Part shown: in pieces, positions 1 through 64,000 of the stretch
Position numbering within the stretch: the first letter of the stretch is position 1
Layout of the letters: each line of letters opens with the position of its first letter
From: Gillisia lutea
Lineage (GTDB): Bacteria > Bacteroidota > Bacteroidia > Flavobacteriales > Flavobacteriaceae
NCBI RefSeq assembly: GCF_021568705.1
Contig: NZ_JAKGTH010000009.1
Coordinates: 248,001 to 312,000 of the forward strand
DNA length: 64,000 bases
Reading direction: 5' to 3'
Position numbers and translations under genes: made by a program
Notes under the pieces: generated by a model
The model's input: the letters and a program-made list of their open reading frames with translations, nothing else
The model's database searches: none
What the model was told of the DNA's origin: nothing

Positions 1-530
1 TAGAAGGCGATGTGGAGCAGGTTATTGAAAAATATCTGGAAAATAATTATAAAATTGAGGATAGTATCTCTTTAAGTAATCATGAAGATAGAAAAGGAAA
101 TGGGGATGTTATTTTGTCTTCTGTATCTGTATATGGGGAAAATCGAAATAAATTCCCTAAGAGTGGAAATCCTATAAATTTTGAATTCTGCTTCGAAAAT
201 AAATATAATTATTCTTCGAAAGACATTATAGTTGAATTTAGGATAGATGATAATATAGGTCAAAGAATTTTATGGAATAGTTCTGAAATGTCTACAGAAA
301 ATATCGAAGAACCTCTAAGATCAATAAAAGTCTCCATGAATAAATGTATTTTAAATAAAGGTAGTTATCAGGTAACCACACATATTAAAGCAAAAGGAAA
401 TGTTACAGATTGGATACAAAATGCCTTTAGTTTTTATGTAGAGGCAGGAATGTTCTATACCACAGGAATTGAAGTCCCTACAAGTCAAAGTAAGATTCTT
501 GCAAATTTTGAATATCAGTTCAATGATTAA
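1..530 (+). CDS. Wzt-type polysaccharide ABC exporter ATPase, C-terminal part (5' end outside window)
   Basis: The reading frame is open from the left edge, with in-frame codons before the GTG at 12, so this is the 3' part of a longer gene. The first residues (GDVEQVIEKYLE) resemble the end of an ABC nucleotide-binding domain. The remaining ~150 residues form a beta-strand-rich domain like the carbohydrate-binding C-terminal domain of Wzt, which recognises the finished O-antigen or polysaccharide chain so it can cross the inner membrane. The Walker motifs lie outside the window. The next gene overlaps its stop by 8 bases, which suggests one operon. The family assignment is from the pattern of this domain; the permease partner (Wzm) would be expected upstream. 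Confidence 0.72.
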   Translation, partial: EGDVEQVIEKYLENNYKIEDSISLSNHEDRKGNGDVILSSVSVYGENRNKFPKSGNPINFEFCFENKYNYSSKDIIVEFRIDDNIGQRILWNSSEMSTENIEEPLRSIKVSMNKCILNKGSYQVTTHIKAKGNVTDWIQNAFSFYVEAGMFYTTGIEVPTSQSKILANFEYQFND

Positions 531-1272
531 AAAAATAAAATTTAAGATTAAAAGATTTATTGATTATCGTGTTCGTCTACTAAGAGATCAACAACATCAA
601 AATCAACAGATAAATTTTGATTATAATCAACTGTCACATCTTTTTAAAGAAGATTCTTTTATTCCTTTTTCAGCTTGGGCAATTTCTCCTAGCACTATTT
701 TACATGTGCTTAACGATATTAGCATCAACAAAAGGAACAGAATTATTGAATTCGGTTCTGGGGCATCTACCTTCTATATAGCTAAATTGATAAAAACTTT
801 GAAATTAAAAGCTTCATTTTATAGTGTAGAATCTGATAAAGAATGGGCCAATGAATTGGAAAGTTTACTTAAATTATATGAAATTTCAGATTTTGTGAGA
901 GTTATTTATGCTCCGCTTTCTACAGTTCCAAATGAATATAAATTGAAAGAGCAATCCGTTTGGTACGATGTAAATAAACTCGATGAAGCATTAAAAGATG
1001 ATGCTAAATTTGATCTAGTTTTAGTTGATGGTCCTTTTGGAGGAAGTACGCCCTATGCAAGATACTCAGCAATTCCTTATCTTAAATCTCTATTATCTAA
1101 AAATGCATCTATTTATTTAGATGATACAAATAGAAAAGACGAAAAGGAAATTATAGTTCAATGGCTAAAAATTTTAGGATTTGATAGGTTTGATTTTGAA
1201 AGATATTCCTGCCTAAAACCGAGTCAAAATTTTGACGTTTCCCCATTTCAATTATCCAAACCAGGTATTTAG
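523..1272 (+). CDS. Class I SAM-dependent methyltransferase-like protein
   Basis: This is a 249-residue protein if translation starts at the ATG at 523, which overlaps the previous stop by 8 bases. An ATG further upstream (469) lies deep in the previous gene and is less likely. A glycine-rich SAM-binding motif I (EFGSGAST, residues 76-83) is followed by an acidic residue in the next strand (SVESD) and by LVLVDGPFGG (about 165-174), the usual end of strand beta-4. It probably methylates a sugar or another part of the polysaccharide made by the neighbouring glycosyltransferases. The substrate cannot be read from the sequence. The N-terminal ~50 residues are basic and have no recognised domain. 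Confidence 0.7.
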   Translation: MIKKIKFKIKRFIDYRVRLLRDQQHQNQQINFDYNQLSHLFKEDSFIPFSAWAISPSTILHVLNDISINKRNRIIEFGSGASTFYIAKLIKTLKLKASFYSVESDKEWANELESLLKLYEISDFVRVIYAPLSTVPNEYKLKEQSVWYDVNKLDEALKDDAKFDLVLVDGPFGGSTPYARYSAIPYLKSLLSKNASIYLDDTNRKDEKEIIVQWLKILGFDRFDFERYSCLKPSQNFDVSPFQLSKPGI

Positions 1273-1293
1273 GTTAAAATTAATTTTAGTTTG

Positions 1294-2244
1294 ATGTCAC
1301 TTGTCTCCATCATTATACCTACATATAATCGAGCTCATTTAATTGGGGGAACTTTAGATTCCATAATTTCACAAACATATACAAACTGGGAATGTATAGT
1401 GGTTGATGATGGGTCGGATGACTATACGACAGAATTATTAGAATTTTACTCCTATAAAGATCCACGAATTCAATATTTTCAAAGGCCTAGCCACCTAAAT
1501 AAAGGGGCAAATGCCTGCAGAAACTTTGGATTAGAAAAAAGTAAAGGTGAATATATAATGTGGTTCGATAGTGATGATCTTATGTTACCCGATAAAATTG
1601 AAGATCAAATATTACCTTTAAAGGGAAAACTTTTTGGTTATTCAGTTTCAAAATTTGATAATCTCATAAATGGAGTTCTGTGTAATGAAAATGCGTATAA
1701 GAATAATGAATTCCTTGTTTTAAATGGGGAAAATTATTCTATGATGAATGTGTTTTGGGGTACAATTGATATGTTGGTTTCAAGACATTTAATCAAAGAT
1801 ATTAGATTTAATGAAAAACTTAAGTCTGGTCAAGAGTATAATTTTTTCAGCAAGCTCACCTTATCTTCTAAATTTGAAGGTATTTACATTAATAAAATAT
1901 TAAGTTATAGAAGAGTACACCCTGATTCTATCCAAACCTATCAAAACAATAATAAGCAGGATTATCTGTTGAATAAATATTCTCTTTTTTATAATACTTA
2001 TCTAGAGTGTAATTTTTTTGCTCCTAAAAAGGTGAAATTATATATGCTCAAGAATTCTCAATCATTTTCCTTTAGACTGGCATTATCAAGAAATAGAATC
2101 CCTTATTTCTTAAATCTGATTCAATTTTTATATAAGGAATTAGGTTTGTTTAAAACCTTACTGTTTTTGAGCAGTATAACAGCTGCTTATAGCACAGGAA
2201 AAGGATATCAATTATTGAAATCCAGCTTTCCTATAAAATTATAG
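1294..2244 (+). CDS. Family 2 glycosyltransferase (GT-A fold)
   Basis: A 316-residue GT2 enzyme. The N-terminal Rossmann-like strand is SIIIPTYNR, the nucleotide-binding VVDDGSD is at residues 36-42, and the metal-binding DxD-type motif DSDD is at 92-95. The C-terminal ~100 residues vary, as is usual for the acceptor-binding part. It transfers a sugar from a nucleotide donor to the growing lipid-linked glycan at the cytoplasmic face of the inner membrane. A TTG lies one codon upstream (1291), but the ATG at 1294 is the simpler start. It is the first of three consecutive GT2 genes. Donor and acceptor are unknown. Confidence 0.86.
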   Translation: MSLVSIIIPTYNRAHLIGGTLDSIISQTYTNWECIVVDDGSDDYTTELLEFYSYKDPRIQYFQRPSHLNKGANACRNFGLEKSKGEYIMWFDSDDLMLPDKIEDQILPLKGKLFGYSVSKFDNLINGVLCNENAYKNNEFLVLNGENYSMMNVFWGTIDMLVSRHLIKDIRFNEKLKSGQEYNFFSKLTLSSKFEGIYINKILSYRRVHPDSIQTYQNNNKQDYLLNKYSLFYNTYLECNFFAPKKVKLYMLKNSQSFSFRLALSRNRIPYFLNLIQFLYKELGLFKTLLFLSSITAAYSTGKGYQLLKSSFPIKL

Positions 2245-2250
2245 AAAAAT

Positions 2251-3159
2251 ATGAAATTTTCTATTCTCATTGCAAATTACAATAATGGTCAATTTTTCAG
2301 GGATTGTTATAATTCAATTATCCAGCAAACTTATGATGATTGGGAAGTTATTATTGTAGATGATGGTTCTACAGATAACTCTGTAGAGATAATTCATAAT
2401 CTAATTGAAGAAGACCCAAGATTTAAATTATATCAAAACCCAGTTAATAAAGGGTGTGGGTTTACGAAAAATAAATGTGCATATAAATCTACCGGTGATT
2501 TATTAGGATATTTAGATCCTGATGATGCTTTATATCCTGATGCTCTAGAAAGAATGATAAATGCTTTTAGGGAAAATTCTAAAACTGTCGTAATTACCTC
2601 TAAGTATAAAATGTTTGATGAGCAACTGAATTATATTGGAAAGGGTGAGCATGGAGAAGGTATTCCTGAAGGTCAATCTTATCTAACCTATGGCAAGGGA
2701 GCTCTAACGGCTTTTGCTGTATTTAAAAAAGATGCATTCCTTAATATGGGAGGTTTAGATGTTAAAATGAAAAGAGCTGTTGATCAAGATTTATATTATA
2801 AATTAGAGGAACAGGGAGAGCATGTGTTTTTGAACAAATTCTTATATAAATATAGATTACACGCAAATGGTATATCACAAGATATTAATAAATTAAAGGC
2901 AAAATATTGGCATTGTTATGCCATAGAACAAGCATTTAAAAGAAGAAAGCTTAATAATGTTAAAATCAGAAGTATATCAAAAAAGGTTAGAGATGACCAT
3001 TGGAGTAATTATTATTATGAACTGTTAGAAAGCTCTAATATAAATAATAAGATAGCACAAAATCTTTATGCTCTTTATAATCTAATTAAGATTAGACCAT
3101 TTAACAATATCAAATTTAAATTGAAAAGTTTAATATTTGCAATTTTTCAAAAAAGATGA
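2251..3159 (+). CDS. Family 2 glycosyltransferase
   Basis: A 302-residue GT2 protein beginning 6 bases after the previous stop. It shows FSILIANYNNG at the N terminus, VDDGSTD at residues 36-42, the DxD-type DPDD at 89-92, and the downstream acidic motif QDLYYKLEEQG that usually contributes the catalytic base region. The C-terminal part is lysine-rich and may lie against the membrane. It is clearly related to the genes on both sides (shared QTY.DWE...VDDGSTDN pattern), which points to local gene duplication. Its end overlaps the next gene by ATGA, so translation is probably coupled. Its sugar specificity is not predictable. Confidence 0.87.
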   Translation: MKFSILIANYNNGQFFRDCYNSIIQQTYDDWEVIIVDDGSTDNSVEIIHNLIEEDPRFKLYQNPVNKGCGFTKNKCAYKSTGDLLGYLDPDDALYPDALERMINAFRENSKTVVITSKYKMFDEQLNYIGKGEHGEGIPEGQSYLTYGKGALTAFAVFKKDAFLNMGGLDVKMKRAVDQDLYYKLEEQGEHVFLNKFLYKYRLHANGISQDINKLKAKYWHCYAIEQAFKRRKLNNVKIRSISKKVRDDHWSNYYYELLESSNINNKIAQNLYALYNLIKIRPFNNIKFKLKSLIFAIFQKR

Positions 3160-3992
3160 AAGACCCCACTATATCAATTATTGTTCCCTGCTTTAATCAG
3201 GCAGAATATTTGCCAGATGCCTTAGAATCTGTTTTAAATCAGAATTATGACGAATGGGAATGCATAATTGTTAATGATGGGAGTACCGATAATACAGAAG
3301 AGATTGCACGAGAATATGAGAAAAAAAATTCAAGATTTAAATATTGCTACCAAGAGAACGCAGGTTTAAGTGTGTCTAGAAATTCTGGAATACAGTTAGC
3401 TAAAGGTGATTATATTCTCCCATTAGATGCTGATGATGTTTTGGGTAATAATTATATACTTCACGCCTTAGAAGAATTTAAAAATGATGAATCTTTAAAA
3501 TTGGTTTATTGTAATGTTTGCAAATTTGGTTTAGTTGATACGTTTTGGAATCTTCCAGATTTTTCACTTTTAGAATTGAGTAAAAAAAATATGATCATTG
3601 CCTCAGGCGTGTACAAGAAGGAAGATTGGAAAGAAATAGGAGGATATGATAAAAATATGATATATGGATGGGAAGATTGGGAGTTTTGGATTTCTTTACT
3701 GAAGAATGGAGGCAATGTGAAAAAAATTGAAAATGTAGAATTTTACTATAGAATAAAATCTGAATCCATGTTAAATGCTATAACTTCTTATCAACAAAAA
3801 TATCTCTTTGAATATATAAGTATTAAACATTCAGATTTTTTCGTGGAATTATATGGTTCATTTCATCATTTAAATCGGAGAATATGTGTTGAAAAGCATG
3901 AAAAAGAATTGATTTTGAAAAGTAAGAAAATGGCTTTTAAATTATTGATTAATAGTTTGTTTGGTTTGAGAAAAAATGAAGTTCATGGATAA
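3156..3992 (+). CDS. Family 2 glycosyltransferase
   Basis: A 278-residue GT2 enzyme whose ATG overlaps the upstream TGA (ATGA). The motifs are SIIVPCFNQ at residues 7-15, NDGSTDN at 40-46, and DADD at 91-94. An ED-type acidic motif sits in YGWEDWEFWISLL. It is the third member of a run of related GT2 genes and resembles the gene at 5142 in its QNYDEWECIIVNDGSTDN stretch. It presumably adds one residue of the polysaccharide repeat unit or core. Donor and linkage cannot be deduced. Confidence 0.87.
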   Translation: MKDPTISIIVPCFNQAEYLPDALESVLNQNYDEWECIIVNDGSTDNTEEIAREYEKKNSRFKYCYQENAGLSVSRNSGIQLAKGDYILPLDADDVLGNNYILHALEEFKNDESLKLVYCNVCKFGLVDTFWNLPDFSLLELSKKNMIIASGVYKKEDWKEIGGYDKNMIYGWEDWEFWISLLKNGGNVKKIENVEFYYRIKSESMLNAITSYQQKYLFEYISIKHSDFFVELYGSFHHLNRRICVEKHEKELILKSKKMAFKLLINSLFGLRKNEVHG

Positions 3993-5118
3993 GACTGTTT
4001 GTAAAATTGAATTTCTTGCTTACTACTTACCTCAGTACCATCCAATACCTGAAAATGATAAATGGTGGGGTAAAGGTTTTACTGAATGGACAAATGTAAC
4101 CAAGGCTAAACCATTATTTAAAGATCATAAGCAACCAAAATTACCTGCGGATCTTGGATTTTACGATTTAAGATTACCAGAAGTGAGAAAGCAACAGGCG
4201 GAATTGGCTAAAGATTATGGGGTAGACGGATTTATTTATTACCAATATTGGTTTGGAAATGGTAAAAAGTTACTTGAAAAGCCAGCAGAAGCAATGCTAA
4301 ATGATGATAAAATTAAAACTCCATTTTGTTTTTGTTGGGCAAATGAAACTTGGAAAGGGATATGGCATGGGTTGGACAGTGCAAAAATTTTAATTGAACA
4401 GAAATATTTAGGGATTGACGATTATAAAAAATATTTTAAATATTTACTGCCATTTTTTACTGATAACAGGTATATCAAAGTTGACAATAAACCAATGTTT
4501 CATATTTATAAAATTCAGGATATTCCTAATTTAAATGAATTTTTAGAATTATTCAATAAGTTGGCTATGGATGCCGGATTTGACGGTATTTATTTTATAT
4601 CATCTGTAGTTTCCCATCCAGACGTTTTTGTGAAAAATGATAACATATATGGACAGGTTGGTTTAGACATATTTCAAAAGCTCAGATACGAGCAAGATTT
4701 TTTATTTTCAAATAATTACTTGAAGAAAGTTGAGAAGAAATTATGGAATTACTTAAAGTTTAAGAAACCAGATATTCAAAATAAACCAATTATATGTGAT
4801 TATAGAGAAGGAGTGTCCCGTTTAGAAATAAAATTCCCTAATAAAAAATACATACCTTGTGTCTTTCCAAATTGGGATAATTCTGCACGTAGCGGAAAGA
4901 AGTCTCTTATTTTTAAAAACTCGAACCCTAATGAATGGAAAAAACATTTAAGAAATAATTTAGATGAACTCTTGGAAAACCCCAACAACCCTCAATATGT
5001 TTTTATAAAATCGTGGAATGAATGGGCAGAAGGTAATTATTTAGAACCAGATAGAGAATACGGATTAAAATGGTTAGAAGCCATAAAAGAAATAAAAGTA
5101 GAATATGGTCTATCTTAA
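3976..5118 (+). CDS. WbsX-like / GH99-like glycan protein
   Basis: A protein of 380 residues, or 377 if the in-frame ATG at 3985 is used; both starts overlap the previous gene. Residues ~14-35 carry AYYLPQYHPIPEND followed by WWGKGFTEW, the signature of the WbsX family (Glyco_tran_WbsX), which is related to GH99 endo-alpha-mannanase folds. A second block, FIYYQYWF, and a C-terminal NEWAEGNYLEPD agree with this. WbsX-like proteins are common in O-antigen and capsule loci of Bacteroidetes, and their exact activity (glycosyltransferase or glycan-processing hydrolase) is poorly known. No signal peptide is visible, so a cytoplasmic location is likely. It lies among GT2 genes of the same operon. 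Confidence 0.82.
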   Translation: MKFMDKTVCKIEFLAYYLPQYHPIPENDKWWGKGFTEWTNVTKAKPLFKDHKQPKLPADLGFYDLRLPEVRKQQAELAKDYGVDGFIYYQYWFGNGKKLLEKPAEAMLNDDKIKTPFCFCWANETWKGIWHGLDSAKILIEQKYLGIDDYKKYFKYLLPFFTDNRYIKVDNKPMFHIYKIQDIPNLNEFLELFNKLAMDAGFDGIYFISSVVSHPDVFVKNDNIYGQVGLDIFQKLRYEQDFLFSNNYLKKVEKKLWNYLKFKKPDIQNKPIICDYREGVSRLEIKFPNKKYIPCVFPNWDNSARSGKKSLIFKNSNPNEWKKHLRNNLDELLENPNNPQYVFIKSWNEWAEGNYLEPDREYGLKWLEAIKEIKVEYGLS

Positions 5119-5141
5119 TTTGAAATAATCCAAATAAATAA

Positions 5142-5996
5142 ATGCTTATATCTATAATTGTAACCTGTTATAATCAGGAAAAATATATTAGTAAAGCTTT
5201 AGAGTCAATTTTATTACAAACTTATGAGGATTGGGAATGTATCGTGGTAGATGATGGTTCTACAGATAATTCATTTTTAAAAATTCAAGAATTTGTAGAT
5301 AAGGATTCTCGCTTTAAGTATTTCTTTCATGAAAATTCTGGAGTTTCAACTACTAGAAATAAAGGCATTGAAGCGTCTCAAGGCTCTTATATTCAATTTT
5401 TAGATGGTGATGATTTCTTGGAGAAGACCAAATTAGATAAATCAATAGAAGTAATAAAACATAATTCTAAAATTGATGTCGTTTTTTCAAATTTTAAGTT
5501 ATATGATGATAAGAAAAACAAATATCTGTCTCCTTATTGTGATTTTCAGTTAGATAAGTTTAATTTTAATTATGTACTATATAAGTGGGATGATGGTTTT
5601 TCCATACCTATACATACTGGATTAATAAAATCCTCTATCCTTACCGATTTTAACTTTCCTGAAAATATCAGATCTAAAGAGGATTGGCTCATGTGGGTTT
5701 ATATATTTAATAGAGATCCTATAGTTTTTTTTATAGATAAACCTTTAGCGATATATAGAATACATAAAAGGAGTATAACGATGTCTACTAGTATGTATAA
5801 TGATCATATGGAAGCTTTAGCATATTTAAAATTTAATTTGACACAAGCCGAGTATGAAAATTTATTGTTGGTTTTTGTTAAGCGATATTACCAAAGAAGC
5901 TTAAAGTTTAAAGGTGAATTATTACAATTGCAGAATACGTTATTTTTTAAAGTGTATAGGTATATACATAGAAAGTCTAAAACACTTTTCAAATAA
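5142..5996 (+). CDS. Family 2 glycosyltransferase
   Basis: A 284-residue GT2 enzyme starting 23 bases after the WbsX-like gene. It has SIIVTCYNQ at residues 4-12, VVDDGSTDNS at 35-44, and the DxD-type LDGDD at 87-91. An acidic pair in IRSKEDWLMWV fits the family's catalytic region. Sequence blocks such as QTYEDWECIVVDDGSTDN are nearly shared with the GT2 genes at 1294, 2251 and 3156, so these are probably paralogues that diverged within this locus. It is coupled to the next gene: the TAA and the following ATG share one base at 5996. Confidence 0.87.
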   Translation: MLISIIVTCYNQEKYISKALESILLQTYEDWECIVVDDGSTDNSFLKIQEFVDKDSRFKYFFHENSGVSTTRNKGIEASQGSYIQFLDGDDFLEKTKLDKSIEVIKHNSKIDVVFSNFKLYDDKKNKYLSPYCDFQLDKFNFNYVLYKWDDGFSIPIHTGLIKSSILTDFNFPENIRSKEDWLMWVYIFNRDPIVFFIDKPLAIYRIHKRSITMSTSMYNDHMEALAYLKFNLTQAEYENLLLVFVKRYYQRSLKFKGELLQLQNTLFFKVYRYIHRKSKTLFK

Positions 5997-6898
5997 TGAA
6001 ATTAGCGATTGTAATTCCTTATTATAAAATAGCCTTTTTGGAAGAATGTTTAAATTCCTTGGTTGCTCAAACCAATAAAAATTTTCATGTTTATATTGGA
6101 AACGATTCTAGTCCCGATGATCCGGGAGAACTAATAAATCAATATAGAAGTTCTTTAAAGCTTATATATACTGGATTCAGTAGTAACTTAGGAAAAACTT
6201 CTTTAGTAAAACAATGGGAGCGATGTATTGATCTTGTAAATGATGAAGAATGGATATTATTAATGGGTGATGATGATGTATTGGGAAAAAATTGTGTCAG
6301 AGATTTTTATAATAATTTGGAGGAGGTTAATTGCCGAAACATAAACGTTTTTCGTTATTCTTCACAAGTTATAGATGAAAGTGGTATAGCTATTTCAAGT
6401 ACTTATTATCATCCCGTAATAGAAAATAGCATAGATTTTTTATATAGGCGGTTGGCAGGTTTAACACGTAGTTCTTTAAGCGAGTATATTTTTAGAAAGA
6501 AGCAAGTAGCAAAAATAGGGTTTAAAGAATTTCCACTGGCTTGGCACACAGATGATTTAGCAATTTTGGAATTTTCAAATTTTCAGAATATATTCTCTGT
6601 AACAACGAGTACGGTTTTCTTTAGGAATAGCGGTCATAATATATCCAGCAAGAATGATAATACAATTCAGAAAAACCTTGCGAACTTTTATTTTTACCAT
6701 TATTTAATAAAAGAACATTCAAAAATATTCTCTGAACATCAAATTTTGATTTTATGGGATAAGATGGAAAAGGCTTTTTTGGATGATAAGAAACATGTAG
6801 GTTTAGCAATAAAATATAGTTCGCTTTCCTTTAAAAATTTTAAATTTATAAGATTTTTAGATTTCAGCAGGAGATATTTGCAAGCCATTTTAAAATAA
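5996..6898 (+). CDS. Family 2 glycosyltransferase-like protein
   Basis: A 300-residue GT2-like protein. The N terminus is LAIVIPYY, the nucleotide-binding segment IGNDSSPDDP (residues 34-43) is a variant of the usual DDGSxD, and WILLMGDDDVLG (about 86-97) contains the metal-binding acidic triplet. The C-terminal half has WHTDDLAILEF, a likely ED-like catalytic motif. It differs more from its four GT2 neighbours than they do from each other, so it may use a different donor. It overlaps the upstream stop by one base and sits 9 bases before the next gene. Confidence 0.82.
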   Translation: MKLAIVIPYYKIAFLEECLNSLVAQTNKNFHVYIGNDSSPDDPGELINQYRSSLKLIYTGFSSNLGKTSLVKQWERCIDLVNDEEWILLMGDDDVLGKNCVRDFYNNLEEVNCRNINVFRYSSQVIDESGIAISSTYYHPVIENSIDFLYRRLAGLTRSSLSEYIFRKKQVAKIGFKEFPLAWHTDDLAILEFSNFQNIFSVTTSTVFFRNSGHNISSKNDNTIQKNLANFYFYHYLIKEHSKIFSEHQILILWDKMEKAFLDDKKHVGLAIKYSSLSFKNFKFIRFLDFSRRYLQAILK

Positions 6899-6907
6899 TA
6901 TACCTAG

Positions 6908-8128
6908 ATGCGTATTTTAATTGTTGCCCAAGATCTAAGAATTTCTGGAACAAGTGAAGGCATTGTGTCTCGTTCTTTTGTAACAAAAATACGTGAAGCT
7001 TATCCATTAGCCACAATAGAAGTTCAATATCTAAAAAACCATAATAAGAATATTGAGGCTAATTTACTTCCAATCAACAGCTATAATGAAATTTTTATTA
7101 AGCAAAAAATAAATAGGTGGATTATTTTTTTGAATAGAATATACTGGCGATTAACAGGCATATCATTAAAGGAGCTATATATTGAAAAGCAATACGGTAA
7201 GGAACTTGAAAAAATTCAAGTTTCAAATTTTGATCTCATATTTTTAAGGAGTTCAGGAACAGGCTATGAATTGTTATTAGGCGCCTTATGTACTCCAGAA
7301 CTTTTGAGAAAATCGGTTATAAATTTTCACGATCCATTTCCAGTGTATTGGGATACAGGATCTAATTTAGAAATGACTAATTTAGAACTTCAGCGTTTAA
7401 AACGTATGAAAAAAGTAGTAGATCTTGCTTATAAATGTATTACACCATCAAGGCTTTTATCTCATGACATGGAGTTCTTATACGGAACAAATAAAGTTTT
7501 TCATACCGTTCCCCATCAATTCGATATCACTTCATTTTCTCAACCTAACATGCAACGTATAAGAAAAAAAAGGAAAAATATTTGTATATCATATCATGGA
7601 GCAGTGCAGTTTAAAAGAAATATTGATATTTTAATTGATGCTTTTATTGATTTATCTAAAGAAGAGATTTTTATAAATAATAATGTGGAGTTAGTACTAA
7701 GAATTAGAGGCAATCATACTGCTAGATTAATTGAAAAATACCATTTGAGTTCTAATGTTTTTATTTTGGATACGCTACCATTTATTGAATCTTATTATGA
7801 GCAAAAAGAAGAAGCAGATATATTAGTGTTATTGGAGAACTGCTCGCCTCATAGTAATATTTTACCCGGTAAAACCCCGGTTTTAGCATCGTTAAATAAA
7901 CCAATTATGGCTATTTCCCCTAAAAGAAGTGAACTTAGACGTATTTTGTTAGATGATAATATTGCAAATTGCAACAATCCTGCAGAGGTGAAATTGAAAC
8001 TTCTAAGAATGATTAAAAATTTGAGATACCGAGATATTAATACATCATCTTTTACCCATGACTATCTTAAAAGTGACTTTTTGGATTACCTAAAACTTGT
8101 AGTAGCTAATAATGAATGGGATAATTAA
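6908..8128 (+). CDS. GT4-like glycosyltransferase (GT-B fold)
   Basis: A 406-residue protein with the two-domain layout of GT-B enzymes. The N-terminal strand is RILIVAQDLRISG. A C-terminal domain begins near CISYHGAVQFKRNID, where GT4 enzymes change domain, and carries IRGNHTARLIEKY and a donor-site-like region PHSNILPGKTPVLASLNKP. The classical E-x7-E motif is not obvious, so family assignment rests on overall layout. It is in the same operon as the preceding GT2 genes. A 63-bp spacer follows, one of the longest in this part of the operon. Confidence 0.68.
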   Translation: MRILIVAQDLRISGTSEGIVSRSFVTKIREAYPLATIEVQYLKNHNKNIEANLLPINSYNEIFIKQKINRWIIFLNRIYWRLTGISLKELYIEKQYGKELEKIQVSNFDLIFLRSSGTGYELLLGALCTPELLRKSVINFHDPFPVYWDTGSNLEMTNLELQRLKRMKKVVDLAYKCITPSRLLSHDMEFLYGTNKVFHTVPHQFDITSFSQPNMQRIRKKRKNICISYHGAVQFKRNIDILIDAFIDLSKEEIFINNNVELVLRIRGNHTARLIEKYHLSSNVFILDTLPFIESYYEQKEEADILVLLENCSPHSNILPGKTPVLASLNKPIMAISPKRSELRRILLDDNIANCNNPAEVKLKLLRMIKNLRYRDINTSSFTHDYLKSDFLDYLKLVVANNEWDN

Positions 8129-8191
8129 ATTTAAAAGCAAACTTGATTTTTTCAATTTAATTGAGAGTGATAAACGACTGAAAGATAATTT

Positions 8192-9211
8192 ATGCGCAAA
8201 GGTCTTAACCCCAATAAGGATGTTAGAAATGAAAATAGTTCTTTTACGCATCAAATAATTTTACCGGTTTATATTCCTTATCATAAAGAGTACTTTCAAG
8301 AATCTTTGGATGTTTTAAAATCTTGTATAGGCTCACTCCTTAGCACAGTGCATAATAAAACCTATATTTCCCTTGTCTCAAACGGAAGTTCAAGGACTAC
8401 AGAGGATTACTTACATCAGCTTTATAATGAGGGAGTAATTCATGAACTAATTCTTACTAATAACATAGGTAAGCTTAATTCCATATATAAGGCAATAGCA
8501 GGTAATAATATCCCATTAATTACTATTTCGGATGCTGATGTTTTTTTCTTAGCGGGTTGGCAGGAAGAAACTTACAAGGTGTTTAATAATTTTTCAAAAG
8601 CCGGAACAGTTGGCTTAATTCCTCAATTTCTTAGTTATCAAAGTTATTCTCAAAACCTTTTGTTTGATAATTTCTTCTCAAATAAACTTAAGTTTGGTTT
8701 AGTCAAAGATCCTGATGGATTGAGAAATTTTTATGAAAGCCTAGGCTGGAAAAATGATTATCCAGAAAGCAGATTGAAATATATTTTATACTTAAAGAAG
8801 AATGGAGTGGAGTCTATTGTTGGTTCAGGACATGTAGTTGCCACTTACAGAAGAGAGTTGTTTGGCAATTTGAATTATTTTAATCCATATAAAATGGGGG
8901 GGGATAGTGAACGTATATTAGATGAATTAGCTGGGAGATATGACATGTATCGCTTAACAACCCCTATAAATAAAGCTTTCCATATTGGTAATAAATTGCC
9001 GAAGGAGAAATTTAAGAAATTGAATTCTGACCATAATTTGGTGGATATCAAAATAGAATTCCCAAGATTTACTAACGAAATAAAGAGAACACCCAAATTT
9101 TTATACTCTTTTAAAAAAAATATTATTCGTACAGTTTTAAAATCCTATAAACTCAGAATGCTTTTTTTAAAGCAATTAGGTTTGCCAAAACCTGCAAGAA
9201 AATCATTTTAA
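8192..9211 (+). CDS. Family 2-like glycosyltransferase containing a G8 tract
   Basis: A 339-residue protein of GT-A type. It has IILPVYIPYHKEYF near residues 22-35, VSNGSSRTTEDY in place of the usual DDGSxD, and ISDADVFFLAGW (112-123) with a clear DxD. A later block, GSGHVVATYRRELFG, leads to a GGDSERILDELA acidic motif. The codons for Met-Gly-Gly-Asp contain eight consecutive G residues (8896-8903) in a strongly AT-rich gene. Gain or loss of one G would frameshift the protein about two thirds of the way along, before the putative catalytic acidic motif is completed. It ends two bases before the next gene. Confidence 0.77.
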   Translation: MRKGLNPNKDVRNENSSFTHQIILPVYIPYHKEYFQESLDVLKSCIGSLLSTVHNKTYISLVSNGSSRTTEDYLHQLYNEGVIHELILTNNIGKLNSIYKAIAGNNIPLITISDADVFFLAGWQEETYKVFNNFSKAGTVGLIPQFLSYQSYSQNLLFDNFFSNKLKFGLVKDPDGLRNFYESLGWKNDYPESRLKYILYLKKNGVESIVGSGHVVATYRRELFGNLNYFNPYKMGGDSERILDELAGRYDMYRLTTPINKAFHIGNKLPKEKFKKLNSDHNLVDIKIEFPRFTNEIKRTPKFLYSFKKNIIRTVLKSYKLRMLFLKQLGLPKPARKSF

Positions 9212-9213
9212 GG

Positions 9214-10110
9214 ATGGGAGAGAGTTTCAGTATTTTAATAACTACATTTAATCGAATACAAGATTTAAAATTTACATTAAATTCTCTTCAATTTTTTTTA
9301 AATGAAGGAGTGAAAATTATAATCTGCGATGATGCTAGTACCGATGGAACTTCAGAAGTTATCAAAAAAGAATACCCTAGCATTAAATTATTGGTTAATT
9401 CAGTTAATAAGGGCCTTATATACAGTAGAAACCTTTTAATGAATCAGGTTCAAACTTTGTATGCTATAACTCTAGATGATGATGCCAACTTCTTAAGTTT
9501 ATATCCATTAGAAAATATTATTGAGCATTTTCAGAAGGAGCCCGAATGTGGTGTAATTGCTTTTCGTATATTTTGGGGGTTAGAAATACCCAAAAATCTA
9601 AATTCTGATGATGAGTCAGAAATTGTTAAAAGCTACGTTGGTTGTGGTCATGTATGGCGTATGGAAGCTTGGCATGGCATACCAAATTACCCAGAATGGT
9701 TTATGTTCTATGGCGAAGAGGAGTTTGCATCTTATCAGTTATTTAAAAAAAGTTGGCAGGTGCATTATGTTCCCAAAATTCTGGTGCATCATAGGGTAAA
9801 GGTTAGTGATAGAAAATCTCAAAATGATTATGGTTTACGTTTAAGAAGATCGTTACGTTCAGGTTGGTACAACTACGTGCTGTTTTTACCTTTGCCCCAA
9901 ATCCCCAAAAGATTTTTCTATACACTTTATATACAGTTAAAACTTAAAGCTTTTAGAGGTGACTTTAAAGCCGCGATAGCCATTTTTCAAGCTCTGTTGG
10001 ATCTAATATATCATTTGCCAAAATTGATTTTAAATAGAAACCGTCTTACTAAAGTTGAATATAAAGAATTTGAGAATCTCTCAAATACAAAGATATATTG
10101 GAAACCTTAA
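9214..10110 (+). CDS. Family 2 glycosyltransferase
   Basis: A 298-residue GT2 enzyme with FSILITTFNR at residues 5-14, ICDDASTDG at 37-45 and the acidic triplet in ITLDDDANF (85-93). FYGEEEFASYQLFK carries the expected acidic catalytic-base region. The C terminus contains aromatic and basic segments (YNYVLFLPLPQIPKRFFYTLY) that may associate with the membrane. It starts 2 bases after the previous stop. Donor and acceptor are unknown; presumably it acts on the same lipid-linked glycan as its neighbours. Confidence 0.84.
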   Translation: MGESFSILITTFNRIQDLKFTLNSLQFFLNEGVKIIICDDASTDGTSEVIKKEYPSIKLLVNSVNKGLIYSRNLLMNQVQTLYAITLDDDANFLSLYPLENIIEHFQKEPECGVIAFRIFWGLEIPKNLNSDDESEIVKSYVGCGHVWRMEAWHGIPNYPEWFMFYGEEEFASYQLFKKSWQVHYVPKILVHHRVKVSDRKSQNDYGLRLRRSLRSGWYNYVLFLPLPQIPKRFFYTLYIQLKLKAFRGDFKAAIAIFQALLDLIYHLPKLILNRNRLTKVEYKEFENLSNTKIYWKP

Positions 10111-10120
10111 ACTAAAATGA

Positions 10121-10888
10121 ATGCTTAATTATTTGAAAAGGCAAGTCTCAGTTCAAAACCGCCTTAAAATAAAATATAGGCTAAGGCACTTAAAAGCTAT
10201 GGCTTTTCCTTATAATTTATCCAAAATGGCGTTAATTCATAAGACTGATAAATTTGGATATCATTTTTACACACCTCATTATCAAGAGCATTTTAAAAAG
10301 TTTAAATATAAGAAGATTAAAATGTTAGAAATAGGGGTGGGAGGTTATAAAAATCCATATCTGGGAGGAAACTCTTTAAGAATGTGGAAATCATATTTTC
10401 CCCTTGCTAAAATTTTTTCTTTTGATATATATGATAAATCCTTTCTTCAAGAAAGAAGAATTAACATTTTTAAAGGGAGTCAAATTGACGAAGCTTTTTT
10501 AGATGAATTAATGCAAAATGTAGGAGAGCCCACAATTATCATTGATGATGGTAGCCATATTAATAATCATGTTATAAAAACATTTGAAATCTTATTCCCA
10601 AAACTGAAATTGGGCGGAATCTATGTAGTTGAGGATATTCAAACTTCTTATTGGGAAGAAAAGGGAGGTTCCAGCTTAGAACTGAATAGCAGCCAGACGA
10701 TTATGGGATATTTTAAAGGATTGATCGATGGCTTAAATCATAAGGAATTTAATAATCCTGGATATGATCCCAATTATTTTGATCTTAATATAATTTCCAT
10801 GCATTTTTATCATAATTTAATTGTAATATATAAAGGCCTGAATAATGAACCTTCAAACTTTATGGTTAATAATGAAAAGCCTCAATAG
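10121..10888 (+). CDS. Metal-dependent sugar O-methyltransferase-like protein (MycE/TylE-like)
   Basis: A 255-residue class I methyltransferase. LEIGVGG (residues 69-75) is the SAM-binding loop, FDIYDK (101-106) the acidic strand end, IDDGSHIN (141-148) and VVEDIQTSYW (169-178) the metal- and catalysis-associated motifs. In macrolide sugar O-methyltransferases such as MycE, the DDGSH and ED pairs bind magnesium and SAM. It therefore probably O-methylates a hydroxyl of a sugar in this polysaccharide, perhaps a terminal residue (inference). It sits between a GT2 gene and a gene of unknown function that starts 2 bases after its stop. Confidence 0.72.
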   Translation: MLNYLKRQVSVQNRLKIKYRLRHLKAMAFPYNLSKMALIHKTDKFGYHFYTPHYQEHFKKFKYKKIKMLEIGVGGYKNPYLGGNSLRMWKSYFPLAKIFSFDIYDKSFLQERRINIFKGSQIDEAFLDELMQNVGEPTIIIDDGSHINNHVIKTFEILFPKLKLGGIYVVEDIQTSYWEEKGGSSLELNSSQTIMGYFKGLIDGLNHKEFNNPGYDPNYFDLNIISMHFYHNLIVIYKGLNNEPSNFMVNNEKPQ

Positions 10889-10890
10889 AT

Positions 10891-11691
10891 TTGAAAATTT
10901 CACTAAATAAAATAGCTATACTTACCACTGTAGCTAATTTTGAGCTTTACAATAAAACTTCTAATTTATTTCCTGATGGTATACGGGTATACGTTATAGA
11001 TGGTAGAAATGGGATGCATGGATTGCATAGTATTCTGTATATGTTTAAGAAGCTTAAAGGAGAGGGAATTGATTGGTTAATTATGGCAGATGAGGATGTT
11101 ATATTTAAAAAACCTCAATCGGTTTTTAGTTTAATTGAATTTATGAATCATAATAATTATAGTGCCTGTGGGGTTCGTGATGGGGGAGTGATTAAGCATC
11201 GTAATAAAAATCCCTTCGCTATAAACACCTTTTTTTCAATACTTGATTTTAAAAAAATTTCTCTTCTCTTTAAAGCAAGAGAAATATTAGGAAATCAGTT
11301 TATATACAAGAATGAATTCCCTGATAATTTAAACCATTTGGAATTTGAATTTGACAAATTGAGCCTTTATGAACCTTATTATTGTTTTTATTTTTGGTTA
11401 AGAAGGATGGGTGAAAATATATTATTCCTTAATTCCAAAACTTTTGAAAATGAAAGCGACAAAATAAGTAACGAGGTGTTTCATCCAAATGGTACATCCT
11501 TGTTGATTCACACTTGGTATGCTCGTTCTTATGGTATAAATAAAAAACATACCTTAAGAATAAATAGAATTTTAAATGAAATCGAGTTTAAATCAAACGT
11601 TAAGAAACCTATTATTTATAAAGATTCTTTTTTTTATTTAAAAATGCAAATTTTAAAAACAGCTAAGAAAGTTATAATGAAAATACCTTAG
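10891..11691 (+). CDS. Glycosyltransferase-like protein of unknown family
   Basis: A 266-residue protein starting at a TTG two bases after the previous stop. I do not recognise the family. The N-terminal KIAILTTVANFELYN and the segment DWLIMADEDVIF (residues 61-72) resemble the first strand and DxD-type motif of GT-A enzymes. A later HPNGTSLLIHTWYARSYG contains a His that could complete a metal site. No signal peptide or membrane span is seen. Its place directly before neuA, and within the same operon, makes an enzyme acting on the polysaccharide likely, but the reaction is not known. Confidence 0.55.
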   Translation: MKISLNKIAILTTVANFELYNKTSNLFPDGIRVYVIDGRNGMHGLHSILYMFKKLKGEGIDWLIMADEDVIFKKPQSVFSLIEFMNHNNYSACGVRDGGVIKHRNKNPFAINTFFSILDFKKISLLFKAREILGNQFIYKNEFPDNLNHLEFEFDKLSLYEPYYCFYFWLRRMGENILFLNSKTFENESDKISNEVFHPNGTSLLIHTWYARSYGINKKHTLRINRILNEIEFKSNVKKPIIYKDSFFYLKMQILKTAKKVIMKIP

Positions 11692-11703
11692 CATTCCGAA
11701 ATT

Positions 11704-12384
11704 ATGCAAAACAAGTTAAAGCAGAAGACTATCGCCATTATCCCTGCCCGAGGAGGATCTAAAAGATTTCCGGGGAAGAACATCCGTTTATTGAATGGAT
11801 TGTCTCTAATTGTACATAGTATAAATTATGCCAAAGCAAACAGCGGTTTAATTGACAATATAATTGTGTCTACAGATGATGAGGAGATTAAACAAATAGC
11901 ATTGGCTGAAAACGTTGATGTAATAGATAGGCCCGCTACTATTTCAGACGATCATTCTACCACACTTTCAGCATTAAAGCATGTAGTTGACAACCTTAAA
12001 GAAAGGGTTGAGAATATTGTATTACTACAACCAACAAATCCGTTAAGACCTAAAAATCTTTTAAGAGACGCTTTTCAGGAATTTCAAACCGGAGAATATG
12101 AAAGTTTAATGACAGTTAGTTCAAGTCACAAAAAATTGGGTAAAATTGAAGAAAATAGATTTTCACCTTTTAATTATAAAATAGGCCAGAGAAGTCAAGA
12201 CCTTGAACCTCTCTACTTTGAAAATGGATTGCTTTATATTATTAAAGCCGACATAATAATAGAAGGGAGACTGCTTGGAGATAAAAATTTACCTTTTATT
12301 ATAAATCATCCTTATGCATCTGTAGATATAGATTATCAACAAGACTTAGAATATGCTGAGTTTTTGATGAAAAAAGGAGAATAG
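11704..12384 (+). CDS. neuA: CMP-N-acetylneuraminate cytidylyltransferase (CMP-sialic acid synthetase)
   Basis: A 226-residue member of the acylneuraminate cytidylyltransferase family, which activates a nonulosonic acid with CTP. The N-terminal IPARGGSKRFPGKN (residues 13-26) is the CTP-binding signature. QPTNPLRP and DIDYQQDLEYAE near the C terminus are also typical. Relatives activate Neu5Ac, legionaminic or pseudaminic acid, and this protein alone does not decide between them. The next two genes closely resemble neisserial NeuB and NeuC, which favours Neu5Ac. It starts 12 bases after the preceding gene and is followed 17 bases later by neuB. Confidence 0.9.
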   Translation: MQNKLKQKTIAIIPARGGSKRFPGKNIRLLNGLSLIVHSINYAKANSGLIDNIIVSTDDEEIKQIALAENVDVIDRPATISDDHSTTLSALKHVVDNLKERVENIVLLQPTNPLRPKNLLRDAFQEFQTGEYESLMTVSSSHKKLGKIEENRFSPFNYKIGQRSQDLEPLYFENGLLYIIKADIIIEGRLLGDKNLPFIINHPYASVDIDYQQDLEYAEFLMKKGE

Positions 12385-12401
12385 AAATTTAGAATATACA
12401 A

Positions 12402-13445
12402 ATGAAATCATATATTGAAATAGCTGGTAGAAAGATTGGGGAAGATTATCCTCCTTTAGTAATTGCAGAAATTGGAATAAATCACGAGGGTTCCCTGGAA
12501 ACTGCCAAAGAAATGGTAGATGCAGCCCACAGGGCAGGTGTAGAAATGGTAAAGCATCAAACACATATTGTTGAGGATGAAATGAGTTCTGAAGCTAAAA
12601 AAGTAATTCCCGGTAATGCCGATATTTCCATTTATGAAATTATGAAACGCTGTGCTTTGAATGAATATGATGAGAAGTGTTTAAAAGAATATGTAGAAAG
12701 TAAGGGGATGATATTTATTTCAACTCCATTTTCTAGAGCAGCAGCAAACAGGTTAGAGAATTTTGATGTTCCAGCATTTAAGATAGGTAGTGGTGAGTGC
12801 AATAATTATCCGCTATTAGAGCATATAGCAGGTTTTGGAAAGCCTGTAATTTTAAGTACTGGTATGAATACTATTGAAGCTGTAAAAAAAGCAGTTTCAA
12901 TCTTTGATAGGTATAAAATTCCTATAGCCTTATTACATACCACCAATTTATACCCAACTCCAATTCATTTAGTGAGATTGGGTGCTATGCAGCAATTAAG
13001 TGAGGCATTTCCAGATAAAGTTTTTGGGTTGTCAGATCATACTTTAAATAACAACGCCTGCTTAGGTGCAGTGGCATTGGGAGCTTCAATTTTAGAAAGA
13101 CATTTTACTGATCATATGGCTCGAAATGGTCCGGATATTATTTGCAGTATGAATGAACAGGCCTGTAAAGAACTTATTACTTCTAGTGCTGAGATCGCTT
13201 TAATGAGAGGCGGTAAAAAAGAGGCTGCAAGAGAAGAAAAAGTAACCATAGATTTTGCTTTTGCTACTGTATGCAGTATCCGAAGAATAAAAAAAGGTGA
13301 AGTTTTTTCCAAAGAAAATATTTGGGTAAAGCGTCCTGGAACCGGGGAGATCATGGCTGAGAATTATGAGGAGATTCTGGGTAAGAAAGCAAAGCTGGAT
13401 ATAGAAAATGATAAGCAATTAAAATGGTCTGATATAGTTAGTTAG
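12402..13445 (+). CDS. neuB: N-acetylneuraminate (sialic acid) synthase
   Basis: A 347-residue NeuB that condenses N-acetylmannosamine with phosphoenolpyruvate to give Neu5Ac in the cytoplasm. It has the TIM-barrel signatures [11 protein letters not shown] (residues 21-31), [12 protein letters not shown] (50-61), [23 protein letters not shown] and LSDHTL. A C-terminal antifreeze/SAF-like domain follows from about residue 285 ([18 protein letters not shown]). From memory the match to neisserial NeuB/SiaC is very close over the whole length, closer than to legionaminate or pseudaminate synthases, so true sialic acid is the best call. It is part of a neuA-neuB-neuC block. Confidence 0.93.
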
Positions 13446-13458
13446 AAGTTAAATAGAA

Positions 13459-14589
13459 ATGAATAGAAAAAGAATCCTTTTTTTAACTGGTACCAGAGCA
13501 GATTTCGGGAAAATAAAATCTCTTATTCAAGTACTTGAATTCAATAAAGATTTCGAAGTATTCGTTTTTGTGACGGGAATGCATCTTCAACACGAATATG
13601 GATATACCGTACTAGAAATCGAGCGCTGTAATTTTTCTCACGTTCACACCTTCGAGAACTTTACTCATGAAACCACCATGGACCTTACTTTGGCTAAAAC
13701 AATTGAAGGCTTGTCCAGATATATTAAAGAAAGTAAGCCAGATATGATAGTAGTTCATGGAGATCGCGTAGAGACACTAGCTGGAGCAATTGTTGGATCA
13801 TTAAATAACATTTTAGTTGCTCATATAGAAGGAGGAGAAGTATCCGGGACCGTAGATGAATTAATTAGACATAGCGTTAGTAAGCTTAGTCACATTCATT
13901 ATGTGTCTAATAAACAAGCAGAAAAAAGATTGATTCAAATGGGGGAGTTAACAAACTCAATTAGAATAATAGGTTCCCCAGATATTGATGTTATGTTCTC
14001 TGAAAAATTGCCAAGGCTTGATACGGTTAAAAGTTATTATGATATAAGTTTTGATACTTATGCTATCGCCATGATTCATCCAGTGACAACTGAGTTTTCT
14101 CAAATACGTACTTATGCTAAACAGTTCGTAAAGGCAATTTTAGATGATCATCATAATTATATAATTGTTTACCCAAATAATGATTTAGGGAGTAAGGTAA
14201 TTCTAGAAGAAATTATGTCCCTAAAGTCAATGTCAAGATTTAGACTTATACCTTCCTTAAGATTTGAATACTTTCTTACACTATTAAAAAACACCAAATT
14301 TATAATAGGAAATAGTAGCGCCGGAATTAGAGAAGCGCCCTACTATGGAGTTCCTGTAATAAATATAGGTACCCGTCAAAATAATAGATCTAATGGTTCT
14401 CAAATAATAAATGTAGATTACAGTTATAGCGCCATAACAGGAGCTCTGCAAAAAACTCATTTTAAAAATAAAGAAAATCTTACTAAAGAATTTGGTGAAG
14501 GGAATAGTGCGGATAAGTTTTTAGAATCTTTAGAAAATAGGGATATTTGGACACTTAACAAACAGAAACAGTTTAGAGATTTAGATTGA
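13459..14589 (+). CDS. neuC: UDP-N-acetylglucosamine 2-epimerase, hydrolysing
   Basis: A 376-residue NeuC that converts UDP-GlcNAc to N-acetylmannosamine and UDP, the first step to Neu5Ac. It has LTGTRADFGK (residues 9-18), VHGDRVETLAGA near 95, HIEGGEVSGTVDELIRHS, YVSNKQAEKRLIQMGE, and the donor-site GNSSAGIREAPYYGVP near 284-299. These resemble neisserial SiaA/NeuC more than the non-hydrolysing WecB epimerases. The stop codon overlaps the TTG start of the next gene (TTGA), so the downstream protein is probably made in step with sialic acid synthesis. Confidence 0.92.
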   Translation: MNRKRILFLTGTRADFGKIKSLIQVLEFNKDFEVFVFVTGMHLQHEYGYTVLEIERCNFSHVHTFENFTHETTMDLTLAKTIEGLSRYIKESKPDMIVVHGDRVETLAGAIVGSLNNILVAHIEGGEVSGTVDELIRHSVSKLSHIHYVSNKQAEKRLIQMGELTNSIRIIGSPDIDVMFSEKLPRLDTVKSYYDISFDTYAIAMIHPVTTEFSQIRTYAKQFVKAILDDHHNYIIVYPNNDLGSKVILEEIMSLKSMSRFRLIPSLRFEYFLTLLKNTKFIIGNSSAGIREAPYYGVPVINIGTRQNNRSNGSQIINVDYSYSAITGALQKTHFKNKENLTKEFGEGNSADKFLESLENRDIWTLNKQKQFRDLD

Positions 14590-15995
14590 AAAAAAAAAGA
14601 TATATACTAGGCCTAGTAATTACAGATGGGGTAGGGTTACGAAATTTTATATTAAGTGATTTTTTAACCGAAGCTGAACAGAATTTTGATGGCATCAGGA
14701 TATTTTCAGGATTACCTAGTTCTGCCTATACTATTGATGATTTTAAAAAAGTGAAGATTCTTGAGCTGCCGGTATTCAAAGAATCATTCCATACCTGGTT
14801 TTGGCGAAAATTTAAAGAAATAGCCCATCTTCAAAATCATAAAGATAATTTTGGAATAGCTGATAATTTAAAGGCTAATCATTCAAAAGTAAGGTCCAAT
14901 AGGGGATATGCCACCAGATTTATATATAAATTCACTCAATTCTTTCATTCAGAGGGAATCATCCAGTTTTTAGATAGAAAACATATCAATTCACTAAAAA
15001 ATGATCCTGTAACAAATTTTTGTCTTGAACAATTAAAAAAGGAATCTCCAGATTTGTTATTCTTTACTCACCAGCGCCCACCCTATGTTGTACCTCTTGT
15101 CGCTGCGGCAAATAAATTAGGTATTAAAACCGGTTCATTCATATTTAGTTGGGATAACCTTGCCTCTAAAGGGAGAATGGCAGCAAACTTTCAATTCTTC
15201 CTTGTATGGAGTGAATTAATGAAAGAGGAATTATTACATTTTTATCCTTCTGTTCAACCTGAAAATATAAAAGTTGTAGGTACTCCACAGTTCGAGCCTT
15301 ATGTTTTAGAAAGATATCAAAGTGAGAGGAATGATTTTTATGAGAAATTTGGCCTGAACCCTGAGTTCAAAACACTTTGTTTTAGTTGCGGTGATGTTTC
15401 TACTAGTAAAAATGATAATTTATATATTGAATACCTTGCGAATGCTATAGAAAAAAATGACTTTGGTGAAAAGCTAAACTTCCTTGTGAGAACTTCTCCG
15501 GCAGAAGAACCCTCAAGATTCTCATATTTAAAAGATAAATATTCTTTCATAAAATGGAATTACCCTAAATGGGTATTAGCAAGAGAAAATCACCCAGAGC
15601 CATGGTCTCAACGCATTCCTTCAGTTGAAGATATAAAAGATTTGCGAATGATTTTGGAATTTTCTGATGTGGGAATCAATATGTGTTCTACTATGAGTCT
15701 TGATTTTATGACTTTTGATAAACCGGTAATTAATCCTGTGTTTGGTAATATGGAAAATGGACTTTATAATGATCAGCGATTCTTAAATTACGCTCATTAT
15801 AAAAGAGTAATAGAGAGTGATGCTGTGGTTATAGCCACCAATGAAAACACATTAATTCTTGCGGTTAAAGAGAGCCTTTTGTCTCCTGAAAATAGAAGTA
15901 CAGAACGAGAAAACCTTCTAAAAGTTCAAATATCTTGTGAGCTGGAAGGAACAGGAAAACGCATGGCAAATATCTTACTGAATGAAGCAAAATAA
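14586..15995 (+). CDS. GT-B-like putative glycosyltransferase coupled to neuC
   Basis: A 469-residue protein starting at TTG, which overlaps the neuC stop (TTGA). The start is followed directly by a run of ten A residues (14589-14598). I cannot name the family with confidence. The layout suggests two Rossmann-like halves: PDLLFFTHQRPPYVVPLVAA and GSFIFSWDNLASKGR end the N-terminal half, and IKVVGTPQFEPYV leads into a C-terminal half with TLCFSCGDVS. A late block (INMCSTMSLDFMTFDKPVIN) looks like the donor-phosphate region of CDP-glycerol or surface-glycan transferases. Because it is coupled to the only CMP-sialic acid genes in the window, it is a candidate sialyltransferase (inference only). 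Confidence 0.6.
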   Translation: MKKKRYILGLVITDGVGLRNFILSDFLTEAEQNFDGIRIFSGLPSSAYTIDDFKKVKILELPVFKESFHTWFWRKFKEIAHLQNHKDNFGIADNLKANHSKVRSNRGYATRFIYKFTQFFHSEGIIQFLDRKHINSLKNDPVTNFCLEQLKKESPDLLFFTHQRPPYVVPLVAAANKLGIKTGSFIFSWDNLASKGRMAANFQFFLVWSELMKEELLHFYPSVQPENIKVVGTPQFEPYVLERYQSERNDFYEKFGLNPEFKTLCFSCGDVSTSKNDNLYIEYLANAIEKNDFGEKLNFLVRTSPAEEPSRFSYLKDKYSFIKWNYPKWVLARENHPEPWSQRIPSVEDIKDLRMILEFSDVGINMCSTMSLDFMTFDKPVINPVFGNMENGLYNDQRFLNYAHYKRVIESDAVVIATNENTLILAVKESLLSPENRSTERENLLKVQISCELEGTGKRMANILLNEAK

Positions 15996-17052
15996 AAATA
16001 TTGCTGTTATATGTAATTATGAACTTCATGCGAACCGAATTGGAGGAATGGATCGATTTTTTGTTGCTTATGATGAAATATGTAAGAAAGCAGGATTTAC
16101 TATTGTATGGTTTTTTTCAGGAGGTAAGAAATATGATTTCTATAGAGCTTTAAACCTTCATATTGCTTCTGGGGATTTGGAAAATTATTTTATCGAATTT
16201 CAAAAGGAGTACAAATTTGATGTAGTAATTACTCATTTTATGGAATTGTGTACTTCTTTTTATAAGCAGATAAAGACCCATGGAAACCCTCAACTAATTG
16301 CTGTAGATCATAATCCTCGACCTATAGAAGGATTTACCTTGAAAAAACAATTAAAAAATAAAATAAAAGGTTTTTTATATTCAAGATATGTCAATCAATT
16401 TATTGGAGTATCTCAGTATACAGCGGAAAGTATTATCACCGATTTTGGACACCACCTTAAAAGGAAGACTCGGGTTATTTACAATGGTGTGGAAACAAAT
16501 GTTTATCTGAAACGAATCGCAGAGAATAGTGCTAAATTTATTGTGGCTTCTCACCTGCGACCTTCAAAAGGAATTCAAGATCTTATTAAAGCAGTAGCTG
16601 AAATTCCGCCGGCACTAAGACATGATCTGCAAATCGATATTTATGGGGAAGGCCCTATGAAACAAGAATTGACACAATTAGTGAAATGTTATAAACTTGA
16701 AAAGAATATAATATTTAAAGGAAGTGTTTCAAATTTATATGAATTATATAAGCACTATTCTTATTTGCTTCATCCCACGTATATGGAGTGTTTTAGTCTA
16801 TCAATCCTTGAAAGCTTGGCATCTAACGTACCTGTAGTTACAACCCCGGTTGGTGGGAATGAGGAAATTATAGAAGATGAGGTGAATGGTTATATTTTTC
16901 CTACCAAAGACATAAGAGCTTTAACACAGATTCTATCTGAAATCCTATCTAAAAAGCGTGATATTAAAAAAAATGTTTCTTTAAAGATAGAGAAAGATTT
17001 TACCTTACAAATAATGGTTGAAAATCATTTCAAAATTTTAGAATGCATATAG
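15982..17052 (+). CDS. Family 4 glycosyltransferase
   Basis: A 356-residue GT4 (GT-B) enzyme, overlapping the preceding gene by 14 bases. The N terminus NKNIAVICNYELHANRIGGMDRF contains the usual acceptor-side glycine loop. The linker VIYNGVETNVYLKR and the C-domain start IVASHLRPSKGIQDLI are typical. The donor-site E-x7-E motif is in MECFSLSILESLASNVPVV. It retains the anomeric configuration and acts in the cytoplasm on a lipid-linked acceptor. Specificity is unknown. It is followed by another GT4 gene with a 10-base overlap. Confidence 0.9.
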   Translation: MKQNKNIAVICNYELHANRIGGMDRFFVAYDEICKKAGFTIVWFFSGGKKYDFYRALNLHIASGDLENYFIEFQKEYKFDVVITHFMELCTSFYKQIKTHGNPQLIAVDHNPRPIEGFTLKKQLKNKIKGFLYSRYVNQFIGVSQYTAESIITDFGHHLKRKTRVIYNGVETNVYLKRIAENSAKFIVASHLRPSKGIQDLIKAVAEIPPALRHDLQIDIYGEGPMKQELTQLVKCYKLEKNIIFKGSVSNLYELYKHYSYLLHPTYMECFSLSILESLASNVPVVTTPVGGNEEIIEDEVNGYIFPTKDIRALTQILSEILSKKRDIKKNVSLKIEKDFTLQIMVENHFKILECI

Positions 17053-18185
17053 GTTTTATAACTACTGAATATCCTCATAATGAGCTACCTAGTTCTGGTG
17101 GTTTGGGGACCAGTATAAAGAATTTGGCTGAAGCTTTAGTAGTAGAAGGTGTGAAAGTTTCGGTATTTGTAGTGGGTACAGAAATTAAAAATTCGTTTCA
17201 AGAAAACGCTATAAATTTCCATTTTATAAAAAGGTATAAAGTTCCCTTGTTAACATGGTTCGTTACCAGAAAGCATTATCAAAAGGAAATTTCGAAAATT
17301 GTTAAAAATGATAAAATAGATATTCTAGAAGCTCCTGATTGGACCGGAATTACAGCATTTATGAATTTTAAAATTCCGCTAATTATTAGATGTAATGGAA
17401 GTGATGCCTATTTTTGTCATTTGGAGGGTAGAAAACAAAAATGGAAGAATTATTGGTTCGAGAAAAATGCTTTAAAAAATGCTGATGCTGTTCTGGCGGC
17501 CAGTAATTTTACAGGCAAAATTACCAGCCAACTCTTCAGCTTAGATAATGAAATAATTACTATTTATAATGGAATTGATACCAAGGTCTTTAACCCTTTA
17601 TGTATTGAAGTTAAAGAAAATAGTATTCTGTATTTTGGTACCATTATTCGAAAAAAGGGAGTGTTTGAATTAGCAAAAGCGTTTAATATACTTAAAGTTA
17701 GAAATCCCGAGGTTGTTTTAAAGTTAATAGGAAAGGATAGTGAAGATATTTTTCAAGAAGAGTCTAGTTTGGAGTTATTTTACAAGATGATAGATTCAAA
17801 ATTTTTAAAAGATATATCATATTCTTCTCATTTGCCTTATGAAGAAATTAAAGCTGAGATAAGTAAAGCCGGCGTGGTGGTATTACCAAGTTTTGCTGAG
17901 GCATTTCCAATGACATGGCTAGAGGCAATGGCAATGGGGAAAGCTCTGGTAACTTCTAACATTGGATGGGCAAAGGAAATGATGTTAAATGGAGTAACTG
18001 GTTTCATGGTAGACCCGAAAGATCATGAAGTGTTTGCTGACAGAATCAATACTTTATTAGTTGATGATAATTTAAATATAAATTTGGGTAAACAGGCTAG
18101 AAGCCGGGTTGTTCAGCATTTTTCTTCTGAAATAACTACTAAAAGGAGTATGGATTTTTATAAAAAACTAATTGATAATCAATGA
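17043..18185 (+). CDS. Family 4 glycosyltransferase
   Basis: A 380-residue GT4 enzyme. The N-terminal glycine loop is FITTEYPHNELPSSGGLGTS, a pattern seen in glycogen-synthase-like GT4 proteins. IIRCNGSDAYFCHLEG follows, then the linker IYNGIDTKVFNP and the C-domain start ILYFGTIIRKKGVFEL. The E-x7-E donor motif is in EAFPMTWLEAMAMGKALV. Its start lies within the last codons of the upstream gene and its stop overlaps the next ATG (ATGA), so three genes in a row are translationally linked. Donor and acceptor are unknown. Confidence 0.9.
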   Translation: MHIGFITTEYPHNELPSSGGLGTSIKNLAEALVVEGVKVSVFVVGTEIKNSFQENAINFHFIKRYKVPLLTWFVTRKHYQKEISKIVKNDKIDILEAPDWTGITAFMNFKIPLIIRCNGSDAYFCHLEGRKQKWKNYWFEKNALKNADAVLAASNFTGKITSQLFSLDNEIITIYNGIDTKVFNPLCIEVKENSILYFGTIIRKKGVFELAKAFNILKVRNPEVVLKLIGKDSEDIFQEESSLELFYKMIDSKFLKDISYSSHLPYEEIKAEISKAGVVVLPSFAEAFPMTWLEAMAMGKALVTSNIGWAKEMMLNGVTGFMVDPKDHEVFADRINTLLVDDNLNINLGKQARSRVVQHFSSEITTKRSMDFYKKLIDNQ

Positions 18186-19717
18186 TTTTTAAGGAATTTA
18201 TTACTTCCCAAGGAGAGATACTTATATATACGGGATCCCCAGACTTACCCCTAGTCGACAGCTTATCCCGAGGGCCTGGTGATCTTTGGCATAGCTCATT
18301 AGATCAAGGTTATGCGAGGGTATTTCCAGAATTGGTTTATCAAACAGCAGTCTTTTGGTGGTTTTTAAATGATTTTGAAAACTTGGATACATCTATTAAC
18401 TGGAGAATAAATCCTTCGAGTTTTGTGGTGAGAAAATCGGTTTGGAATGTATTTAATGGCTTTTCGTCTGATTATGAATCTGAAGATATAGCCGCCTTTG
18501 AGATGGGATATAGAATGTTGCGCCATGGAGGTGCAATCCCATTATATGTAAAGGAACTTTACCCTCCTCAGAAAAGCAAAATAGAATTTTCAATACGAGA
18601 TCGTTATAGGTTTTATAAGAAGAATTTCAAAACACAACATTCGGTGTATATGTTTTTAAAGCTATTAAAGGTAAATGCTTTAAAGGAGTTTAAAACGTAT
18701 TGGGGAGTCGATAAAGAAATACTCGTAAAGAATACTTTTCCGAGTATTCCGGCTAGAACTTTATCGGGAATTAAAGGGAATCCTACTGTAAGTGTGGTTA
18801 TTCCTACTATGTATAGGCAAAATTACACCTTACAATTATTAAAAGATTATAATTCTCAAACTTATCCAGTAACTCAAATAATTGTCGTGGATGCTACGCC
18901 CGAGGACAAAAGGGATGATACTATTTACAGCCGGCAGGATTTTAATTTTAAATTAACTGTAAGATGGCAGAAATCTACCGGAAGCTGTCACGCAAGGAAC
19001 GAAGCGATTCAACTTTGCCGAGGAGATTATATCATTTTTGCCGATGATGACACCCGTATTTTACCCGACTTTGTAGAAAACCATTTAAAATTCCTTCAAA
19101 AGTATAATGTAGAGGCATGTAATGGCTTAGATATTTCTGCTCCCATACATACTGATGGCTTGGATAAACTGAAGGAATTATATAAAAGATCTAAAAAAAA
19201 CACCCTTATAGCAGGAGCGGCTATGTCTTTTAGTAATGCCAATTCATGTGTAAAAAGAGAATTAGTTGAAAGCATTATCGGTAACGATATTAATTTTGAT
19301 GGGGGTTATGGTGAGGATACCGATTTTGGATTTAGGTTATTAAAGACAGGTGCAATATTAATGCAAAACCCTTATTCGCCCATTCTCCATTTAAAGCCTC
19401 CTTCGGGAGGGTATAGACATTGGGGGCTACAAGCATCATTAATAGGGAAAGCCAGAAAAAAACAAGCTTGGGAATTAGATCATCCTGTTAAATATATAAA
19501 ACCTGTTCCTAGTCCCACAATTTTATATGGAATCTTAAAACATTACCCTGAGAACCAAGTTAGAGAATATAGATCGAAATACTTTTTTTTGTATTTGTTT
19601 AAAGGAAAGAAAGGTAATATCTTTTTAAGATTATTAAAGCTACCATATAAACGACTTCAATTCAATAGGTCACTTTTTTATGCTAAGAACCTCCTGAAAC
19701 TTGGAGAAAGATTTTAA
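18182..19717 (+). CDS. Two-part family 2 glycosyltransferase (partial GT2 domain plus full GT2 domain)
   Basis: A 511-residue protein with an unusual build. Residues ~1-170 look like only the C-terminal half of a GT2 domain (INPSSFVVRKSVWNVFNGF, then ESEDIAAFEMGYRMLRHGG) and lack the nucleotide-binding N-terminal half. From about residue 200 a complete GT2 domain follows: VSVVIPTMYRQNYT, IIVVDATPEDKRDD in place of the usual DDGSxD, IIFADDDTRILP with the acidic triplet, and GGYGEDTDFGFRLLKTG with the catalytic acidic pair. The N-terminal half may help bind acceptor, or may be a relic of a lost domain. It overlaps the preceding gene by ATGA. Confidence 0.78.
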   Translation: MIFKEFITSQGEILIYTGSPDLPLVDSLSRGPGDLWHSSLDQGYARVFPELVYQTAVFWWFLNDFENLDTSINWRINPSSFVVRKSVWNVFNGFSSDYESEDIAAFEMGYRMLRHGGAIPLYVKELYPPQKSKIEFSIRDRYRFYKKNFKTQHSVYMFLKLLKVNALKEFKTYWGVDKEILVKNTFPSIPARTLSGIKGNPTVSVVIPTMYRQNYTLQLLKDYNSQTYPVTQIIVVDATPEDKRDDTIYSRQDFNFKLTVRWQKSTGSCHARNEAIQLCRGDYIIFADDDTRILPDFVENHLKFLQKYNVEACNGLDISAPIHTDGLDKLKELYKRSKKNTLIAGAAMSFSNANSCVKRELVESIIGNDINFDGGYGEDTDFGFRLLKTGAILMQNPYSPILHLKPPSGGYRHWGLQASLIGKARKKQAWELDHPVKYIKPVPSPTILYGILKHYPENQVREYRSKYFFLYLFKGKKGNIFLRLLKLPYKRLQFNRSLFYAKNLLKLGERF

Positions 19718-19727
19718 ATAGAATGCT

Positions 19728-20723
19728 ATGAATTTCAGCCTTATTGTTTGTACATACCAACGTTCTGAATCTTTACTAAAGTTACTTATTTCAGTTCAAG
19801 AACAAAGTCTTTACCCTGATCAAATTCTTATCATTGATGGATCTGAAGATGATAAAACTTCTAAAATATTAGAAGGTCGAAAGTTCTTAAATCTTGAATA
19901 TTTTAAAGTAGGAGCAAAGCACCGTGGACTTACAAAGCAGCGTAATTATGGTGTGTGTCAACTAGCGGAAAGTACAGAGATAGTTTGTTTTTTAGATGAT
20001 GATATAATTCTGGAAAAGGACTATTTCAAAAATCTCATACAAACCTATCAATTATACCCTAATGCGGTAGGTGTAAGTGGATATATCATTAATGAAGCTG
20101 AATGGAAAAGAAAGTCAAAATCGGAGGTGAGCTCGAAGGAGTTTTATTTTGCTGGATATAGCAGAATTGAAGGGTCCAGATTTCAATTCAGAAGAAAATT
20201 TGGTTTGGCTCCAGATTGTGCTCCGGGATATATGCCTGATTTTTCTCATGGATATTCTGTTGGGTTCTTACCTCCTTCCGGAAAGATCTATGAAGTTGAG
20301 ATGCTTATGGGAGGGATTGCTTCTTATAAGAAACATCTCTTTAAAACCATTAGGTTTTCCCCCTATTTTGAAGGTTATGGCCTGTATGAGGATGCCGATT
20401 TTTCTTTAAGGGCTTCAAAACTTGGTAAATTATACGTGAATACTTCAGCCCAGCTTGAACATCACCATGATTCTTTAGGAAGACCAAATCAATTTAAGTA
20501 CGGTAAAATGGTGGTGAGAAATGGATATTATGTATGGAAAGTTAAATATCCACAACCTGGCGTAAAAGCAAAATTTAAATGGCATGCCACTTCCTTTTTG
20601 TTAACACTCATTAGGTTTAGTAATTTTTTAACCGGCCCTAATAGAAAAGATGCTCTGTTTGAAAGCTTTGGTAGATGTATAGGTTTGTGGAGTTTATGGT
20701 GGAATTCTCCAAGCATTAAGTAA
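19728..20723 (+). CDS. Family 2 glycosyltransferase
   Basis: A 331-residue GT2 enzyme with FSLIVCTYQRSESL at the N terminus, ILIIDGSEDDKT (nucleotide-binding), CFLDDDIILEKDYF (DxD-type) and YGLYEDADFSLRASKLG (acidic base region). The layout is like that of the second domain of the preceding gene. The C-terminal region is basic and aromatic (KAKFKWHATSFLLTLIRF), possibly a membrane-contact helix. It starts 10 bases after the previous stop and ends 4 bases before the next gene, so it belongs to the same transcript. Confidence 0.86.
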   Translation: MNFSLIVCTYQRSESLLKLLISVQEQSLYPDQILIIDGSEDDKTSKILEGRKFLNLEYFKVGAKHRGLTKQRNYGVCQLAESTEIVCFLDDDIILEKDYFKNLIQTYQLYPNAVGVSGYIINEAEWKRKSKSEVSSKEFYFAGYSRIEGSRFQFRRKFGLAPDCAPGYMPDFSHGYSVGFLPPSGKIYEVEMLMGGIASYKKHLFKTIRFSPYFEGYGLYEDADFSLRASKLGKLYVNTSAQLEHHHDSLGRPNQFKYGKMVVRNGYYVWKVKYPQPGVKAKFKWHATSFLLTLIRFSNFLTGPNRKDALFESFGRCIGLWSLWWNSPSIK

Positions 20724-20727
20724 CGTA

Positions 20728-21720
20728 ATGAGAAAAAGCTGTATTATTTTTGGAAGTATCATTTTGATTATACTTAGTTTAAGTTTCTTCAATTATAACT
20801 ATCCCTTTATTACACCCAAAGTTGGAAAATGGTCGGTAGGCTTTCAAAAGGTAGGTCATATATTTCCATCCGTTATTGTAGATTCAAAACAATTAATTCC
20901 CTACACAAGGCTTGATAGCATTTTAAAATCAGAAGATAATTATATCGCTGATCCTTTTTATATCCAAGAAGCTGGAATTTATTATTTATTCGTTGAACTA
21001 AAAGGCAGAGAGAATGCCGATATAGCACTTTTTACCTCTAATAATGGTCAGGAATATTCGTATCAAGGAATTGTTCTAAATGAGTCTTTTCACCTCTCTT
21101 ATCCGCAAGTATTTAAGTATAAGAAGGAGTATTATATGTTACCCGAAACCAATGAAACAAATCAGGTTCTATTATATAAGGCTCAAAACTTTCCTTATAA
21201 TTGGATTATAGAGGATACTTTGATAAAAAATACCCGATTAAAGGATCCTACAATCTTATTGAGTAAAGATCGAAATCTTATTATTGGAGTAGACGATAAA
21301 TTAACCCAGTTTATATATGAAGCCGATTCGTTGAGAGGGAAGTGGAATGAAGTGGAAAACTATAAGCAAGGATGGGGCAATGAAACCAGACCGGCAGGTC
21401 GGTTTTTTCGATTGGATGAGAACTGGTATCTTCCGGTACAAGATAGGAGCTTAGGATACGGATCGGGAGTGAGTATCTATAAACTACAGTTAAAAGATAG
21501 ATTGGAATTGGTAAAGGAAAAATCTCGTTATCTGGAAGCACAGAAAAAGATAAAATGGTTTAATAGAGGGATGCATCACTTAGATATTCAGGCAGATGGA
21601 AAATCTTATTATATGGTATACGATGGTGATCATAATATAAACGATGAAGAATATTTTCAAATGAAAAGAACCTTTAAATTCAATCTTATAGATATTTACA
21701 ACTATTTTAGCAAAAACTAA
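20728..21720 (+). CDS. Membrane-anchored beta-propeller protein (GIPC-transferase N-domain/GH43-like)
   Basis: A 330-residue protein with one N-terminal hydrophobic segment (residues ~5-22, IIFGSIILIILSLSFF), which probably leaves the rest outside the inner membrane. The body shows repeated propeller-blade motifs: YIADPFYIQEAGIYYLFVE, YPQVFKYKKEYYMLPE, LKDPTILLSKDRNLI and ETRPAGRFFRLDENWYLPVQ. These resemble GH43-like five-bladed folds and the N-terminal domain found in glucosamine inositolphosphorylceramide transferase-like proteins. Its job here is unknown. It could bind or modify the glycan in the periplasm. The gene lies 4 bases after a GT2 gene. Confidence 0.62.
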   Translation: MRKSCIIFGSIILIILSLSFFNYNYPFITPKVGKWSVGFQKVGHIFPSVIVDSKQLIPYTRLDSILKSEDNYIADPFYIQEAGIYYLFVELKGRENADIALFTSNNGQEYSYQGIVLNESFHLSYPQVFKYKKEYYMLPETNETNQVLLYKAQNFPYNWIIEDTLIKNTRLKDPTILLSKDRNLIIGVDDKLTQFIYEADSLRGKWNEVENYKQGWGNETRPAGRFFRLDENWYLPVQDRSLGYGSGVSIYKLQLKDRLELVKEKSRYLEAQKKIKWFNRGMHHLDIQADGKSYYMVYDGDHNINDEEYFQMKRTFKFNLIDIYNYFSKN

Positions 21721-21764
21721 GTTAAACGAAGTTTTAAACCTCAAATAACTCGTAAAGAAATATA

Positions 21765-22316
21765 ATGCTGAAGGCCTTTAGAACCGACCTTATTAAGTAT
21801 AAACGTTATAGCGGGAAATCTGCTATGCGATTATTGCTTACACAGCAAGGGTTATGGGCAATTCTTGTATATAGAATTAACAATTCCATATTCAACACCA
21901 AACTTCCTAACTTGTTTAAAAATATACTTTTATTTTTTGGTTTAGTTTCTCAAAAATGGATAGAGATATTAACAGGAATTTCACTTCCGTATTCAGCAAC
22001 TATCGGATCACAATTTTACATTGGGCATTTTGGAGGAATAATTATAAACTCGAAAGCTGTAATTGGTAAGAACTGTAACATTTCGCAAGGAGTTACCATT
22101 GGAGTTAGCGGTCGTGGATTAAAAAGAGGTATTCCGGTAATTGGAAATAACGTTTATATTGGAGCAAATGCCGTTATTGCTGGTGAAATACAAATTGGAG
22201 ATAATGTAGTTGTGGCGGCGAATTCTCTTGTTGTTAATTCAGTGCCAGATAATTGTACCGTAGTTGGAGTTCCGGCAGCTGTGGTAAGTCAAAATAATTC
22301 TGAAGCCTATTTGTGA
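21765..22316 (+). CDS. Serine acetyltransferase-like hexapeptide O-acetyltransferase
   Basis: A 183-residue left-handed beta-helix acyltransferase of the CysE/WcaB kind. Hexapeptide repeats run from about residue 75 to the end (IGSQFYIGHFGGIIINSKA, VIGKNCNISQGVTIGVSG, VIGNNVYIGANAVIAG). A C-terminal VPDNCTVVGVPAAVV closes the helix. The H in YIGHFGG is the probable catalytic histidine. In a polysaccharide operon it more likely acetylates a sugar hydroxyl than serine (inference from context). A 44-bp gap precedes it, and its stop overlaps the next ATG (TGATG). Confidence 0.85.
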   Translation: MLKAFRTDLIKYKRYSGKSAMRLLLTQQGLWAILVYRINNSIFNTKLPNLFKNILLFFGLVSQKWIEILTGISLPYSATIGSQFYIGHFGGIIINSKAVIGKNCNISQGVTIGVSGRGLKRGIPVIGNNVYIGANAVIAGEIQIGDNVVVAANSLVVNSVPDNCTVVGVPAAVVSQNNSEAYL

Positions 22317-23422
22317 TGAAGTTTTTAGTAGTTACCAATGCTCCCTTACTAAAAGCTGAAAATAAATTTTCGGCGTATGCTCCCTATGTAAAGGAGATGG
22401 ATATTTGGTTTAGAAATGTTGATGAGGTTGGAATAATAGCGCCAAAAAGTTATCCGCAAAAAATTTTCTCTAAGGATTTTCAAAACCAAAACATAAAATT
22501 CTTTTCTATTCCCTTTTTTCAATTAAAAGGAATTTTAAATTTTCTAAAGAGCATATTTATTCTTCCTTTAATATTTTTTAAAGGTTTTCGTGCCTTTTTA
22601 TGGGCCGATCACATACATCTGCGTTGCCCGGGAAATATTGGTTTAATTGGTAGTGTCATTCAGATATTTTTTCCAAATAAACCCAAGACAGTTAAATATG
22701 CGGGAAATTGGGATCCACATTCAAAACAACCTTGGAGTTATAAACTTCAGAAATGGATTTTGAATAATACCTTTTTAAGTAGAAATATAAAAGTATTGGT
22801 ATATGGGAACTGGCCAAAACAATCAAAGAATATAATTCGCTTCTTTACCGCCTCTTTTTCCAAAGATGCGATAGTCGAGAGTGATAAGGATTTCAGAAAG
22901 CCGTATAAATTTATTTTTGTAGGTAGTTTGACTGCAGGGAAACGACCATTATTTGCCATTCGGCTTATGGAAATTCTGATGAGAAATAATATACCCGTTA
23001 CACTCGAACTCTATGGTGATGGAATTCTGAGAGAGGAAATTTTAGAATATATTCAAGTCAATAACTTGGAACCCTTTGTGAAAATGATGGGCAATAAAGA
23101 CTTGAACGAATTGATAGAAGCTTATAAATCTGCTCATTTTCTAATATTAGCCTCAATTTCTGAAGGTTGGCCTAAGGCCATAGCCGAGGCTATGTTCTAT
23201 GGGTGCATTCCAATTAGTACTGCAGTTTCCTGTATACCATGGATGTTAGATGAAGGTGAGAGAGGCATTTTAATTGATGCTGATCTTGAGAGTGCATCTA
23301 GAAAAATAATGAATGCTCTTGAAGACAAGGCTAACTTAGGTGTTATGAGCCAACGAGCCCAAGAATGGTCTGCTTCATATACGTTAGAAAGATTTGAATC
23401 AGAAATTCAGAAATTCTTATGA
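22316..23422 (+). CDS. Family 4 glycosyltransferase
   Basis: A 368-residue GT4 enzyme starting at the ATG within the upstream stop (TGATG); a GTG one codon earlier is also possible. The N-terminal half contains VKYAGNWDPHSKQPWSYKLQ. The C-domain starts at KFIFVGSLTAGKRPLFAIRL, continues with LELYGDGILREEIL, and carries the donor motif SEGWPKAIAEAMFYGCIPIS (E-x7-E). The product probably adds one sugar to the repeat unit. It is followed by another GT4 gene with a 4-base overlap. Confidence 0.88.
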   Translation: MKFLVVTNAPLLKAENKFSAYAPYVKEMDIWFRNVDEVGIIAPKSYPQKIFSKDFQNQNIKFFSIPFFQLKGILNFLKSIFILPLIFFKGFRAFLWADHIHLRCPGNIGLIGSVIQIFFPNKPKTVKYAGNWDPHSKQPWSYKLQKWILNNTFLSRNIKVLVYGNWPKQSKNIIRFFTASFSKDAIVESDKDFRKPYKFIFVGSLTAGKRPLFAIRLMEILMRNNIPVTLELYGDGILREEILEYIQVNNLEPFVKMMGNKDLNELIEAYKSAHFLILASISEGWPKAIAEAMFYGCIPISTAVSCIPWMLDEGERGILIDADLESASRKIMNALEDKANLGVMSQRAQEWSASYTLERFESEIQKFL

Positions 23423-24501
23423 GGGTTTTACAGCTAATTGATTCTTTACGTCCCGGTGGAGCAGAGAGAATGGCTTTAGCATATGCCAATGCACTAGTTC
23501 CCTTTGTAGAGCGATCATTTATTTGTTGTACCAGGATTGAAGGAACCTTAAAAGAGGAGATATCCAGTGACGTTGGATATTATTATCTTAACAAAAGGAA
23601 TAGCATCGATATACGGGCCTTCTTTAGGTTTTATAAAATTATAAAGGAGAACCATATAGATATCGTTCATGCCCACTCTAGCTCATATTTTATGGCTTCA
23701 GTTTTAAAAATGCTGGGAGTAAAATTTAAATTAGTATGGCACGATCATTATGGTGAAAGTGAATTTTTACAACGCAGAAAAACAGCATTTCTTAAACTTT
23801 TTTCAAATTATTTTGATGCCATTTTTTCTGTGAACTCGAAACTACAGGAATGGGCTCAATATGAATTGCAATGCAATTTGGTAAAGGTTAAATCTAATTT
23901 TGTTATTCCCGAAACTACTATAAATAAAGATGTTACGTTAAAAGGTGGAGACGTAGATTTTAAAATAATATGTGTAGCAAATTTGCGTCCTCAAAAAGAT
24001 CATCTCAACTTAATTAAGGCGTTCGAGGGACTAAGGTCAGACAGGAGTATTAGTTTGCATTTAATAGGAACCGATTTTAATAATGAATATTCTAAAAGAC
24101 TTAAAAGCTATATTGCGACTTCACCTTGTAGGAAAAATATATATGTATATGGCGCTCAACAAAACGTTTCATCCCTCTTGCAACAGGCAGAGCTAGGAGT
24201 GTTATCATCCAGATCAGAGGGTTTGCCATTAGCCTTGTTAGAATATGGAATGGCAGGTTTACCTGCTGTTGTAACCGATGTAGGAGAGAACAAATATGTT
24301 CTCAAAAATATGGGTAGATTGGTTCCTCCTGCAAACACTAATGCTTTAATTTCAGCAATTGAATATTACATGCTTAATGAGGATATAAGAACATCAGATG
24401 CTCGAAATTTTAAAAAGCATGTCACAGAAAATTATGCTTCAGATGTCGTTATTTCAGAAGTAATTGAAAATTATAAATATTGTATGTTGAATAAAAATTA
24501 A
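23419..24501 (+). CDS. Family 4 glycosyltransferase
   Basis: A 360-residue GT4 enzyme with the acceptor loop LIDSLRPGGAERMALAYANA (residues 6-25). DIVHAHSSSYFMASVL follows, then the C-domain start IICVANLRPQKDHLNLIKAF. The donor motif is SRSEGLPLALLEYGMAGLPA. PGGAER is common among GT4 proteins of capsule and O-antigen loci. The gene overlaps its upstream neighbour by 4 bases. A 61-bp gap follows before the polymerase/ligase-like gene. Confidence 0.9.
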   Translation: MRVLQLIDSLRPGGAERMALAYANALVPFVERSFICCTRIEGTLKEEISSDVGYYYLNKRNSIDIRAFFRFYKIIKENHIDIVHAHSSSYFMASVLKMLGVKFKLVWHDHYGESEFLQRRKTAFLKLFSNYFDAIFSVNSKLQEWAQYELQCNLVKVKSNFVIPETTINKDVTLKGGDVDFKIICVANLRPQKDHLNLIKAFEGLRSDRSISLHLIGTDFNNEYSKRLKSYIATSPCRKNIYVYGAQQNVSSLLQQAELGVLSSRSEGLPLALLEYGMAGLPAVVTDVGENKYVLKNMGRLVPPANTNALISAIEYYMLNEDIRTSDARNFKKHVTENYASDVVISEVIENYKYCMLNKN

Positions 24502-24562
24502 TTGTAACGTTAAATCACCCCATATTAAAGAGATAAATTACATAACATACTTACAATTAATT

Positions 24563-25882
24563 TTGGCCCATGTCCTTTTAGGATATTTAGTTTATTTATA
24601 TAGACCTCTGGCGCAATTCTTATTACTCGGGACTTTAGTCTTTTTCTTATTTTTTATAATAATAAGAGATAATAAAAAGAATGAAGCGCTTATGGCTGCC
24701 GCTTATATCGCAGGAGCAGAAGTTTTTTATAGAATGACCGGTGCTATGATCTTCTATGAAACCGGGAAATACACTGTTATTCTTCTGCTTTTAATTGGGA
24801 TGTTTTATAAAGGTACTTCTGCTAAAACAGTCCCATATTGGATATATCTCCTCATTTTAGTCCCCGGCATTGTCGTGGCTTCTGTCACTCTAGATTATGA
24901 TGTAGTTTTCAGAAAGGCGATTGCCTTTAACTTAAGTGGTCCTGTGTGTTTAGGTGTTGCAGCCTTATATTGTTATTACAAGAAAATAACCAAAACAGAG
25001 TTTAATTACCTGTTGCTAATGCTACTTTTACCACTGGTCACCAATATGGCCTATTTGTATTTTTACACTCCAAGTATTGGAGAAGCTTTAATGAGCGGAA
25101 CAAACTCTAATTATGCTGCCTCTGGTGGTTACGGCCCCAATCAAATCTCCACAGTAATGGGCTTGGGGGCATTTCTCGTATGTACCAGGTTATTTGTTAT
25201 TAAGGATAAAATAATAAATAGTGTAGACCTTCTACTTCTTGCCTTAATGAGCTATCGTGCCATGGTTACATTTTCAAGAGGAGGCGTAATAACAGGGCTC
25301 ATATGTGTTGTTGCTTTTCTTGTTATTTTTTATGGGAAGCAAAGCTCCAGAGACCAGTCAAAACTATTTAGTAAAATGCTTATTTTATTGATATCTATCG
25401 TCGCCATTTGGGGTTATACTGCATTGCAAACCCAAGGTCTTATAACCTATAGATATACCAATAGAAATGCAGCAGGAAAACTGGAAGATGATATTACTAC
25501 TGGTAGGGCCGAACTGATAACCACAGAACTACAGGGATTTTATTATAATCCGGTAATTGGTGTAGGAGTTGGGAAGGCTAAAGAAGCAAGATCAGCCGAA
25601 ACCGGTACAGAAACTGCCTCTCATAACGAAATTAGTCGATTATTATCTGAACATGGATTATTAGGTTTGGTTGCATTACTTATTCTTATATTTGTGCCAA
25701 TTGTTTTTTGGACAAAGTTTAGGAACAACTATTATTTCCTTGCATTCCTGGCATTTTGGTTTTTAACTATCAATCATTCTGCCATGCGAATAGCACTGCC
25801 AGCCTTCGTTTATGGGTTGGCTTTATTATATATTGTTGATGAAAAAAAAGATCCTATATATAGGAAACGACTTAAACATTAA
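24563..25882 (+). CDS. O-antigen polymerase/ligase-like membrane protein (Wzy/WaaL family)
   Basis: A 439-residue, very hydrophobic protein with about ten to twelve predicted membrane spans. A long periplasmic loop (about residues 290-365) is followed by SHNEISRLLSEHGLLGLVALL, the signature of the Wzy_C/WaaL superfamily. Such proteins polymerise repeat units or ligate finished glycan to its acceptor. Since a Wzt-like exporter ATPase lies upstream, a ligase role is possible as well as polymerisation. The chosen start is TTG at 24563, because it includes the first hydrophobic stretch; the first in-frame ATG would remove about 43 residues. The 3' end overlaps the next gene by 44 bases. Confidence 0.78.
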   Translation: MAHVLLGYLVYLYRPLAQFLLLGTLVFFLFFIIIRDNKKNEALMAAAYIAGAEVFYRMTGAMIFYETGKYTVILLLLIGMFYKGTSAKTVPYWIYLLILVPGIVVASVTLDYDVVFRKAIAFNLSGPVCLGVAALYCYYKKITKTEFNYLLLMLLLPLVTNMAYLYFYTPSIGEALMSGTNSNYAASGGYGPNQISTVMGLGAFLVCTRLFVIKDKIINSVDLLLLALMSYRAMVTFSRGGVITGLICVVAFLVIFYGKQSSRDQSKLFSKMLILLISIVAIWGYTALQTQGLITYRYTNRNAAGKLEDDITTGRAELITTELQGFYYNPVIGVGVGKAKEARSAETGTETASHNEISRLLSEHGLLGLVALLILIFVPIVFWTKFRNNYYFLAFLAFWFLTINHSAMRIALPAFVYGLALLYIVDEKKDPIYRKRLKH

Positions 25883-26852
25883 TAGCTTCACAGCTACCTA
25901 TATTTCCTTTTTCAGCAAAGTGCTAAAAAAGGAAGGCTATCAGGTACGTACTGCTTCTAACAAGAATAATAAAGCCTTACGCCTAATTGAAATGCTTGGA
26001 TTAATTGCAAAATACCATAAGACCACCGATATCGTGCTTATTGATACGTACGGTGCTATGAACTTTTATTACGCATATCTGGTAGCAAAGGCTTGTCAGC
26101 TATATAATCTGGACTACATCCCAATTCTACATGGGGGTAATTTGCCTACACGATTAGAAGAATCTAAAAGTTTTAGCGATAATTTATTCGGAAATGCTAA
26201 AATGAATGTAGCTCCCTCTCAGTTTTTGTATAGCATCTTTAAAAAATCTGGATATAATAATTTACAGATCATTCCTAATGCTATAGAGTTAAATAAATTT
26301 CCCTTTAAAGAAAGAACCGGTTTTACCCCAAAACTCTTGTGGGTAAGAAGATTTCAGGAGAGATATAATCCTATGATGGCATTAAAGGTTTTGGAATCTC
26401 TTAAAAAGAGCTTTCCAGAAGCCGAATTATGTATGGTGGGTCCGGAAAAGGATGGTTCCCTTCAAAAATGTAAGATATATGCCGAAAAGAATAATCTTAA
26501 TGTGAAATTTACCGGAAAACTTAAGAAAAAAGAGTGGGCAAAAGTTTCTGAAGACTATGACATTTTCCTGAATACAACCAATATTGACAATACTCCTATT
26601 AGCGTTATCGAAGCTATGGCTTTGGGCTTAGTGATTGTTTCAACCGATGTTGGAGGAATGCATCATCTTATCGAAGATAAAAGAGAAGGTTTTCTAGTCC
26701 CATCCAGAGATGAAGCGGCTATGACCGCAGCTATAATCAAGATTTTAGAAACACCTGCTTTGGGCGCCCAAATGGCAAGCCAGGCCAGAGCAAAGGTTGA
26801 GAATTTTGGTTGGAACGTGGTTAAGGAAGAGTGGAATAAATTATTAGAATAA
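25839..26852 (+). CDS. Family 4 glycosyltransferase (tandem copy 1)
   Basis: A 337-residue GT4 enzyme if started at the ATG at 25839 (MKKKILYIGND), which aligns with the start of the next gene. An earlier in-frame ATG (25812) lies further inside the upstream gene. Key blocks are PILHGGNLPTRLEESK, LLWVRRFQERYNPMMALKVL, CMVGPEKDGSLQKCKIYAEK, and FLNTTNIDNTPISVIEAMALG (donor site). The same blocks recur in the following gene, showing a tandem duplication. HGGN and the IDNTP-x-SVIE pattern are more like each other than like the other GT4 genes in this operon. Confidence 0.88.
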   Translation: MKKKILYIGNDLNINSFTATYISFFSKVLKKEGYQVRTASNKNNKALRLIEMLGLIAKYHKTTDIVLIDTYGAMNFYYAYLVAKACQLYNLDYIPILHGGNLPTRLEESKSFSDNLFGNAKMNVAPSQFLYSIFKKSGYNNLQIIPNAIELNKFPFKERTGFTPKLLWVRRFQERYNPMMALKVLESLKKSFPEAELCMVGPEKDGSLQKCKIYAEKNNLNVKFTGKLKKKEWAKVSEDYDIFLNTTNIDNTPISVIEAMALGLVIVSTDVGGMHHLIEDKREGFLVPSRDEAAMTAAIIKILETPALGAQMASQARAKVENFGWNVVKEEWNKLLE

Positions 26853-27865
26853 TGGGTATCTCTATATTGTATATAGGCAACCAAACTTCAACGTCTTTAA
26901 AAAATCCTACTACTCACGAAGCGCTTACTGAAGCTTTAGATTCGCAGGGATATAATCTTCGAACCGCATCTCATTTTCAAAATAAATTCTACAGGTTACT
27001 CCACATGATCTGGATGTTCTTTAGAAACCTAAGAAATTCTAACTACATTTTAATCGATTTTTATAGCACCCAGAATTTCTGGTATGCAGTAATTATTGGA
27101 TTTCTTTCTAAACTATTCTCGAAAAAGTATATTCTCATTTTGCATGGAGGGAATTTGAATCAACGATTTGTATCTACTCCACGAATCTCGAAATACCTCT
27201 TGTTAAATGCTTATCATGTGGTATCTCCTTCCGGATACTTGGCAAGTATTGTTGCTAAAATTGGCGTGCAGAGGGTTACTCATATTCCCAACCCTTTTAG
27301 CATAAAAGCATACCATTTTAAGAAACGATGTAATATTCAGCCAAAGATATTATGGGTTCGTGCTTTTCATAGCATTTATAATCCTCTTTTGGCAGTCAAA
27401 ACCTTAGAGCTTTTAAAAAGGGAATTTCCCAATGCTGAAATGTGCATGGTAGGCCCCGACAAGGATGGAAGTCTAAAGCTGTGCCGGGACTATGCTGACA
27501 ACTTAGGTTTATCGGTTAAGTTTATGGGAAAGTTGGAAAGAAAAGAGTGGCTACAATTATCTACTAGTTATGATGTTTTTATAAATACTACCAATATAGA
27601 TAATACCCCAATGAGTGTTATTGAAGGTATGGCACTAGGATTGCCTGTTGTTTCTACCAGGGTGGGAGGGATGCCTAGCCTTATAGAACATAAAAACACA
27701 GGTTTACTTGTTCCTTTTAATGACCCTGAGGCGATGTACTTAGCTTTAAAAAGTCTGTTAGAAAATGCGAGCTTGTCAGAAAGGTTATCTTCTGCTGGCC
27801 GAAAGAAAGTAGAATCTTTGGATTGGGACCTTATAAAACATAAATGGAGCAGTATTCTCATTTGA
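26852..27865 (+). CDS. Family 4 glycosyltransferase (tandem copy 2)
   Basis: A 337-residue GT4 enzyme whose ATG shares a base with the upstream TAA. It is the paralogue of the preceding gene, with SILYIGNQT, LILHGGNLNQRF, ILWVRAFHSIYNPLLAVKTL, MCMVGPDKDGSLKLCRDYA and INTTNIDNTPMSVIEGMALG. The equal length and shared block order support duplication and divergence. The two enzymes may add similar sugars in consecutive steps. It is followed 35 bases later by the initiating transferase gene. Confidence 0.89.
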   Translation: MGISILYIGNQTSTSLKNPTTHEALTEALDSQGYNLRTASHFQNKFYRLLHMIWMFFRNLRNSNYILIDFYSTQNFWYAVIIGFLSKLFSKKYILILHGGNLNQRFVSTPRISKYLLLNAYHVVSPSGYLASIVAKIGVQRVTHIPNPFSIKAYHFKKRCNIQPKILWVRAFHSIYNPLLAVKTLELLKREFPNAEMCMVGPDKDGSLKLCRDYADNLGLSVKFMGKLERKEWLQLSTSYDVFINTTNIDNTPMSVIEGMALGLPVVSTRVGGMPSLIEHKNTGLLVPFNDPEAMYLALKSLLENASLSERLSSAGRKKVESLDWDLIKHKWSSILI

Positions 27866-27900
27866 TTTTTTCTATATTTAAGCTATAAATTATTTTAAAA

Positions 27901-29298
27901 ATGTCCCCTAAGCCCCTAGTACATTTTGATATTTCTGAACGTAAAGTTTTACTGCGTTCTATGGACATATTTATTGTGCTATTTACCTTGAGTATAGTGG
28001 GGATAATCTTTCAATTCGATTATTTTCAGATTAATTCAAATAATTGGGTATGGACATTGGTATTGGTTGTTTATCTAAATGTTTTTGCCAGTATCTTCGA
28101 ATTATATGACCTGCAAAAAGCTGCTAATTTTGAAAAGGTGGTGCAAAATGTGATACTTACTGTGTCAGTAACTATTTTGTTCTTTATGTTAACGCCTTTC
28201 TATACGCCTAGTCTTCCTGAAAACCGATTGCAAATACTATTCTTTTTCCTCTCTATGATCGTAGCGCTTTTGGTGTGGCGATATGCTTATATCACCTTGA
28301 TCTCATCAGCTAGATTTTATAAAAAAGCACTACTTATTTGCGATGTAACCGAGTTAGATATCATGGTGAATGCTCTGCAACAAGCCGATCCCAACTACAC
28401 GGTGGTGGGATATATCAATACAGGTATTATTGAAGTCAATCCCGATGTGATAAGTATTCAGGAGTTTCAGCCTACAAATCTTACGGAAACCATAAAAGAG
28501 AAACATATCAATGAAATTGTAGTTGCTAGTTCAGCCACAAGAAACAACAAATCTGGAGAGTTGCTTTTGGCTCAGTTAAACGCATTGCTTATTGAAGGCT
28601 TTTCTATAAGGGATTATACCCAGGTTTATGAAGACATTACGCATAGGGTTCCAGTTCATCATAAGGATAAGGACTTCTATAAATTCTTTCTTTTTAGTAG
28701 AAGCAATCAGAATAAATTCTATCTTTTCTTCAATAGGGTCTTTGATATTTTTATGAGTATTCATGGATTGATAGTTTGTGCTTTCCTGATCCCTTTTATG
28801 TGGATTGGGAACCTCTTTTTCAATAGAGGTAAATTATTCTATATTCAGGAAAGGGTGGGTAGAAATGCTGAGGTTTTTACACTTTATAAGTTTAGGACCA
28901 TGGCCGCCAATGCTGAAAAAAATGGTCCACAATGGACGGTTCCAAATGACAGTAGGATAAAAGGATTTGGAAAATTCTTGAGAAGAACCCGTTTAGACGA
29001 ATTACCTCAGTTTTACAATATTCTAAAAGGAGATATGAGCATTATTGGCCCTAGGCCGGAACGTCCTGTATTTGTAAGGGAACTTTCAGAAATGATTCCT
29101 TTTTATAAAACTAGGCATATAGTAAAACCTGGTCTAACCGGCTGGGCTCAGGTGAAAGCTAATTATGGTGGCTCACACACTGCGAGTTTGGAAAAATTAC
29201 AATACGATCTGTATTACATAAAACATAGAGGCTTATTTTTAGATTTTAATATCCTTCTGAAAACTTTTAGTACTGTTTTATTCTTTCGAGGTCAATAA
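27901..29298 (+). CDS. Undecaprenyl-phosphate sugar phosphotransferase (polyprenyl glycosylphosphotransferase)
   Basis: A 465-residue WbaP/WcaJ-type enzyme that moves a sugar-1-phosphate onto undecaprenyl phosphate and so starts the lipid-linked glycan. Four N-terminal membrane spans (about 20-130) are followed by a nucleotide-binding-like middle region and a re-entrant hydrophobic segment near 285. The C-terminal bacterial sugar transferase domain has ERVGRNAEVFTLYKFRTM, RRTRLDELPQFYNILKGDMS, IGPRPERPVF and KPGLTGWAQV. It is the last gene of the operon and ends 6 bases from the convergent lnt gene. No hairpin terminator is visible between them. Confidence 0.93.
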   Translation: MSPKPLVHFDISERKVLLRSMDIFIVLFTLSIVGIIFQFDYFQINSNNWVWTLVLVVYLNVFASIFELYDLQKAANFEKVVQNVILTVSVTILFFMLTPFYTPSLPENRLQILFFFLSMIVALLVWRYAYITLISSARFYKKALLICDVTELDIMVNALQQADPNYTVVGYINTGIIEVNPDVISIQEFQPTNLTETIKEKHINEIVVASSATRNNKSGELLLAQLNALLIEGFSIRDYTQVYEDITHRVPVHHKDKDFYKFFLFSRSNQNKFYLFFNRVFDIFMSIHGLIVCAFLIPFMWIGNLFFNRGKLFYIQERVGRNAEVFTLYKFRTMAANAEKNGPQWTVPNDSRIKGFGKFLRRTRLDELPQFYNILKGDMSIIGPRPERPVFVRELSEMIPFYKTRHIVKPGLTGWAQVKANYGGSHTASLEKLQYDLYYIKHRGLFLDFNILLKTFSTVLFFRGQ

Positions 29299-29304
29299 AA
29301 AACA

Positions 29305-30903
29305 TCACATTCTATTACGCTTATATTTTATAATGGCAAAAAGAAAGATGAAAAGAGCTAAAAATTGTGCAATACGGGCTAGATAATCGCCATGTTTCAC
29401 GTAAAAGGTCTGTGTAGAATTAAGACTTACCGCGTGTTTAATACTTCCCAATTCAGTATAACCTAAACTTTTTATAATATCACCTTTCTCATTAATAAAA
29501 GCAGAAACCCCTGTATTTGCGCTCCTCACTATAGATCTTCGGGTTTCAATAGCTCTCAATTTGGCGTAACTTAAATGCTGTTTATGACCTTGAGTATGAT
29601 CCCACCATGCGTCGTTAGTAATAATGCTAAGTAAATTGGCTCCATTCTTCACATAACCTGTAACATATTCCCCATATACAGATTCGTAACAGATTATAGG
29701 CGCGGTGCTGTAACCATTATTCAGTTTAAAAACACCTCTATCCTCCTGGGTTGTTTTCATGGCCACTGTTCCTCCAAGATCAATCATAACATCTCCTAGA
29801 AGTGGTTTTAAAAAGCTTTGGTACGGAAAGTTTTCAACTCCCACAACTAGTTTCGATTTGTGATAGAGTTGTGGTGCTTTTTCGTTATTAATTAAAAAAG
29901 CCGAATTATAATCATTAAACCAGTCGTTAGGCCCGATATAATTACTCTGCCCACTTACCTTGGTGCTGTCATGAAATCTTTCATAAAAGGAAATACCACT
30001 AAGGAAATTAAGCTGAGGAGAGGTGCGTATTAATTGCCTGGAGAAATATGCCGCTTCCGAATGATCGAATCTGGATAAAACAGTTCCGTCTGCAAAAACC
30101 GTCTCCGGTGCTACTAATAGTTGTGTATTGGGAGTGACCTTTTCGGCACTTAACTGTAGTAATAATTCCCCAATTCTGGTGTCGTTAGTATTGTACTTTT
30201 CGGTGTAAGGGTCTATGTTTGGCTGAAGAATAACCGCCTCAAACTTCTCGTCGCTTTCTTTATAGGTGTTAAAAATTAAATAAGAGATAGCAATTGGCAC
30301 TACTATTAATAGACCCGTCTTTAAAAACATTCTATATAAAATGTTCTTTTCTTTATGCTGAACATATAAAAGAACTGCTTTAAAAACCGAAATATTAACC
30401 ATCCATATCCATAATGTTCCTCCAAAGGTTCCTGTGTATTCGTACCACTGTACCCAGCGATGGTATGTGGCAAAACCATTTCCTAAATTTAGCCAGGGCC
30501 ATGAAAATTCCCAGCTAAGATGTAGCTTTTCAAAGACCATCCATATACATATTAAAAAGACAGAAGCGGCTTTAAAATCGGTTCTTTTGGCTACTATATG
30601 ATATAGTAAAAATACCAAGGCCATGAGTAGGGAATTCACTAAGATTGCGAAAGCCGCGCCAAATGGGGTAGAGAAGTATAGCCAGTAGGTGGTAATTACA
30701 TTCCAGATTATAAAACTTAAATAGGAGTAACCTAAAATTTTGGTTTTAATAAATCTTTCTTTTGAGGTCCTTAATTTGAATTCCAAATAGAGAAGAGGAA
30801 CAAACCCGAAAAATAATAATAGGGGAAAGCCGTAAGTGGGCCAGGCAAATGCAAGAATAATTCCGCTTAGTAAGGCGTAAAATAAGTTCTTCATAGATTT
30901 CAA
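29305..30903 (-). CDS. lnt: Apolipoprotein N-acyltransferase
   Basis: A 532-residue inner-membrane enzyme that N-acylates the lipid-modified cysteine of lipoproteins. About six N-terminal spans (first ~200 residues) precede a nitrilase-like periplasmic domain. The three catalytic positions can be seen: Glu in LLVAPETVFADG, Lys in YHKSKLVVGVENFPYQ and Cys in APIICYESVYG. WWDHTQGHKQHL is also typical. A final membrane span closes the protein. It is divergent from pssA (168 bp between starts) and convergent with the glycan operon. Confidence 0.95.
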   Translation of the reverse strand: MKSMKNLFYALLSGIILAFAWPTYGFPLLLFFGFVPLLYLEFKLRTSKERFIKTKILGYSYLSFIIWNVITTYWLYFSTPFGAAFAILVNSLLMALVFLLYHIVAKRTDFKAASVFLICIWMVFEKLHLSWEFSWPWLNLGNGFATYHRWVQWYEYTGTFGGTLWIWMVNISVFKAVLLYVQHKEKNILYRMFLKTGLLIVVPIAISYLIFNTYKESDEKFEAVILQPNIDPYTEKYNTNDTRIGELLLQLSAEKVTPNTQLLVAPETVFADGTVLSRFDHSEAAYFSRQLIRTSPQLNFLSGISFYERFHDSTKVSGQSNYIGPNDWFNDYNSAFLINNEKAPQLYHKSKLVVGVENFPYQSFLKPLLGDVMIDLGGTVAMKTTQEDRGVFKLNNGYSTAPIICYESVYGEYVTGYVKNGANLLSIITNDAWWDHTQGHKQHLSYAKLRAIETRRSIVRSANTGVSAFINEKGDIIKSLGYTELGSIKHAVSLNSTQTFYVKHGDYLARIAQFLALFIFLFAIIKYKRNRM

Positions 30904-30992
30904 TTCTTTTCAAAAATAATAAAACAGAATTCGATAGGGTGGCAATTAATAGGAAATCTTATAATGAATATGAAACCACAACTTTTAAAATA

Positions 30993-31032
30993 TTGAACGA
31001 AAAATTGCTTATTTTGGTAAGCTTTTGTTCAA
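30993..31032. repeat. Nested inverted repeat upstream of pssA
   Basis: The arms TTGAAC (30993-30998) and GTTCAA (31027-31032) enclose a second dyad, GCTTA (31007-31011) and TAAGC (31018-31022). The element ends about 40 bases before the pssA ATG, within the lnt-pssA divergent spacer. It could be an operator or a leader hairpin; chance in AT-rich DNA is not excluded. Confidence 0.35.
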
Positions 31033-31071
31033 CTCTCATTTACTTTATTAATTTTACCGAAAATACTTTAT

Positions 31072-31836
31072 ATGCAAGTTAAAAAGCACATTCCTAACTT
31101 TATTACTCTATTAAATCTTCTATGCGGCAGTATTGCCGCTATATTCGCAGTACAGGGCAACCTTATAATGGCGGCCTTATTTGTAGGTTTAGGGATCTTC
31201 TTCGATTTTTTTGATGGACTTGCAGCCCGGGCTTTAAATGTGAAAAGTGAAGTTGGATTGCAGCTTGACTCCTTGGCAGATATGATTACCAGTGGATTAG
31301 TTCCGGGAATTGTAATGTTTCAATTGCTAAGAAAAGCCTTGCCAGGTGAAACTATAATTTCGAGTGGGGAATGGGAGATATCCCAATCTTCTTCGTGGTG
31401 GGAATGGAATTTTCCACTATTAGCATTGGTTGGGTTATTTATTGCCGCCGCTTCGGGATATAGGTTAGCTAAATTTAATGTAGACGATAGACAAACAGAT
31501 TCTTTTATAGGCTTGCCTACCCCTGCAAATGCGCTCTTAATTTTAAGTTTGCCTTTAATTTTGGTATTCCAACCTCACCCAGTGGCTGTAAATTTGATCT
31601 TAAATGAATGGTTTTTAATAGGATTGACAATTATAAGCTGTTTTATGCTTAATGCGGAAATTCCTCTTTTCGCGCTTAAATTTTCGAACTGGTCGTTTAA
31701 CAATAACAAACTGCGTTATCTTTTTCTTGCTTATTGTTTAGTATTAATAGTAATTTTTCAGTTTATAGCTATTCCTATAATTATTGTGAGTTATGTTCTT
31801 CTATCGCTAATTTTTAGACAGAAGCCTACTTATTAA
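31072..31836 (+). CDS. pssA: CDP-diacylglycerol-serine O-phosphatidyltransferase
   Basis: A 254-residue integral membrane protein that makes phosphatidylserine, the precursor of phosphatidylethanolamine. The CDP-alcohol phosphatidyltransferase signature is intact: DGLAAR, then GLQLD and SLAD, giving DG-x2-AR-x8-G-x3-D-x3-D near residues 50-72. The N terminus KKHIPNFITLLNLLCGSIAA is characteristic of the family. About seven hydrophobic spans are predicted. It is a single-gene unit on the + strand, closed by a strong hairpin at 31852-31888 shared with lptB. Confidence 0.95.
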   Translation: MQVKKHIPNFITLLNLLCGSIAAIFAVQGNLIMAALFVGLGIFFDFFDGLAARALNVKSEVGLQLDSLADMITSGLVPGIVMFQLLRKALPGETIISSGEWEISQSSSWWEWNFPLLALVGLFIAAASGYRLAKFNVDDRQTDSFIGLPTPANALLILSLPLILVFQPHPVAVNLILNEWFLIGLTIISCFMLNAEIPLFALKFSNWSFNNNKLRYLFLAYCLVLIVIFQFIAIPIIIVSYVLLSLIFRQKPTY

Positions 31837-31851
31837 AATATTCTTTAATGT

Positions 31852-31888
31852 AAAATGCCCGCTCGTAATTAATACAGGCGGGCATTTT
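31852..31888. terminator. Bidirectional terminator between pssA and lptB
   Basis: The perfect stem AAAATGCCCGC (31852-31862) / GCGGGCATTTT (31878-31888) has a 15-base loop, with a T run on the + strand and an A run on the other side. It lies between two convergent genes. Confidence 0.85.
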
Positions 31889-31909
31889 TGATTTTTATAA
31901 GTATCGCTT

Positions 31910-32650
31910 TTAATCGAAGATCTTTTTCTTTCGAAGTTCAAAGTTCTGACCGAGATAGACTTTCCTTACCATTTCATCTTCCGCAAGCTCTTCAGGCACA
32001 CCATGCTTTAATATACTTCCTTCAAACATTAAATAAGTTCTATCGGTAATAGCTAAAGTTTCCTGAACGTTATGGTCGGTAATCAATATTCCAATATTCT
32101 TGTTTTTAAGCTGCGCTACAATACGTTGAATATCTTCTACCGCCACGGGATCTACTCCTGCAAAAGGCTCGTCTAATAATATAAAATTTGGGTCGGTAGC
32201 CAAAGCTCGGGCAATTTCAGTTCTTCGGCGTTCTCCACCACTAAGAAGATCTCCTCTGCTTTTTCTTATATGCCCTAATCCAAATTCTTCAATTAACGAC
32301 TCCATTTTATCATGACGTTCTTTTTTGGAAAGCTTAGTAAGCTCTAGAACACTCATGATATTATCTTCAATACTCATTTTTCTGAAAACAGAAGCTTCCT
32401 GTGCCAAATAGCCAATACCATGCTGGGCACGTTTATACATTGGAAATTTAGTGATCTCCTGATTGTCTAGATAAATATTACCGCCATTAGGTTTTATTAA
32501 TCCCACAATCATATAGAAAGAGGTCGTTTTTCCTGCGCCATTAGGTCCAAGAAGTCCAACGATCTCTCCCTGATTCACTTCTACAGAAATCCCTTTTACA
32601 ACCTTTCGGCCTTTGTAAGATTTTATTAAGTTATCGGCAATTAATTTCAT
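31910..32650 (-). CDS. lptB: Lipopolysaccharide export ABC transporter ATP-binding protein
   Basis: A 246-residue ABC ATPase that powers extraction of LPS from the inner membrane with LptFG. Walker A is [14 protein letters not shown] (about residues 34-47), the signature [15 protein letters not shown], Walker [14 protein letters not shown], and the H-loop [17 protein letters not shown] and the FAGVDP pattern are typical of LptB rather than of other small ABC ATPases. It follows the CMD-like gene by 69 bases on the same strand and is closed by the shared terminator. Confidence 0.95.
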
Positions 32651-32719
32651 GAAAATATTTGAATCTCAAAGATAAGCTTTTTATCAAAACGCATTTATTG
32701 CGTACTATTGTTGATATAA

Positions 32720-33067
32720 TTATTCTGCAGTCTCTAAAGCATCCCAGTATTCGTATGCTCTTCGTAAATGAGGTATTACAATAGTTCCTCCAACTAGAGT
32801 TGCAATACCTAGAGCTTCTACCACTTCTTCTTTTGAAAGACCTATTTTGTGAGAGGTCTCTAAATGATACTTTACGCAATCATCACACCTTAAAACAGTA
32901 GATGCAACCAGGCCTAATAATTCTTTTGTCTTTACATCCAAAGCTCCCGGTGCAAAAGCATTGGTATCTAGATTAAAAATGCGTTTTATAATTTTATTGT
33001 TATCCTTTAGGATAACATCATTCATGCGAGCACGATATTCGTTAAACTCTTCTACTTGATTTGACAT
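32720..33067 (-). CDS. Carboxymuconolactone decarboxylase-like (AhpD-like) protein
   Basis: A 115-residue all-alpha protein with the AhpD-type motif RCDDCVKYHLETSHKIG (about residues 59-75), that is CxxC followed by a histidine. GLSKEEVVEALGIATLVGG is the conserved helix after it. Small CMD proteins with CxxC often act as thiol-based alkylperoxidases or reductases rather than as decarboxylases. It lies 4 bases downstream of tatC and before lptB on the same strand, so these genes probably form one transcript. Its physiological substrate is unknown. Confidence 0.88.
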   Translation of the reverse strand: MSNQVEEFNEYRARMNDVILKDNNKIIKRIFNLDTNAFAPGALDVKTKELLGLVASTVLRCDDCVKYHLETSHKIGLSKEEVVEALGIATLVGGTIVIPHLRRAYEYWDALETAE

Positions 33068-33071
33068 AGCT

Positions 33072-33896
33072 TTATACGCTTAAATTTTTCTCTTCTTTTT
33101 TGTAAATAATACTTGAAATAATTATACTCACTTCATATAGAATAAGAACAGGTATGGCTACTATAATCTGACTTACAATATCTGGTGGAGTAATAATTGC
33201 CGATAGAATTAGCACCCCGATCAGGGCGAATTTTCTGTAGGTTCTTAATATTGTTGGGGTTAGCACTCCTACTTTGGTTAAGAAAAATATGATGATAGGC
33301 AGCTCAAAAATAATTCCGCAGGCAAGAACCGAGGCTCGCACCAAACTTATGTAACTGCTTAGATCGAAGTCGTTAAAAACCTCCTTACTAACCTGGTACT
33401 TACCTAGAAAGTTAATAGATAGAGGGGTAATTACATAATATCCAAAAAGAACTCCTAAAAAGAATAAGAAAGAGGAAATAAAGATAAATCCTTTGGCATT
33501 TCTTTTTTCTTTCTCTTGCATGGCGGGAGCTACAAATTTCCAAAATTCATAAATAACATAAGGGAAAGCAATTACAAAACCGGCTGTTAATGCCACCCAA
33601 ATGTGAGCTGAAAACTGACCACCCATGGTTCTACTCTGAATTCTGAATGGCATTTCATTATTACAAAAACCACCATCTACACCTACCCAATTAGTAATGC
33701 GGCAAAGTATATCATATGTCCAAAAATCAGAATGGCTGGGCCCGAAGAGCAATACATCAAATATAAATCCTTTTGCTAAAAAAGCGATCGATGCAGCAAT
33801 AACCACAGCAAGTGTGGCTCTTATTAAATGCCATCTTAAATCTTCTAAGTGATCTAAAAACGACATTTCATCGTTTGGTGATTTTAATTTACCCAT
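33072..33896 (-). CDS. tatC: Sec-independent protein translocase subunit TatC
   Basis: A 274-residue membrane protein with six predicted spans, the receptor for twin-arginine signal peptides. The N-terminal cytoplasmic segment MSFLDHLEDLRWHLIRA (residues 11-27) contains the conserved LDHLEELR-like motif. FVIAFPYVIYEFWKFVAPAM is the conserved FP...W..P region. A periplasmic insertion with two cysteines (DILCRI and GGFCNN, about 63-80) follows the first span and is a feature of this protein. It abuts the kdsD gene (one-base overlap) and is followed by the CMD-like gene. Confidence 0.95.
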   Translation of the reverse strand: MGKLKSPNDEMSFLDHLEDLRWHLIRATLAVVIAASIAFLAKGFIFDVLLFGPSHSDFWTYDILCRITNWVGVDGGFCNNEMPFRIQSRTMGGQFSAHIWVALTAGFVIAFPYVIYEFWKFVAPAMQEKEKRNAKGFIFISSFLFFLGVLFGYYVITPLSINFLGKYQVSKEVFNDFDLSSYISLVRASVLACGIIFELPIIIFFLTKVGVLTPTILRTYRKFALIGVLILSAIITPPDIVSQIIVAIPVLILYEVSIIISSIIYKKEEKNLSV

Positions 33897-34861
33897 TATA
33901 AGATACCTTCTCTAATTAAATTATGTATATGTACCACTCCGGCATAATGGCCATTTTCCTCAGCAATAAGCTGTGAGATCTTATGTTTCTCTAATAAATC
34001 CAACGCATCAACAGCCATAGCGTTTTGAGCGATCGTTTTCGGCTTACTGCTCATAATATCTGCGGCAGTAAGGTCTAAAAACGCATCGTTATTACGTAAC
34101 ATTCGTCTAATATCTCCATCTGTAATTATGCCTACAACCTTTTCATTGTCTATAACAGCCGTAATTCCAAGCATTTTTTCAGAAATCTCTACAATTACAT
34201 CTTTTACATTTGTAGAAAGTGAGACTTGAGGTTTAGAATTTTGAGCCGTAATATCACTAACTCTTAAATATAATTTTTTTCCTAAAGCACCACCCGGATG
34301 ATATTTCGCAAAATCTTTACTTGAAAAACCATGTAGGTCGAGTAAACATACCGCTAATGCATCTCCTATTACCAGTTGAGCCGTGGTGCTTGTGGTAGGA
34401 GCCAGGTTATTAGGGCAAGCTTCTTTCTCTATATACGTGTTTAATACAAAATCGGATTGCTGCCCCAAGAAAGAATCTATATTTCCTGTAATGGCGATAA
34501 TTTTATTCTTAAAATTCTTAATAAGAGGAATAAGCACTTTTATCTCTGGCGTATTTCCACTTTTAGAAATGCAAATAACTACGTCATTTTCCTGAATTGT
34601 ACCAAGATCTCCGTGTATGGCATCAGCGGCATGCATAAAAATAGCAGGAGTTCCAGTAGAATTAAAAGTTGCGACTATTTTATTGGCAATAATGGCACTT
34701 TTACCAATTCCTGTAATAATTACCCTTCCTTTTGAGTTATATATACATTGAACAGCATCAGACAGATCTTTATTAACTAATTTAACAAGATTTGAAATGG
34801 CGTTTGCTTCAATGGATATGGTTTCTTTTGCTACGGAAAGGATTTTTTCTTCTAGGTTCAA
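33896..34861 (-). CDS. kdsD: D-arabinose 5-phosphate isomerase (KpsF/GutQ family)
   Basis: A 321-residue protein if started at the TTG at 34861 (MNLEEKILSVAKETI). A longer reading from 34939 would leave only 4 bases to the divergent recQ start and no promoter, so the shorter form is preferred. The SIS domain has GIGKSAIIANKIVATFNSTG, AIHGDLGTI and ISKSGNTPEIKVLIP (about residues 50-125). Two CBS domains follow (about 200-321). It converts ribulose 5-phosphate to arabinose 5-phosphate for Kdo in LPS. It overlaps tatC by one base. Confidence 0.92.
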   Translation of the reverse strand: MNLEEKILSVAKETISIEANAISNLVKLVNKDLSDAVQCIYNSKGRVIITGIGKSAIIANKIVATFNSTGTPAIFMHAADAIHGDLGTIQENDVVICISKSGNTPEIKVLIPLIKNFKNKIIAITGNIDSFLGQQSDFVLNTYIEKEACPNNLAPTTSTTAQLVIGDALAVCLLDLHGFSSKDFAKYHPGGALGKKLYLRVSDITAQNSKPQVSLSTNVKDVIVEISEKMLGITAVIDNEKVVGIITDGDIRRMLRNNDAFLDLTAADIMSSKPKTIAQNAMAVDALDLLEKHKISQLIAEENGHYAGVVHIHNLIREGIL

Positions 34862-34877
34862 ATTAGTAGAATTATGA

Positions 34878-34907
34878 TTGCGAATACTAAAGAAATATGT
34901 ATCTTTA
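34878..34907 (+). promoter_or_regulatory. Candidate recQ promoter
   Basis: TTG at 34878-34880 and TATCTTTA at 34900-34907 are separated by 19 bases. This matches the Bacteroidetes -33 TTG and -7 TAnnTTTG arrangement with one mismatch in the last base. The recQ ATG is 37 bases downstream. Confidence 0.5.
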
Positions 34908-34943
34908 TTAATGCAAATGTATGTAAAATTGTAACACAATTGA

Positions 34944-37142
34944 ATGAGTTCTACGGAAATCGATTTACACCAGCAACTTAAAAAGTACTTTGGATTCAGT
35001 CAGTTCAAAGGGCTCCAAGAACAAGTGATTACCAGCATAGTTAATGGACACAATACCTTCGTAGTTATGCCTACTGGAGGAGGGAAATCTTTATGCTATC
35101 AATTACCTGCTTTAATTGCAGATGGCACAGCCATCGTGGTGTCCCCGTTAATTGCCCTAATGAAAAATCAGGTGGATGCCATTCGTGGAATTTCTTCTGA
35201 GCATGGTGTGGCGCATGTTTTAAATTCTTCTTTAAATAAATCTGAAGTAAAACAGGTGAAGGAGGATATTGTAAATGGAATTACCAAATTATTGTATGTC
35301 GCTCCGGAATCCCTAACAAAAGAAGAGAATGTAGAGTTTTTGCGTAGCGTGGAAATTTCATTCATGGCTGTAGATGAAGCTCACTGTATAAGTGAATGGG
35401 GGCATGATTTTCGACCGGAATACAGGAATTTAAGACAGATAATTAAAAGGATAGGAGATAATATTCCAATTATTGGCCTTACCGCTACTGCTACCCCAAA
35501 AGTACAGGAAGATATTCTTAAAAACCTTGGTATTACCGATGCTAATACATTTAAGGCAAGTTTTAACCGTCCCAATTTGTATTATGAGATTCGTCCAAAA
35601 ACCAAAAATGTAGATGCCGATATTATTCGTTTTGTTAAGCAAAATGAAGGAAAATCTGGAATCATTTATTGCCTAAGTAGAAAGCGAGTAGAAGAACTGG
35701 CCCAAACACTGCAGGTAAATGGAGTTTCCGCTGTTCCTTATCATGCGGGACTAGATGCAAAGACCAGGGTGAAGCATCAGGATATGTTCATCATGGAAGA
35801 TGTAGATGTGGTTGTGGCGACCATTGCTTTTGGAATGGGGATCGATAAACCTGATGTTCGTTTCGTAATTCATCATGATATTCCAAAAAGTTTAGAAAGC
35901 TATTATCAGGAGACCGGCCGAGCAGGAAGAGATGGAGGAGAAGGTCATTGCCTGGCATTCTATTCCTATAAAGATATAGAGAAACTTGAGAAGTTTATGA
36001 GTGGTAAACCTGTCGCAGAGCAGGAAATTGGTCATGCCTTGCTGCAGGAAGTGGTTGGATATGCCGAAACTTCCATGTCTCGAAGAAAATTCTTGCTGCA
36101 CTATTTTGGGGAAGAATTCGATGAGGAGACAGGCGAAGGTGCTTCTATGGATGATAATGTTCAAAATCCGAAGAAAAAGCATGAAGCCCAAGAGGATGTT
36201 GAATTGTTACTTAAAGTTGTAAAAGAAACCAAACAAATATATAAAGCCAAGGAATTGGTTAATACTCTTATTGGTAAAGCCAATGCACTTATCTTATCTC
36301 ATAAGACCGATGAGCATGTGCTGTTTGGGAAAGGGAAGGATAAGGATAATAAATACTGGATGGCTCTAATTCGTCAAGTATTGGTTGCGGGTATGCTTAG
36401 GAAAGATATTGAAACCTATGGGGTGGTGAAACTGACAGATAAAGGAAAAGAGTATTTGAAAGCTCCTGTTTCTTTTATGATGACTGAAGATCATATCTTT
36501 AATAGTATTACCGAGTCTGAAATTAAAATTCCAAAAGCAGGTAGCTCTGAAGTAGATGCTCAACTTGTGAAAATGCTGAAAGAGCTGCGTAAAAAAGTTG
36601 CTAAAAAATCTGGAGTACCGCCATTTGTAGTTTTTCAAGATCCATCTTTAGAAGATATGGCTCTTAAATATCCGGTAAACCTGGAAGAATTAAGTAATAT
36701 CCACGGAGTAGGAGAAGGAAAGGCTAAAAAATTCGGGAAAGAGTTTGTGGAATTAATTAGTAACTATGTTGAAGAAAATGAAATTATTCGTCCGGATGAT
36801 TTAGTTGTAAAATCTACCGGAGCCAATAGCGGACTCAAATTATACATCATTCAAAACATTGACAGAAAGTTGCCTTTAACAGATATAGCTTCTGCAAAGG
36901 GAATGGAAATGCCCCAATTTATAAAGGAGATGGAAGCTATTGTTTATAGTGGAACTCGTTTGAATATTGATTATTGGCTGGATGATATTCTGGATGAAGA
37001 TCAGCAAGAGGAGATTCATGAATATTTCCTAGAAGCTGATACCGATAAAATTGAAGATGCTATGGAAGAGTTCGATGGAGAGTATGACGATGAAGAATTA
37101 CGACTTTATAGGCTCAAATTTATTAGTGAAGTTGCAAATTAG
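34944..37142 (+). CDS. recQ: ATP-dependent DNA helicase RecQ
   Basis: A 732-residue 3'-5' helicase for recombination and fork repair. Walker A is MPTGGGKSLCYQLP (residues 42-55), the DEAH box VDEAHCISEWGHDF, and motifs V/VI are IAFGMGIDKPDVRFVIHHD and QETGRAGRDG. The winged-helix part and an HRDC domain with NIHGVGEGKAKKFGKEF (from about residue 555) follow, and an acidic C-terminal tail ends the protein. The zinc-binding cysteines found in many RecQ proteins are not evident after SYKDIEKLEKFM, a feature worth noting. It forms a single-gene unit, closed by the terminator at 37163. Confidence 0.95.
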   Translation: MSSTEIDLHQQLKKYFGFSQFKGLQEQVITSIVNGHNTFVVMPTGGGKSLCYQLPALIADGTAIVVSPLIALMKNQVDAIRGISSEHGVAHVLNSSLNKSEVKQVKEDIVNGITKLLYVAPESLTKEENVEFLRSVEISFMAVDEAHCISEWGHDFRPEYRNLRQIIKRIGDNIPIIGLTATATPKVQEDILKNLGITDANTFKASFNRPNLYYEIRPKTKNVDADIIRFVKQNEGKSGIIYCLSRKRVEELAQTLQVNGVSAVPYHAGLDAKTRVKHQDMFIMEDVDVVVATIAFGMGIDKPDVRFVIHHDIPKSLESYYQETGRAGRDGGEGHCLAFYSYKDIEKLEKFMSGKPVAEQEIGHALLQEVVGYAETSMSRRKFLLHYFGEEFDEETGEGASMDDNVQNPKKKHEAQEDVELLLKVVKETKQIYKAKELVNTLIGKANALILSHKTDEHVLFGKGKDKDNKYWMALIRQVLVAGMLRKDIETYGVVKLTDKGKEYLKAPVSFMMTEDHIFNSITESEIKIPKAGSSEVDAQLVKMLKELRKKVAKKSGVPPFVVFQDPSLEDMALKYPVNLEELSNIHGVGEGKAKKFGKEFVELISNYVEENEIIRPDDLVVKSTGANSGLKLYIIQNIDRKLPLTDIASAKGMEMPQFIKEMEAIVYSGTRLNIDYWLDDILDEDQQEEIHEYFLEADTDKIEDAMEEFDGEYDDEELRLYRLKFISEVAN

Positions 37143-37162
37143 ATATAGATTATAATTTATTA

Positions 37163-37189
37163 AAAAAGCATCCAAATAGGATGCTTTTT
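37163..37189 (+). terminator. Rho-independent terminator after recQ
   Basis: AAAAAGCATCC (37163-37173) pairs with GGATGCTTTTT (37179-37189) across a 5-base loop. It lies 20 bases after the recQ stop and includes the T run. Confidence 0.85.
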
Positions 37190-37276
37190 AGTTTTAAAAA
37201 GTTTTCTGTGAGTGAGTTGTAATATTATTTTTCTTAAAATGAGCTTAAGTGTATTAAGGTTAGCTATTCAAATCGC

Positions 37277-37284
37277 TATCTTTG
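37277..37284 (+). promoter_or_regulatory. Candidate -7 element of the cyclophilin-FKBP gene
   Basis: TATCTTTG matches the Bacteroidetes -7 consensus TAnnTTTG fully and lies 25 bases before the ATG at 37310. A clear -33 TTG is not seen at the usual distance. Confidence 0.5.
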
Positions 37285-37309
37285 CAGCTTTAACTATTAA
37301 ACAAGCGAC

Positions 37310-38242
37310 ATGCAAGACGGATTATATGCAAAATTCCACACTTCTAAAGGTGCAATTTTGGTGGAACTGGAATTTGAAAAAACTCCCGGAACAGTTGGGA
37401 ACTTTGTAGGATTAGCCGAAGGGAACTTAGAGAATAAGGCAATTCCTCAGGGAAAACCTTATTATAACGGACTGAAATTTCACAGGGTTATCGAAGATTT
37501 CATGATACAAGGGGGAGACCCTAAAGGAAATGGAACCGGCGGACCGGGTTACAACTTCGAAGATGAAATTCACCCTTCTTTAAAGCATGATGCTCCAGGA
37601 AAATTATCTATGGCCAATGCTGGTCCTGGAACCAATGGAAGTCAGTTTTTTATTACTCATATTGCTACTCCATGGTTAGACGGAAAACATACCGTATTTG
37701 GAAGTGTTGTTGAAGGACAAGATGTGGTAAATGCTATTGTACAAGGGGATAAAATTGAAGAACTTGAAATTATTAGAGTGGGGGAGACTGCTGAGAAGTT
37801 TAATGCTGTAGAGGAGTTTCGAGTATTTAATGGGTCGAAAGCTGAAAGAGAAGCAGCTGCTAAGAAGCAACAAGAAGAACTTTTAGGAGAACTATCTCAA
37901 GGTTTTGAAAAGACTGCTAGTGGGTTACGCTATAAAATTGAGCAAAAAGGGAATGGTGCAAAAGCTGAAAAAGGTAAGACAGTTTCTGTTCATTATAAAG
38001 GAATGTTACCTGATGGTAGCGTATTTGATTCTTCTTATACAAGAAATCAACCTATCGATTTTCCATTAGGGAAAGGTCATGTCATCTCAGGATGGGATGA
38101 AGGTATTCAATTATTACATGTAGGTGATCAGGCTCGATTCGTGATTCCTTCACACTTAGCCTATGGCGAACGTGGCGCAGGTGGGGCAATACCTCCTAAT
38201 GCTACACTTATATTCGATGTGGAATTGGTAGCTGTTAGATAA
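37310..38242 (+). CDS. Dual-domain immunophilin: cyclophilin fused to FKBP (peptidylprolyl isomerase)
   Basis: A 310-residue protein with two different prolyl isomerase folds. Residues ~1-155 are a cyclophilin: [20 protein letters not shown] carries the active-site Arg, and [19 protein letters not shown] the Gln/Phe/Trp positions. A charged, probably helical linker ([15 protein letters not shown]) follows. Residues ~200-310 are an [40 protein letters not shown] and [18 protein letters not shown]. No signal peptide is present, so it should be cytoplasmic. It should catalyse X-Pro isomerisation in two ways during folding. It is a single-gene unit with its own -7 element and terminator. Confidence 0.92.
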
Positions 38243-38266
38243 TAACTAACATTTATCTTTATATAA

Positions 38267-38302
38267 AAAAAGGGCTGACAGATATATCTGTCAGCCCTTT
38301 TT
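38267..38302. terminator. Perfect 36-base palindromic bidirectional terminator
   Basis: The sequence from 38267 to 38302 is a perfect palindrome centred on GATATATC, with a GC-rich part GGGCTGACAG / CTGTCAGCCC and flanking A5 and T5 runs. It lies between the convergent immunophilin and peroxiredoxin genes and serves both. Confidence 0.9.
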
Positions 38303-38319
38303 CCTGTAATACAATCAAA

Positions 38320-38961
38320 TTAATCCAAATTAGGTTGTGGAGTCAATCTCAAATAAGATTTCACCTCTTTAAAACCTTTTGGGAACATTTTAGTAGCATC
38401 TTCATTAGAAATAGAAGGGCTTATTACAACTTCTTCTCCATGCTTCCAATTAGCGGGAGTTGCCACTTTATAATTGGCTGTTAACTGTAAGGAATCTATA
38501 ACTCGTAATAATTCTTCAAAATTTCTACCTGTACTTGCTGGATAAGTAATCATTAATTTAATGCTTTTATCTGGTGCAATCACATATACCGATCTTACAG
38601 TGAGAGTATCACTCGCATTCGGATGGATCATATCATATAGATTTGATACCTTTTTATCTTCATCTGCTATAATTGGAAAGTTCACTTCCGTATGCTGAGT
38701 TTCATTTATATCCTTTATCCAAGCTTTGTGAGATTCTACTCCATCAACACTTAGAGCCATCACTTTTACGTTTCGCTTGGCAAATTCATCTTTATACTTC
38801 GCCGCTGCCCCAAGTTCTGTGGTGCAAACTGGAGTATAGTCTGCAGGATGAGAAAATAGAATCCCCCAACTGTCTCCTAAATACTCGTAAAAATTTATTT
38901 TACCTTCTGAGGTTTCAGCATCGAAATTTGGCGCTTTATCTCCTAATTTTATAGTACTCAT
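38320..38961 (-). CDS. 1-Cys peroxiredoxin (Prx6 family)
   Basis: A 213-residue cytoplasmic peroxidase. The active site is HPADYTPVCTTEL, with Pro39, Thr43 and the peroxidatic Cys46 of the PxxxTxxC motif. The longer C-terminal region (KVATPANWKHGEEVVISPSI, then EEATKMFP-like text) is typical of Prx6 and absent from AhpC. No second conserved cysteine is seen, which agrees with the 1-Cys mechanism. It reduces peroxides using an external thiol. Together with the next gene it may form a redox pair, though a 98-bp gap separates them. Confidence 0.93.
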   Translation of the reverse strand: MSTIKLGDKAPNFDAETSEGKINFYEYLGDSWGILFSHPADYTPVCTTELGAAAKYKDEFAKRNVKVMALSVDGVESHKAWIKDINETQHTEVNFPIIADEDKKVSNLYDMIHPNASDTLTVRSVYVIAPDKSIKLMITYPASTGRNFEELLRVIDSLQLTANYKVATPANWKHGEEVVISPSISNEDATKMFPKGFKEVKSYLRLTPQPNLD

Positions 38962-39059
38962 TTTCTGTTTTTTAAAAATTATTAAGTTTAAAATTAAGGA
39001 ATTAAGAATGCTTCTGTGTTAAATAAATATCAAAAAGGAAACTTGATTTTTTAAGAGAA

Positions 39060-39617
39060 TTATTTTTTCCATTTAATACTGCATCCCATACTTGGCTTTT
39101 GATTCTCAGGAATCTTGTCGTTCTTTAAAATAGCATCTAGGGCTTCTCTTAAATCCCTTCCATTTGTGGGAATTCCATTTCCTGGACGGGAATTATCCAG
39201 TTGTCCGCGGTATACAAGTTTTAAATCGGTATCAAATAAATAAAAATCAGGAGTGCACGCTGCCTGATAGGCTTTTGCTACTTCTTGGGTAGCATCATAT
39301 AAATAAGGAAAGGGATAATGATATTTTCTGGCTACATTTTCCATAAAATCAGGATGATCCTGCGGGTAGGCTTCTGTATTATTGCTCATAATTGCAACAA
39401 ATCCAAAACCAGCTACTCTATAATCATTGGCCAATCGAACTATCTCTTCATTTATATGAATAACATATGGACAATGATTGCATATAAACATAACCACCGT
39501 TCCTTTTTCACCTCTTAATTGATCTAGGCTTAAGGGTTTCTTAGAAACCACGTCAGGCAGTAGAAAGTTTGGAGCAATGGTTCCTAAGGCTAGCATATTT
39601 GAAGGAGTTTGACCCAT
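39060..39617 (-). CDS. Thioredoxin-fold redoxin (AhpC/TSA or TlpA-like)
   Basis: A 185-residue thioredoxin-like protein. VVMFICNHCPYV carries a CxxC at residues 46 and 49, APNFLLPDVVSKK is the redoxin start, and CTPDFYLFDTDLKLVYRG contains the cis-proline-like TPD. Proteins with CNHCPYV are common in Bacteroidetes and other bacteria and are usually annotated only as thioredoxin family proteins. No signal peptide is visible. It probably reduces disulfides or peroxides in the cytoplasm; the substrate is unknown. The same-strand peroxiredoxin follows. Confidence 0.87.
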   Translation of the reverse strand: MGQTPSNMLALGTIAPNFLLPDVVSKKPLSLDQLRGEKGTVVMFICNHCPYVIHINEEIVRLANDYRVAGFGFVAIMSNNTEAYPQDHPDFMENVARKYHYPFPYLYDATQEVAKAYQAACTPDFYLFDTDLKLVYRGQLDNSRPGNGIPTNGRDLREALDAILKNDKIPENQKPSMGCSIKWKK

Positions 39618-39810
39618 AATTAATAGAGGTTATAAAATTGATTCTAATACTACAAATTTAATATCTTTAATACTAAATCTATTATACAAGTTTGAATGAT
39701 TGGTTATTAGAGTAGGCAGTAAAGCAGCCACATATATCATTTTATAAAAGATAGGTGATTTTTATTAGAAAACAGATTCCACAGAGGAAATACACGAGAT
39801 TTAAGTAAAC

Positions 39811-40146
39811 ATGGAAATTAATTGGAATGATTTTGAAAAGGTTGAAATGCGAATAGGAACCATCTTGGAAGTTGAAGATTTTCCTGAAGCCAGACAACCG
39901 GCTTATAAGCTGAAAATAGATTTTGGTAGCGAATTGGGAATTAAAAAGTCTTCAGCTCAAATTACATTAAGATATAATAAAGAAGACCTCCTTAATAAAC
40001 AGATAGTTGCGGTGGTGAACTTTCCTAGGAAACAAATTGCTAATTTAATGAGTGAATGTTTGGTGCTAGGTGCAGTGGGACAAAAAAATGACATAGTACT
40101 GCTAAATCCCGATTTTAAGGTTGAGAATGGATTGAGAATAGGTTAA
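39811..40146 (+). CDS. csaA: CsaA-like tRNA-binding domain protein
   Basis: A 111-residue OB-fold protein of the EMAP-II/tRNA-binding type. DFEKVEMRIGTILEVEDFPEA is the N-terminal signature, then AYKLKIDFG, VVNFPRKQIANLMSECLVLG, and the C-terminal ending LLNPDF..ENGLRIG. CsaA binds tRNA or unfolded proteins and has been linked to secretion chaperoning. It is a single-gene unit on the + strand, with a 193-bp divergent spacer to the thioredoxin-like gene. Confidence 0.92.
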   Translation: MEINWNDFEKVEMRIGTILEVEDFPEARQPAYKLKIDFGSELGIKKSSAQITLRYNKEDLLNKQIVAVVNFPRKQIANLMSECLVLGAVGQKNDIVLLNPDFKVENGLRIG

Positions 40147-40187
40147 CGGAATGATTTAATATTTTTATATAATGAGTAAAAACATTG

Positions 40188-40219
40188 TAAAAAAAAACCG
40201 CTTCAAAAATTGAAGCGGT
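40188..40219 (-). terminator. Rho-independent terminator of the ABC exporter / PUR-like unit
   Basis: ACCGCTTCAA (40197-40206) pairs with TTGAAGCGGT (40210-40219). Read on the - strand, the stem is followed by a run of T residues (the A run around 40189-40197). It lies between the - strand PUR-like gene and the convergent csaA. Confidence 0.85.
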
Positions 40220-40244
40220 GCAAGTTTTAAATTGAATCTATCTC

Positions 40245-40628
40245 TTAGATATCTTCAAAATTGATGTCTGTAAATTTCTCTGGAGAAGGTGCTGTAGTTG
40301 TTTCCAGCTCTCCTTCTTCCTGATATTCTTTCTTGAAATCCTTTTGGTGACGCTCACTTATTACTTCTTCGCCTTTTTCATTAACGATATAATCTGTCAT
40401 TTCATTTAAGATCTCTGTGAAACCTTCGAAATCTTCTTTGTACAAATAAATTTTATGTTTTTTGTAATGAAAAGATCCATCTGCATTGGTGAATTTCTTA
40501 CTCTCTGTTATGGTAAGGTAATAATCATCAGCTTTGGTGGCTCTTACATCAAAAAAATAAGTGCGTCTTCCCGCTCGTAATACTTTTGAGAAAATTTCAT
40601 CTTTCTCCATCATTCCATTTTCACTCAT
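40245..40628 (-). CDS. DUF3276 (PUR-alpha-like) nucleic acid-binding protein
   Basis: A 127-residue protein of a family common in Bacteroidetes, with the whirly/PUR-alpha-like fold that binds single-stranded DNA or RNA. Visible blocks are IFSKVLRAGRRTYFFDVRAT, YYLTITESKK, HKIYLYKEDFEGFTEILNEM and an acidic C-terminal tail ending in KFTDINFEDI. The precise role in Bacteroidetes is not established. It follows the ABC exporter gene by 75 bases on the same strand and ends in the hairpin at 40188. Confidence 0.88.
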   Translation of the reverse strand: MSENGMMEKDEIFSKVLRAGRRTYFFDVRATKADDYYLTITESKKFTNADGSFHYKKHKIYLYKEDFEGFTEILNEMTDYIVNEKGEEVISERHQKDFKKEYQEEGELETTTAPSPEKFTDINFEDI

Positions 40629-40703
40629 AAAATAAATCTTATATGGTTCGTTTTTATGTACTGCTCAAAAATCCAAAAATTTTTAACATTTCACAACATA
40701 TTT

Positions 40704-42461
40704 TCACATTTCTTTTTCACTTAGTTGCTTTGCGTAAAGCTCTTTGTAATAACCTTCTTTTTGTATTAGGTCTTGATGTGAGCCTTGCTGCGCAATATAC
40801 CCGTCTTCCAGAATAATAATTTTATCGGCATTCTTGGCAGAAGAGATCCTGTGACTTACAATTATCGTGGTTTTATCTTTAGATATTTTAAAGAGGTTAC
40901 TCAAAATTTCCTCTTCTGTCTCGGTGTCTACAGCGGAAAGACAGTCGTCAAAAAGGAGAATTTGTGGGTCATGAATAATTGCCCTTGCAATAGAAACCCG
41001 TTGTTTTTGCCCTCCTGAAAGGGTAATACCACGTTCTCCCAATACGGTGTCGTATCCTTTGTTGAAGCCAATAATGTTTTTATGCACCGATGCATTTTTA
41101 GCAGCTTCCATCACCTCTTCATCGCTTGCATTGGTCTTTCCAAACCTGATGTTATTTCTAATTGAATCGCTAAATAGAAAAGCGTCCTGTGGAACATAAC
41201 CTATACTATTTCTAAGATCGTAAAGATTTAAATCTATAATGTTCTTTCCGTCTATTTGTATTTCACCACCGCTTACATCGTATAATCTTCCAATAAGTTC
41301 AAGAATGGTAGATTTTCCAGACCCGGTTTTTCCTATAATTGCAAGTGTTTCTCCCCGATTTACTGTAAAGGAAATGTCTTTTAATGCAGTGATATTGGTG
41401 TCTTCATAGGTAAAGCTCACATTTTTAAATGACACATCGCCTAAAATGGGTTCACTTTTAGGTTGTAAATTCTTTATTTGAGGCTCTTGTCTTAAAAATT
41501 CGTTGATACGTGCTTGGGACGCTTCAGCTTGCTGAATGATAGAAGTTACCCAACCTACCGTTGCTACAGGCCAGGTAAGCATATTTACATATAATAAGAA
41601 CTCTACGATAATTCCTATATTCTCAATTTCCCCGCTAATAACCTGTCTTCCGCCAATAAAAATTACAAGGGTATTACTCACTCCTATAAGAAGGACCATA
41701 AGAGGAAAGAAGAAGGCCTGTACTTTAACCAGGTCCAAATTCTTTTGTTTGCTGCCGTTTGAAAGTTCAACGAAATTGGTATTGGTTTGTGGTTCTAACC
41801 CGTAAGATTTTATAACAGATATCCCACTAAAACTTTCCTGGGTAAAAGTATTTAGTTTAGATAGGTATTGTTGTACAATAGTACTTCGTTTATGAATTGC
41901 TACACTTAATTTATAGATAGCAAAAGACAAAATTGGCAATGGCGCCAAGGTATATAAGGTAAGGAGAGGGGCTGTATTTATCATATACCAGATAACAACA
42001 ACAAATAAGGTAAGAGTAGTAACACTATACATTATTGCCGGACCTAAATACATCCGTACTTTAGATACATCTTCACTAATCCGGTTCATCAAATCCCCGG
42101 TTCTGTTTTTCTTATAGAAATTGAGCGAAAGGTTTTGATACTGCTGATAAACCTCATTTTTAAGGTCGAATTCCATATGCCGAGATACCACAATAAAGGT
42201 TTGTCTCATTAAAAAGGTTAAAAAGGCAGAAATCAAGGTGGCACCAATTATAAGAGTGATGTTATAGAATAATTCACTTCTAAGGGTGGCAGCACTGCCA
42301 ATTTCTCCACTTACATATTTTTGAATGATGTTAGTAGAATCTCCAATAAACTGCACAGGATATAAAGCAAATATCCGGGCCACTATGGTTATGAGAAACC
42401 CTAAAATAAGTTTCCATTTGTACTTATAAAAATATTTATTAACGTGCTTTAATTCCTTCAT
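40704..42461 (-). CDS. MsbA-like ABC exporter (fused membrane and ATPase domains)
   Basis: A 585-residue half-transporter. Residues ~1-310 form the six-span exporter domain; 335-585 the ATPase domain with Walker A IIGKTGSGKSTILEL, signature ITLSGGQKQRVSIARAI, Walker B ILLFDDCLSAVDTETE and the H-loop IVSHR. The D after the Walker B aspartate (DDCLSAVD) replaces the usual catalytic glutamate. In type IV exporters such a change marks a degenerate or slow site, which is notable if the protein is a homodimer. Substrate is unknown; lipid, peptide or drug export is possible. It is divergent from the dehydrogenase gene. Confidence 0.92.
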   Translation of the reverse strand: MKELKHVNKYFYKYKWKLILGFLITIVARIFALYPVQFIGDSTNIIQKYVSGEIGSAATLRSELFYNITLIIGATLISAFLTFLMRQTFIVVSRHMEFDLKNEVYQQYQNLSLNFYKKNRTGDLMNRISEDVSKVRMYLGPAIMYSVTTLTLFVVVIWYMINTAPLLTLYTLAPLPILSFAIYKLSVAIHKRSTIVQQYLSKLNTFTQESFSGISVIKSYGLEPQTNTNFVELSNGSKQKNLDLVKVQAFFFPLMVLLIGVSNTLVIFIGGRQVISGEIENIGIIVEFLLYVNMLTWPVATVGWVTSIIQQAEASQARINEFLRQEPQIKNLQPKSEPILGDVSFKNVSFTYEDTNITALKDISFTVNRGETLAIIGKTGSGKSTILELIGRLYDVSGGEIQIDGKNIIDLNLYDLRNSIGYVPQDAFLFSDSIRNNIRFGKTNASDEEVMEAAKNASVHKNIIGFNKGYDTVLGERGITLSGGQKQRVSIARAIIHDPQILLFDDCLSAVDTETEEEILSNLFKISKDKTTIIVSHRISSAKNADKIIILEDGYIAQQGSHQDLIQKEGYYKELYAKQLSEKEM

Positions 42462-42536
42462 ATAATTCTGAAACCCTATTAATTATGAAATTCGCATTTT
42501 AACAACCAAATTAACCGCAAACTTTAAAATATTAAT

Positions 42537-42544
42537 TATTTTTG
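42537..42544 (+). promoter_or_regulatory. Candidate -7 element of the leucine-type dehydrogenase gene
   Basis: TATTTTTG matches TAnnTTTG and lies 49 bases before the ATG at 42593. It places transcription start near 42551 and argues against a start codon at the TTG at 42542. Confidence 0.5.
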
Positions 42545-42592
42545 CGCATTGATTTTCGTAAAACTGAAAAATCTAAATTTAAATTTAAACGT

Positions 42593-43693
42593 ATGCAAGT
42601 TGACGTTCTAAACGCAAACGACCTTAAAAAAAATGCGCCTGTCTTTGGCCAGTTGTCATTTGATAACCACGAACAAGTGGTTTTTTGTAACGACAAAGAT
42701 ACAGGTTTAAGGGCAATAATAGGTATTCATAACACGGTTTTAGGACCTGCTTTGGGTGGTACCAGAATGTGGAATTATAGCACAGAATGGGAAGCTGTTA
42801 ACGATGTTCTTCGTCTATCACGAGGAATGACATTTAAAAGTGCCATTACAGGTTTAAACCTAGGTGGTGGAAAAGCGGTGATACTTGGAGATGCAAAAAC
42901 TCAGAAAACACCTGAGTTAATGCGAAGGTTTGGAGAATTTGTTCATTCCCTTAGCGGAAAATATATTACTGCAGAAGATGTAGGAATGGATACAGAAGAT
43001 ATGGACACTGTAAGAGAGGTTACTCCGTATGTTACCGGAATATCTGAATCTAAAGGAGGAGCTGGAAATCCATCTCCTATTACAGCTTATGGGGTTTTTA
43101 TGGGAATGAAAGCTGCTGCTCAACACAAATACGGAAGTGATCATTTGGATGGGAAGAAAGTTCTTGTTCAGGGAATCGGACATGTTGGTGAATCTTTAGT
43201 AGAGCACATTACAAATGAGGGAGCTGAAGTATTTATAAGCGATATCAACCAAAGCAGATTAGAAGAAATAAGTAAAAAATACGGTGCTAAAATATACACA
43301 GATGATGTATACGGTGCCGATGTTGATATTTATGCTCCATGTGCTTTAGGTGCTACTATTAACGATGATACTATTGGAAGAATTAGAGCTTCAATTATCG
43401 CTGGTGCGGCAAACAATCAGTTAGCCGATGAAATTCGTCATGGACAGATCTTACAGGAAAAAGGAATTGTATATGCTCCAGATTTCTTGATCAATGCCGG
43501 TGGTATCATAAATGTATATGCCGAATTAGAAGGATACGGCAAAACAGAGATCATGAGAAAGACGGAAAACATCTTTAATACAACTCTTGAAATCCTCAAA
43601 AGCGCCAATGCGAACGGCATCACCACGCATCACGCAGCTCTTAAAATCGCTCAACAACGAATTGACGATAGAAAAAGAGAGAATTTGAACTAA
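42593..43693 (+). CDS. Leucine/valine-type amino acid dehydrogenase (Glu/Leu/Phe/Val dehydrogenase family)
   Basis: A 366-residue NAD-dependent dehydrogenase from the ATG at 42593. An in-frame TTG at 42542 lies within the -7 element and is rejected. The catalytic lysine is in MTFKSAITGLNLGGGKAVILGD, and LGGTRMW precedes it. The Rossmann dinucleotide site is VQGIGHVGESLVEHI, and AGAANNQLA and YAPDFLINAGGIINVYAE follow. It deaminates branched-chain amino acids to keto acids; in Bacteroidetes this links to branched fatty acid precursors (inference). It is divergent from the ABC exporter. Confidence 0.92.
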   Translation: MQVDVLNANDLKKNAPVFGQLSFDNHEQVVFCNDKDTGLRAIIGIHNTVLGPALGGTRMWNYSTEWEAVNDVLRLSRGMTFKSAITGLNLGGGKAVILGDAKTQKTPELMRRFGEFVHSLSGKYITAEDVGMDTEDMDTVREVTPYVTGISESKGGAGNPSPITAYGVFMGMKAAAQHKYGSDHLDGKKVLVQGIGHVGESLVEHITNEGAEVFISDINQSRLEEISKKYGAKIYTDDVYGADVDIYAPCALGATINDDTIGRIRASIIAGAANNQLADEIRHGQILQEKGIVYAPDFLINAGGIINVYAELEGYGKTEIMRKTENIFNTTLEILKSANANGITTHHAALKIAQQRIDDRKRENLN

Positions 43694-43719
43694 CAAGTTT
43701 GAAATAAATACTATTTTTG
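43684..43719 (+). promoter_or_regulatory. Candidate nusB promoter
   Basis: TTTG at 43684-43687 and TATTTTTG at 43712-43719 resemble the Bacteroidetes -33 and -7 elements with a 24-base spacer, slightly longer than usual. The ATG of nusB is at 43775. Confidence 0.4.
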
Positions 43720-43774
43720 CAGGGCGGAAGAGAATTCTTTCGCCTTGTTAATTTTCTAATGTTCTTTTACACCT

Positions 43775-44719
43775 ATGTTAACCAGAAGACATATTCGCGT
43801 TAAGGTAATGCAGTCACTTTATGCATTTCACCAAAGTCAAGACAAAAACTTCAATGTTGAGGAGAAATTCCTGAAAAAAAGTATGCAGGAAATGTACGAC
43901 CTGTTCTTACTACTTTTGAAGCTGAAAGTCGAAATTAAATCCTACTCAGAGAATTATCTCGAGAAATCACAAAAAAAGTTTCTGGCAACACAGGAAGAGA
44001 TCGATCCCAATAAAAAATTTATAAATAACAGGGTTTTCCGAATTCTGGAAAACAATATCCAATTACAGGAGGCTTGGGAAGACAGGTCTGTCAATCAATG
44101 GAGCAAAGACAGTGAATATGTAGCACTTCTTTGGGAGGAGATCATGAAAAGTGAAGCTTTTCAAACCTACATGAGCAGTGGGGATTCTAGTTTTAAAGAA
44201 GACAAGGATTTTGTGATCTTACTTTTAAAGGAATTTATTGCACCTAACGATAAAGTGTACGATTATTTAGAAGACACTAAATTAACCTGGCTGGATGACC
44301 TTCCATTGGTTAATACTGCTATCCTGAAATTCTTGAATAAATTAAAGGAAAATACCGCACAAGATTCTAAGCTTCCTAAACTCTATAAAAGTCCGGAAGA
44401 TGAAGAGTTTGCAATAAATCTCTTTAGAAAAGTACATTTAAATGAAGAAGAACTTTCTAATGAAATGCTAGGTAAAACTCCTAACTGGGATAAAGAACGA
44501 ATAGCCGACATAGATACGATTCTTATAAAAATGGCATTGTGCGAGTTTTTATACTTCCCGTCCATCCCGGTAAAAGTTACTATTAATGAGTATTTGGAAA
44601 TTGCTAAAGAGTATAGCACACCAAAAAGTAGCATTTTTATCAACGGGGTTTTAGATAAATTATCTAAAGAATATAAGCAGGATAATCGCCTTAATAAAAT
44701 AGGTCGTGGGCTTATGTAA
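43775..44719 (+). CDS. nusB: Transcription antitermination factor NusB (long Bacteroidetes form)
   Basis: A 314-residue protein, about twice the length of E. coli NusB. The N terminus MLTRRHIRVKVMQSLYAFHQS is the NusB start with its basic RNA-binding helix. The rest of the classic fold is found near the C terminus (WDKERIADIDTILIKMALCEF, and KVTINEYLEIAKEYSTPKSSIFINGVLDKL). About 150 residues of charged helical sequence lie between them. It binds boxA RNA with NusE in rRNA antitermination. It precedes the DUF1573 lipoprotein and yajC in the same direction. Confidence 0.93.
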   Translation: MLTRRHIRVKVMQSLYAFHQSQDKNFNVEEKFLKKSMQEMYDLFLLLLKLKVEIKSYSENYLEKSQKKFLATQEEIDPNKKFINNRVFRILENNIQLQEAWEDRSVNQWSKDSEYVALLWEEIMKSEAFQTYMSSGDSSFKEDKDFVILLLKEFIAPNDKVYDYLEDTKLTWLDDLPLVNTAILKFLNKLKENTAQDSKLPKLYKSPEDEEFAINLFRKVHLNEEELSNEMLGKTPNWDKERIADIDTILIKMALCEFLYFPSIPVKVTINEYLEIAKEYSTPKSSIFINGVLDKLSKEYKQDNRLNKIGRGLM

Positions 44720-44769
44720 GAGTTCAGAAAAATTAGTATTTTTAGCTTTTAATTAAAATCTGTTTTATT

Positions 44770-45231
44770 ATGAAAAAAGGAATTTTGGTGGTAGCAGCCA
44801 TTGGAGCAATATTTTTTACTTCTTGCAAAGATGATGCTTCCAGTAAAGTGAATGCTGCAAATGTTGAAACTGCTGCAGAACGTGATGCGCAAGCTGTATA
44901 TTATCCTGAAATGACATTTGAAGAAAGTGAATTCGATTTTGGAACTATTGCAAAAGGTACCAATGTAGAACACGTTTTTAAATTTACCAACACTGGAAAA
45001 GCACCACTTGTAATTACAAATGCTAGTAGCAGTTGCGGTTGTACCGTACCTTCTTATCCAAGAAACACTTCAATTGCTCCTGGAGAAACCGGAGAAATGA
45101 CCGTTAAATTTAATGGATCGGGACAAGGGCAGGTAACTAAAACAGTTACAGTTTCTGCAAATACAGAGGCTGCAACAGAAAAATTAACAATCAAAGCTTT
45201 TGTTGAAGCTGATGCTGAACCATCTGTTTAA
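44770..45231 (+). CDS. DUF1573 lipoprotein
   Basis: A 153-residue protein with a type II signal peptide: MKKGILVVAAIGAIFFTSCK, lipobox cysteine at residue 19. The mature part is an immunoglobulin-like DUF1573 domain: FEESEFDFGTIAKGTNVEHV, FKFTNTGKAPLVITNASSSC, GCTVPSYP and GETGEMTVKFNG. Such domains are related to ASPM/SPD-2/hydin-type folds and occur in many Bacteroidetes surface proteins. Its function is unknown. It lies between nusB and yajC, with 50- and 21-bp gaps, so cotranscription is likely. Confidence 0.9.
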   Translation: MKKGILVVAAIGAIFFTSCKDDASSKVNAANVETAAERDAQAVYYPEMTFEESEFDFGTIAKGTNVEHVFKFTNTGKAPLVITNASSSCGCTVPSYPRNTSIAPGETGEMTVKFNGSGQGQVTKTVTVSANTEAATEKLTIKAFVEADAEPSV

Positions 45232-45252
45232 TAAACGCTTTCAAATCAATTT

Positions 45253-45546
45253 ATGGAACAATTAACGCAATTTGCCCCAATTATATTAATGTTTGTAGTG
45301 GTGTATTTCTTTATGATACGCCCTCAAATGAAAAAAGCTAAACAAGAAAAAAGTTTTGCCTCTTCTTTAAAAAAAGGAGACCGTATTATCACTAAAAGTG
45401 GAATGCATGGTAAAATCGTCGATTTTAGTGAAAAAAACAATTCTGTTATTATTGAAACCGGAGCAGGTAAAATAACTTTTGATCGTTCTTCTATTTCTAT
45501 GGAGATGAGCAAATCCCTGAACGAACCATTAATAGAGAAAAAATAG
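45253..45546 (+). CDS. yajC: Preprotein translocase subunit YajC
   Basis: A 97-residue protein with one N-terminal membrane span (APIILMFVVVYFFMIRPQMK, residues 8-27) and a small cytoplasmic beta-rich domain (KKGDRIITKSGMHGKIVDF). YajC associates with SecDF and YidC to support Sec translocation. The RPQMKKAKQ motif after the span is the family hallmark. It is the last gene of the nusB unit and is closed by the hairpin at 45566. Confidence 0.95.
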   Translation: MEQLTQFAPIILMFVVVYFFMIRPQMKKAKQEKSFASSLKKGDRIITKSGMHGKIVDFSEKNNSVIIETGAGKITFDRSSISMEMSKSLNEPLIEKK

Positions 45547-45565
45547 TTTTTCTTTTATATAATAA

Positions 45566-45599
45566 AAAAGGTCTGTTTGAACTATCAAACAGACCTTTT
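45566..45599. terminator. Bidirectional terminator between yajC and the sulfur operon
   Basis: The 14-base stem AAAAGGTCTGTTTG (45566-45579) / CAAACAGACCTTTT (45586-45599) has a 6-base loop. It lies between convergent transcripts and has T-rich sequence on both exits. Confidence 0.9.
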
Positions 45600-45631
45600 C
45601 CTTTTTAATGGTAGATTAAAGTGATTTTTAT

Positions 45632-46108
45632 CTAAATGTAGAGGAGTTGACACCCATCTTGATCGGCCTGATTATAGAAGTCGCCAATGGTTAATATTCC
45701 ATCAAGATCATCAATAAGCTCTTTTTCTTCTAAGTGAAACATATCTACTGCAAGCTTACATGCCCAAAGTTTCACACCCGAGTCGGATAGTATTTCTAAA
45801 AATTCATCAACCGGCGGAATGTCGAGTTTATCCATTTCTTTTTTCATCATTTTAGAAGCTATGGCTTCCATTCCCGGTAGACCACCTACCATGGTTGGAA
45901 TATGCATTGCCGGATTTCCTACCGTAGCAACATGTAGCTTGTTGAGCTTTTTTTTCTGAACTGCTTCTAATCCAAAGAAAGTAAAGAAAATTTCAGCCTC
46001 AATCCCTTCCATTCTGGCACCATTGGCCATTATAAATGCTGCATACACGTTTTCTATAGTTGCCTTAGATAGTACAAAGAGCATTTTTTTAACTTTAGAC
46101 TTTGTCAT
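45632..46108 (-). CDS. DsrE/DsrF-like sulfur carrier protein
   Basis: A 158-residue DsrE/F/DrsH-like protein. MLFVLSKATIENVYAAFIMANGA is the N-terminal strand-helix unit, and VKLWACKLAVDMF (Cys117) holds the conserved cysteine that carries persulfide sulfur in this family. A second cysteine, Cys153, lies near the C terminus. The segment with MPMHIP-like text and a Met-rich helix (IASKMMKKEMDKL) is typical of the membrane-associated DsrE2 branch, though no span is clear here. It is the last gene of the sqr operon and probably passes sulfur from the TusE-like protein or from Sqr. Confidence 0.85.
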   Translation of the reverse strand: MTKSKVKKMLFVLSKATIENVYAAFIMANGARMEGIEAEIFFTFFGLEAVQKKKLNKLHVATVGNPAMHIPTMVGGLPGMEAIASKMMKKEMDKLDIPPVDEFLEILSDSGVKLWACKLAVDMFHLEEKELIDDLDGILTIGDFYNQADQDGCQLLYI

Positions 46109-46127
46109 GATCTTATAATTTTAATTT

Positions 46128-46436
46128 TTAAATACAGCTTTTTGGTTTTGGAACTCCCGCAATTTTAGTAGAGAGTTTCAAAGGGCCTCCGGGAAATAGA
46201 GCGTAAAATTCTTTAATATCAAGCACTCCGCTTTTCTTAATACCACGAATAGACAAAGCTTCCCCAGCATTTACTCGGTCCTGTATCCATTTTATGATTT
46301 CCCAATGACGGTCGGTTAATTCAATTTCCTCATTTTTTGCAAGTTCCTTTGCTATTTCGGGAGTCCATTGCGAGAAATCGGTTAGATACCCATCTTCGGT
46401 TACATTGATTTCGGTTCCTGAGATTGTAGTTGTCAT
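46128..46436 (-). CDS. TusE/DsrC family sulfur relay protein
   Basis: A 102-residue protein with the DsrC/TusE fold: DGYLTDFSQWTPEIAKELAK, ELTDRHWEIIKWIQD and FYALFPGGPLKLSTKIAG. The penultimate Cys101 (KSCI) is the conserved sulfur-carrying cysteine on the flexible C-terminal arm. The second cysteine found ten residues earlier in true DsrC is absent, so this is the TusE-like form that relays sulfur but cannot form the DsrC trisulfide. It lies between the sqr and dsrE-like genes on one strand, with 20-bp gaps on both sides. Confidence 0.9.
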   Translation of the reverse strand: MTTTISGTEINVTEDGYLTDFSQWTPEIAKELAKNEEIELTDRHWEIIKWIQDRVNAGEALSIRGIKKSGVLDIKEFYALFPGGPLKLSTKIAGVPKPKSCI

Positions 46437-46455
46437 AGTTTTAGTTTTTATCTTG

Positions 46456-47688
46456 TTAATCTAATTTTTTTCCTGCCGTGGTCATGTTTCTGCTAACAAA
46501 TGGAATGGAAATTCCTTTTAATAACATATTCCAATAGATCCATCTAAAGGCCAGCTTCCCCCAATGGTTAAAGACACTTTCTTTAAGTAATTTTAATGGG
46601 CCTATTCCCGGAAATGGAAATGTACCTTCTACTGGTTCTTGCTTGTAATTGAAATCTATTAGAAGGGCTTTATTCTTTCCTGTTTCAATAAAGCAATTAG
46701 CATGACCATCAAATTCTTCTTTAAGTGGTTTACCGTCTATATATAATAAGATGTTATCGGTTAATGTCTCTGATTCAAAATGCGCCACTGAGCCTGCCTT
46801 AGAAGCGGGCACGTTAGTAGCATCTCCAATTACAAAAACATTCTCATGATCTTTAGACTGCAATGAATTCTCGTGGGTAGGAACAAAATTGAGATCGTCA
46901 CCCATACCTGATCTGGCAATTACATCGTCACCCATATTAGTTGGAATGGTTACCAATAAATCGAAATCAATTGCTCTTTCGCCATAATCTACTATTTTAT
47001 TGTTTTCATTATCTACACGCTCAATTGCAAAATCTGTTTCCAACTTAATGTTTTTCTCTTCAAGTAAATATCCTAGAGTAGCCGCGCTTTTTTCTTTAGT
47101 GAAGGCTCCGGAAAGTGGAGTTACATAAGAGATCTCTACTTTGTCTCTCATCCCTTTCTTTATAAAAAAAGAATCAGCTAAAAAAGCAAACTCCAAAGGA
47201 GCAACTGGACATTTAATAGGCATTTCAGTTAAATGAACTAATAGTTTTCCACCTTCCCATTCTCTAAGCTTGTTTCTAAGCGCTAGAGCTCCTTCATAAG
47301 TATAGAAATCGAATACGTTTTTATGCCAGTTTTTACCTTTCATACCTTCAACTTCTTCAGGGGCAATCTTAGACCCGGTGGCAATAATTAAAATGTCGTA
47401 GCTCAAGGTTTCATCTTCTAATTGAACTTTATTTTCTTTTGGGAAAATCTGCTCAATTTTTTTCTGAATGTAATTCACTCCTTTCGGAATGAATTTTTTT
47501 CCTACTTTCTTAACCTGTTCTTCGGTATATGTATCAAAAGGCAGAAATAAAAATCCGGGCTGGTAGTAGTGGGTTTTATATTGATCTACGATTGATATAT
47601 TCCATAGATCCTTGCTGAGTTTAGGACGAAGGTGGTTCGCCATCATAGTTCCGGCGGTTCCTGCTCCTAATATGACTAAGTTTTTCAT
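46456..47688 (-). CDS. sqr: Sulfide:quinone oxidoreductase-like flavoprotein
   Basis: A 410-residue FAD enzyme, starting at the ATG at 47688 (MKNLVILGAGTAG); an ATG 12 bases upstream is less likely because the FAD motif would start late. The dinucleotide site is VILGAGTAGTMMANHL (residues 5-20), ATGSKIAP (103-110) the second flavin contact, and VFVIGDATNVP (284-294) the third. Cys160 in MPIKCPVAP and Cys332 in GHANCFIETG match the redox cysteine pair of Sqr. It should oxidise sulfide to polysulfide or persulfide and pass electrons to quinone. It leads the operon with the two sulfur carriers. Confidence 0.87.
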   Translation of the reverse strand: MKNLVILGAGTAGTMMANHLRPKLSKDLWNISIVDQYKTHYYQPGFLFLPFDTYTEEQVKKVGKKFIPKGVNYIQKKIEQIFPKENKVQLEDETLSYDILIIATGSKIAPEEVEGMKGKNWHKNVFDFYTYEGALALRNKLREWEGGKLLVHLTEMPIKCPVAPLEFAFLADSFFIKKGMRDKVEISYVTPLSGAFTKEKSAATLGYLLEEKNIKLETDFAIERVDNENNKIVDYGERAIDFDLLVTIPTNMGDDVIARSGMGDDLNFVPTHENSLQSKDHENVFVIGDATNVPASKAGSVAHFESETLTDNILLYIDGKPLKEEFDGHANCFIETGKNKALLIDFNYKQEPVEGTFPFPGIGPLKLLKESVFNHWGKLAFRWIYWNMLLKGISIPFVSRNMTTAGKKLD

Positions 47689-47740
47689 AATGAATGGCAT
47701 TTTTTATTATGATGTAAAATTATAGTACTCATACAGTGAA

Positions 47741-47762
47741 TTTTATGATAACCATCATAAAA
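47741..47762. promoter_or_regulatory. FNR/CRP-type operator-like dyad upstream of sqr
   Basis: The arms TTTTATGAT (47741-47749) and ATCATAAAA (47754-47762) are perfect inverted repeats separated by AACC. The core TGAT-N4-ATCA is the half-site arrangement of the FNR/CRP family (TTGAT-N4-ATCAA). It is about 53 bases upstream of the sqr start codon, where an activator or repressor site is expected. Confidence 0.55.
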
Positions 47763-47774
47763 CCATCAATATTC

Positions 47775-47789
47775 ACCCTGCGCAGGTGA
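47775..47789. repeat. Short GC-rich dyad upstream of sqr
   Basis: CACC-C-TGCGCA-GGTG (47774-47788, with CACC and GGTG arms around a palindromic TGCGCA) stands out by base composition in AT-rich DNA, about 90 bases from the sqr start. It may be a second operator; chance is possible. Confidence 0.3.
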
Positions 47790-47864
47790 CATCGCGCTTG
47801 AAATACTACGTTTTTAAAAGAGGAATAGAAAGGGCCGCCAATTTAAGAGGATTTGAAAAGATCT

Positions 47865-47908
47865 ATTATAAGTATATATTGTATTTAGTACGCTGCTGTA
47901 CTTATAAT
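47865..47908. repeat. 10-base inverted repeat in the sqr-upxY spacer
   Basis: ATTATAAGTA (47865-47874) and TACTTATAAT (47899-47908) are perfect inverted repeats with a 24-base interval. The interval contains a competing smaller stem, AGTAC (47887-47891) / GTACT (47898-47902). Its purpose is unknown. Confidence 0.35.
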
Positions 47909-48479
47909 GAAAGCGACTTAACTTAAATATTAGATTTACAAGTACTTAGGGTGCACTTTCAATCATATTTTTTACTCTTAGTATGAATTAACATTTATTT
48001 CGTATTTAATGTTAATTAGATGATGGTTTTATAGAAGGGTTAAAGAGCTCTTTTTTTGATGATTTTTTAATTGAATTTACTTCAACTTGACGTTTTGTGC
48101 ATTTTAAAATGTTAATTTCAAGGATGTTGTTACTTATTCCATGTGAGGCAATGTCTGTTAAAAGTTAAAACCAAACCTTTCATCGATGAAAAATCTTAGT
48201 AAAATTTTAAGAGTTGTAAAAGCTATAAAATCTCTAAAACAGAGGATGGTTTAAATTGTTAAAAAAAAATCTACTAATACTGGGTAAAATAATTAAATTC
48301 TCATTTAAAATCCAAAAATTTTAAAGATAATCTAAAAAAATGAAGTTATATTATATTTTCACTTCTTGATATTTAGGTTTTTTAAAAAATTTTAACATTT
48401 CCACATTGTAGAAATTAACCGAAATTCCTAATTTAATCTTAATGAAAGTCATAGTTTTTTAGTAGGCTAATATTTTTTA

Positions 48480-48513
48480 TTGAATATTATCCCTATTTAA
48501 AATTTAAGCTTTG
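48480..48513 (+). promoter_or_regulatory. Possible upxY operon promoter
   Basis: TTG (48480-48482) and AAGCTTTG (48506-48513, one mismatch to TAnnTTTG) are separated by 23 bases. If used, the transcript would have a leader of roughly 280 bases holding the whole structured element before upxY. The match is imperfect. Confidence 0.3.
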
Positions 48514-48582
48514 TAAGAAACATTTAATGTGACTTACTTGGCGAAGCCATGACCAACAGCCTTCAAAACTCATAAAAATCCT

Positions 48583-48698
48583 ACTTGCACTACCCCCAAT
48601 TAGTGACGGTTACATTATTAGAACTTAACTATAATGACCCGGAGTTATCAATATTCTTCTAAAGATTGGGGAAGACAATAAAAGGTAGTATTCTTCCC
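48583..48698 (+). ncRNA. Candidate structured leader RNA element, copy 1 (upstream of upxY)
   Basis: The outer stem is CCCCAAT (48594-48600) / ATTGGGG (48665-48671). An inner stem is GGT (48608-48610) and CATTAT (48613-48618) paired with ATAATG (48631-48636) and ACC (48637-48639), leaving a 2-base bulge. The conserved single-stranded core CCGGAGTT (48639-48646) and TTCTTC (48654-48659) recur in copy 2 at 49409-49528. A further hairpin, GGGAAG (48669-48674) plus AATA with TATT plus CTTCCC (48693-48698), shares bases with the 3' arm of the outer stem, so the two cannot form together. This suggests a switch-like leader. Confidence 0.6.
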
Positions 48699-48752
48699 GG
48701 CATATTCAAGCCATAATCTTCAGAATTTAATACTCCGCTTCTGTGGGAAATA

Positions 48753-48775
48753 CTCTGGGATTTTTTATCCCAGAG
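48753..48775 (+). other. Perfect hairpin in the upxY leader
   Basis: CTCTGGGAT (48753-48761) and ATCCCAGAG (48767-48775) form a 9-base stem with a T5 loop, 27 bases before the upxY start codon. There is no T run after it, so it does not look like a normal terminator. It could be a pausing or protein-binding hairpin. Confidence 0.55.
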
Positions 48776-48802
48776 CAAGTTTTAAATTTAAATGTATAAG
48801 GT

Positions 48803-49276
48803 ATGTCATGGTATGTGTTATATACGAAGCCTCGAGCGGAAAAAAGGGTGGCAAAAAACCTGGAATCGGCGAAAATAGAGATTTATTGTCCTATTGTCAC
48901 TGAGGTTAGACAATGGAGCGACCGGAAAAAGAAGGTAGAAGTGCCCTTATTCACGTCGTATGTCTTTGTAAAATTAAAAGACAAGGAGCGACAAAAGGTT
49001 TTCGAATTTCCTGATGTTATAAGATATCTTTATTGGTTGGGTAAACCAGCCGTTGTTAGAGATCATGAAATTGAGACTATTAAGAATTGGCTTGATACAG
49101 ATAATTATGATGATTTTGTTATAAAAAATCTGTCACCGGGAGATAGGGTTAAAATTACCTCAGGTGCTCTTAAAGACCAAGATGGTATCATAAGGCATAT
49201 AGGTACGAAGAGATTATCACTGGTGCTAACTGAAGCTGGTTGCACGGTTAGTGTAAAACTTAAAGAAGTGGTTTAA
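48803..49276 (+). CDS. UpxY-type transcription antiterminator (NusG paralogue)
   Basis: A 157-residue NusG-like protein. The NGN domain covers about residues 1-95 (MSWYVLYTKPRAEKRVAKNL, IYCPIVTEVRQWSDRKKKVE, FTSYVFVKL, VIRYLYWLG). A KOW domain follows (LSPGDRVKITSGALKDQDGI, residues ~112-131). In Bacteroides, UpxY proteins are the first genes of capsule operons and prevent early termination in the leader of their own locus. The start MSWYVLYTKP is typical. It is flanked on both sides by the structured elements at 48583 and 49409, which may be its targets (inference). Confidence 0.92.
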   Translation: MSWYVLYTKPRAEKRVAKNLESAKIEIYCPIVTEVRQWSDRKKKVEVPLFTSYVFVKLKDKERQKVFEFPDVIRYLYWLGKPAVVRDHEIETIKNWLDTDNYDDFVIKNLSPGDRVKITSGALKDQDGIIRHIGTKRLSLVLTEAGCTVSVKLKEVV

Positions 49277-49408
49277 AGTAGGCCTTACCGTTACCTTTCA
49301 TAATATTTTAAAACATTACAATCTTATTGTAAGTATACTATACCCCTAATACACTCCAAAAATGATTTTATGTGCCCCTAAAAGCACCCTGTAAAATCAA
49401 ATTAAAGT

Positions 49409-49528
49409 AGTTGCCGACCCCTAATAAGCAACGGATTCATTAAAGATATTTTAAATGACCGGAGTTTTAAAAATTCTTCAAATTAGGGATGGGCAGGTTC
49501 TAGCCAATATTACTGGCATTTCGAACCT
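49409..49528 (+). ncRNA. Candidate structured leader RNA element, copy 2 (upstream of gmd)
   Basis: The outer stem is CCCTAAT (49419-49425) / ATTAGGG (49482-49488). Compared with copy 1 (CCCCAAT/ATTGGGG) both arms have changed together, so pairing is kept. The inner stem is GG (49433-49434) plus TCATT (49437-49441) with AATGA (49454-49458) plus CC (49459-49460), again with a 2-base bulge. The core CCGGAGTT (49459-49466) and TTCTTC (49474-49479) match copy 1. A downstream hairpin AGGTTC (49495-49500) / GAACCT (49523-49528) has an inner GCCA/TGGC pair. The class of RNA is not recognised. Confidence 0.6.
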
Positions 49529-49617
49529 CAAAAATTTCTAAAATCTTATTGATACTTGATCTTTCGAAAAGGATATTCTATTATATATCTCTTTCCCGGA
49601 ACGGTTTAAGAATATTC

Positions 49618-49631
49618 GAAATTTAAATTTC
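49618..49631. repeat. 14-base perfect palindrome upstream of gmd
   Basis: GAAATTTAAATTTC reads the same on both strands. It is AT-rich, about 85 bases before the gmd start, and could be a regulator site or chance. Confidence 0.3.
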
Positions 49632-49716
49632 TGAATTTTTCCACTGTGAGCTCCATAGAAAATAATACGTGTTCTATCAATATAATATGCAGGATGAATT
49701 ATAGTAATAATTAATA

Positions 49717-50838
49717 ATGGCAAATATGAAAGTAGCGCTAATAACAGGAGTAACAGGTCAAGATGGGGCTTATCTAAGCGAATTCTTATTAAGAAAGGGG
49801 TATTTAGTTCACGGTTTAAAAAGAAGGACTTCCCAATTCAATACAGATCGTATAGACCATCTTTACCAGGATCCTCATATAGAAAATAGAAATTTCATTC
49901 TCCATTATAGTGATATGACAGATGCCGCTTCTGTGATTGGTCTAATAAAGCAAATACAACCAGATGAGATATACAACTTGGCGGCAATGAGTCATGTGCA
50001 GGTTTCTTTTGAAATTCCGGAATATACAGCCAATACCGATGGGTTAGGCACATTGCGAATTCTGGATGCTGTAAGATTATTAGGGTTGGAGCATAAAACC
50101 AAAATATATCAGGCATCTACCTCCGAGTTGTATGGGAAGGTACGAGAAGTTCCGCAATCGGAGACTACTCCGTTCTACCCTCGAAGTCCCTATGCTGTAG
50201 CCAAATTATATGCTTACTGGATGACAGTTAATTACCGGGAAGCTTATAATATGTTTGCTTGTAACGGTATTTTATTTAATCATGAGTCTCCCGTTAGAGG
50301 AGAAACCTTTGTGACGCGAAAAATAACAAGAGCAACAGCTCGAATTGTATTGGGTTTACAGGATAAGTTTTACTTAGGAAATCTGGATGCCATGCGGGAT
50401 TGGGGACATGCCAAAGATTATGTACGTATGATGTGGATGATCCTCCAGGCTGAAGAACCGGAGGATTGGGTAATTGCAACAGGAAAAACCACCAGTGTAC
50501 GGGACTTTGTAAGAATGGCATTTGCTCAAGTTGGAATAGAATTAGAATTTCAAGGAAATGGAGTAAATGAAAAAGCTGTGGTAATAGAGTGCACACATCC
50601 AGATTATCAATTAGAAGAAGGGAAAGAAGTTCTGGCGGTAGATCCACGTTATTTTAGGCCTACAGAAGTTGATGTTTTGGTGGGAGATCCCACAAAAGCA
50701 AACACTAAATTAGGATGGATTCCTGAATATGATCTTACTACATTGATTAAGGAAATGATGGAAAGCGACCTGGAAATTATGAGAAAGGACCGGTATCTCA
50801 ATGAGGTTGGTTTTAAAGTGCTTAATTATTTTGAATAG
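49717..50838 (+). CDS. gmd: GDP-mannose 4,6-dehydratase
   Basis: A 373-residue short-chain dehydrogenase (SDR) that turns GDP-mannose into GDP-4-keto-6-deoxymannose, the first step to GDP-L-fucose. The NADP site is [17 protein letters not shown] (residues 9-25). The active-site set contains the Thr/Ser in [10 protein letters not shown] and Tyr-x3-Lys in [29 protein letters not shown] is a typical Gmd block. Together with fcl (52176) it completes the pathway. The first enzyme gene after upxY, it is separated from it by a long structured leader. Confidence 0.95.
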
Positions 50839-50876
50839 CATTCATTAAAATGTTTTACTCCTTTAGATAATATACA

Positions 50877-52115
50877 ATGGAAGCGTACAAAGAATATGAT
50901 TATCTGCTTATTGGCGCAGGAATTATGGGATTAACGATATGTTTTGAGCTTCAGAAAAAATATCCGGATAAAAGAATTGCTATAATTGAAAAGGAAAACG
51001 ATGTAGCCAAGCATGCCAGTGGTAGAAATAGTGGCGTTTTACATGCAGGCTTTTATTATACTTCTAATTCCTTAAAAGCTAAGTTCACCAAAGATGGTAA
51101 TATGCTTATGAAAGAATTTTGTGATTCTAACGGAATATATGTGAATCATTGTAAAAAAGTTGTTGTTGCTAGTAATGAAGAGGAGTTAAGGGTGTTGTAT
51201 GAGCTGTATGATAGAGGTAAGCAAAATGGTGTGGATATTAGTTTAATTGATGAGGAAGAATTATACCAAATCGAACCTAACTCAAAGACCTATAAAAGAG
51301 CACTTTTTTCACCAACTACAGCCAGTGTGAATCCGGTAGAAGTATGTAAAAAACTTAAAGAGATCTTGATTGAAAAGAAGGTTGATTTTTTTTTCAATAC
51401 TAAATACTTAAAAAGGAAGGAAGATATTATAGTAACGAATAAAGTTAATTTTAAGCCTAAACTTTTAATTAATGCTGCTGGACTTTATGCTGATGTTATA
51501 GCTAAAGATTATGGGTTTTCCAGAGACCGTATTATCATTCCATTTAAAGGTATTTATTTAAAGTATACCGGTTCAGATCAACTAATAAAAACAAATATTT
51601 ATCCGGTGCCTAATTTATTAAATCCATTCTTAGGAGTTCATTATACTGTTACTGCCGATAATCATATAAAAATTGGACCTACCTCTATGCCCGCATTTTG
51701 GAGAGAGAATTATGGAGGATTGAGAAACTTTAAACTAGCAGAATTTTTACAAATAAGTTATTTTGAAATATTGCTATTTATTACTAATTCCTTCAATTTT
51801 AGAAAATTGGCAATTAGCGAGATAAGGAAGTACAATAAAGCTCATTTCGCAGGTTTGGCTAAAAAACTTACAAATAACCTAGAGATCAGGAAATTCAACC
51901 AATGGTTAAAGCCCGGGATAAGAGCCCAGTTATTAAATAAAAAAACACTGGAACTTGAAATGGATTTTATTATAGAAGGTGATAGCAAATCAATTCATCT
52001 ATTAAATGCTGTGTCTCCCGCATTTACATGTAGTTTTTCTATAGCAAAATATTTGATGAACACTGAAAATTTAAGAGAACCAGAACCTAAAAGTGAGACA
52101 ATTACATATTCATAA
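50877..52115 (+). CDS. LhgO-like FAD-dependent oxidoreductase (L-2-hydroxyglutarate oxidase family)
   Basis: A 412-residue DAO-fold flavoprotein. The FAD site is YLLIGAGIMGLTICFELQKK (about residues 9-28), with the flavin-linking region HASGRNSGVLHAGFYYTSNS typical of LhgO/L2HGDH. LLINAAGLYADVIAKDYGF and KIGPTSMPAFWRENYG are also family blocks. The usual substrate is L-2-hydroxyglutarate. Here it is wedged between gmd and fcl, so a role on a hydroxy-acid or sugar-acid substituent of the glycan is possible (inference). The C-terminal half has hydrophobic segments (LQISYFEILLFITNSF) and may touch the membrane. Confidence 0.8.
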   Translation: MEAYKEYDYLLIGAGIMGLTICFELQKKYPDKRIAIIEKENDVAKHASGRNSGVLHAGFYYTSNSLKAKFTKDGNMLMKEFCDSNGIYVNHCKKVVVASNEEELRVLYELYDRGKQNGVDISLIDEEELYQIEPNSKTYKRALFSPTTASVNPVEVCKKLKEILIEKKVDFFFNTKYLKRKEDIIVTNKVNFKPKLLINAAGLYADVIAKDYGFSRDRIIIPFKGIYLKYTGSDQLIKTNIYPVPNLLNPFLGVHYTVTADNHIKIGPTSMPAFWRENYGGLRNFKLAEFLQISYFEILLFITNSFNFRKLAISEIRKYNKAHFAGLAKKLTNNLEIRKFNQWLKPGIRAQLLNKKTLELEMDFIIEGDSKSIHLLNAVSPAFTCSFSIAKYLMNTENLREPEPKSETITYS

Positions 52116-52175
52116 AAAGATATACAAAAACACTTAAGCCATAGTAATTAATAGAACCAACAAAAAGATTGAAAG

Positions 52176-53288
52176 ATGCAAAGGGATTCTAAAATTTATG
52201 TAGCGGGTCACCGTGGATTAGTTGGCAGTGCCATACTTAACAATTTAAAGATAAAAGGCTATACCAATATTGTAACAAGAACTCATGAAGAATTAGATCT
52301 TATTAGTTGTGAAGAGGTGGCCAATTTTTTTATGGAAGAAAGACCCGAATATGTGTTTCTGGCAGCAGCAAAAGTAGGAGGGATAGTGGCTAACAATACC
52401 TATAGAGGAGATTTTATCTACCAAAATTTAATGATTCAAACCAATGTAATTCATCACAGTTATCTCAATAAGGTAAAGAAATTACTGTTTTTGGGAAGTA
52501 CTTGTATCTATCCCAAGAACTGTCCACAGCCCATAAAGGAAGATTATCTTCTTACCGGAAAGCTGGAGTACACCAATGAGCCTTATGCAATAGCCAAGAT
52601 AGCTGGAATTAGAATGTGTGAAAGCTACAATCTTCAGTATGCAACTAATTTTATTGCTGCTATGCCTACAAATTTATATGGCCCGAAAGATAATTTTGAT
52701 CTTGAAAAATCCCACGTATTACCGGCCTTATTACGTAAAATGCATTTGGGAAAGGCATTAGAAACGGGAAATTGGGAAGACATAAGATCTAATTTAAGTA
52801 TAATGCCAATAGAAGGGGTGAATGCTAATTCAGATAAACGCGCTATTCTAGACATTTTTAGGAAATACGGAATAGAAGCTAAAAATGGGAAGGTACAAAT
52901 TGAAATATGGGGTAGCGGAAGACCAATGAGAGAATTCCTTTGGAGCGAAGAGATGGCTGATGCATGCGTATTCTTAATGAAAGAAATTGATTTTGAAGAT
53001 ATAAAACGCGAAATAAATTCGGCAGAAATTAGAGATACACATATAAATATTGGTACAGGAAAGGATATTTCTATAAAGGATTTGGCGTATTTAATAAAAG
53101 AACGGGTTGGTTTTGAAGGTGAGCTTTTTTTCAATACAAATAAGGCCGATGGTACTCTTAAAAAAGTCACTGAAATTTCCAAGTTACAGAAGTTGGGATG
53201 GAATAGTTCTATAAGTCTCGAAGAAGGTATTGCAAAATTTTACGTAGAATTTCTCAAAATATCTTCGGCTTCTGAGATATGGAAATAA
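52176..53288 (+). CDS. fcl: GDP-L-fucose synthase
   Basis: A 370-residue SDR (3,5-epimerase/4-reductase) that finishes GDP-L-fucose from the Gmd product. The NADP site is VAGHRGLVGSAILNNL (residues 9-24). The catalytic Ser is in LFLGSTCIYPKNCPQPI and Tyr-x3-Lys in EPYAIAKIAGIRMCES. An insertion of about 50 residues (around 205-255: SIMPIEGVNANSDKRAILDI and following) makes it longer than E. coli Fcl (321); this is common in Bacteroidetes forms. It is separated from gmd only by the LhgO-like gene. Confidence 0.94.
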   Translation: MQRDSKIYVAGHRGLVGSAILNNLKIKGYTNIVTRTHEELDLISCEEVANFFMEERPEYVFLAAAKVGGIVANNTYRGDFIYQNLMIQTNVIHHSYLNKVKKLLFLGSTCIYPKNCPQPIKEDYLLTGKLEYTNEPYAIAKIAGIRMCESYNLQYATNFIAAMPTNLYGPKDNFDLEKSHVLPALLRKMHLGKALETGNWEDIRSNLSIMPIEGVNANSDKRAILDIFRKYGIEAKNGKVQIEIWGSGRPMREFLWSEEMADACVFLMKEIDFEDIKREINSAEIRDTHINIGTGKDISIKDLAYLIKERVGFEGELFFNTNKADGTLKKVTEISKLQKLGWNSSISLEEGIAKFYVEFLKISSASEIWK

Positions 53289-53335
53289 GTATCCTAATAT
53301 AAATTTCAAGCACTCTTTTATATAAAACTTCAATA

Positions 53336-54979
53336 ATGTTAAAGATACCATTGTCATTTCATACCTATTTTGACAGGAAATATTGGTGGATATGGTTTGC
53401 TGTATGCATTATAGCATTATGTATACAACTGCTAACATTAGATGTCTTACCTCACCTTCAACAAGATGAGGCTCAAATAACGGATTACGGCAGGCTTGCC
53501 CTTAACCCTACAAGCGATTGGGCAATCACCTGGTGGATGAGAGAAGGAAAGCCCCTATTACTTTGGTCATACTTAGGGCCATTACTTGCTGAGGTTAGTT
53601 ATCAGGTTACCGGGGCTTCAGGGCTAGGTCCTAGAATAGCGGGTTTGCTGGGTGGGATGTTTGCCGGAACCATGTGCCTTGGATGGTTGCTTTCAAAACG
53701 AGTACAAGGTTTTGCAGCATTTGGTTTAAGCCTGGCATTAATGTTAGACCCCCTTTTTGTGTTATCTCAACGAATAGGAAGAGTAGATAGTTGGGTAATA
53801 GGATTATGTCTGGCCTGTTGTTGGCTGTTACAAGTTATTTCAGAAAAGAAAAGTACCTCTATAAATAAGGGGAATATGATGGCAGCTGGAGGTGTCGCTG
53901 CTATAGCTACCCTGGTATGGCCGTCGGCATTTTTTCTTTATCCTCTAATAATATTGGAACTGGTTCGAATTGGTAAAGCAAAAAAAGCAATAGCCAGTAA
54001 GTCTAAATTTTTAGCGAAAAAGCTTTTCTACTTTGGATTAGGGGGAGGTATAGTGACAGTTTTATTGTTATTACCAATACTCGAAAATGTGCTGATCATC
54101 TTTGGCGATATGTCCAGTATGGTAGCACAAAATGTGGACACCACAAAAGGGGGGGGCAGTAGGTTGTTTGCCTTAATAGATATTCAGGTCTGGTTAAAAA
54201 TGATTAAAGCATTTGTAAAGACCTTTACGCCCATACTTCCAATTTTAGCAATTTTGGGCGTTATGGTACGCCGGGATAAAGGCGGGATTCTGGTTACAAT
54301 AATAACTATATCCTTAATTTTTACATCTCTAGTATATGAATTCAGAGTTCTATATCTACTCCCATATTTCGTGTTATTAAGCAGTGGATTATTTATTAAA
54401 GGTGTAGAGAGCACATCAAAAAAATGGATAAATAAAACAACAAAATTTGGCTTAGGCTTATTGGTTGTTTGGAGCATAGGAATATCACTAGGGGTAAGAA
54501 CCTTCTTGGGGTGGGAAGCAAAAACTGAGCTTAATAGAAACAGGTTAGCCAAGCTTGCTACTTCCTCCATAGGCGCGGGAAATTACAAAGTGTTTTTAGG
54601 ATTTACGTACGAACTGTATTTTGTTGGGAGATCGCTAGGATGGAAATTATATACGCCAACTATTCAGTTTTCATATGATGAACAAGGGAATTGGATAAGA
54701 CATAATGATTATGAACCCAAGGATAAGTTTTTACAACTACTTTCAGAAATGGATTATGCCATATTTCCAGTTGGTTCAGTAAACAGTGAACTGGAAAAGC
54801 AATTGAAGATTTCTGGCCTGGGTTTATGTGGTAATATAAGCTCCAGTATAGATAATCAGTTTAAAGGGGATGAAGTTAGTGAAAACAGAGATAATAAGGA
54901 GATTTTTCTCTGGTTTCTTCAGGGTAAAACGAGCTATGGCTCTTACGTATTATACAAACGTGATAATTGCCCCGACTAG
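53336..54979 (+). CDS. GT39-type membrane glycosyltransferase containing a G8 tract
   Basis: A 547-residue protein with about ten membrane spans, of the PMT_2/ArnT-like class that uses polyprenyl-phosphate sugars in the periplasm. The acidic motif in the first periplasmic loop is QQDEAQITDYGRLALNP (D44, E45). SDWAITWWMREGKPLLLW and GLGPRIAGLLGG follow. These blocks recur in the gene at the right edge of the window, showing paralogy. Eight consecutive G residues (54149-54156) encode Gly-Gly-Gly in TTKGGGSR, in a large periplasmic loop region. The acceptor (lipid, protein or glycan) is unknown. Confidence 0.78.
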   Translation: MLKIPLSFHTYFDRKYWWIWFAVCIIALCIQLLTLDVLPHLQQDEAQITDYGRLALNPTSDWAITWWMREGKPLLLWSYLGPLLAEVSYQVTGASGLGPRIAGLLGGMFAGTMCLGWLLSKRVQGFAAFGLSLALMLDPLFVLSQRIGRVDSWVIGLCLACCWLLQVISEKKSTSINKGNMMAAGGVAAIATLVWPSAFFLYPLIILELVRIGKAKKAIASKSKFLAKKLFYFGLGGGIVTVLLLLPILENVLIIFGDMSSMVAQNVDTTKGGGSRLFALIDIQVWLKMIKAFVKTFTPILPILAILGVMVRRDKGGILVTIITISLIFTSLVYEFRVLYLLPYFVLLSSGLFIKGVESTSKKWINKTTKFGLGLLVVWSIGISLGVRTFLGWEAKTELNRNRLAKLATSSIGAGNYKVFLGFTYELYFVGRSLGWKLYTPTIQFSYDEQGNWIRHNDYEPKDKFLQLLSEMDYAIFPVGSVNSELEKQLKISGLGLCGNISSSIDNQFKGDEVSENRDNKEIFLWFLQGKTSYGSYVLYKRDNCPD

Positions 54980-54996
54980 GATAGATTTTATAAGGA

Positions 54997-56553
54997 ATGC
55001 AATCAAAAAGCGAGATTAATCAAATTATCGGTCAGAGCTCAGGTTTTTTCAAAAGAGCCTATAATTTGGGGCCGTGGTTGTTCATTGCAGCTGGAATTAT
55101 ATATGTTGTATTTCATTTGTTAACTCTAAAAATATCTCCTATCCCGTGGTTTGATGAAACATTCTTTGCGAGTTTAACCTCAAGTTACACATCGGTAGGA
55201 GAGTTTAATTTGGATATTGCGCCCTACGAACATAATGATGAGTTACTTTTATATGGTCCCATATATTTCTGGATCACCTCTTGGGTAACAAGAATTATAG
55301 GCTTTGGCATTTTCTCTTTTCGGCTTACCGGGTTAATCGCTAGTTTTTGCTGCATTTTTATATTCTATAAGATTCTCAGTTTATATTTAACTAAGCGAAA
55401 TTTAGTTTATTTAATAACGGCAGCATTTGCGTTAGATTCTCTATTTAATTCCAATATGCATACCGGGAGGATGGATAGCCTGGCATTGTTTTTTGCACTT
55501 TCGTCTATCTATATTTATTTAAAGACCATTCAACAAAATAATTATAAGAACAAAGTAAAACTCATTGCATTCAGTTTTTCAGGATTGCTATTTTCATTAG
55601 CCTTATTAACCACACCCCGAATTGGAATATTATTACTAGCCTTAGCAATAATGCAGTTTATCCAATTAATAAAAGTATTTAGCATTAAAAATGTTACACG
55701 GCTCCTGGTTTTTTGGAGTACGATCTTAATCACTTATATTATATGGATATTCTATGCCTTCGGAAGTATTGAAGGTTTATTGAGCTATTATTCAGAATTT
55801 ACAGAATACGTGAGCAGTGGCCTGTTCTTTCCTAAGCAACAAATACCCCTGGTTATAATAACTTTTCTAGCTTTTATTGCGGGTGCTGTTGTTAATTATA
55901 ATAAGTATTTATCGAAACCGGTAGTATTATCTACACTTTCAGTTTTATGTTTTTATTTTTTGGTAAGTGACAGAGGTCAGTATTCGGTTATAATTGCACC
56001 ATTTCAGTACTTACTAATAGGGATGACAGTGGTGTTACTCTTATCCTATTTAAGAAGGGAATCATCTGCGTTTAAAAAGCTATTATATTATTCGCCCTTG
56101 GCCCTTATACTTATATATAACCTGGCATTTTTTTCTTTGAAGGGTTTAACGCTATACATTGCTCATGAAACAAGGAACCCCGAATATGTTACAAGTTTTA
56201 TGAAAAGCCAGCTTACCCCAGACAGTAAAGTGGTAGGTGATGAAGCTTATTATTATGCGGTAAAGCATGCCGGGGGAGATTTTCAGTATATAAGTATTTT
56301 CAAAAATGTTACCGAGAGAGAGCATTACCAGAGAATGGTGTACGATTACGATTATATTGCCTGGTCTGATAAGCTCCAAAGAGAGCATCCCTATATCTTA
56401 GATACGTATCGTAAGAATTCAAAACTTATTGAAATAGCCAGGTTTAATCATTACCAAAATAAAGATATGCCCCTAGTAACATTATTTCTCACATCGCTTA
56501 ATGTCCCCGTAAAACGCTCATATAGTGGCACTCTTTACAAGAGAATTAAATAA
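54997..56553 (+). CDS. GT39-type membrane glycosyltransferase
   Basis: A 518-residue multi-span protein related to the preceding one by architecture. The first-loop acidic motif is IPWFDETFFASLTSSY (D53, E54), and LYGPIYFWITSW and FRLTGLIASFCC follow as in the PMT_2/ArnT-like class. SNMHTGRMDSLALFFAL resembles the second conserved region (RMD). The C-terminal ~100 residues form a soluble periplasmic part (TPDSKVVGDEAYYYAVKHAG). It starts 17 bases after the previous gene. It presumably transfers a sugar from a polyprenyl phosphate to an outward-facing acceptor. Confidence 0.8.
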   Translation: MQSKSEINQIIGQSSGFFKRAYNLGPWLFIAAGIIYVVFHLLTLKISPIPWFDETFFASLTSSYTSVGEFNLDIAPYEHNDELLLYGPIYFWITSWVTRIIGFGIFSFRLTGLIASFCCIFIFYKILSLYLTKRNLVYLITAAFALDSLFNSNMHTGRMDSLALFFALSSIYIYLKTIQQNNYKNKVKLIAFSFSGLLFSLALLTTPRIGILLLALAIMQFIQLIKVFSIKNVTRLLVFWSTILITYIIWIFYAFGSIEGLLSYYSEFTEYVSSGLFFPKQQIPLVIITFLAFIAGAVVNYNKYLSKPVVLSTLSVLCFYFLVSDRGQYSVIIAPFQYLLIGMTVVLLLSYLRRESSAFKKLLYYSPLALILIYNLAFFSLKGLTLYIAHETRNPEYVTSFMKSQLTPDSKVVGDEAYYYAVKHAGGDFQYISIFKNVTEREHYQRMVYDYDYIAWSDKLQREHPYILDTYRKNSKLIEIARFNHYQNKDMPLVTLFLTSLNVPVKRSYSGTLYKRIK

Positions 56554-56637
56554 TCCCCCTTCGTACATATACAGAGAATTAAATACTCTAGAACGATCAT
56601 TCAAGTATATAATCAGAAACATATAAATATATAAGTC

Positions 56638-57678
56638 ATGGTAAATGTAGGTATAATTGGTTATGGGTATTGGGGGCCCAACCTTGTAAGAAATTTTTTT
56701 GCGGCTAATGGCTGCACAGTAAAAATGGTAGCCGATGCCCGCCCAGAAAGGCTGCAACAGTTAGCAAAAGTGTTTCCCTCTATAGATGCTGTAAATAGCG
56801 CAGAGGATATTATTTATGATCCTAAAATTGATGCGGTAGTAATTGTTACACCTGTATGCACTCATTTTAATTTGGCCAAAAAGGCATTATTAGAGGGAAA
56901 ACATGTTCTTATAGAGAAACCAATGGCATCTTCTACTGAAGAAGCTGAAATGCTTATAGATCTCGCCGAGCAAAAAGGAGTACTGCTCATGGTAGATCAT
57001 ACTTTTTTATACACCGGGGCCGTACAGAAGATGAAGCAATTGGTGGACAGCAAGGAATTAGGATGTATTAAATATCTGGATTCTACCAGAATAAATTTAG
57101 GTCTTTTTCAATCTGATATCAATGTACTATGGGATTTGGCGCCGCATGATTTATCTATTCTGAGTTATATTGTTAACGAACGCCCTTATAGTGTAAATGC
57201 CAGGGGAATCACCCATACTCACAATAAAATAGAAAACATTGCTTATCTCACGGTTAATTTTGAATCGGGCCTGATAGCTCATTTTAATTGTTCATGGACC
57301 AGTCCCGTAAAGGTTAGAATGATGTTGGTAGGTGGCGATGAGAAAATGATACTTTATAATGACCTAGAGCCTACTGAAAAAATTAAAATATATGATTCTG
57401 GCTATAGTTATGAGAATGACGAAGAAAAAAACCAGGTTATGATAGATTACCGGGTGGGGGATATTCACGTTCCTAAACTTGCAACCACAGAAGCACTACT
57501 TGGAATGGCCAACGATTTTATTTCCTGTATTCAGGAAAAAAAACAACCTAGATCCTCCTGTTATTTAGGTTTGGAAGTGGTGAAAATTTTGGAGGCTTCA
57601 AATAAATCAATTAAGCACGAGGGAAGGGAAGTAGTTTTGGAAAACTCACATATTCCTGTTACTCAAAGTGCTTATTAA
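56638..57678 (+). CDS. Gfo/Idh/MocA family oxidoreductase (WbpB/WlbA-like)
   Basis: A 346-residue NAD(P)-dependent sugar oxidoreductase. The dinucleotide site is VGIIGYGYWGPNLVRNF (residues 3-19), and the catalytic block LIEKPMASSTEEAE (about 90-103) carries the conserved EKP. In WbpB/WlbA-type pathways such an enzyme oxidises C3 of a UDP-sugar before transamination. The acyltransferase and aminotransferase genes directly after it fit this scheme. The partner dehydrogenase (WbpA) that gives the uronate is not in the window, so the exact sugar is open. It is preceded by an 84-bp gap. Confidence 0.83.
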   Translation: MVNVGIIGYGYWGPNLVRNFFAANGCTVKMVADARPERLQQLAKVFPSIDAVNSAEDIIYDPKIDAVVIVTPVCTHFNLAKKALLEGKHVLIEKPMASSTEEAEMLIDLAEQKGVLLMVDHTFLYTGAVQKMKQLVDSKELGCIKYLDSTRINLGLFQSDINVLWDLAPHDLSILSYIVNERPYSVNARGITHTHNKIENIAYLTVNFESGLIAHFNCSWTSPVKVRMMLVGGDEKMILYNDLEPTEKIKIYDSGYSYENDEEKNQVMIDYRVGDIHVPKLATTEALLGMANDFISCIQEKKQPRSSCYLGLEVVKILEASNKSIKHEGREVVLENSHIPVTQSAY

Positions 57679-57694
57679 GAATTAAAAATCATCT

Positions 57695-58198
57695 ATGGAA
57701 ACCATTACTATTGATAATAATAAGCAAAGCTTACATAATGTAAGAATAGGTAAGCAGGTAAAGATATACAACTTTGTGAATGCCTATGGCTGTAGCATTG
57801 ACGATGGTTCTAAAATTGGAACGTTTGTGGAGATACAAAAAGGAGCTAGCATTGGTAAGCACTGTAAAATATCCAGTCACAGTTTTATTTGCGAAGGAGT
57901 GCATATCGCCGACAATGTTTTTATCGGGCATAATGTCACTTTTATAAACGATAAATTTCCACGGGCGACTAATGAGGATGGCTCTCAGCAAACAGAAGAA
58001 GATTGGAAGTGTATTGAAACCTATGTAGAAGAAGGAGCGTCTATAGGCTCTAGTGCCACAATTCTTTGTGGGGTTCGAATATCTAAAAAAGCGATCATTG
58101 GAGCAGGCTCTGTAGTTACAAGGGATGTTCCTGAAAACGCTGTGGTGGCAGGCAATCCTGCCAAAATAATTAAGTACTTGGATCAAAAACTTGTATGA
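57695..58198 (+). CDS. Hexapeptide N-acyltransferase (WbpD/WlbB or FdtC-like)
   Basis: A 167-residue left-handed beta-helix acyltransferase. Repeats occupy residues ~15-155 (VRIGKQVKIYNFVNAYGCSI, IGTFVEIQKGASIGKHCKIS, IGAGSVVTRDVPENAVVAGN). The block GHNVTFINDKFPRATNEDG, in a loop that leaves the helix, is typical of 3-amino-sugar N-acyltransferases such as WbpD, WlbB and FdtC. It should acylate the amino group placed by the adjacent aminotransferase. It begins 16 bases after the oxidoreductase gene and overlaps the aminotransferase region at its stop. Confidence 0.87.
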   Translation: METITIDNNKQSLHNVRIGKQVKIYNFVNAYGCSIDDGSKIGTFVEIQKGASIGKHCKISSHSFICEGVHIADNVFIGHNVTFINDKFPRATNEDGSQQTEEDWKCIETYVEEGASIGSSATILCGVRISKKAIIGAGSVVTRDVPENAVVAGNPAKIIKYLDQKLV

Positions 58199-58199
58199 T

Positions 58200-59324
58200 A
58201 TGTATAATTCAGCAATTCAGGAGAAGATCTCCTGCCTGGACCTAAAAGGTCAACATCAACAAATTAAAGATGAAATATTCGAAGCTTTTGAAAAGGTATA
58301 TGAAAATACTGCTTTTTCGGGAGGTACTTTTGTTGAAGAATTTGAGAATAACTTCGCTGCTTTTTGCCAGACAAAATATGCGGTAGGGGTTAATAATGGT
58401 ACTTCGGCATTGCACCTAGCGATGCTTGCTTTAGGTATCGGGAAAGGGGATGAGGTAATAGTTCCTGCAAATACTTTTATAGCTACGGCCTGGGGAGTAT
58501 CTTATACCGGTGCTACACCCGTATTTGTAGATTGTACATCTGATACCTGGCAATTGGACGCTTCAAAAATTGAAGAAAAAATCACATCCAATACAAAGGC
58601 TATTGTAGGAGTTCATTTATATGGTCAGCCCTTTGATGTAGATTCGGTAAAAGCTATTTGCAAAAAACACAACCTCTATATGCTGGAAGATGCGGCCCAA
58701 GCACATGGAGCTACCTATAGAAATAAGCCCGTAGGTGGGTTTGGTGAAATGGCATGTTTTAGCTTTTATCCAGGAAAGAATTTAGGTGCTTGTGGAGAAG
58801 CTGGAGGGATTGTAACAAATAATCCAACATATCAGGAACATCTATTTAGCTTAAGGAATCACGGCACTAAAGTTCGCTATTATCATGATGAACTTGGCTT
58901 TAATATGCGAATGGGAGGACTTGAGGCTGCTTCCCTCGATATAAAGTTGAAATATCTTCCAGAGTGGAATAATCGAAGAAGATCGATAGCACAAAGATAT
59001 CAGCAGGAAATTAAAAATGTCGATATACAATTGCAAACTCAGCCGCAATGGTCAGATTCTGTTTATCATCTATTTGTGGTTACTACTCAAAATAGGGACA
59101 GGTTCATTAAATACCTTAATGAAAATGGAATTTTTCCCGGTTTGCATTATCCTGTTCCCTGTCATTTACAAAAGGCCTATTCTAATTTGGGCTATAGGGA
59201 GGGAGATTGCCCAGAGGCAGAATATTTAGCGGCACACTGTGTTTCCCTGCCTATGTATGCTGAACTTACCGATAAGGAAGTAGATTATGTGATCAGCATG
59301 GTAAATGCCTATAAAAATGGCTAA
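58200..59324 (+). CDS. DegT/DnrJ/EryC1/StrS sugar aminotransferase (WbpE/FdtB-like)
   Basis: A PLP enzyme of 374 residues from the ATG at 58200, two bases after the upstream stop; a TTG at 58191 would overlap that stop. VGVNNGTSALHLAMLALGI is the PLP-phosphate-binding region, EDAAQAHGATYRNKPVG holds the cofactor-stacking aspartate, and SFYPGKNLGACGEAGGIVTN contains the Schiff-base lysine. The C-terminal GLHYPVPCHLQKAY is typical of the family. With the two genes before it, it should make a 3-acylamido sugar nucleotide (inference). Confidence 0.92.
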   Translation: MYNSAIQEKISCLDLKGQHQQIKDEIFEAFEKVYENTAFSGGTFVEEFENNFAAFCQTKYAVGVNNGTSALHLAMLALGIGKGDEVIVPANTFIATAWGVSYTGATPVFVDCTSDTWQLDASKIEEKITSNTKAIVGVHLYGQPFDVDSVKAICKKHNLYMLEDAAQAHGATYRNKPVGGFGEMACFSFYPGKNLGACGEAGGIVTNNPTYQEHLFSLRNHGTKVRYYHDELGFNMRMGGLEAASLDIKLKYLPEWNNRRRSIAQRYQQEIKNVDIQLQTQPQWSDSVYHLFVVTTQNRDRFIKYLNENGIFPGLHYPVPCHLQKAYSNLGYREGDCPEAEYLAAHCVSLPMYAELTDKEVDYVISMVNAYKNG

Positions 59325-59961
59325 GAAGAAGCTTGTTATCTTCCCTTATAATGGCAATGGAATAGAAGCATTAGACTGTATCGATTTTGATGTATATGAG
59401 TTGATAGGGTTTATAGACGACGATCCTCACAAAACATCAGGACATTATACCATTTACTCTCGCGATATTCTTCAAAATCATAAGGATCTATTTGTATTGG
59501 CGGTTCCAGGTAGTCCCTCTTCCTTCCATAAAAGGGAAGAAATTATAAGTTCATTAGGAATTAATATTAGCAGATATATTACTGCTATTCACAAAAATGC
59601 ATCTATTGGAAAGAATGTAATAATAGGGCGGAATTGCCTTATTATGGCAGGAGTGGTACTAACTAGCAATGCCAGGATTGGAGATCATATATGTGTACTG
59701 CCAAATTCGGTAATTCATCATGATTCTACAGTAGGTAATTATACATTAATTGGTAGTAATGTGGTGGTGGCAGGAAGTAGCTCAATAGGACATAATTGTT
59801 ATATAGGAAGTGGCACCACCATTATAAATAATATAAATGTGGGAGATTTTAGTTTAGTAGGTTTAGGGAGCAATATTCTTAAAGATGTTCCTACTCATTC
59901 CAGAATGGTGGGTAATCCTGCAAGAAATCTCAATTCGTTTAGCCAGCAAAAAATGATATAA
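59317..59961 (+). CDS. NeuD/PglD-like sugar acyltransferase
   Basis: A 214-residue protein from the ATG at 59317, overlapping the previous gene by 8 bases; an earlier ATG at 59305 is possible. The N-terminal Rossmann-like domain (LVIFPYNGNGIEALDCIDF, then LIGFIDDDPHKTSGHY) precedes a left-handed beta-helix (IGKNVIIGRNCLIMAGVVLT, VLPNSVIHHDSTVGNYTLIG, GLGSNILKDVPTHSRMVGNP). HHD is the catalytic-type His pair of PglD-like enzymes. It acetylates an amino or hydroxyl group of a nucleotide sugar. The sugar is unknown. Confidence 0.85.
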   Translation: MAKKKLVIFPYNGNGIEALDCIDFDVYELIGFIDDDPHKTSGHYTIYSRDILQNHKDLFVLAVPGSPSSFHKREEIISSLGINISRYITAIHKNASIGKNVIIGRNCLIMAGVVLTSNARIGDHICVLPNSVIHHDSTVGNYTLIGSNVVVAGSSSIGHNCYIGSGTTIINNINVGDFSLVGLGSNILKDVPTHSRMVGNPARNLNSFSQQKMI

Positions 59962-59964
59962 CTT

Positions 59965-60939
59965 ATGAAAAAGGTCTCCGTAATTATTCCGGCATTTAAT
60001 GAGGAAGAGAATATCGATCGGCTCGTAGAAGAGTTAAATTTATATTTTAAAGAAGAGGTGCGCTTTTCTACAGAGATCATATTTGTGAATGATGGTTCTT
60101 CTGATGCGACCATGGAAAAACTTAAAACGGCACGACATACATACTACTCTTATAAAATAATTGGCTTTTCTAGGAATTTTGGTTCACATGCTGCACTAAG
60201 AGCCGGAATATTGCAGGCAAAGGGAGATTATATAACTTTTATGTATGCCGATCTACAGGATCCATTAAGCCTGGTAAGTGAGCTGTTTGAAGAAATAGAG
60301 AGCAAGCGCGTAGATATTGCATGGGCATTTAGAAGTAAAACATCAGCAGGAACTACCGAAAAATTGTTCTCTTCAGCATATGCTGCGCTTATGCGTAAAT
60401 ATGCAATTCCTAACTTTCCGAAGAAAGGTTTCGATATAGTGATGTTCAGTAAGAAGGTCAAGAATTGCCTAGATCATAATGTTGAAAATAATTCATCCAT
60501 TTTTATTCAAATCTTAAGTCTTGGCTTTAAACAATCTGGGATAACCTATGAGAAGCAAGAACGTATTCTTGGAAAATCTAAATGGACCATATCAAAAAAG
60601 ATCAAATTACTAATAGATTCCTTTGTAGCTTTTTCCTTTGCGCCAATTAGGTTGGTTTCATTTATAGGTATCGCCTTTTTTGTTTTAGGAATTTGCTGGT
60701 CGGCCTATATTATTTACAGGAAGTTCATGTATGATGATCTGGCAAGTGGATGGCCGGCATTACTTTCTATTTTGATGGTAGGGTTTGGAGTAACAAATAT
60801 TTGTTTAGGCATAATTGCCGAATATTTATGGCGTACACTCGATGCCAGCAGGAAAAGGCCCGTCTTTGTGATAGATGAAATTGTAGAAAAAGCTTTTGAA
60901 CTTGAGCTCGAAGAAAGATTAATTATAAGCGACAAATAA
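59965..60939 (+). CDS. Polyprenyl-phosphate glycosyltransferase (GtrB/ArnC/DPM1-like GT2)
   Basis: A 324-residue GT2 protein with two C-terminal membrane spans (about 232-255 and 265-290). SVIIPAFNEEENIDRLVEEL is the N-terminal strand, FVNDGSSDATMEKL the nucleotide site, and MYADLQDPLSLVSELFE the DxD-type motif typical of dolichol- or undecaprenyl-phosphate sugar synthases. It makes a polyprenyl-phosphate-linked monosaccharide at the cytoplasmic face. The next gene encodes a small putative flippase and the locus holds three GT39-type users of such donors. It begins 3 bases after the previous stop and is directly followed by the flippase gene. Confidence 0.92.
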   Translation: MKKVSVIIPAFNEEENIDRLVEELNLYFKEEVRFSTEIIFVNDGSSDATMEKLKTARHTYYSYKIIGFSRNFGSHAALRAGILQAKGDYITFMYADLQDPLSLVSELFEEIESKRVDIAWAFRSKTSAGTTEKLFSSAYAALMRKYAIPNFPKKGFDIVMFSKKVKNCLDHNVENNSSIFIQILSLGFKQSGITYEKQERILGKSKWTISKKIKLLIDSFVAFSFAPIRLVSFIGIAFFVLGICWSAYIIYRKFMYDDLASGWPALLSILMVGFGVTNICLGIIAEYLWRTLDASRKRPVFVIDEIVEKAFELELEERLIISDK

Positions 60940-61308
60940 ATGACAAGGACGATAGTATATATTTTGTTATACGCAGCCTTTAATGTTACGGGAGCAGCCT
61001 TAATAAAATGGCAGTTAAAAGGAAGAAGCCTAGAAACAATGGAGGAATGGTTAAAATTAATTTTAAACATCCCCTTTGTCATGGCATTCCTGTTAATAAT
61101 TCTTTCTGCACTTGCATTTTTTAAAGCCTTGTCTACAAACAGTTTTTCTTTAATAATACCAATTGCAACCGGGATCAATTTTATTTTAACAATAGGAGTA
61201 GGGTACTATTTATTTCATGATAAGTTATCTACACTATCCTATGTGGGTTTTATACTCATAATAGGCGGAATTATTTTATTAAGTCTAAACACTCAAACTC
61301 ATGCGTAA
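60940..61308 (+). CDS. SMR/EamA-like four-span membrane protein (putative flippase subunit)
   Basis: A 122-residue protein with four predicted membrane spans, of the small multidrug resistance/EamA type like ArnE and ArnF. The conserved start TIVYILLYAAFNVTGAALIK carries a lysine in place of the Glu14 of EmrE, which argues against drug transport. Its ATG follows the stop of the polyprenyl-phosphate glycosyltransferase without a gap, and it overlaps the next gene by 8 bases. It probably moves the polyprenyl-phosphate sugar to the periplasmic side (inference). A functional pair may need another subunit. Confidence 0.75.
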   Translation: MTRTIVYILLYAAFNVTGAALIKWQLKGRSLETMEEWLKLILNIPFVMAFLLIILSALAFFKALSTNSFSLIIPIATGINFILTIGVGYYLFHDKLSTLSYVGFILIIGGIILLSLNTQTHA

Positions 61309-62284
61309 CAAGATTTACAACAGCAAAATATTAGTAACTGGAGGGGCCGGTTTTATAGGGTCTTATGTGGTTGAAGAACTTCTTAAAAGCGACCCTAAAA
61401 AGGTTATAATAATTGATAATCTAATACGAGGAAGCTTCGAAAATATGAAATCGTTTATAGACAATCCTTTGGTGCATTTTATAGAGGGAGATGTTAGAGA
61501 TACCGCTTTAATGGAGAATTATGTATCAGGTACAGATTATGTTTTTCACATGGCGGCATTGCGCATTAATTCTTGTGCTGCCAATCCTGAGGAGGGATTC
61601 GAAGTGATGCTGAGATCGACTTTCGATTTGGCTCAACTTTGTGTTAAGTATAAGGTGAAAAAGGTTATTTACAGTTCCAGTGCTTCTGTGTATGGATTAG
61701 CTCAGCACTTTCCTACTCCAGAAACCGATACTCCATACGATAATCAAACATTTTATGGTGGTGCAAAACTATGGGGAGAGCAGCTATTTAAAAGTTATAA
61801 ATTCATGTATGACTTAGACTATGTTGCGCTTCGATATTTTAATGTATATGGAGCAAGAATGGATACCGATGGGAAGTATACCGAAGTAATGATACGCTGG
61901 TTGGATTGTATACACGAAGGCAAAGCGCCTCTTATTTATGGAGATGGTAGTACTACTATGGATTTTGTTTATGTAAGAGATGTTGCTAAGGCCAATGTTG
62001 CAGCATTGCTTTCTAATGTAACCGATGAGGTTTTTAATGTAGGAAACTGTGAAGAAACCAGTCTTAAACAACTGTTGGACGTTTTACTTAAAGTTAATGA
62101 TTCCAGGCTAGTTCCCGAATATAGGGAAGAAAATTCGGTAAATCCGGTGAGCAGAAGATTGGCCGATAATACCAAAGCTAAGCAACAACTAAATTTTGAA
62201 CCCTCAATTAGTTTAAAAGAAGGTCTTAAAGAGCTTAGTGAATGGTACTTTGAAAAGAAAAAATCAATAAACTTACGTGTATGA
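61301..62284 (+). CDS. NAD-dependent sugar epimerase/dehydratase (extended SDR)
   Basis: A 327-residue extended SDR. The NAD site is ILVTGGAGFIGSYVVEELL (residues ~9-27), VFHMAALRINSCAANPEEGF the region after strand 4, and the catalytic Ser/Tyr/Lys lie in YSSSASVYG and FYGGAKLWGEQLF (YGGAK). RYFNVYGARMD is the usual C-domain start. It could be a 4-epimerase or a 4,6- or 5-epimerase-dehydratase of a nucleotide sugar. The next gene is an aminotransferase that overlaps it by 4 bases, so the pair probably makes an amino sugar. The substrate is unknown. Confidence 0.85.
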   Translation: MRNKIYNSKILVTGGAGFIGSYVVEELLKSDPKKVIIIDNLIRGSFENMKSFIDNPLVHFIEGDVRDTALMENYVSGTDYVFHMAALRINSCAANPEEGFEVMLRSTFDLAQLCVKYKVKKVIYSSSASVYGLAQHFPTPETDTPYDNQTFYGGAKLWGEQLFKSYKFMYDLDYVALRYFNVYGARMDTDGKYTEVMIRWLDCIHEGKAPLIYGDGSTTMDFVYVRDVAKANVAALLSNVTDEVFNVGNCEETSLKQLLDVLLKVNDSRLVPEYREENSVNPVSRRLADNTKAKQQLNFEPSISLKEGLKELSEWYFEKKKSINLRV

Positions 62285-63426
62285 TACCTATAGCAAAACC
62301 TTATTTAACAGTCGAGGAAGCACAAGCTGCTTATGACACGATACTTTCTGGATGGATCACTCAGGGACCAAAAGTGCAAAAATTCGAGGAAGATTTTGCA
62401 GCTTATACCGGTGCGAAATATGCTGTAGCAGTATCTAATTGCACTACCGCACTTCATCTTTCTATGATTGTTGCTGGGATAAGTGAGGGAGATGAGGTTA
62501 TCTGCCCTTCATTGAGCTATATTGCTACAGCGAATTCTATACAATATGTAGGAGCTACACCCATATTTGCTGAAGTTCAGCCAGCTAACTATAATCTAGA
62601 TCTTGTAGATGTAGAAAGTAAAATCACAAATAAGACTAAAGCCATTCTACTGGTTCATCAAATTGGAATGCCTGCGAATATTGATGATTTTAAAATACTA
62701 TGTGAAAAATATAATTTAAAATTAATAGAAGATGCAGCCTGTGCGGCAGGAGCGGCTTATAACGAACAAAAAATAGGCTCGCATTCTGAGTTGGTATGTT
62801 TTTCTTTTCATCCGCGAAAAGTAATTTCAACCGGAGATGGTGGCATGATTACAACAAATAGAGAAGATTATTACAATAGATTAAAACTTTTGCGCCAACA
62901 TGGGATGTCGGTAAACGATAGGGTAAGACATGTATCAGATAAAGTGATTTTTGAAGACCATCTAGAAGTAGGTTATAACTATCGTATGACAGATATTCAA
63001 GCTTCGGTAGGTATCATGCAATTAGAGAAACTTGATTGGATTGTAAATGAGCGCAGGAAGATAGCCCAAGCATACAATAAAGCTTTTAAAGATTTGGATT
63101 ATATACGATTACCTCTAGAAGGCAGCGGTGTTTTTAGTAATTATCAGTCATACAGCATTTATTTAAAACCATCCTGTCCAATAGATAGAAACACCATTAT
63201 GCAAAAGTTATTAGATAAAGGAATTGCTACAAGAAGAGGAATAATGAATACTCATAGAGAAACGGCCTATACACGCAACCACGAAGTTTATAATTTACCG
63301 GTCTCAGAAGATCTTCAAGACAGGTCTGTCATCTTACCTTTATTTGTTCCCATGTCAAAAGATGAGGTTGATTATATTATAGATTCTTTCATCGAAATAA
63401 CCCATCCCACGGCAGTCTCTGTTTGA
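62281..63426 (+). CDS. DegT/DnrJ/EryC1/StrS sugar aminotransferase
   Basis: A 381-residue PLP-dependent sugar aminotransferase, overlapping the SDR gene by 4 bases (ATGA). IPIAKPYLTVEEAQAAYDTI is the start and VAVSNCTTALHLSMIVAGI the PLP-phosphate region. EDAACAAGAAYNEQKIGSHS holds the stacking residue. SFHPRKVISTGDGGMITTN contains the Schiff-base lysine. LRQHGMSVNDRVRHVSD is also characteristic. It is not a close copy of the aminotransferase at 58200, so the two probably make different amino sugars. It ends 86 bases before the last, partial gene. Confidence 0.91.
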   Translation: MIPIAKPYLTVEEAQAAYDTILSGWITQGPKVQKFEEDFAAYTGAKYAVAVSNCTTALHLSMIVAGISEGDEVICPSLSYIATANSIQYVGATPIFAEVQPANYNLDLVDVESKITNKTKAILLVHQIGMPANIDDFKILCEKYNLKLIEDAACAAGAAYNEQKIGSHSELVCFSFHPRKVISTGDGGMITTNREDYYNRLKLLRQHGMSVNDRVRHVSDKVIFEDHLEVGYNYRMTDIQASVGIMQLEKLDWIVNERRKIAQAYNKAFKDLDYIRLPLEGSGVFSNYQSYSIYLKPSCPIDRNTIMQKLLDKGIATRRGIMNTHRETAYTRNHEVYNLPVSEDLQDRSVILPLFVPMSKDEVDYIIDSFIEITHPTAVSV

Positions 63427-63512
63427 AATTTATTACATGGAATTTTAATGAATTATTTGCTTATAAAATTTGTGGTTTTGAGGATTATAGGAGAAGAAGG
63501 AAACAGCTATTT

Positions 63513-64000
63513 ATGCATATGAGAATAAATTCTAGGCGTTATTTTTGGAAAATTTGGATGATATTCGTTTTTATTATCGCAACCATATTTTTCACAGTTC
63601 TTGATTATGCCCCGTTTCTTCATATTGATGAATTTACAATTGTAGATTTAGGGAGAACAATACTTAACCCAAGGTCCGATTGGTCAATAACCTGGATGAT
63701 ATCAGAAAATCACCCGGCCATAAATGTGTTCTATCTGGGTGCTGTATTTCAGGAATTAACATTACAAGCCTTGGGAGAATATGGTCCCAGAATATCAGGA
63801 ATTATAGGAGCATTAGTAGCAGCAACAGTATTGATGGCCTGGCTTCTTAAAAGAAGAACTCCTCATAAAATAGTTCTAATTTTAGGATTGGTCTTTTTAT
63901 TAGACCCCATCTTTGTTCAGGCCTATACCGTTGGACGCTTAGATGGATGGGCTATGGCGTTTTGTTTTTTATCCTGTCTAAGTTTACGACAAGATATTTA
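63513..64000 (+). CDS. GT39-type membrane glycosyltransferase, N-terminal part (3' end outside window)
   Basis: The frame is open to the right edge. It starts at the ATG at 63513 (MHMRINSRRYFW); a second in-frame ATG is at 63519. A first membrane span is near residues 14-30 (IWMIFVFIIATIFFTVL), followed by the loop HIDEFTIVDLGRTILNP (D39, E40). SDWSITWMISENHPAINVF and YGPRISGIIGALVAAT follow. These match the gene at 53336 block by block (DE-x2-I-x-D-x-GR, LNP-x-SDW-x-ITW, GPRI-x-G), so the two are paralogues. Function as for that gene. Length and C terminus cannot be judged. Confidence 0.75.
   Translation, partial: MHMRINSRRYFWKIWMIFVFIIATIFFTVLDYAPFLHIDEFTIVDLGRTILNPRSDWSITWMISENHPAINVFYLGAVFQELTLQALGEYGPRISGIIGALVAATVLMAWLLKRRTPHKIVLILGLVFLLDPIFVQAYTVGRLDGWAMAFCFLSCLSLRQDI

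Follow-up and report, generated by a model that had tools for sequence, protein, structure and literature searches.

An ops-like hairpin motif beside upxY and a duplicated leader element at a polysaccharide locus of Gillisia lutea

In Bacteroidota, operons for capsules and other polysaccharides are switched on by UpxY proteins, and, according to the available portion of one study, UpxY prevents premature termination in the 5′ leaders upstream of upxY (PMC7819879). How NusG paralogs that are encoded within their own operons are recruited is called unknown in the accessible text of a 2020 article (PMC7593976). The upxY gene of Gillisia lutea raises this question at a single locus: which element near the gene might load the antiterminator onto RNA polymerase? 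We analysed a window of 64,000 nt, which is part of a 3.18-Mb genome of 14 contigs that was searched as well. A sequence-only reading of the window had singled out two similar elements on either side of upxY and had offered them as the binding or pausing site of UpxY, as riboswitch-like leaders, or as a known RNA such as Flavo-1. We evaluate these proposals below, together with a second candidate, a small ops-like hairpin that lies upstream of both elements.

Genes of the locus

To the left of upxY, a divergently placed oxidoreductase gene is followed by a long intergenic region. An intergenic region of 440 nt separates upxY from gmd, which is followed by an L-2-hydroxyglutarate-oxidase-like gene, a GDP-fucose-synthase-like gene, and more sugar and glycosyl genes (Table 1). 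The gene between the two elements had been taken for the antiterminator upxY, and this holds: its product scores 144.4 bits with the antiterm_UpxY model (NF033644, cut-off 100), which places it in the UpxY family, and it remains below the cut-offs of both the RfaH model (82.1 bits, cut-off 144.5) and the LoaP model (58.3 bits, cut-off 125). Among named loci (best 80 of 569 relatives), the nearest UpxY proteins come from Salinimicrobium, Christiangramia, and Salegentibacter. The best explanation of the window, to which as a whole we give an even chance, is that it holds the 5′ region of a polysaccharide locus under a UpxY antiterminator. The L-2-hydroxyglutarate-oxidase-like gene (50877-52115), flanked within the polysaccharide locus by gmd and the GDP-fucose-synthase-like gene, scores 312.3 bits with NF008726 (cut-off 299).

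Table 1. Coordinates of the features discussed, numbered from the first letter of the window
Feature	Position	Strand	Basis or remark
ops-like element	48528-48551	+	TGTGACT (48528-48534), 5-nt spacer, 12-mer GGCGAAGCCATG (48540-48551)
Structured element copy 1, in the leader, after the ops-like element and before upxY	48584-48671	+	Alignment, consensus fold
Copy 1 outer stem, 5′ arm CCCCAAT	48594-48600	+	Pairs with 48665-48671; alignment A2 columns 11-17, six pairs (11-16) counted
Copy 1 second helix, 4 bp	48601-48604/48644-48647	+	Not named in the sequence-only reading
Copy 1 ATTCTTC, 3′ internal bulge of the hairpin	48653-48659	+	Conserved in both copies; unpaired in RNAalifold consensus
Copy 1 outer stem, 3′ arm ATTGGGG	48665-48671	+	Alignment A2
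Strong hairpin CTCTGGGAT-TTTTT-ATCCCAGAG ahead of the upxY start	48753-48775	+	Paired in MFE and centroid; no U tract after it
upxY, NusG-paralog antiterminator, 157 aa	48803-49276	+	PF02357 6.2e-21; NF033644
Structured element copy 2, between upxY and gmd	49410-49488	+	Alignment, consensus fold
Copy 2 outer stem, 5′ arm CCCTAAT	49419-49425	+	Pairs with 49482-49488; alignment, columns 11-16 counted
Copy 2 second helix, 4 bp	49426-49429/49464-49467	+	Not named in the sequence-only reading
Copy 2 ATTCTTC	49473-49479	+	Conserved with copy 1
Copy 2 outer stem, 3′ arm ATTAGGG	49482-49488	+	Alignment
gmd, GDP-mannose 4,6-dehydratase, first biosynthetic gene of the polysaccharide locus	49717-50838	+	TIGR01472 584.7 bits, cut-off 415

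Two related elements on either side of upxY

The two copies are confirmed as real, related elements, one on each side of upxY as had been described. Their local alignment scores 59, a value that none of 1000 shuffles reached (mean 17.5, maximum 32). Because the flanks of the copies are not similar (left flanks matched by 698/1000 shuffles and right flanks by 157/1000), the repeated unit is the element of ~88 nt, and duplication of the whole leader was ruled out. Comparison of the whole intergenic regions gave a weaker signal (score 79, reached by 3/1000 shuffles); under the same scoring, the best matches elsewhere in the window scored 42 for the copy 1 probe and 40 for the copy 2 probe. When the copies were compared under strict scoring to the remainder of the window, copy 1 reached 17 (probably a self-overlap) and copy 2 reached 13, which ties with the value for the two copies against each other (13); we give neither figure any weight. 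As an exact string, CCGGAGTT-N6-ATTCTTC is found at the two copies only in the 3.18-Mb genome.

Both copies are probably structured on the transcribed strand. RNAalifold predicts a common extended hairpin that begins with the outer stem and the 4-bp helix. Beyond an internal loop, where GA faces GA in copy 1 and AA faces GA in copy 2, the hairpin continues with a CGG/CCG stem and the inner stem, and its one-sided bulge holds the conserved ATTCTTC. The consensus fold has a z of −3.3 on a structure-blind trimmed alignment (7/1000 column shuffles as low), compared to −1.6 on the reverse-complement strand and −1.5 in a wider blind alignment; the z of −5.6 from a hand-adjusted alignment is biased upwards by the adjustment. 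When the copies are folded singly, copy 1 has a z of −0.6 and copy 2 a z of −2.5; for copy 2, the fold of the minus strand is at least as good (z = −3.2).

Paired changes had been put forward as a sign of selection for RNA structure, with both arms of the outer stem changing together. One double change (C-G to U-A) is indeed present in the outer stem, but the rest of its pairs do not differ between the copies; the inner stem forms in both copies, in slightly different registers. The second helix contributes another double change (U-A to A-U) and a single U-G to C-G change. With two sequences, these 2 double changes in 13 counted pairs, plus the U-G to C-G change, are reached by 119/500 shuffles and are not significant; outside the 13 pairs, one more swap is seen in a pair close to the loop, whose neighbouring pair is broken in copy 2. 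Selection on structure is therefore plausible, but the evidence for it is thinner than stated. A pseudoknot in which the 5′ hairpin loop pairs with the 3′ arm was dropped, since its 5′ hairpin would have to occupy different alignment columns in the two copies. Two further pairings are possible. In the MFE structure, the 3′ arm of copy 1, GGGGAAGA, can pair instead with a downstream TCTTCCC (48665-48695), which is a possible alternative fold. In the second intergenic region, ACCCCTAATA occurs twice (49342-49351 and 49417-49426) with the related GCCCCTAAAA between the two sites, and all three could compete for the ATTAGGG arm of copy 2.

The copies could also be a duplicated DNA element that has no role as RNA, either a decayed mobile repeat or a DNA site bound by a protein. 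Such an element would agree with the good fold of the copy 2 minus strand (z −3.2) and with the presence of two copies only, in one genome. However, the arms differ in their letters and still pair, which sets them apart from terminal repeats that a single transposase binds. The signal of the consensus fold is also lower on the opposite strand, and the genome holds no further copy. We regard a pure DNA element as rather improbable.

Relatives of the copies were sought in several ways. Rfam gave no match in the window at gathering thresholds and none up to E 10 in 48400-49720; the copies match none of its families, including Flavo-1, JUMPstart, epsC, and wcaG, and the idea of a known RNA such as Flavo-1 is not supported. 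Within the genome, covariance models of the copies found the two copies themselves and no convincing third. Model R1 found no convincing copy in 397 Flavobacteriaceae genomes, in a search that, like all our covariance searches of more than 40 genomes, used stricter filters by which weak matches are lost. Its weak matches in 8 other genomes (E 0.0018 to 0.07 per genome) were judged to be due to chance, given their number and their missing outer stem or core letters. Among the 16 genomes of the genus, weak matches appeared in two others only (E 0.18 and 0.79). Model R2, applied to 34 genomes that are mostly UpxY-positive, produced two matches, neither of them convincing (E 0.0046 in G033, where CCGGAGTT is missing, and E 0.088 in G138). 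Covariance searches of fetched loci (95 with our own included, and the window plus 99) also yielded no convincing further copy, nhmmer recovered only our own copies from 110 upxY loci (best other E = 1.1), and the exact pattern was present in 60 genomes (our own and 59 others) at our own two sites only. None of 42 viral stretches that share the exact string scored above 18.1 bits with R2.

No convincing further copies of the envisaged RNA family were thus found in related genomes, where the closest UpxY within the genus is 62% identical to ours and the nearest relatives at hand are only ~60% identical. The sequence-only reading had named this very outcome as one that would refute it, and its general claim is weakened accordingly. 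With two copies and pair counts that are not significant, the elements do not qualify as a conserved structured RNA family among relatives at this distance, and they look like a lineage-specific duplicated leader element. On their own, the two leader RNAs would be a local curiosity until relatives are found. Near the upxY locus of one relative we observed a Bacteroid-trp leader RNA (RF01692, 61.1 bits; L013:501-617, minus strand).

These searches also bear on what the copies might do. Leader RNAs that bind a ligand or a protein, in the manner of riboswitches or feedback elements, and that control upxY and gmd separately would explain why each copy lies in a long intergenic region before a gene, and they would be consistent with the conserved letters of the internal loop and bulge (GA/GA in copy 1, ATTCTTC) and with the alternative pairing of GGGGAAGA with TCTTCCC in the MFE structure of copy 1. 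Riboswitch classes, however, are generally found in more than one species, and here there are two sequences from one genome and no Rfam match; this explanation appears unlikely to us.

The proposal that the copies are the binding site of UpxY is weakened as well, because such sites should recur beside other upxY genes and did not. Under a LoaP-dfn-like version of the proposal, UpxY would bind both copies as RNA, with one loading site per transcript segment. The copies do flank upxY and are absent elsewhere in the genome, and LoaP, another NusG paralog, needs and binds a UNCG hairpin of RNA in the dfn leader of Bacillus (available text of PMC12691694). Yet the copies are not UNCG-loop hairpins, and it is another element that many other upxY loci share. 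Taken together, we consider binding of UpxY to the copies quite unlikely.

An ops-like motif beside upxY genes

That other element, a conserved ops-like hairpin, is a stronger result than the two copies. It is located 32 nt before copy 1 and reads TGTGACT-TACTT-GGCGAAGCC-ATG. Its 12-mer has a 3-bp stem with a GAA loop, which extends to 4 bp with the pair T48539-A48549, and its GC-GAA-GC core (48541-48547), a GNA loop on two G-C pairs, belongs to the class of GNA DNA mini-hairpins. In E. coli, the 12-mer ops, GGCGGTAGCGTG, recruits RfaH and carries a pause-inducing TG at positions 11-12, and its non-template strand folds into a small hairpin with the loop G4-A7 (accessible portion of PMC5995543). 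The window has GGCGAAGCCATG and not the exact ops 12-mer, and TG is present at positions 11-12. Judged from its letters, the motif can form an ops-type hairpin of non-template DNA with a covarying outer pair. Nearest-neighbour models give −3.0 kcal/mol for the hairpin as RNA and −1.7 kcal/mol as DNA and, because it is lower in energy as RNA, do not favour read-out as DNA. Moreover, the ops study argues that the E. coli bubble would not allow a stem longer by a second pair (same portion of PMC5995543), and a 3-bp DNA hairpin may therefore need a larger bubble.

With up to 1 mismatch, GGCGAAGCC occurs a single time in the window, and the genome contains one motif site; a scan of the window found no second ops-like element ahead of copy 2. 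The flavobacterial promoter consensus is TANNTTTG, to which no exact match exists ahead of the element in 47701-48600.

To describe the motif, TGKGAYT-N5-6-(N)GC-GNA-GC(N)-RTG, among relatives, we looked for sites within 900 nt of upxY in 107 distinct loci that were fetched by upxY alone (one source being the best 80 of 569 relatives). The motif is located beside upxY in 75 of the 107 loci, with one site each (reversed control, 0; opposite strand, 1); many of the 107 loci are from Flavobacterium, and the sites are not independent. It lies downstream of upxY in 66 loci and upstream in 9, and it is upstream in this genome. The middle base of the loop, which the search left free, gives GAA at 55 sites, GGA at 15, GTA at 5, and never GCA. 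Position 11 is T in 75/75 sites, although T was not selected on, position 12 is G in 65/75, and position 10 is a purine in 70/75. The outer pair, formed by the first and ninth base, is standard in 71/75 sites and shows 6 Watson-Crick double changes (A-T, C-G, and T-A, two each); 0/20000 shuffles, which ignore relatedness, reach either count, pointing to covariation. Of the distinct sites of a strict pattern that have upxY in the same locus, 55/55 lie on the upxY strand. In the remaining 32/107 loci, no site occurs within 900 nt of upxY. These include the seven listed loci from Salegentibacter (L016-L022), which may use another signal.

The association with upxY extends to whole genomes. The strict motif occurs in 25/299 Flavobacteriaceae genomes (28 sites; reversed control, 3/299), and 24 of these 25 are among the 68 UpxY-positive genomes (Fisher P = 2e−16, kinship ignored). 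For nineteen of the 28 sites, the best UpxY match is no more than 1 kb away; the nine that remain may reflect other UpxY genes, action in trans, or chance. Within the genus, GGCGAAGCCNTGA is found in 7/16 genomes (control, 1/16), and upxY was found in 5 of the 7 loci. Across the phylum, the strict motif occurs in 34/395 genomes versus 6 for the control, by a hand count of printed rows, and of 18 new loci, 11 (three from outside the family) contain UpxY in the 3 kb that were fetched. For a motif-blind sample, a UpxY protein of another family served as the query against 247 genomes of the class. In the resulting 30 loci, 16 carry the motif at at least 14 of 16 points and 14 do not (reversed, 0/30; opposite strand, 1/30); since the locus of the query protein itself bears the motif, relatives of this kind may be favoured. 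Outside Flavobacteriaceae, 13/26 UpxY-like loci have the motif, across seven families.

Some loci show unusual arrangements. In a locus from outside the family (L177:1501-1530), the motif runs into the start of the UpxY open frame and may sit at or inside the coding start. In locus L120, a single upxY is preceded by two ops-like hairpins (326 and 489; GGCGAAGCCATG), which are ~160 nt from each other. In three loci, an additional partial 5′ block stands ~14 nt ahead of the first (GTGGGACTCTAAATGGGACTC in L030 and L031, GTGAGACTCAAAATGGGACTC in L101).

Alternatively, the motif could be some other leader feature, such as a promoter part or a signal for ribosome entry or processing, of polysaccharide operons that usually come with upxY. 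The 9/28 sites beyond 1 kb of the best UpxY match and the 1/25 motif genomes that lack a UpxY match fit this possibility, and the binding of UpxY to the motif is putative. On the other hand, 24/25 motif genomes are UpxY-positive, the motif is confined to one strand, and it shares its length, the TG at positions 11-12, and a small hairpin with E. coli ops. We thus view a different leader feature as improbable and suggest that the ops-like element is likely the loading site of UpxY. By its sequence and distribution it is the better candidate for this function than the copies, because it recurs beside upxY genes and they do not.

On the protein side, UpxY aligns to RfaH across the NGN domain and keeps the equivalent of RfaH K10, and the RfaH contact residues H20, R23, Q24, and R73 are without equivalents. 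No residue of UpxY stood out as co-varying with the loop base of the ops-like site. Residues 38-44 of UpxY, WSDRKKK, are near-invariant (D40, R41, and K43 in 120/120 distinct UpxY proteins, 13 of them motif-fetched, and W38 in 118), and their conservation is equal in UpxY with and without an ops-like site.

A putative order of events and its parallels

The sequence itself shows the two copies with their common fold and the ops-like element with its conservation, its bias to one strand, and its link to upxY. On this basis we propose the following order of events, in which pausing, loading of UpxY, and the barrier role of the copies are what we infer. RNA polymerase would transcribe the long leader and meet the ops-like element ~250 nt before upxY, where the non-template strand or the nascent RNA would form the small GNA-loop hairpin and the TG at positions 11-12 would pause the polymerase. 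UpxY would board there and ride on with the polymerase, which would then pass copy 1, upxY, copy 2, and the biosynthetic genes. In the untranslated, C-rich leader, the copies may act as pause or attenuation barriers through which a polymerase that bears UpxY would read.

Loading at the ops-like element with the copies as downstream barriers is the best explanation as a whole, and we hold its chances to be evenly balanced. Several points count against the loading model: 32/107 loci are without a site, the element is mostly downstream of upxY in relatives, most RfaH contact residues are lost in UpxY, and no ops-like element precedes copy 2. The barrier part is a tentative suggestion about which we are somewhat doubtful. 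A barrier or pause role fits because copy 1 is the first element after the loading site and copy 2 comes before the biosynthetic genes, but other roles fit too, and the lack of relatives, the lack of an intrinsic terminator nearby, and the pair counts weigh against it. A terminator scan found no intrinsic terminator in the leader or near the copies. The leader has a C/G ratio of 1.32, and the second intergenic region starts with a part at 1.58, while the values are 0.55 in upxY and 0.67 in gmd; a C-rich leader would suit Rho.

Given that the motif lies beside upxY, that its stem covaries, and that the pause dinucleotide of ops is kept, the recruitment question becomes testable on 24 bp of DNA. 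If our proposal is true, hairpin-guided loading of an antiterminator, which has been detailed for RfaH, would extend to another phylum. Among the matches listed from the literature searched (on UpxY, on NusG paralogs or ops in Bacteroidota, and on JUMPstart), which lay mostly outside subscription journals and hence the original UpxY papers, no description of such a motif was seen, and a search for GGCGAAGCC with capsule gave no title on the topic among the matches listed.

Several known systems resemble parts of this arrangement. The EAR/epsC and JUMPstart RNAs are structured leaders of polysaccharide operons tied to transcription elongation (available text of PMC2864571); they come from other phyla, and the window has no Rfam match to either. 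As far as the accessible part of PMC12691694 describes it, the LoaP-dfn system has in common with this locus a cis element in the leader, a structure and a downstream barrier, a NusG paralog, and a long biosynthetic operon. Unlike there, a UNCG hairpin is absent from both copies and from the ops-like motif, and the folds of the ops-like hairpin (GAA loop) and of the two copies contain no UNCG loop of the LoaP type.

The closest parallel in form is ops itself, as presented in the available portion of PMC5995543. Both elements are 12-mers in the leaders of polysaccharide and other long operons, with GG at positions 1-2, C3, G4, and TG at 11-12, both form a small hairpin whose loop starts with G and ends with A, and both have a NusG paralog as reader, putatively so for UpxY. 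They differ in the loop, which is GNA (3 nt) here and GGTA (4 nt) in ops, and in the conserved TGKGAYT block that stands 5-6 nt upstream here. Unlike ops with RfaH, the motif is paired with UpxY, which is without most of the base-contact residues of RfaH and whose recruitment by the motif is putative.

A further parallel comes from DNA chemistry. Oligonucleotides of the type d(GCGNAGC) form extraordinarily stable DNA mini-hairpins with GNA or GNNA loops (accessible text of PMC4686876), and the motif core GCG(A/G/T)AGC is exactly such a GNA loop on two G-C pairs. The mini-hairpins in that text are designed or chemical objects, whereas a role in transcription is our suggestion for the motif. By sequence, the GC-GGTA-GC of ops fits the GNNA form, a parallel that we draw ourselves. 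If our proposal on loading is true, it would suggest a general rule of GNA and GNNA mini-hairpins. We conjecture, with no lean either way, that ops with its GGTA loop is the GNNA version of the same principle, by descent or by convergence, and that, with its duplicated leader RNA, this genome has a second layer of cis elements ahead of upxY and of the biosynthetic genes.
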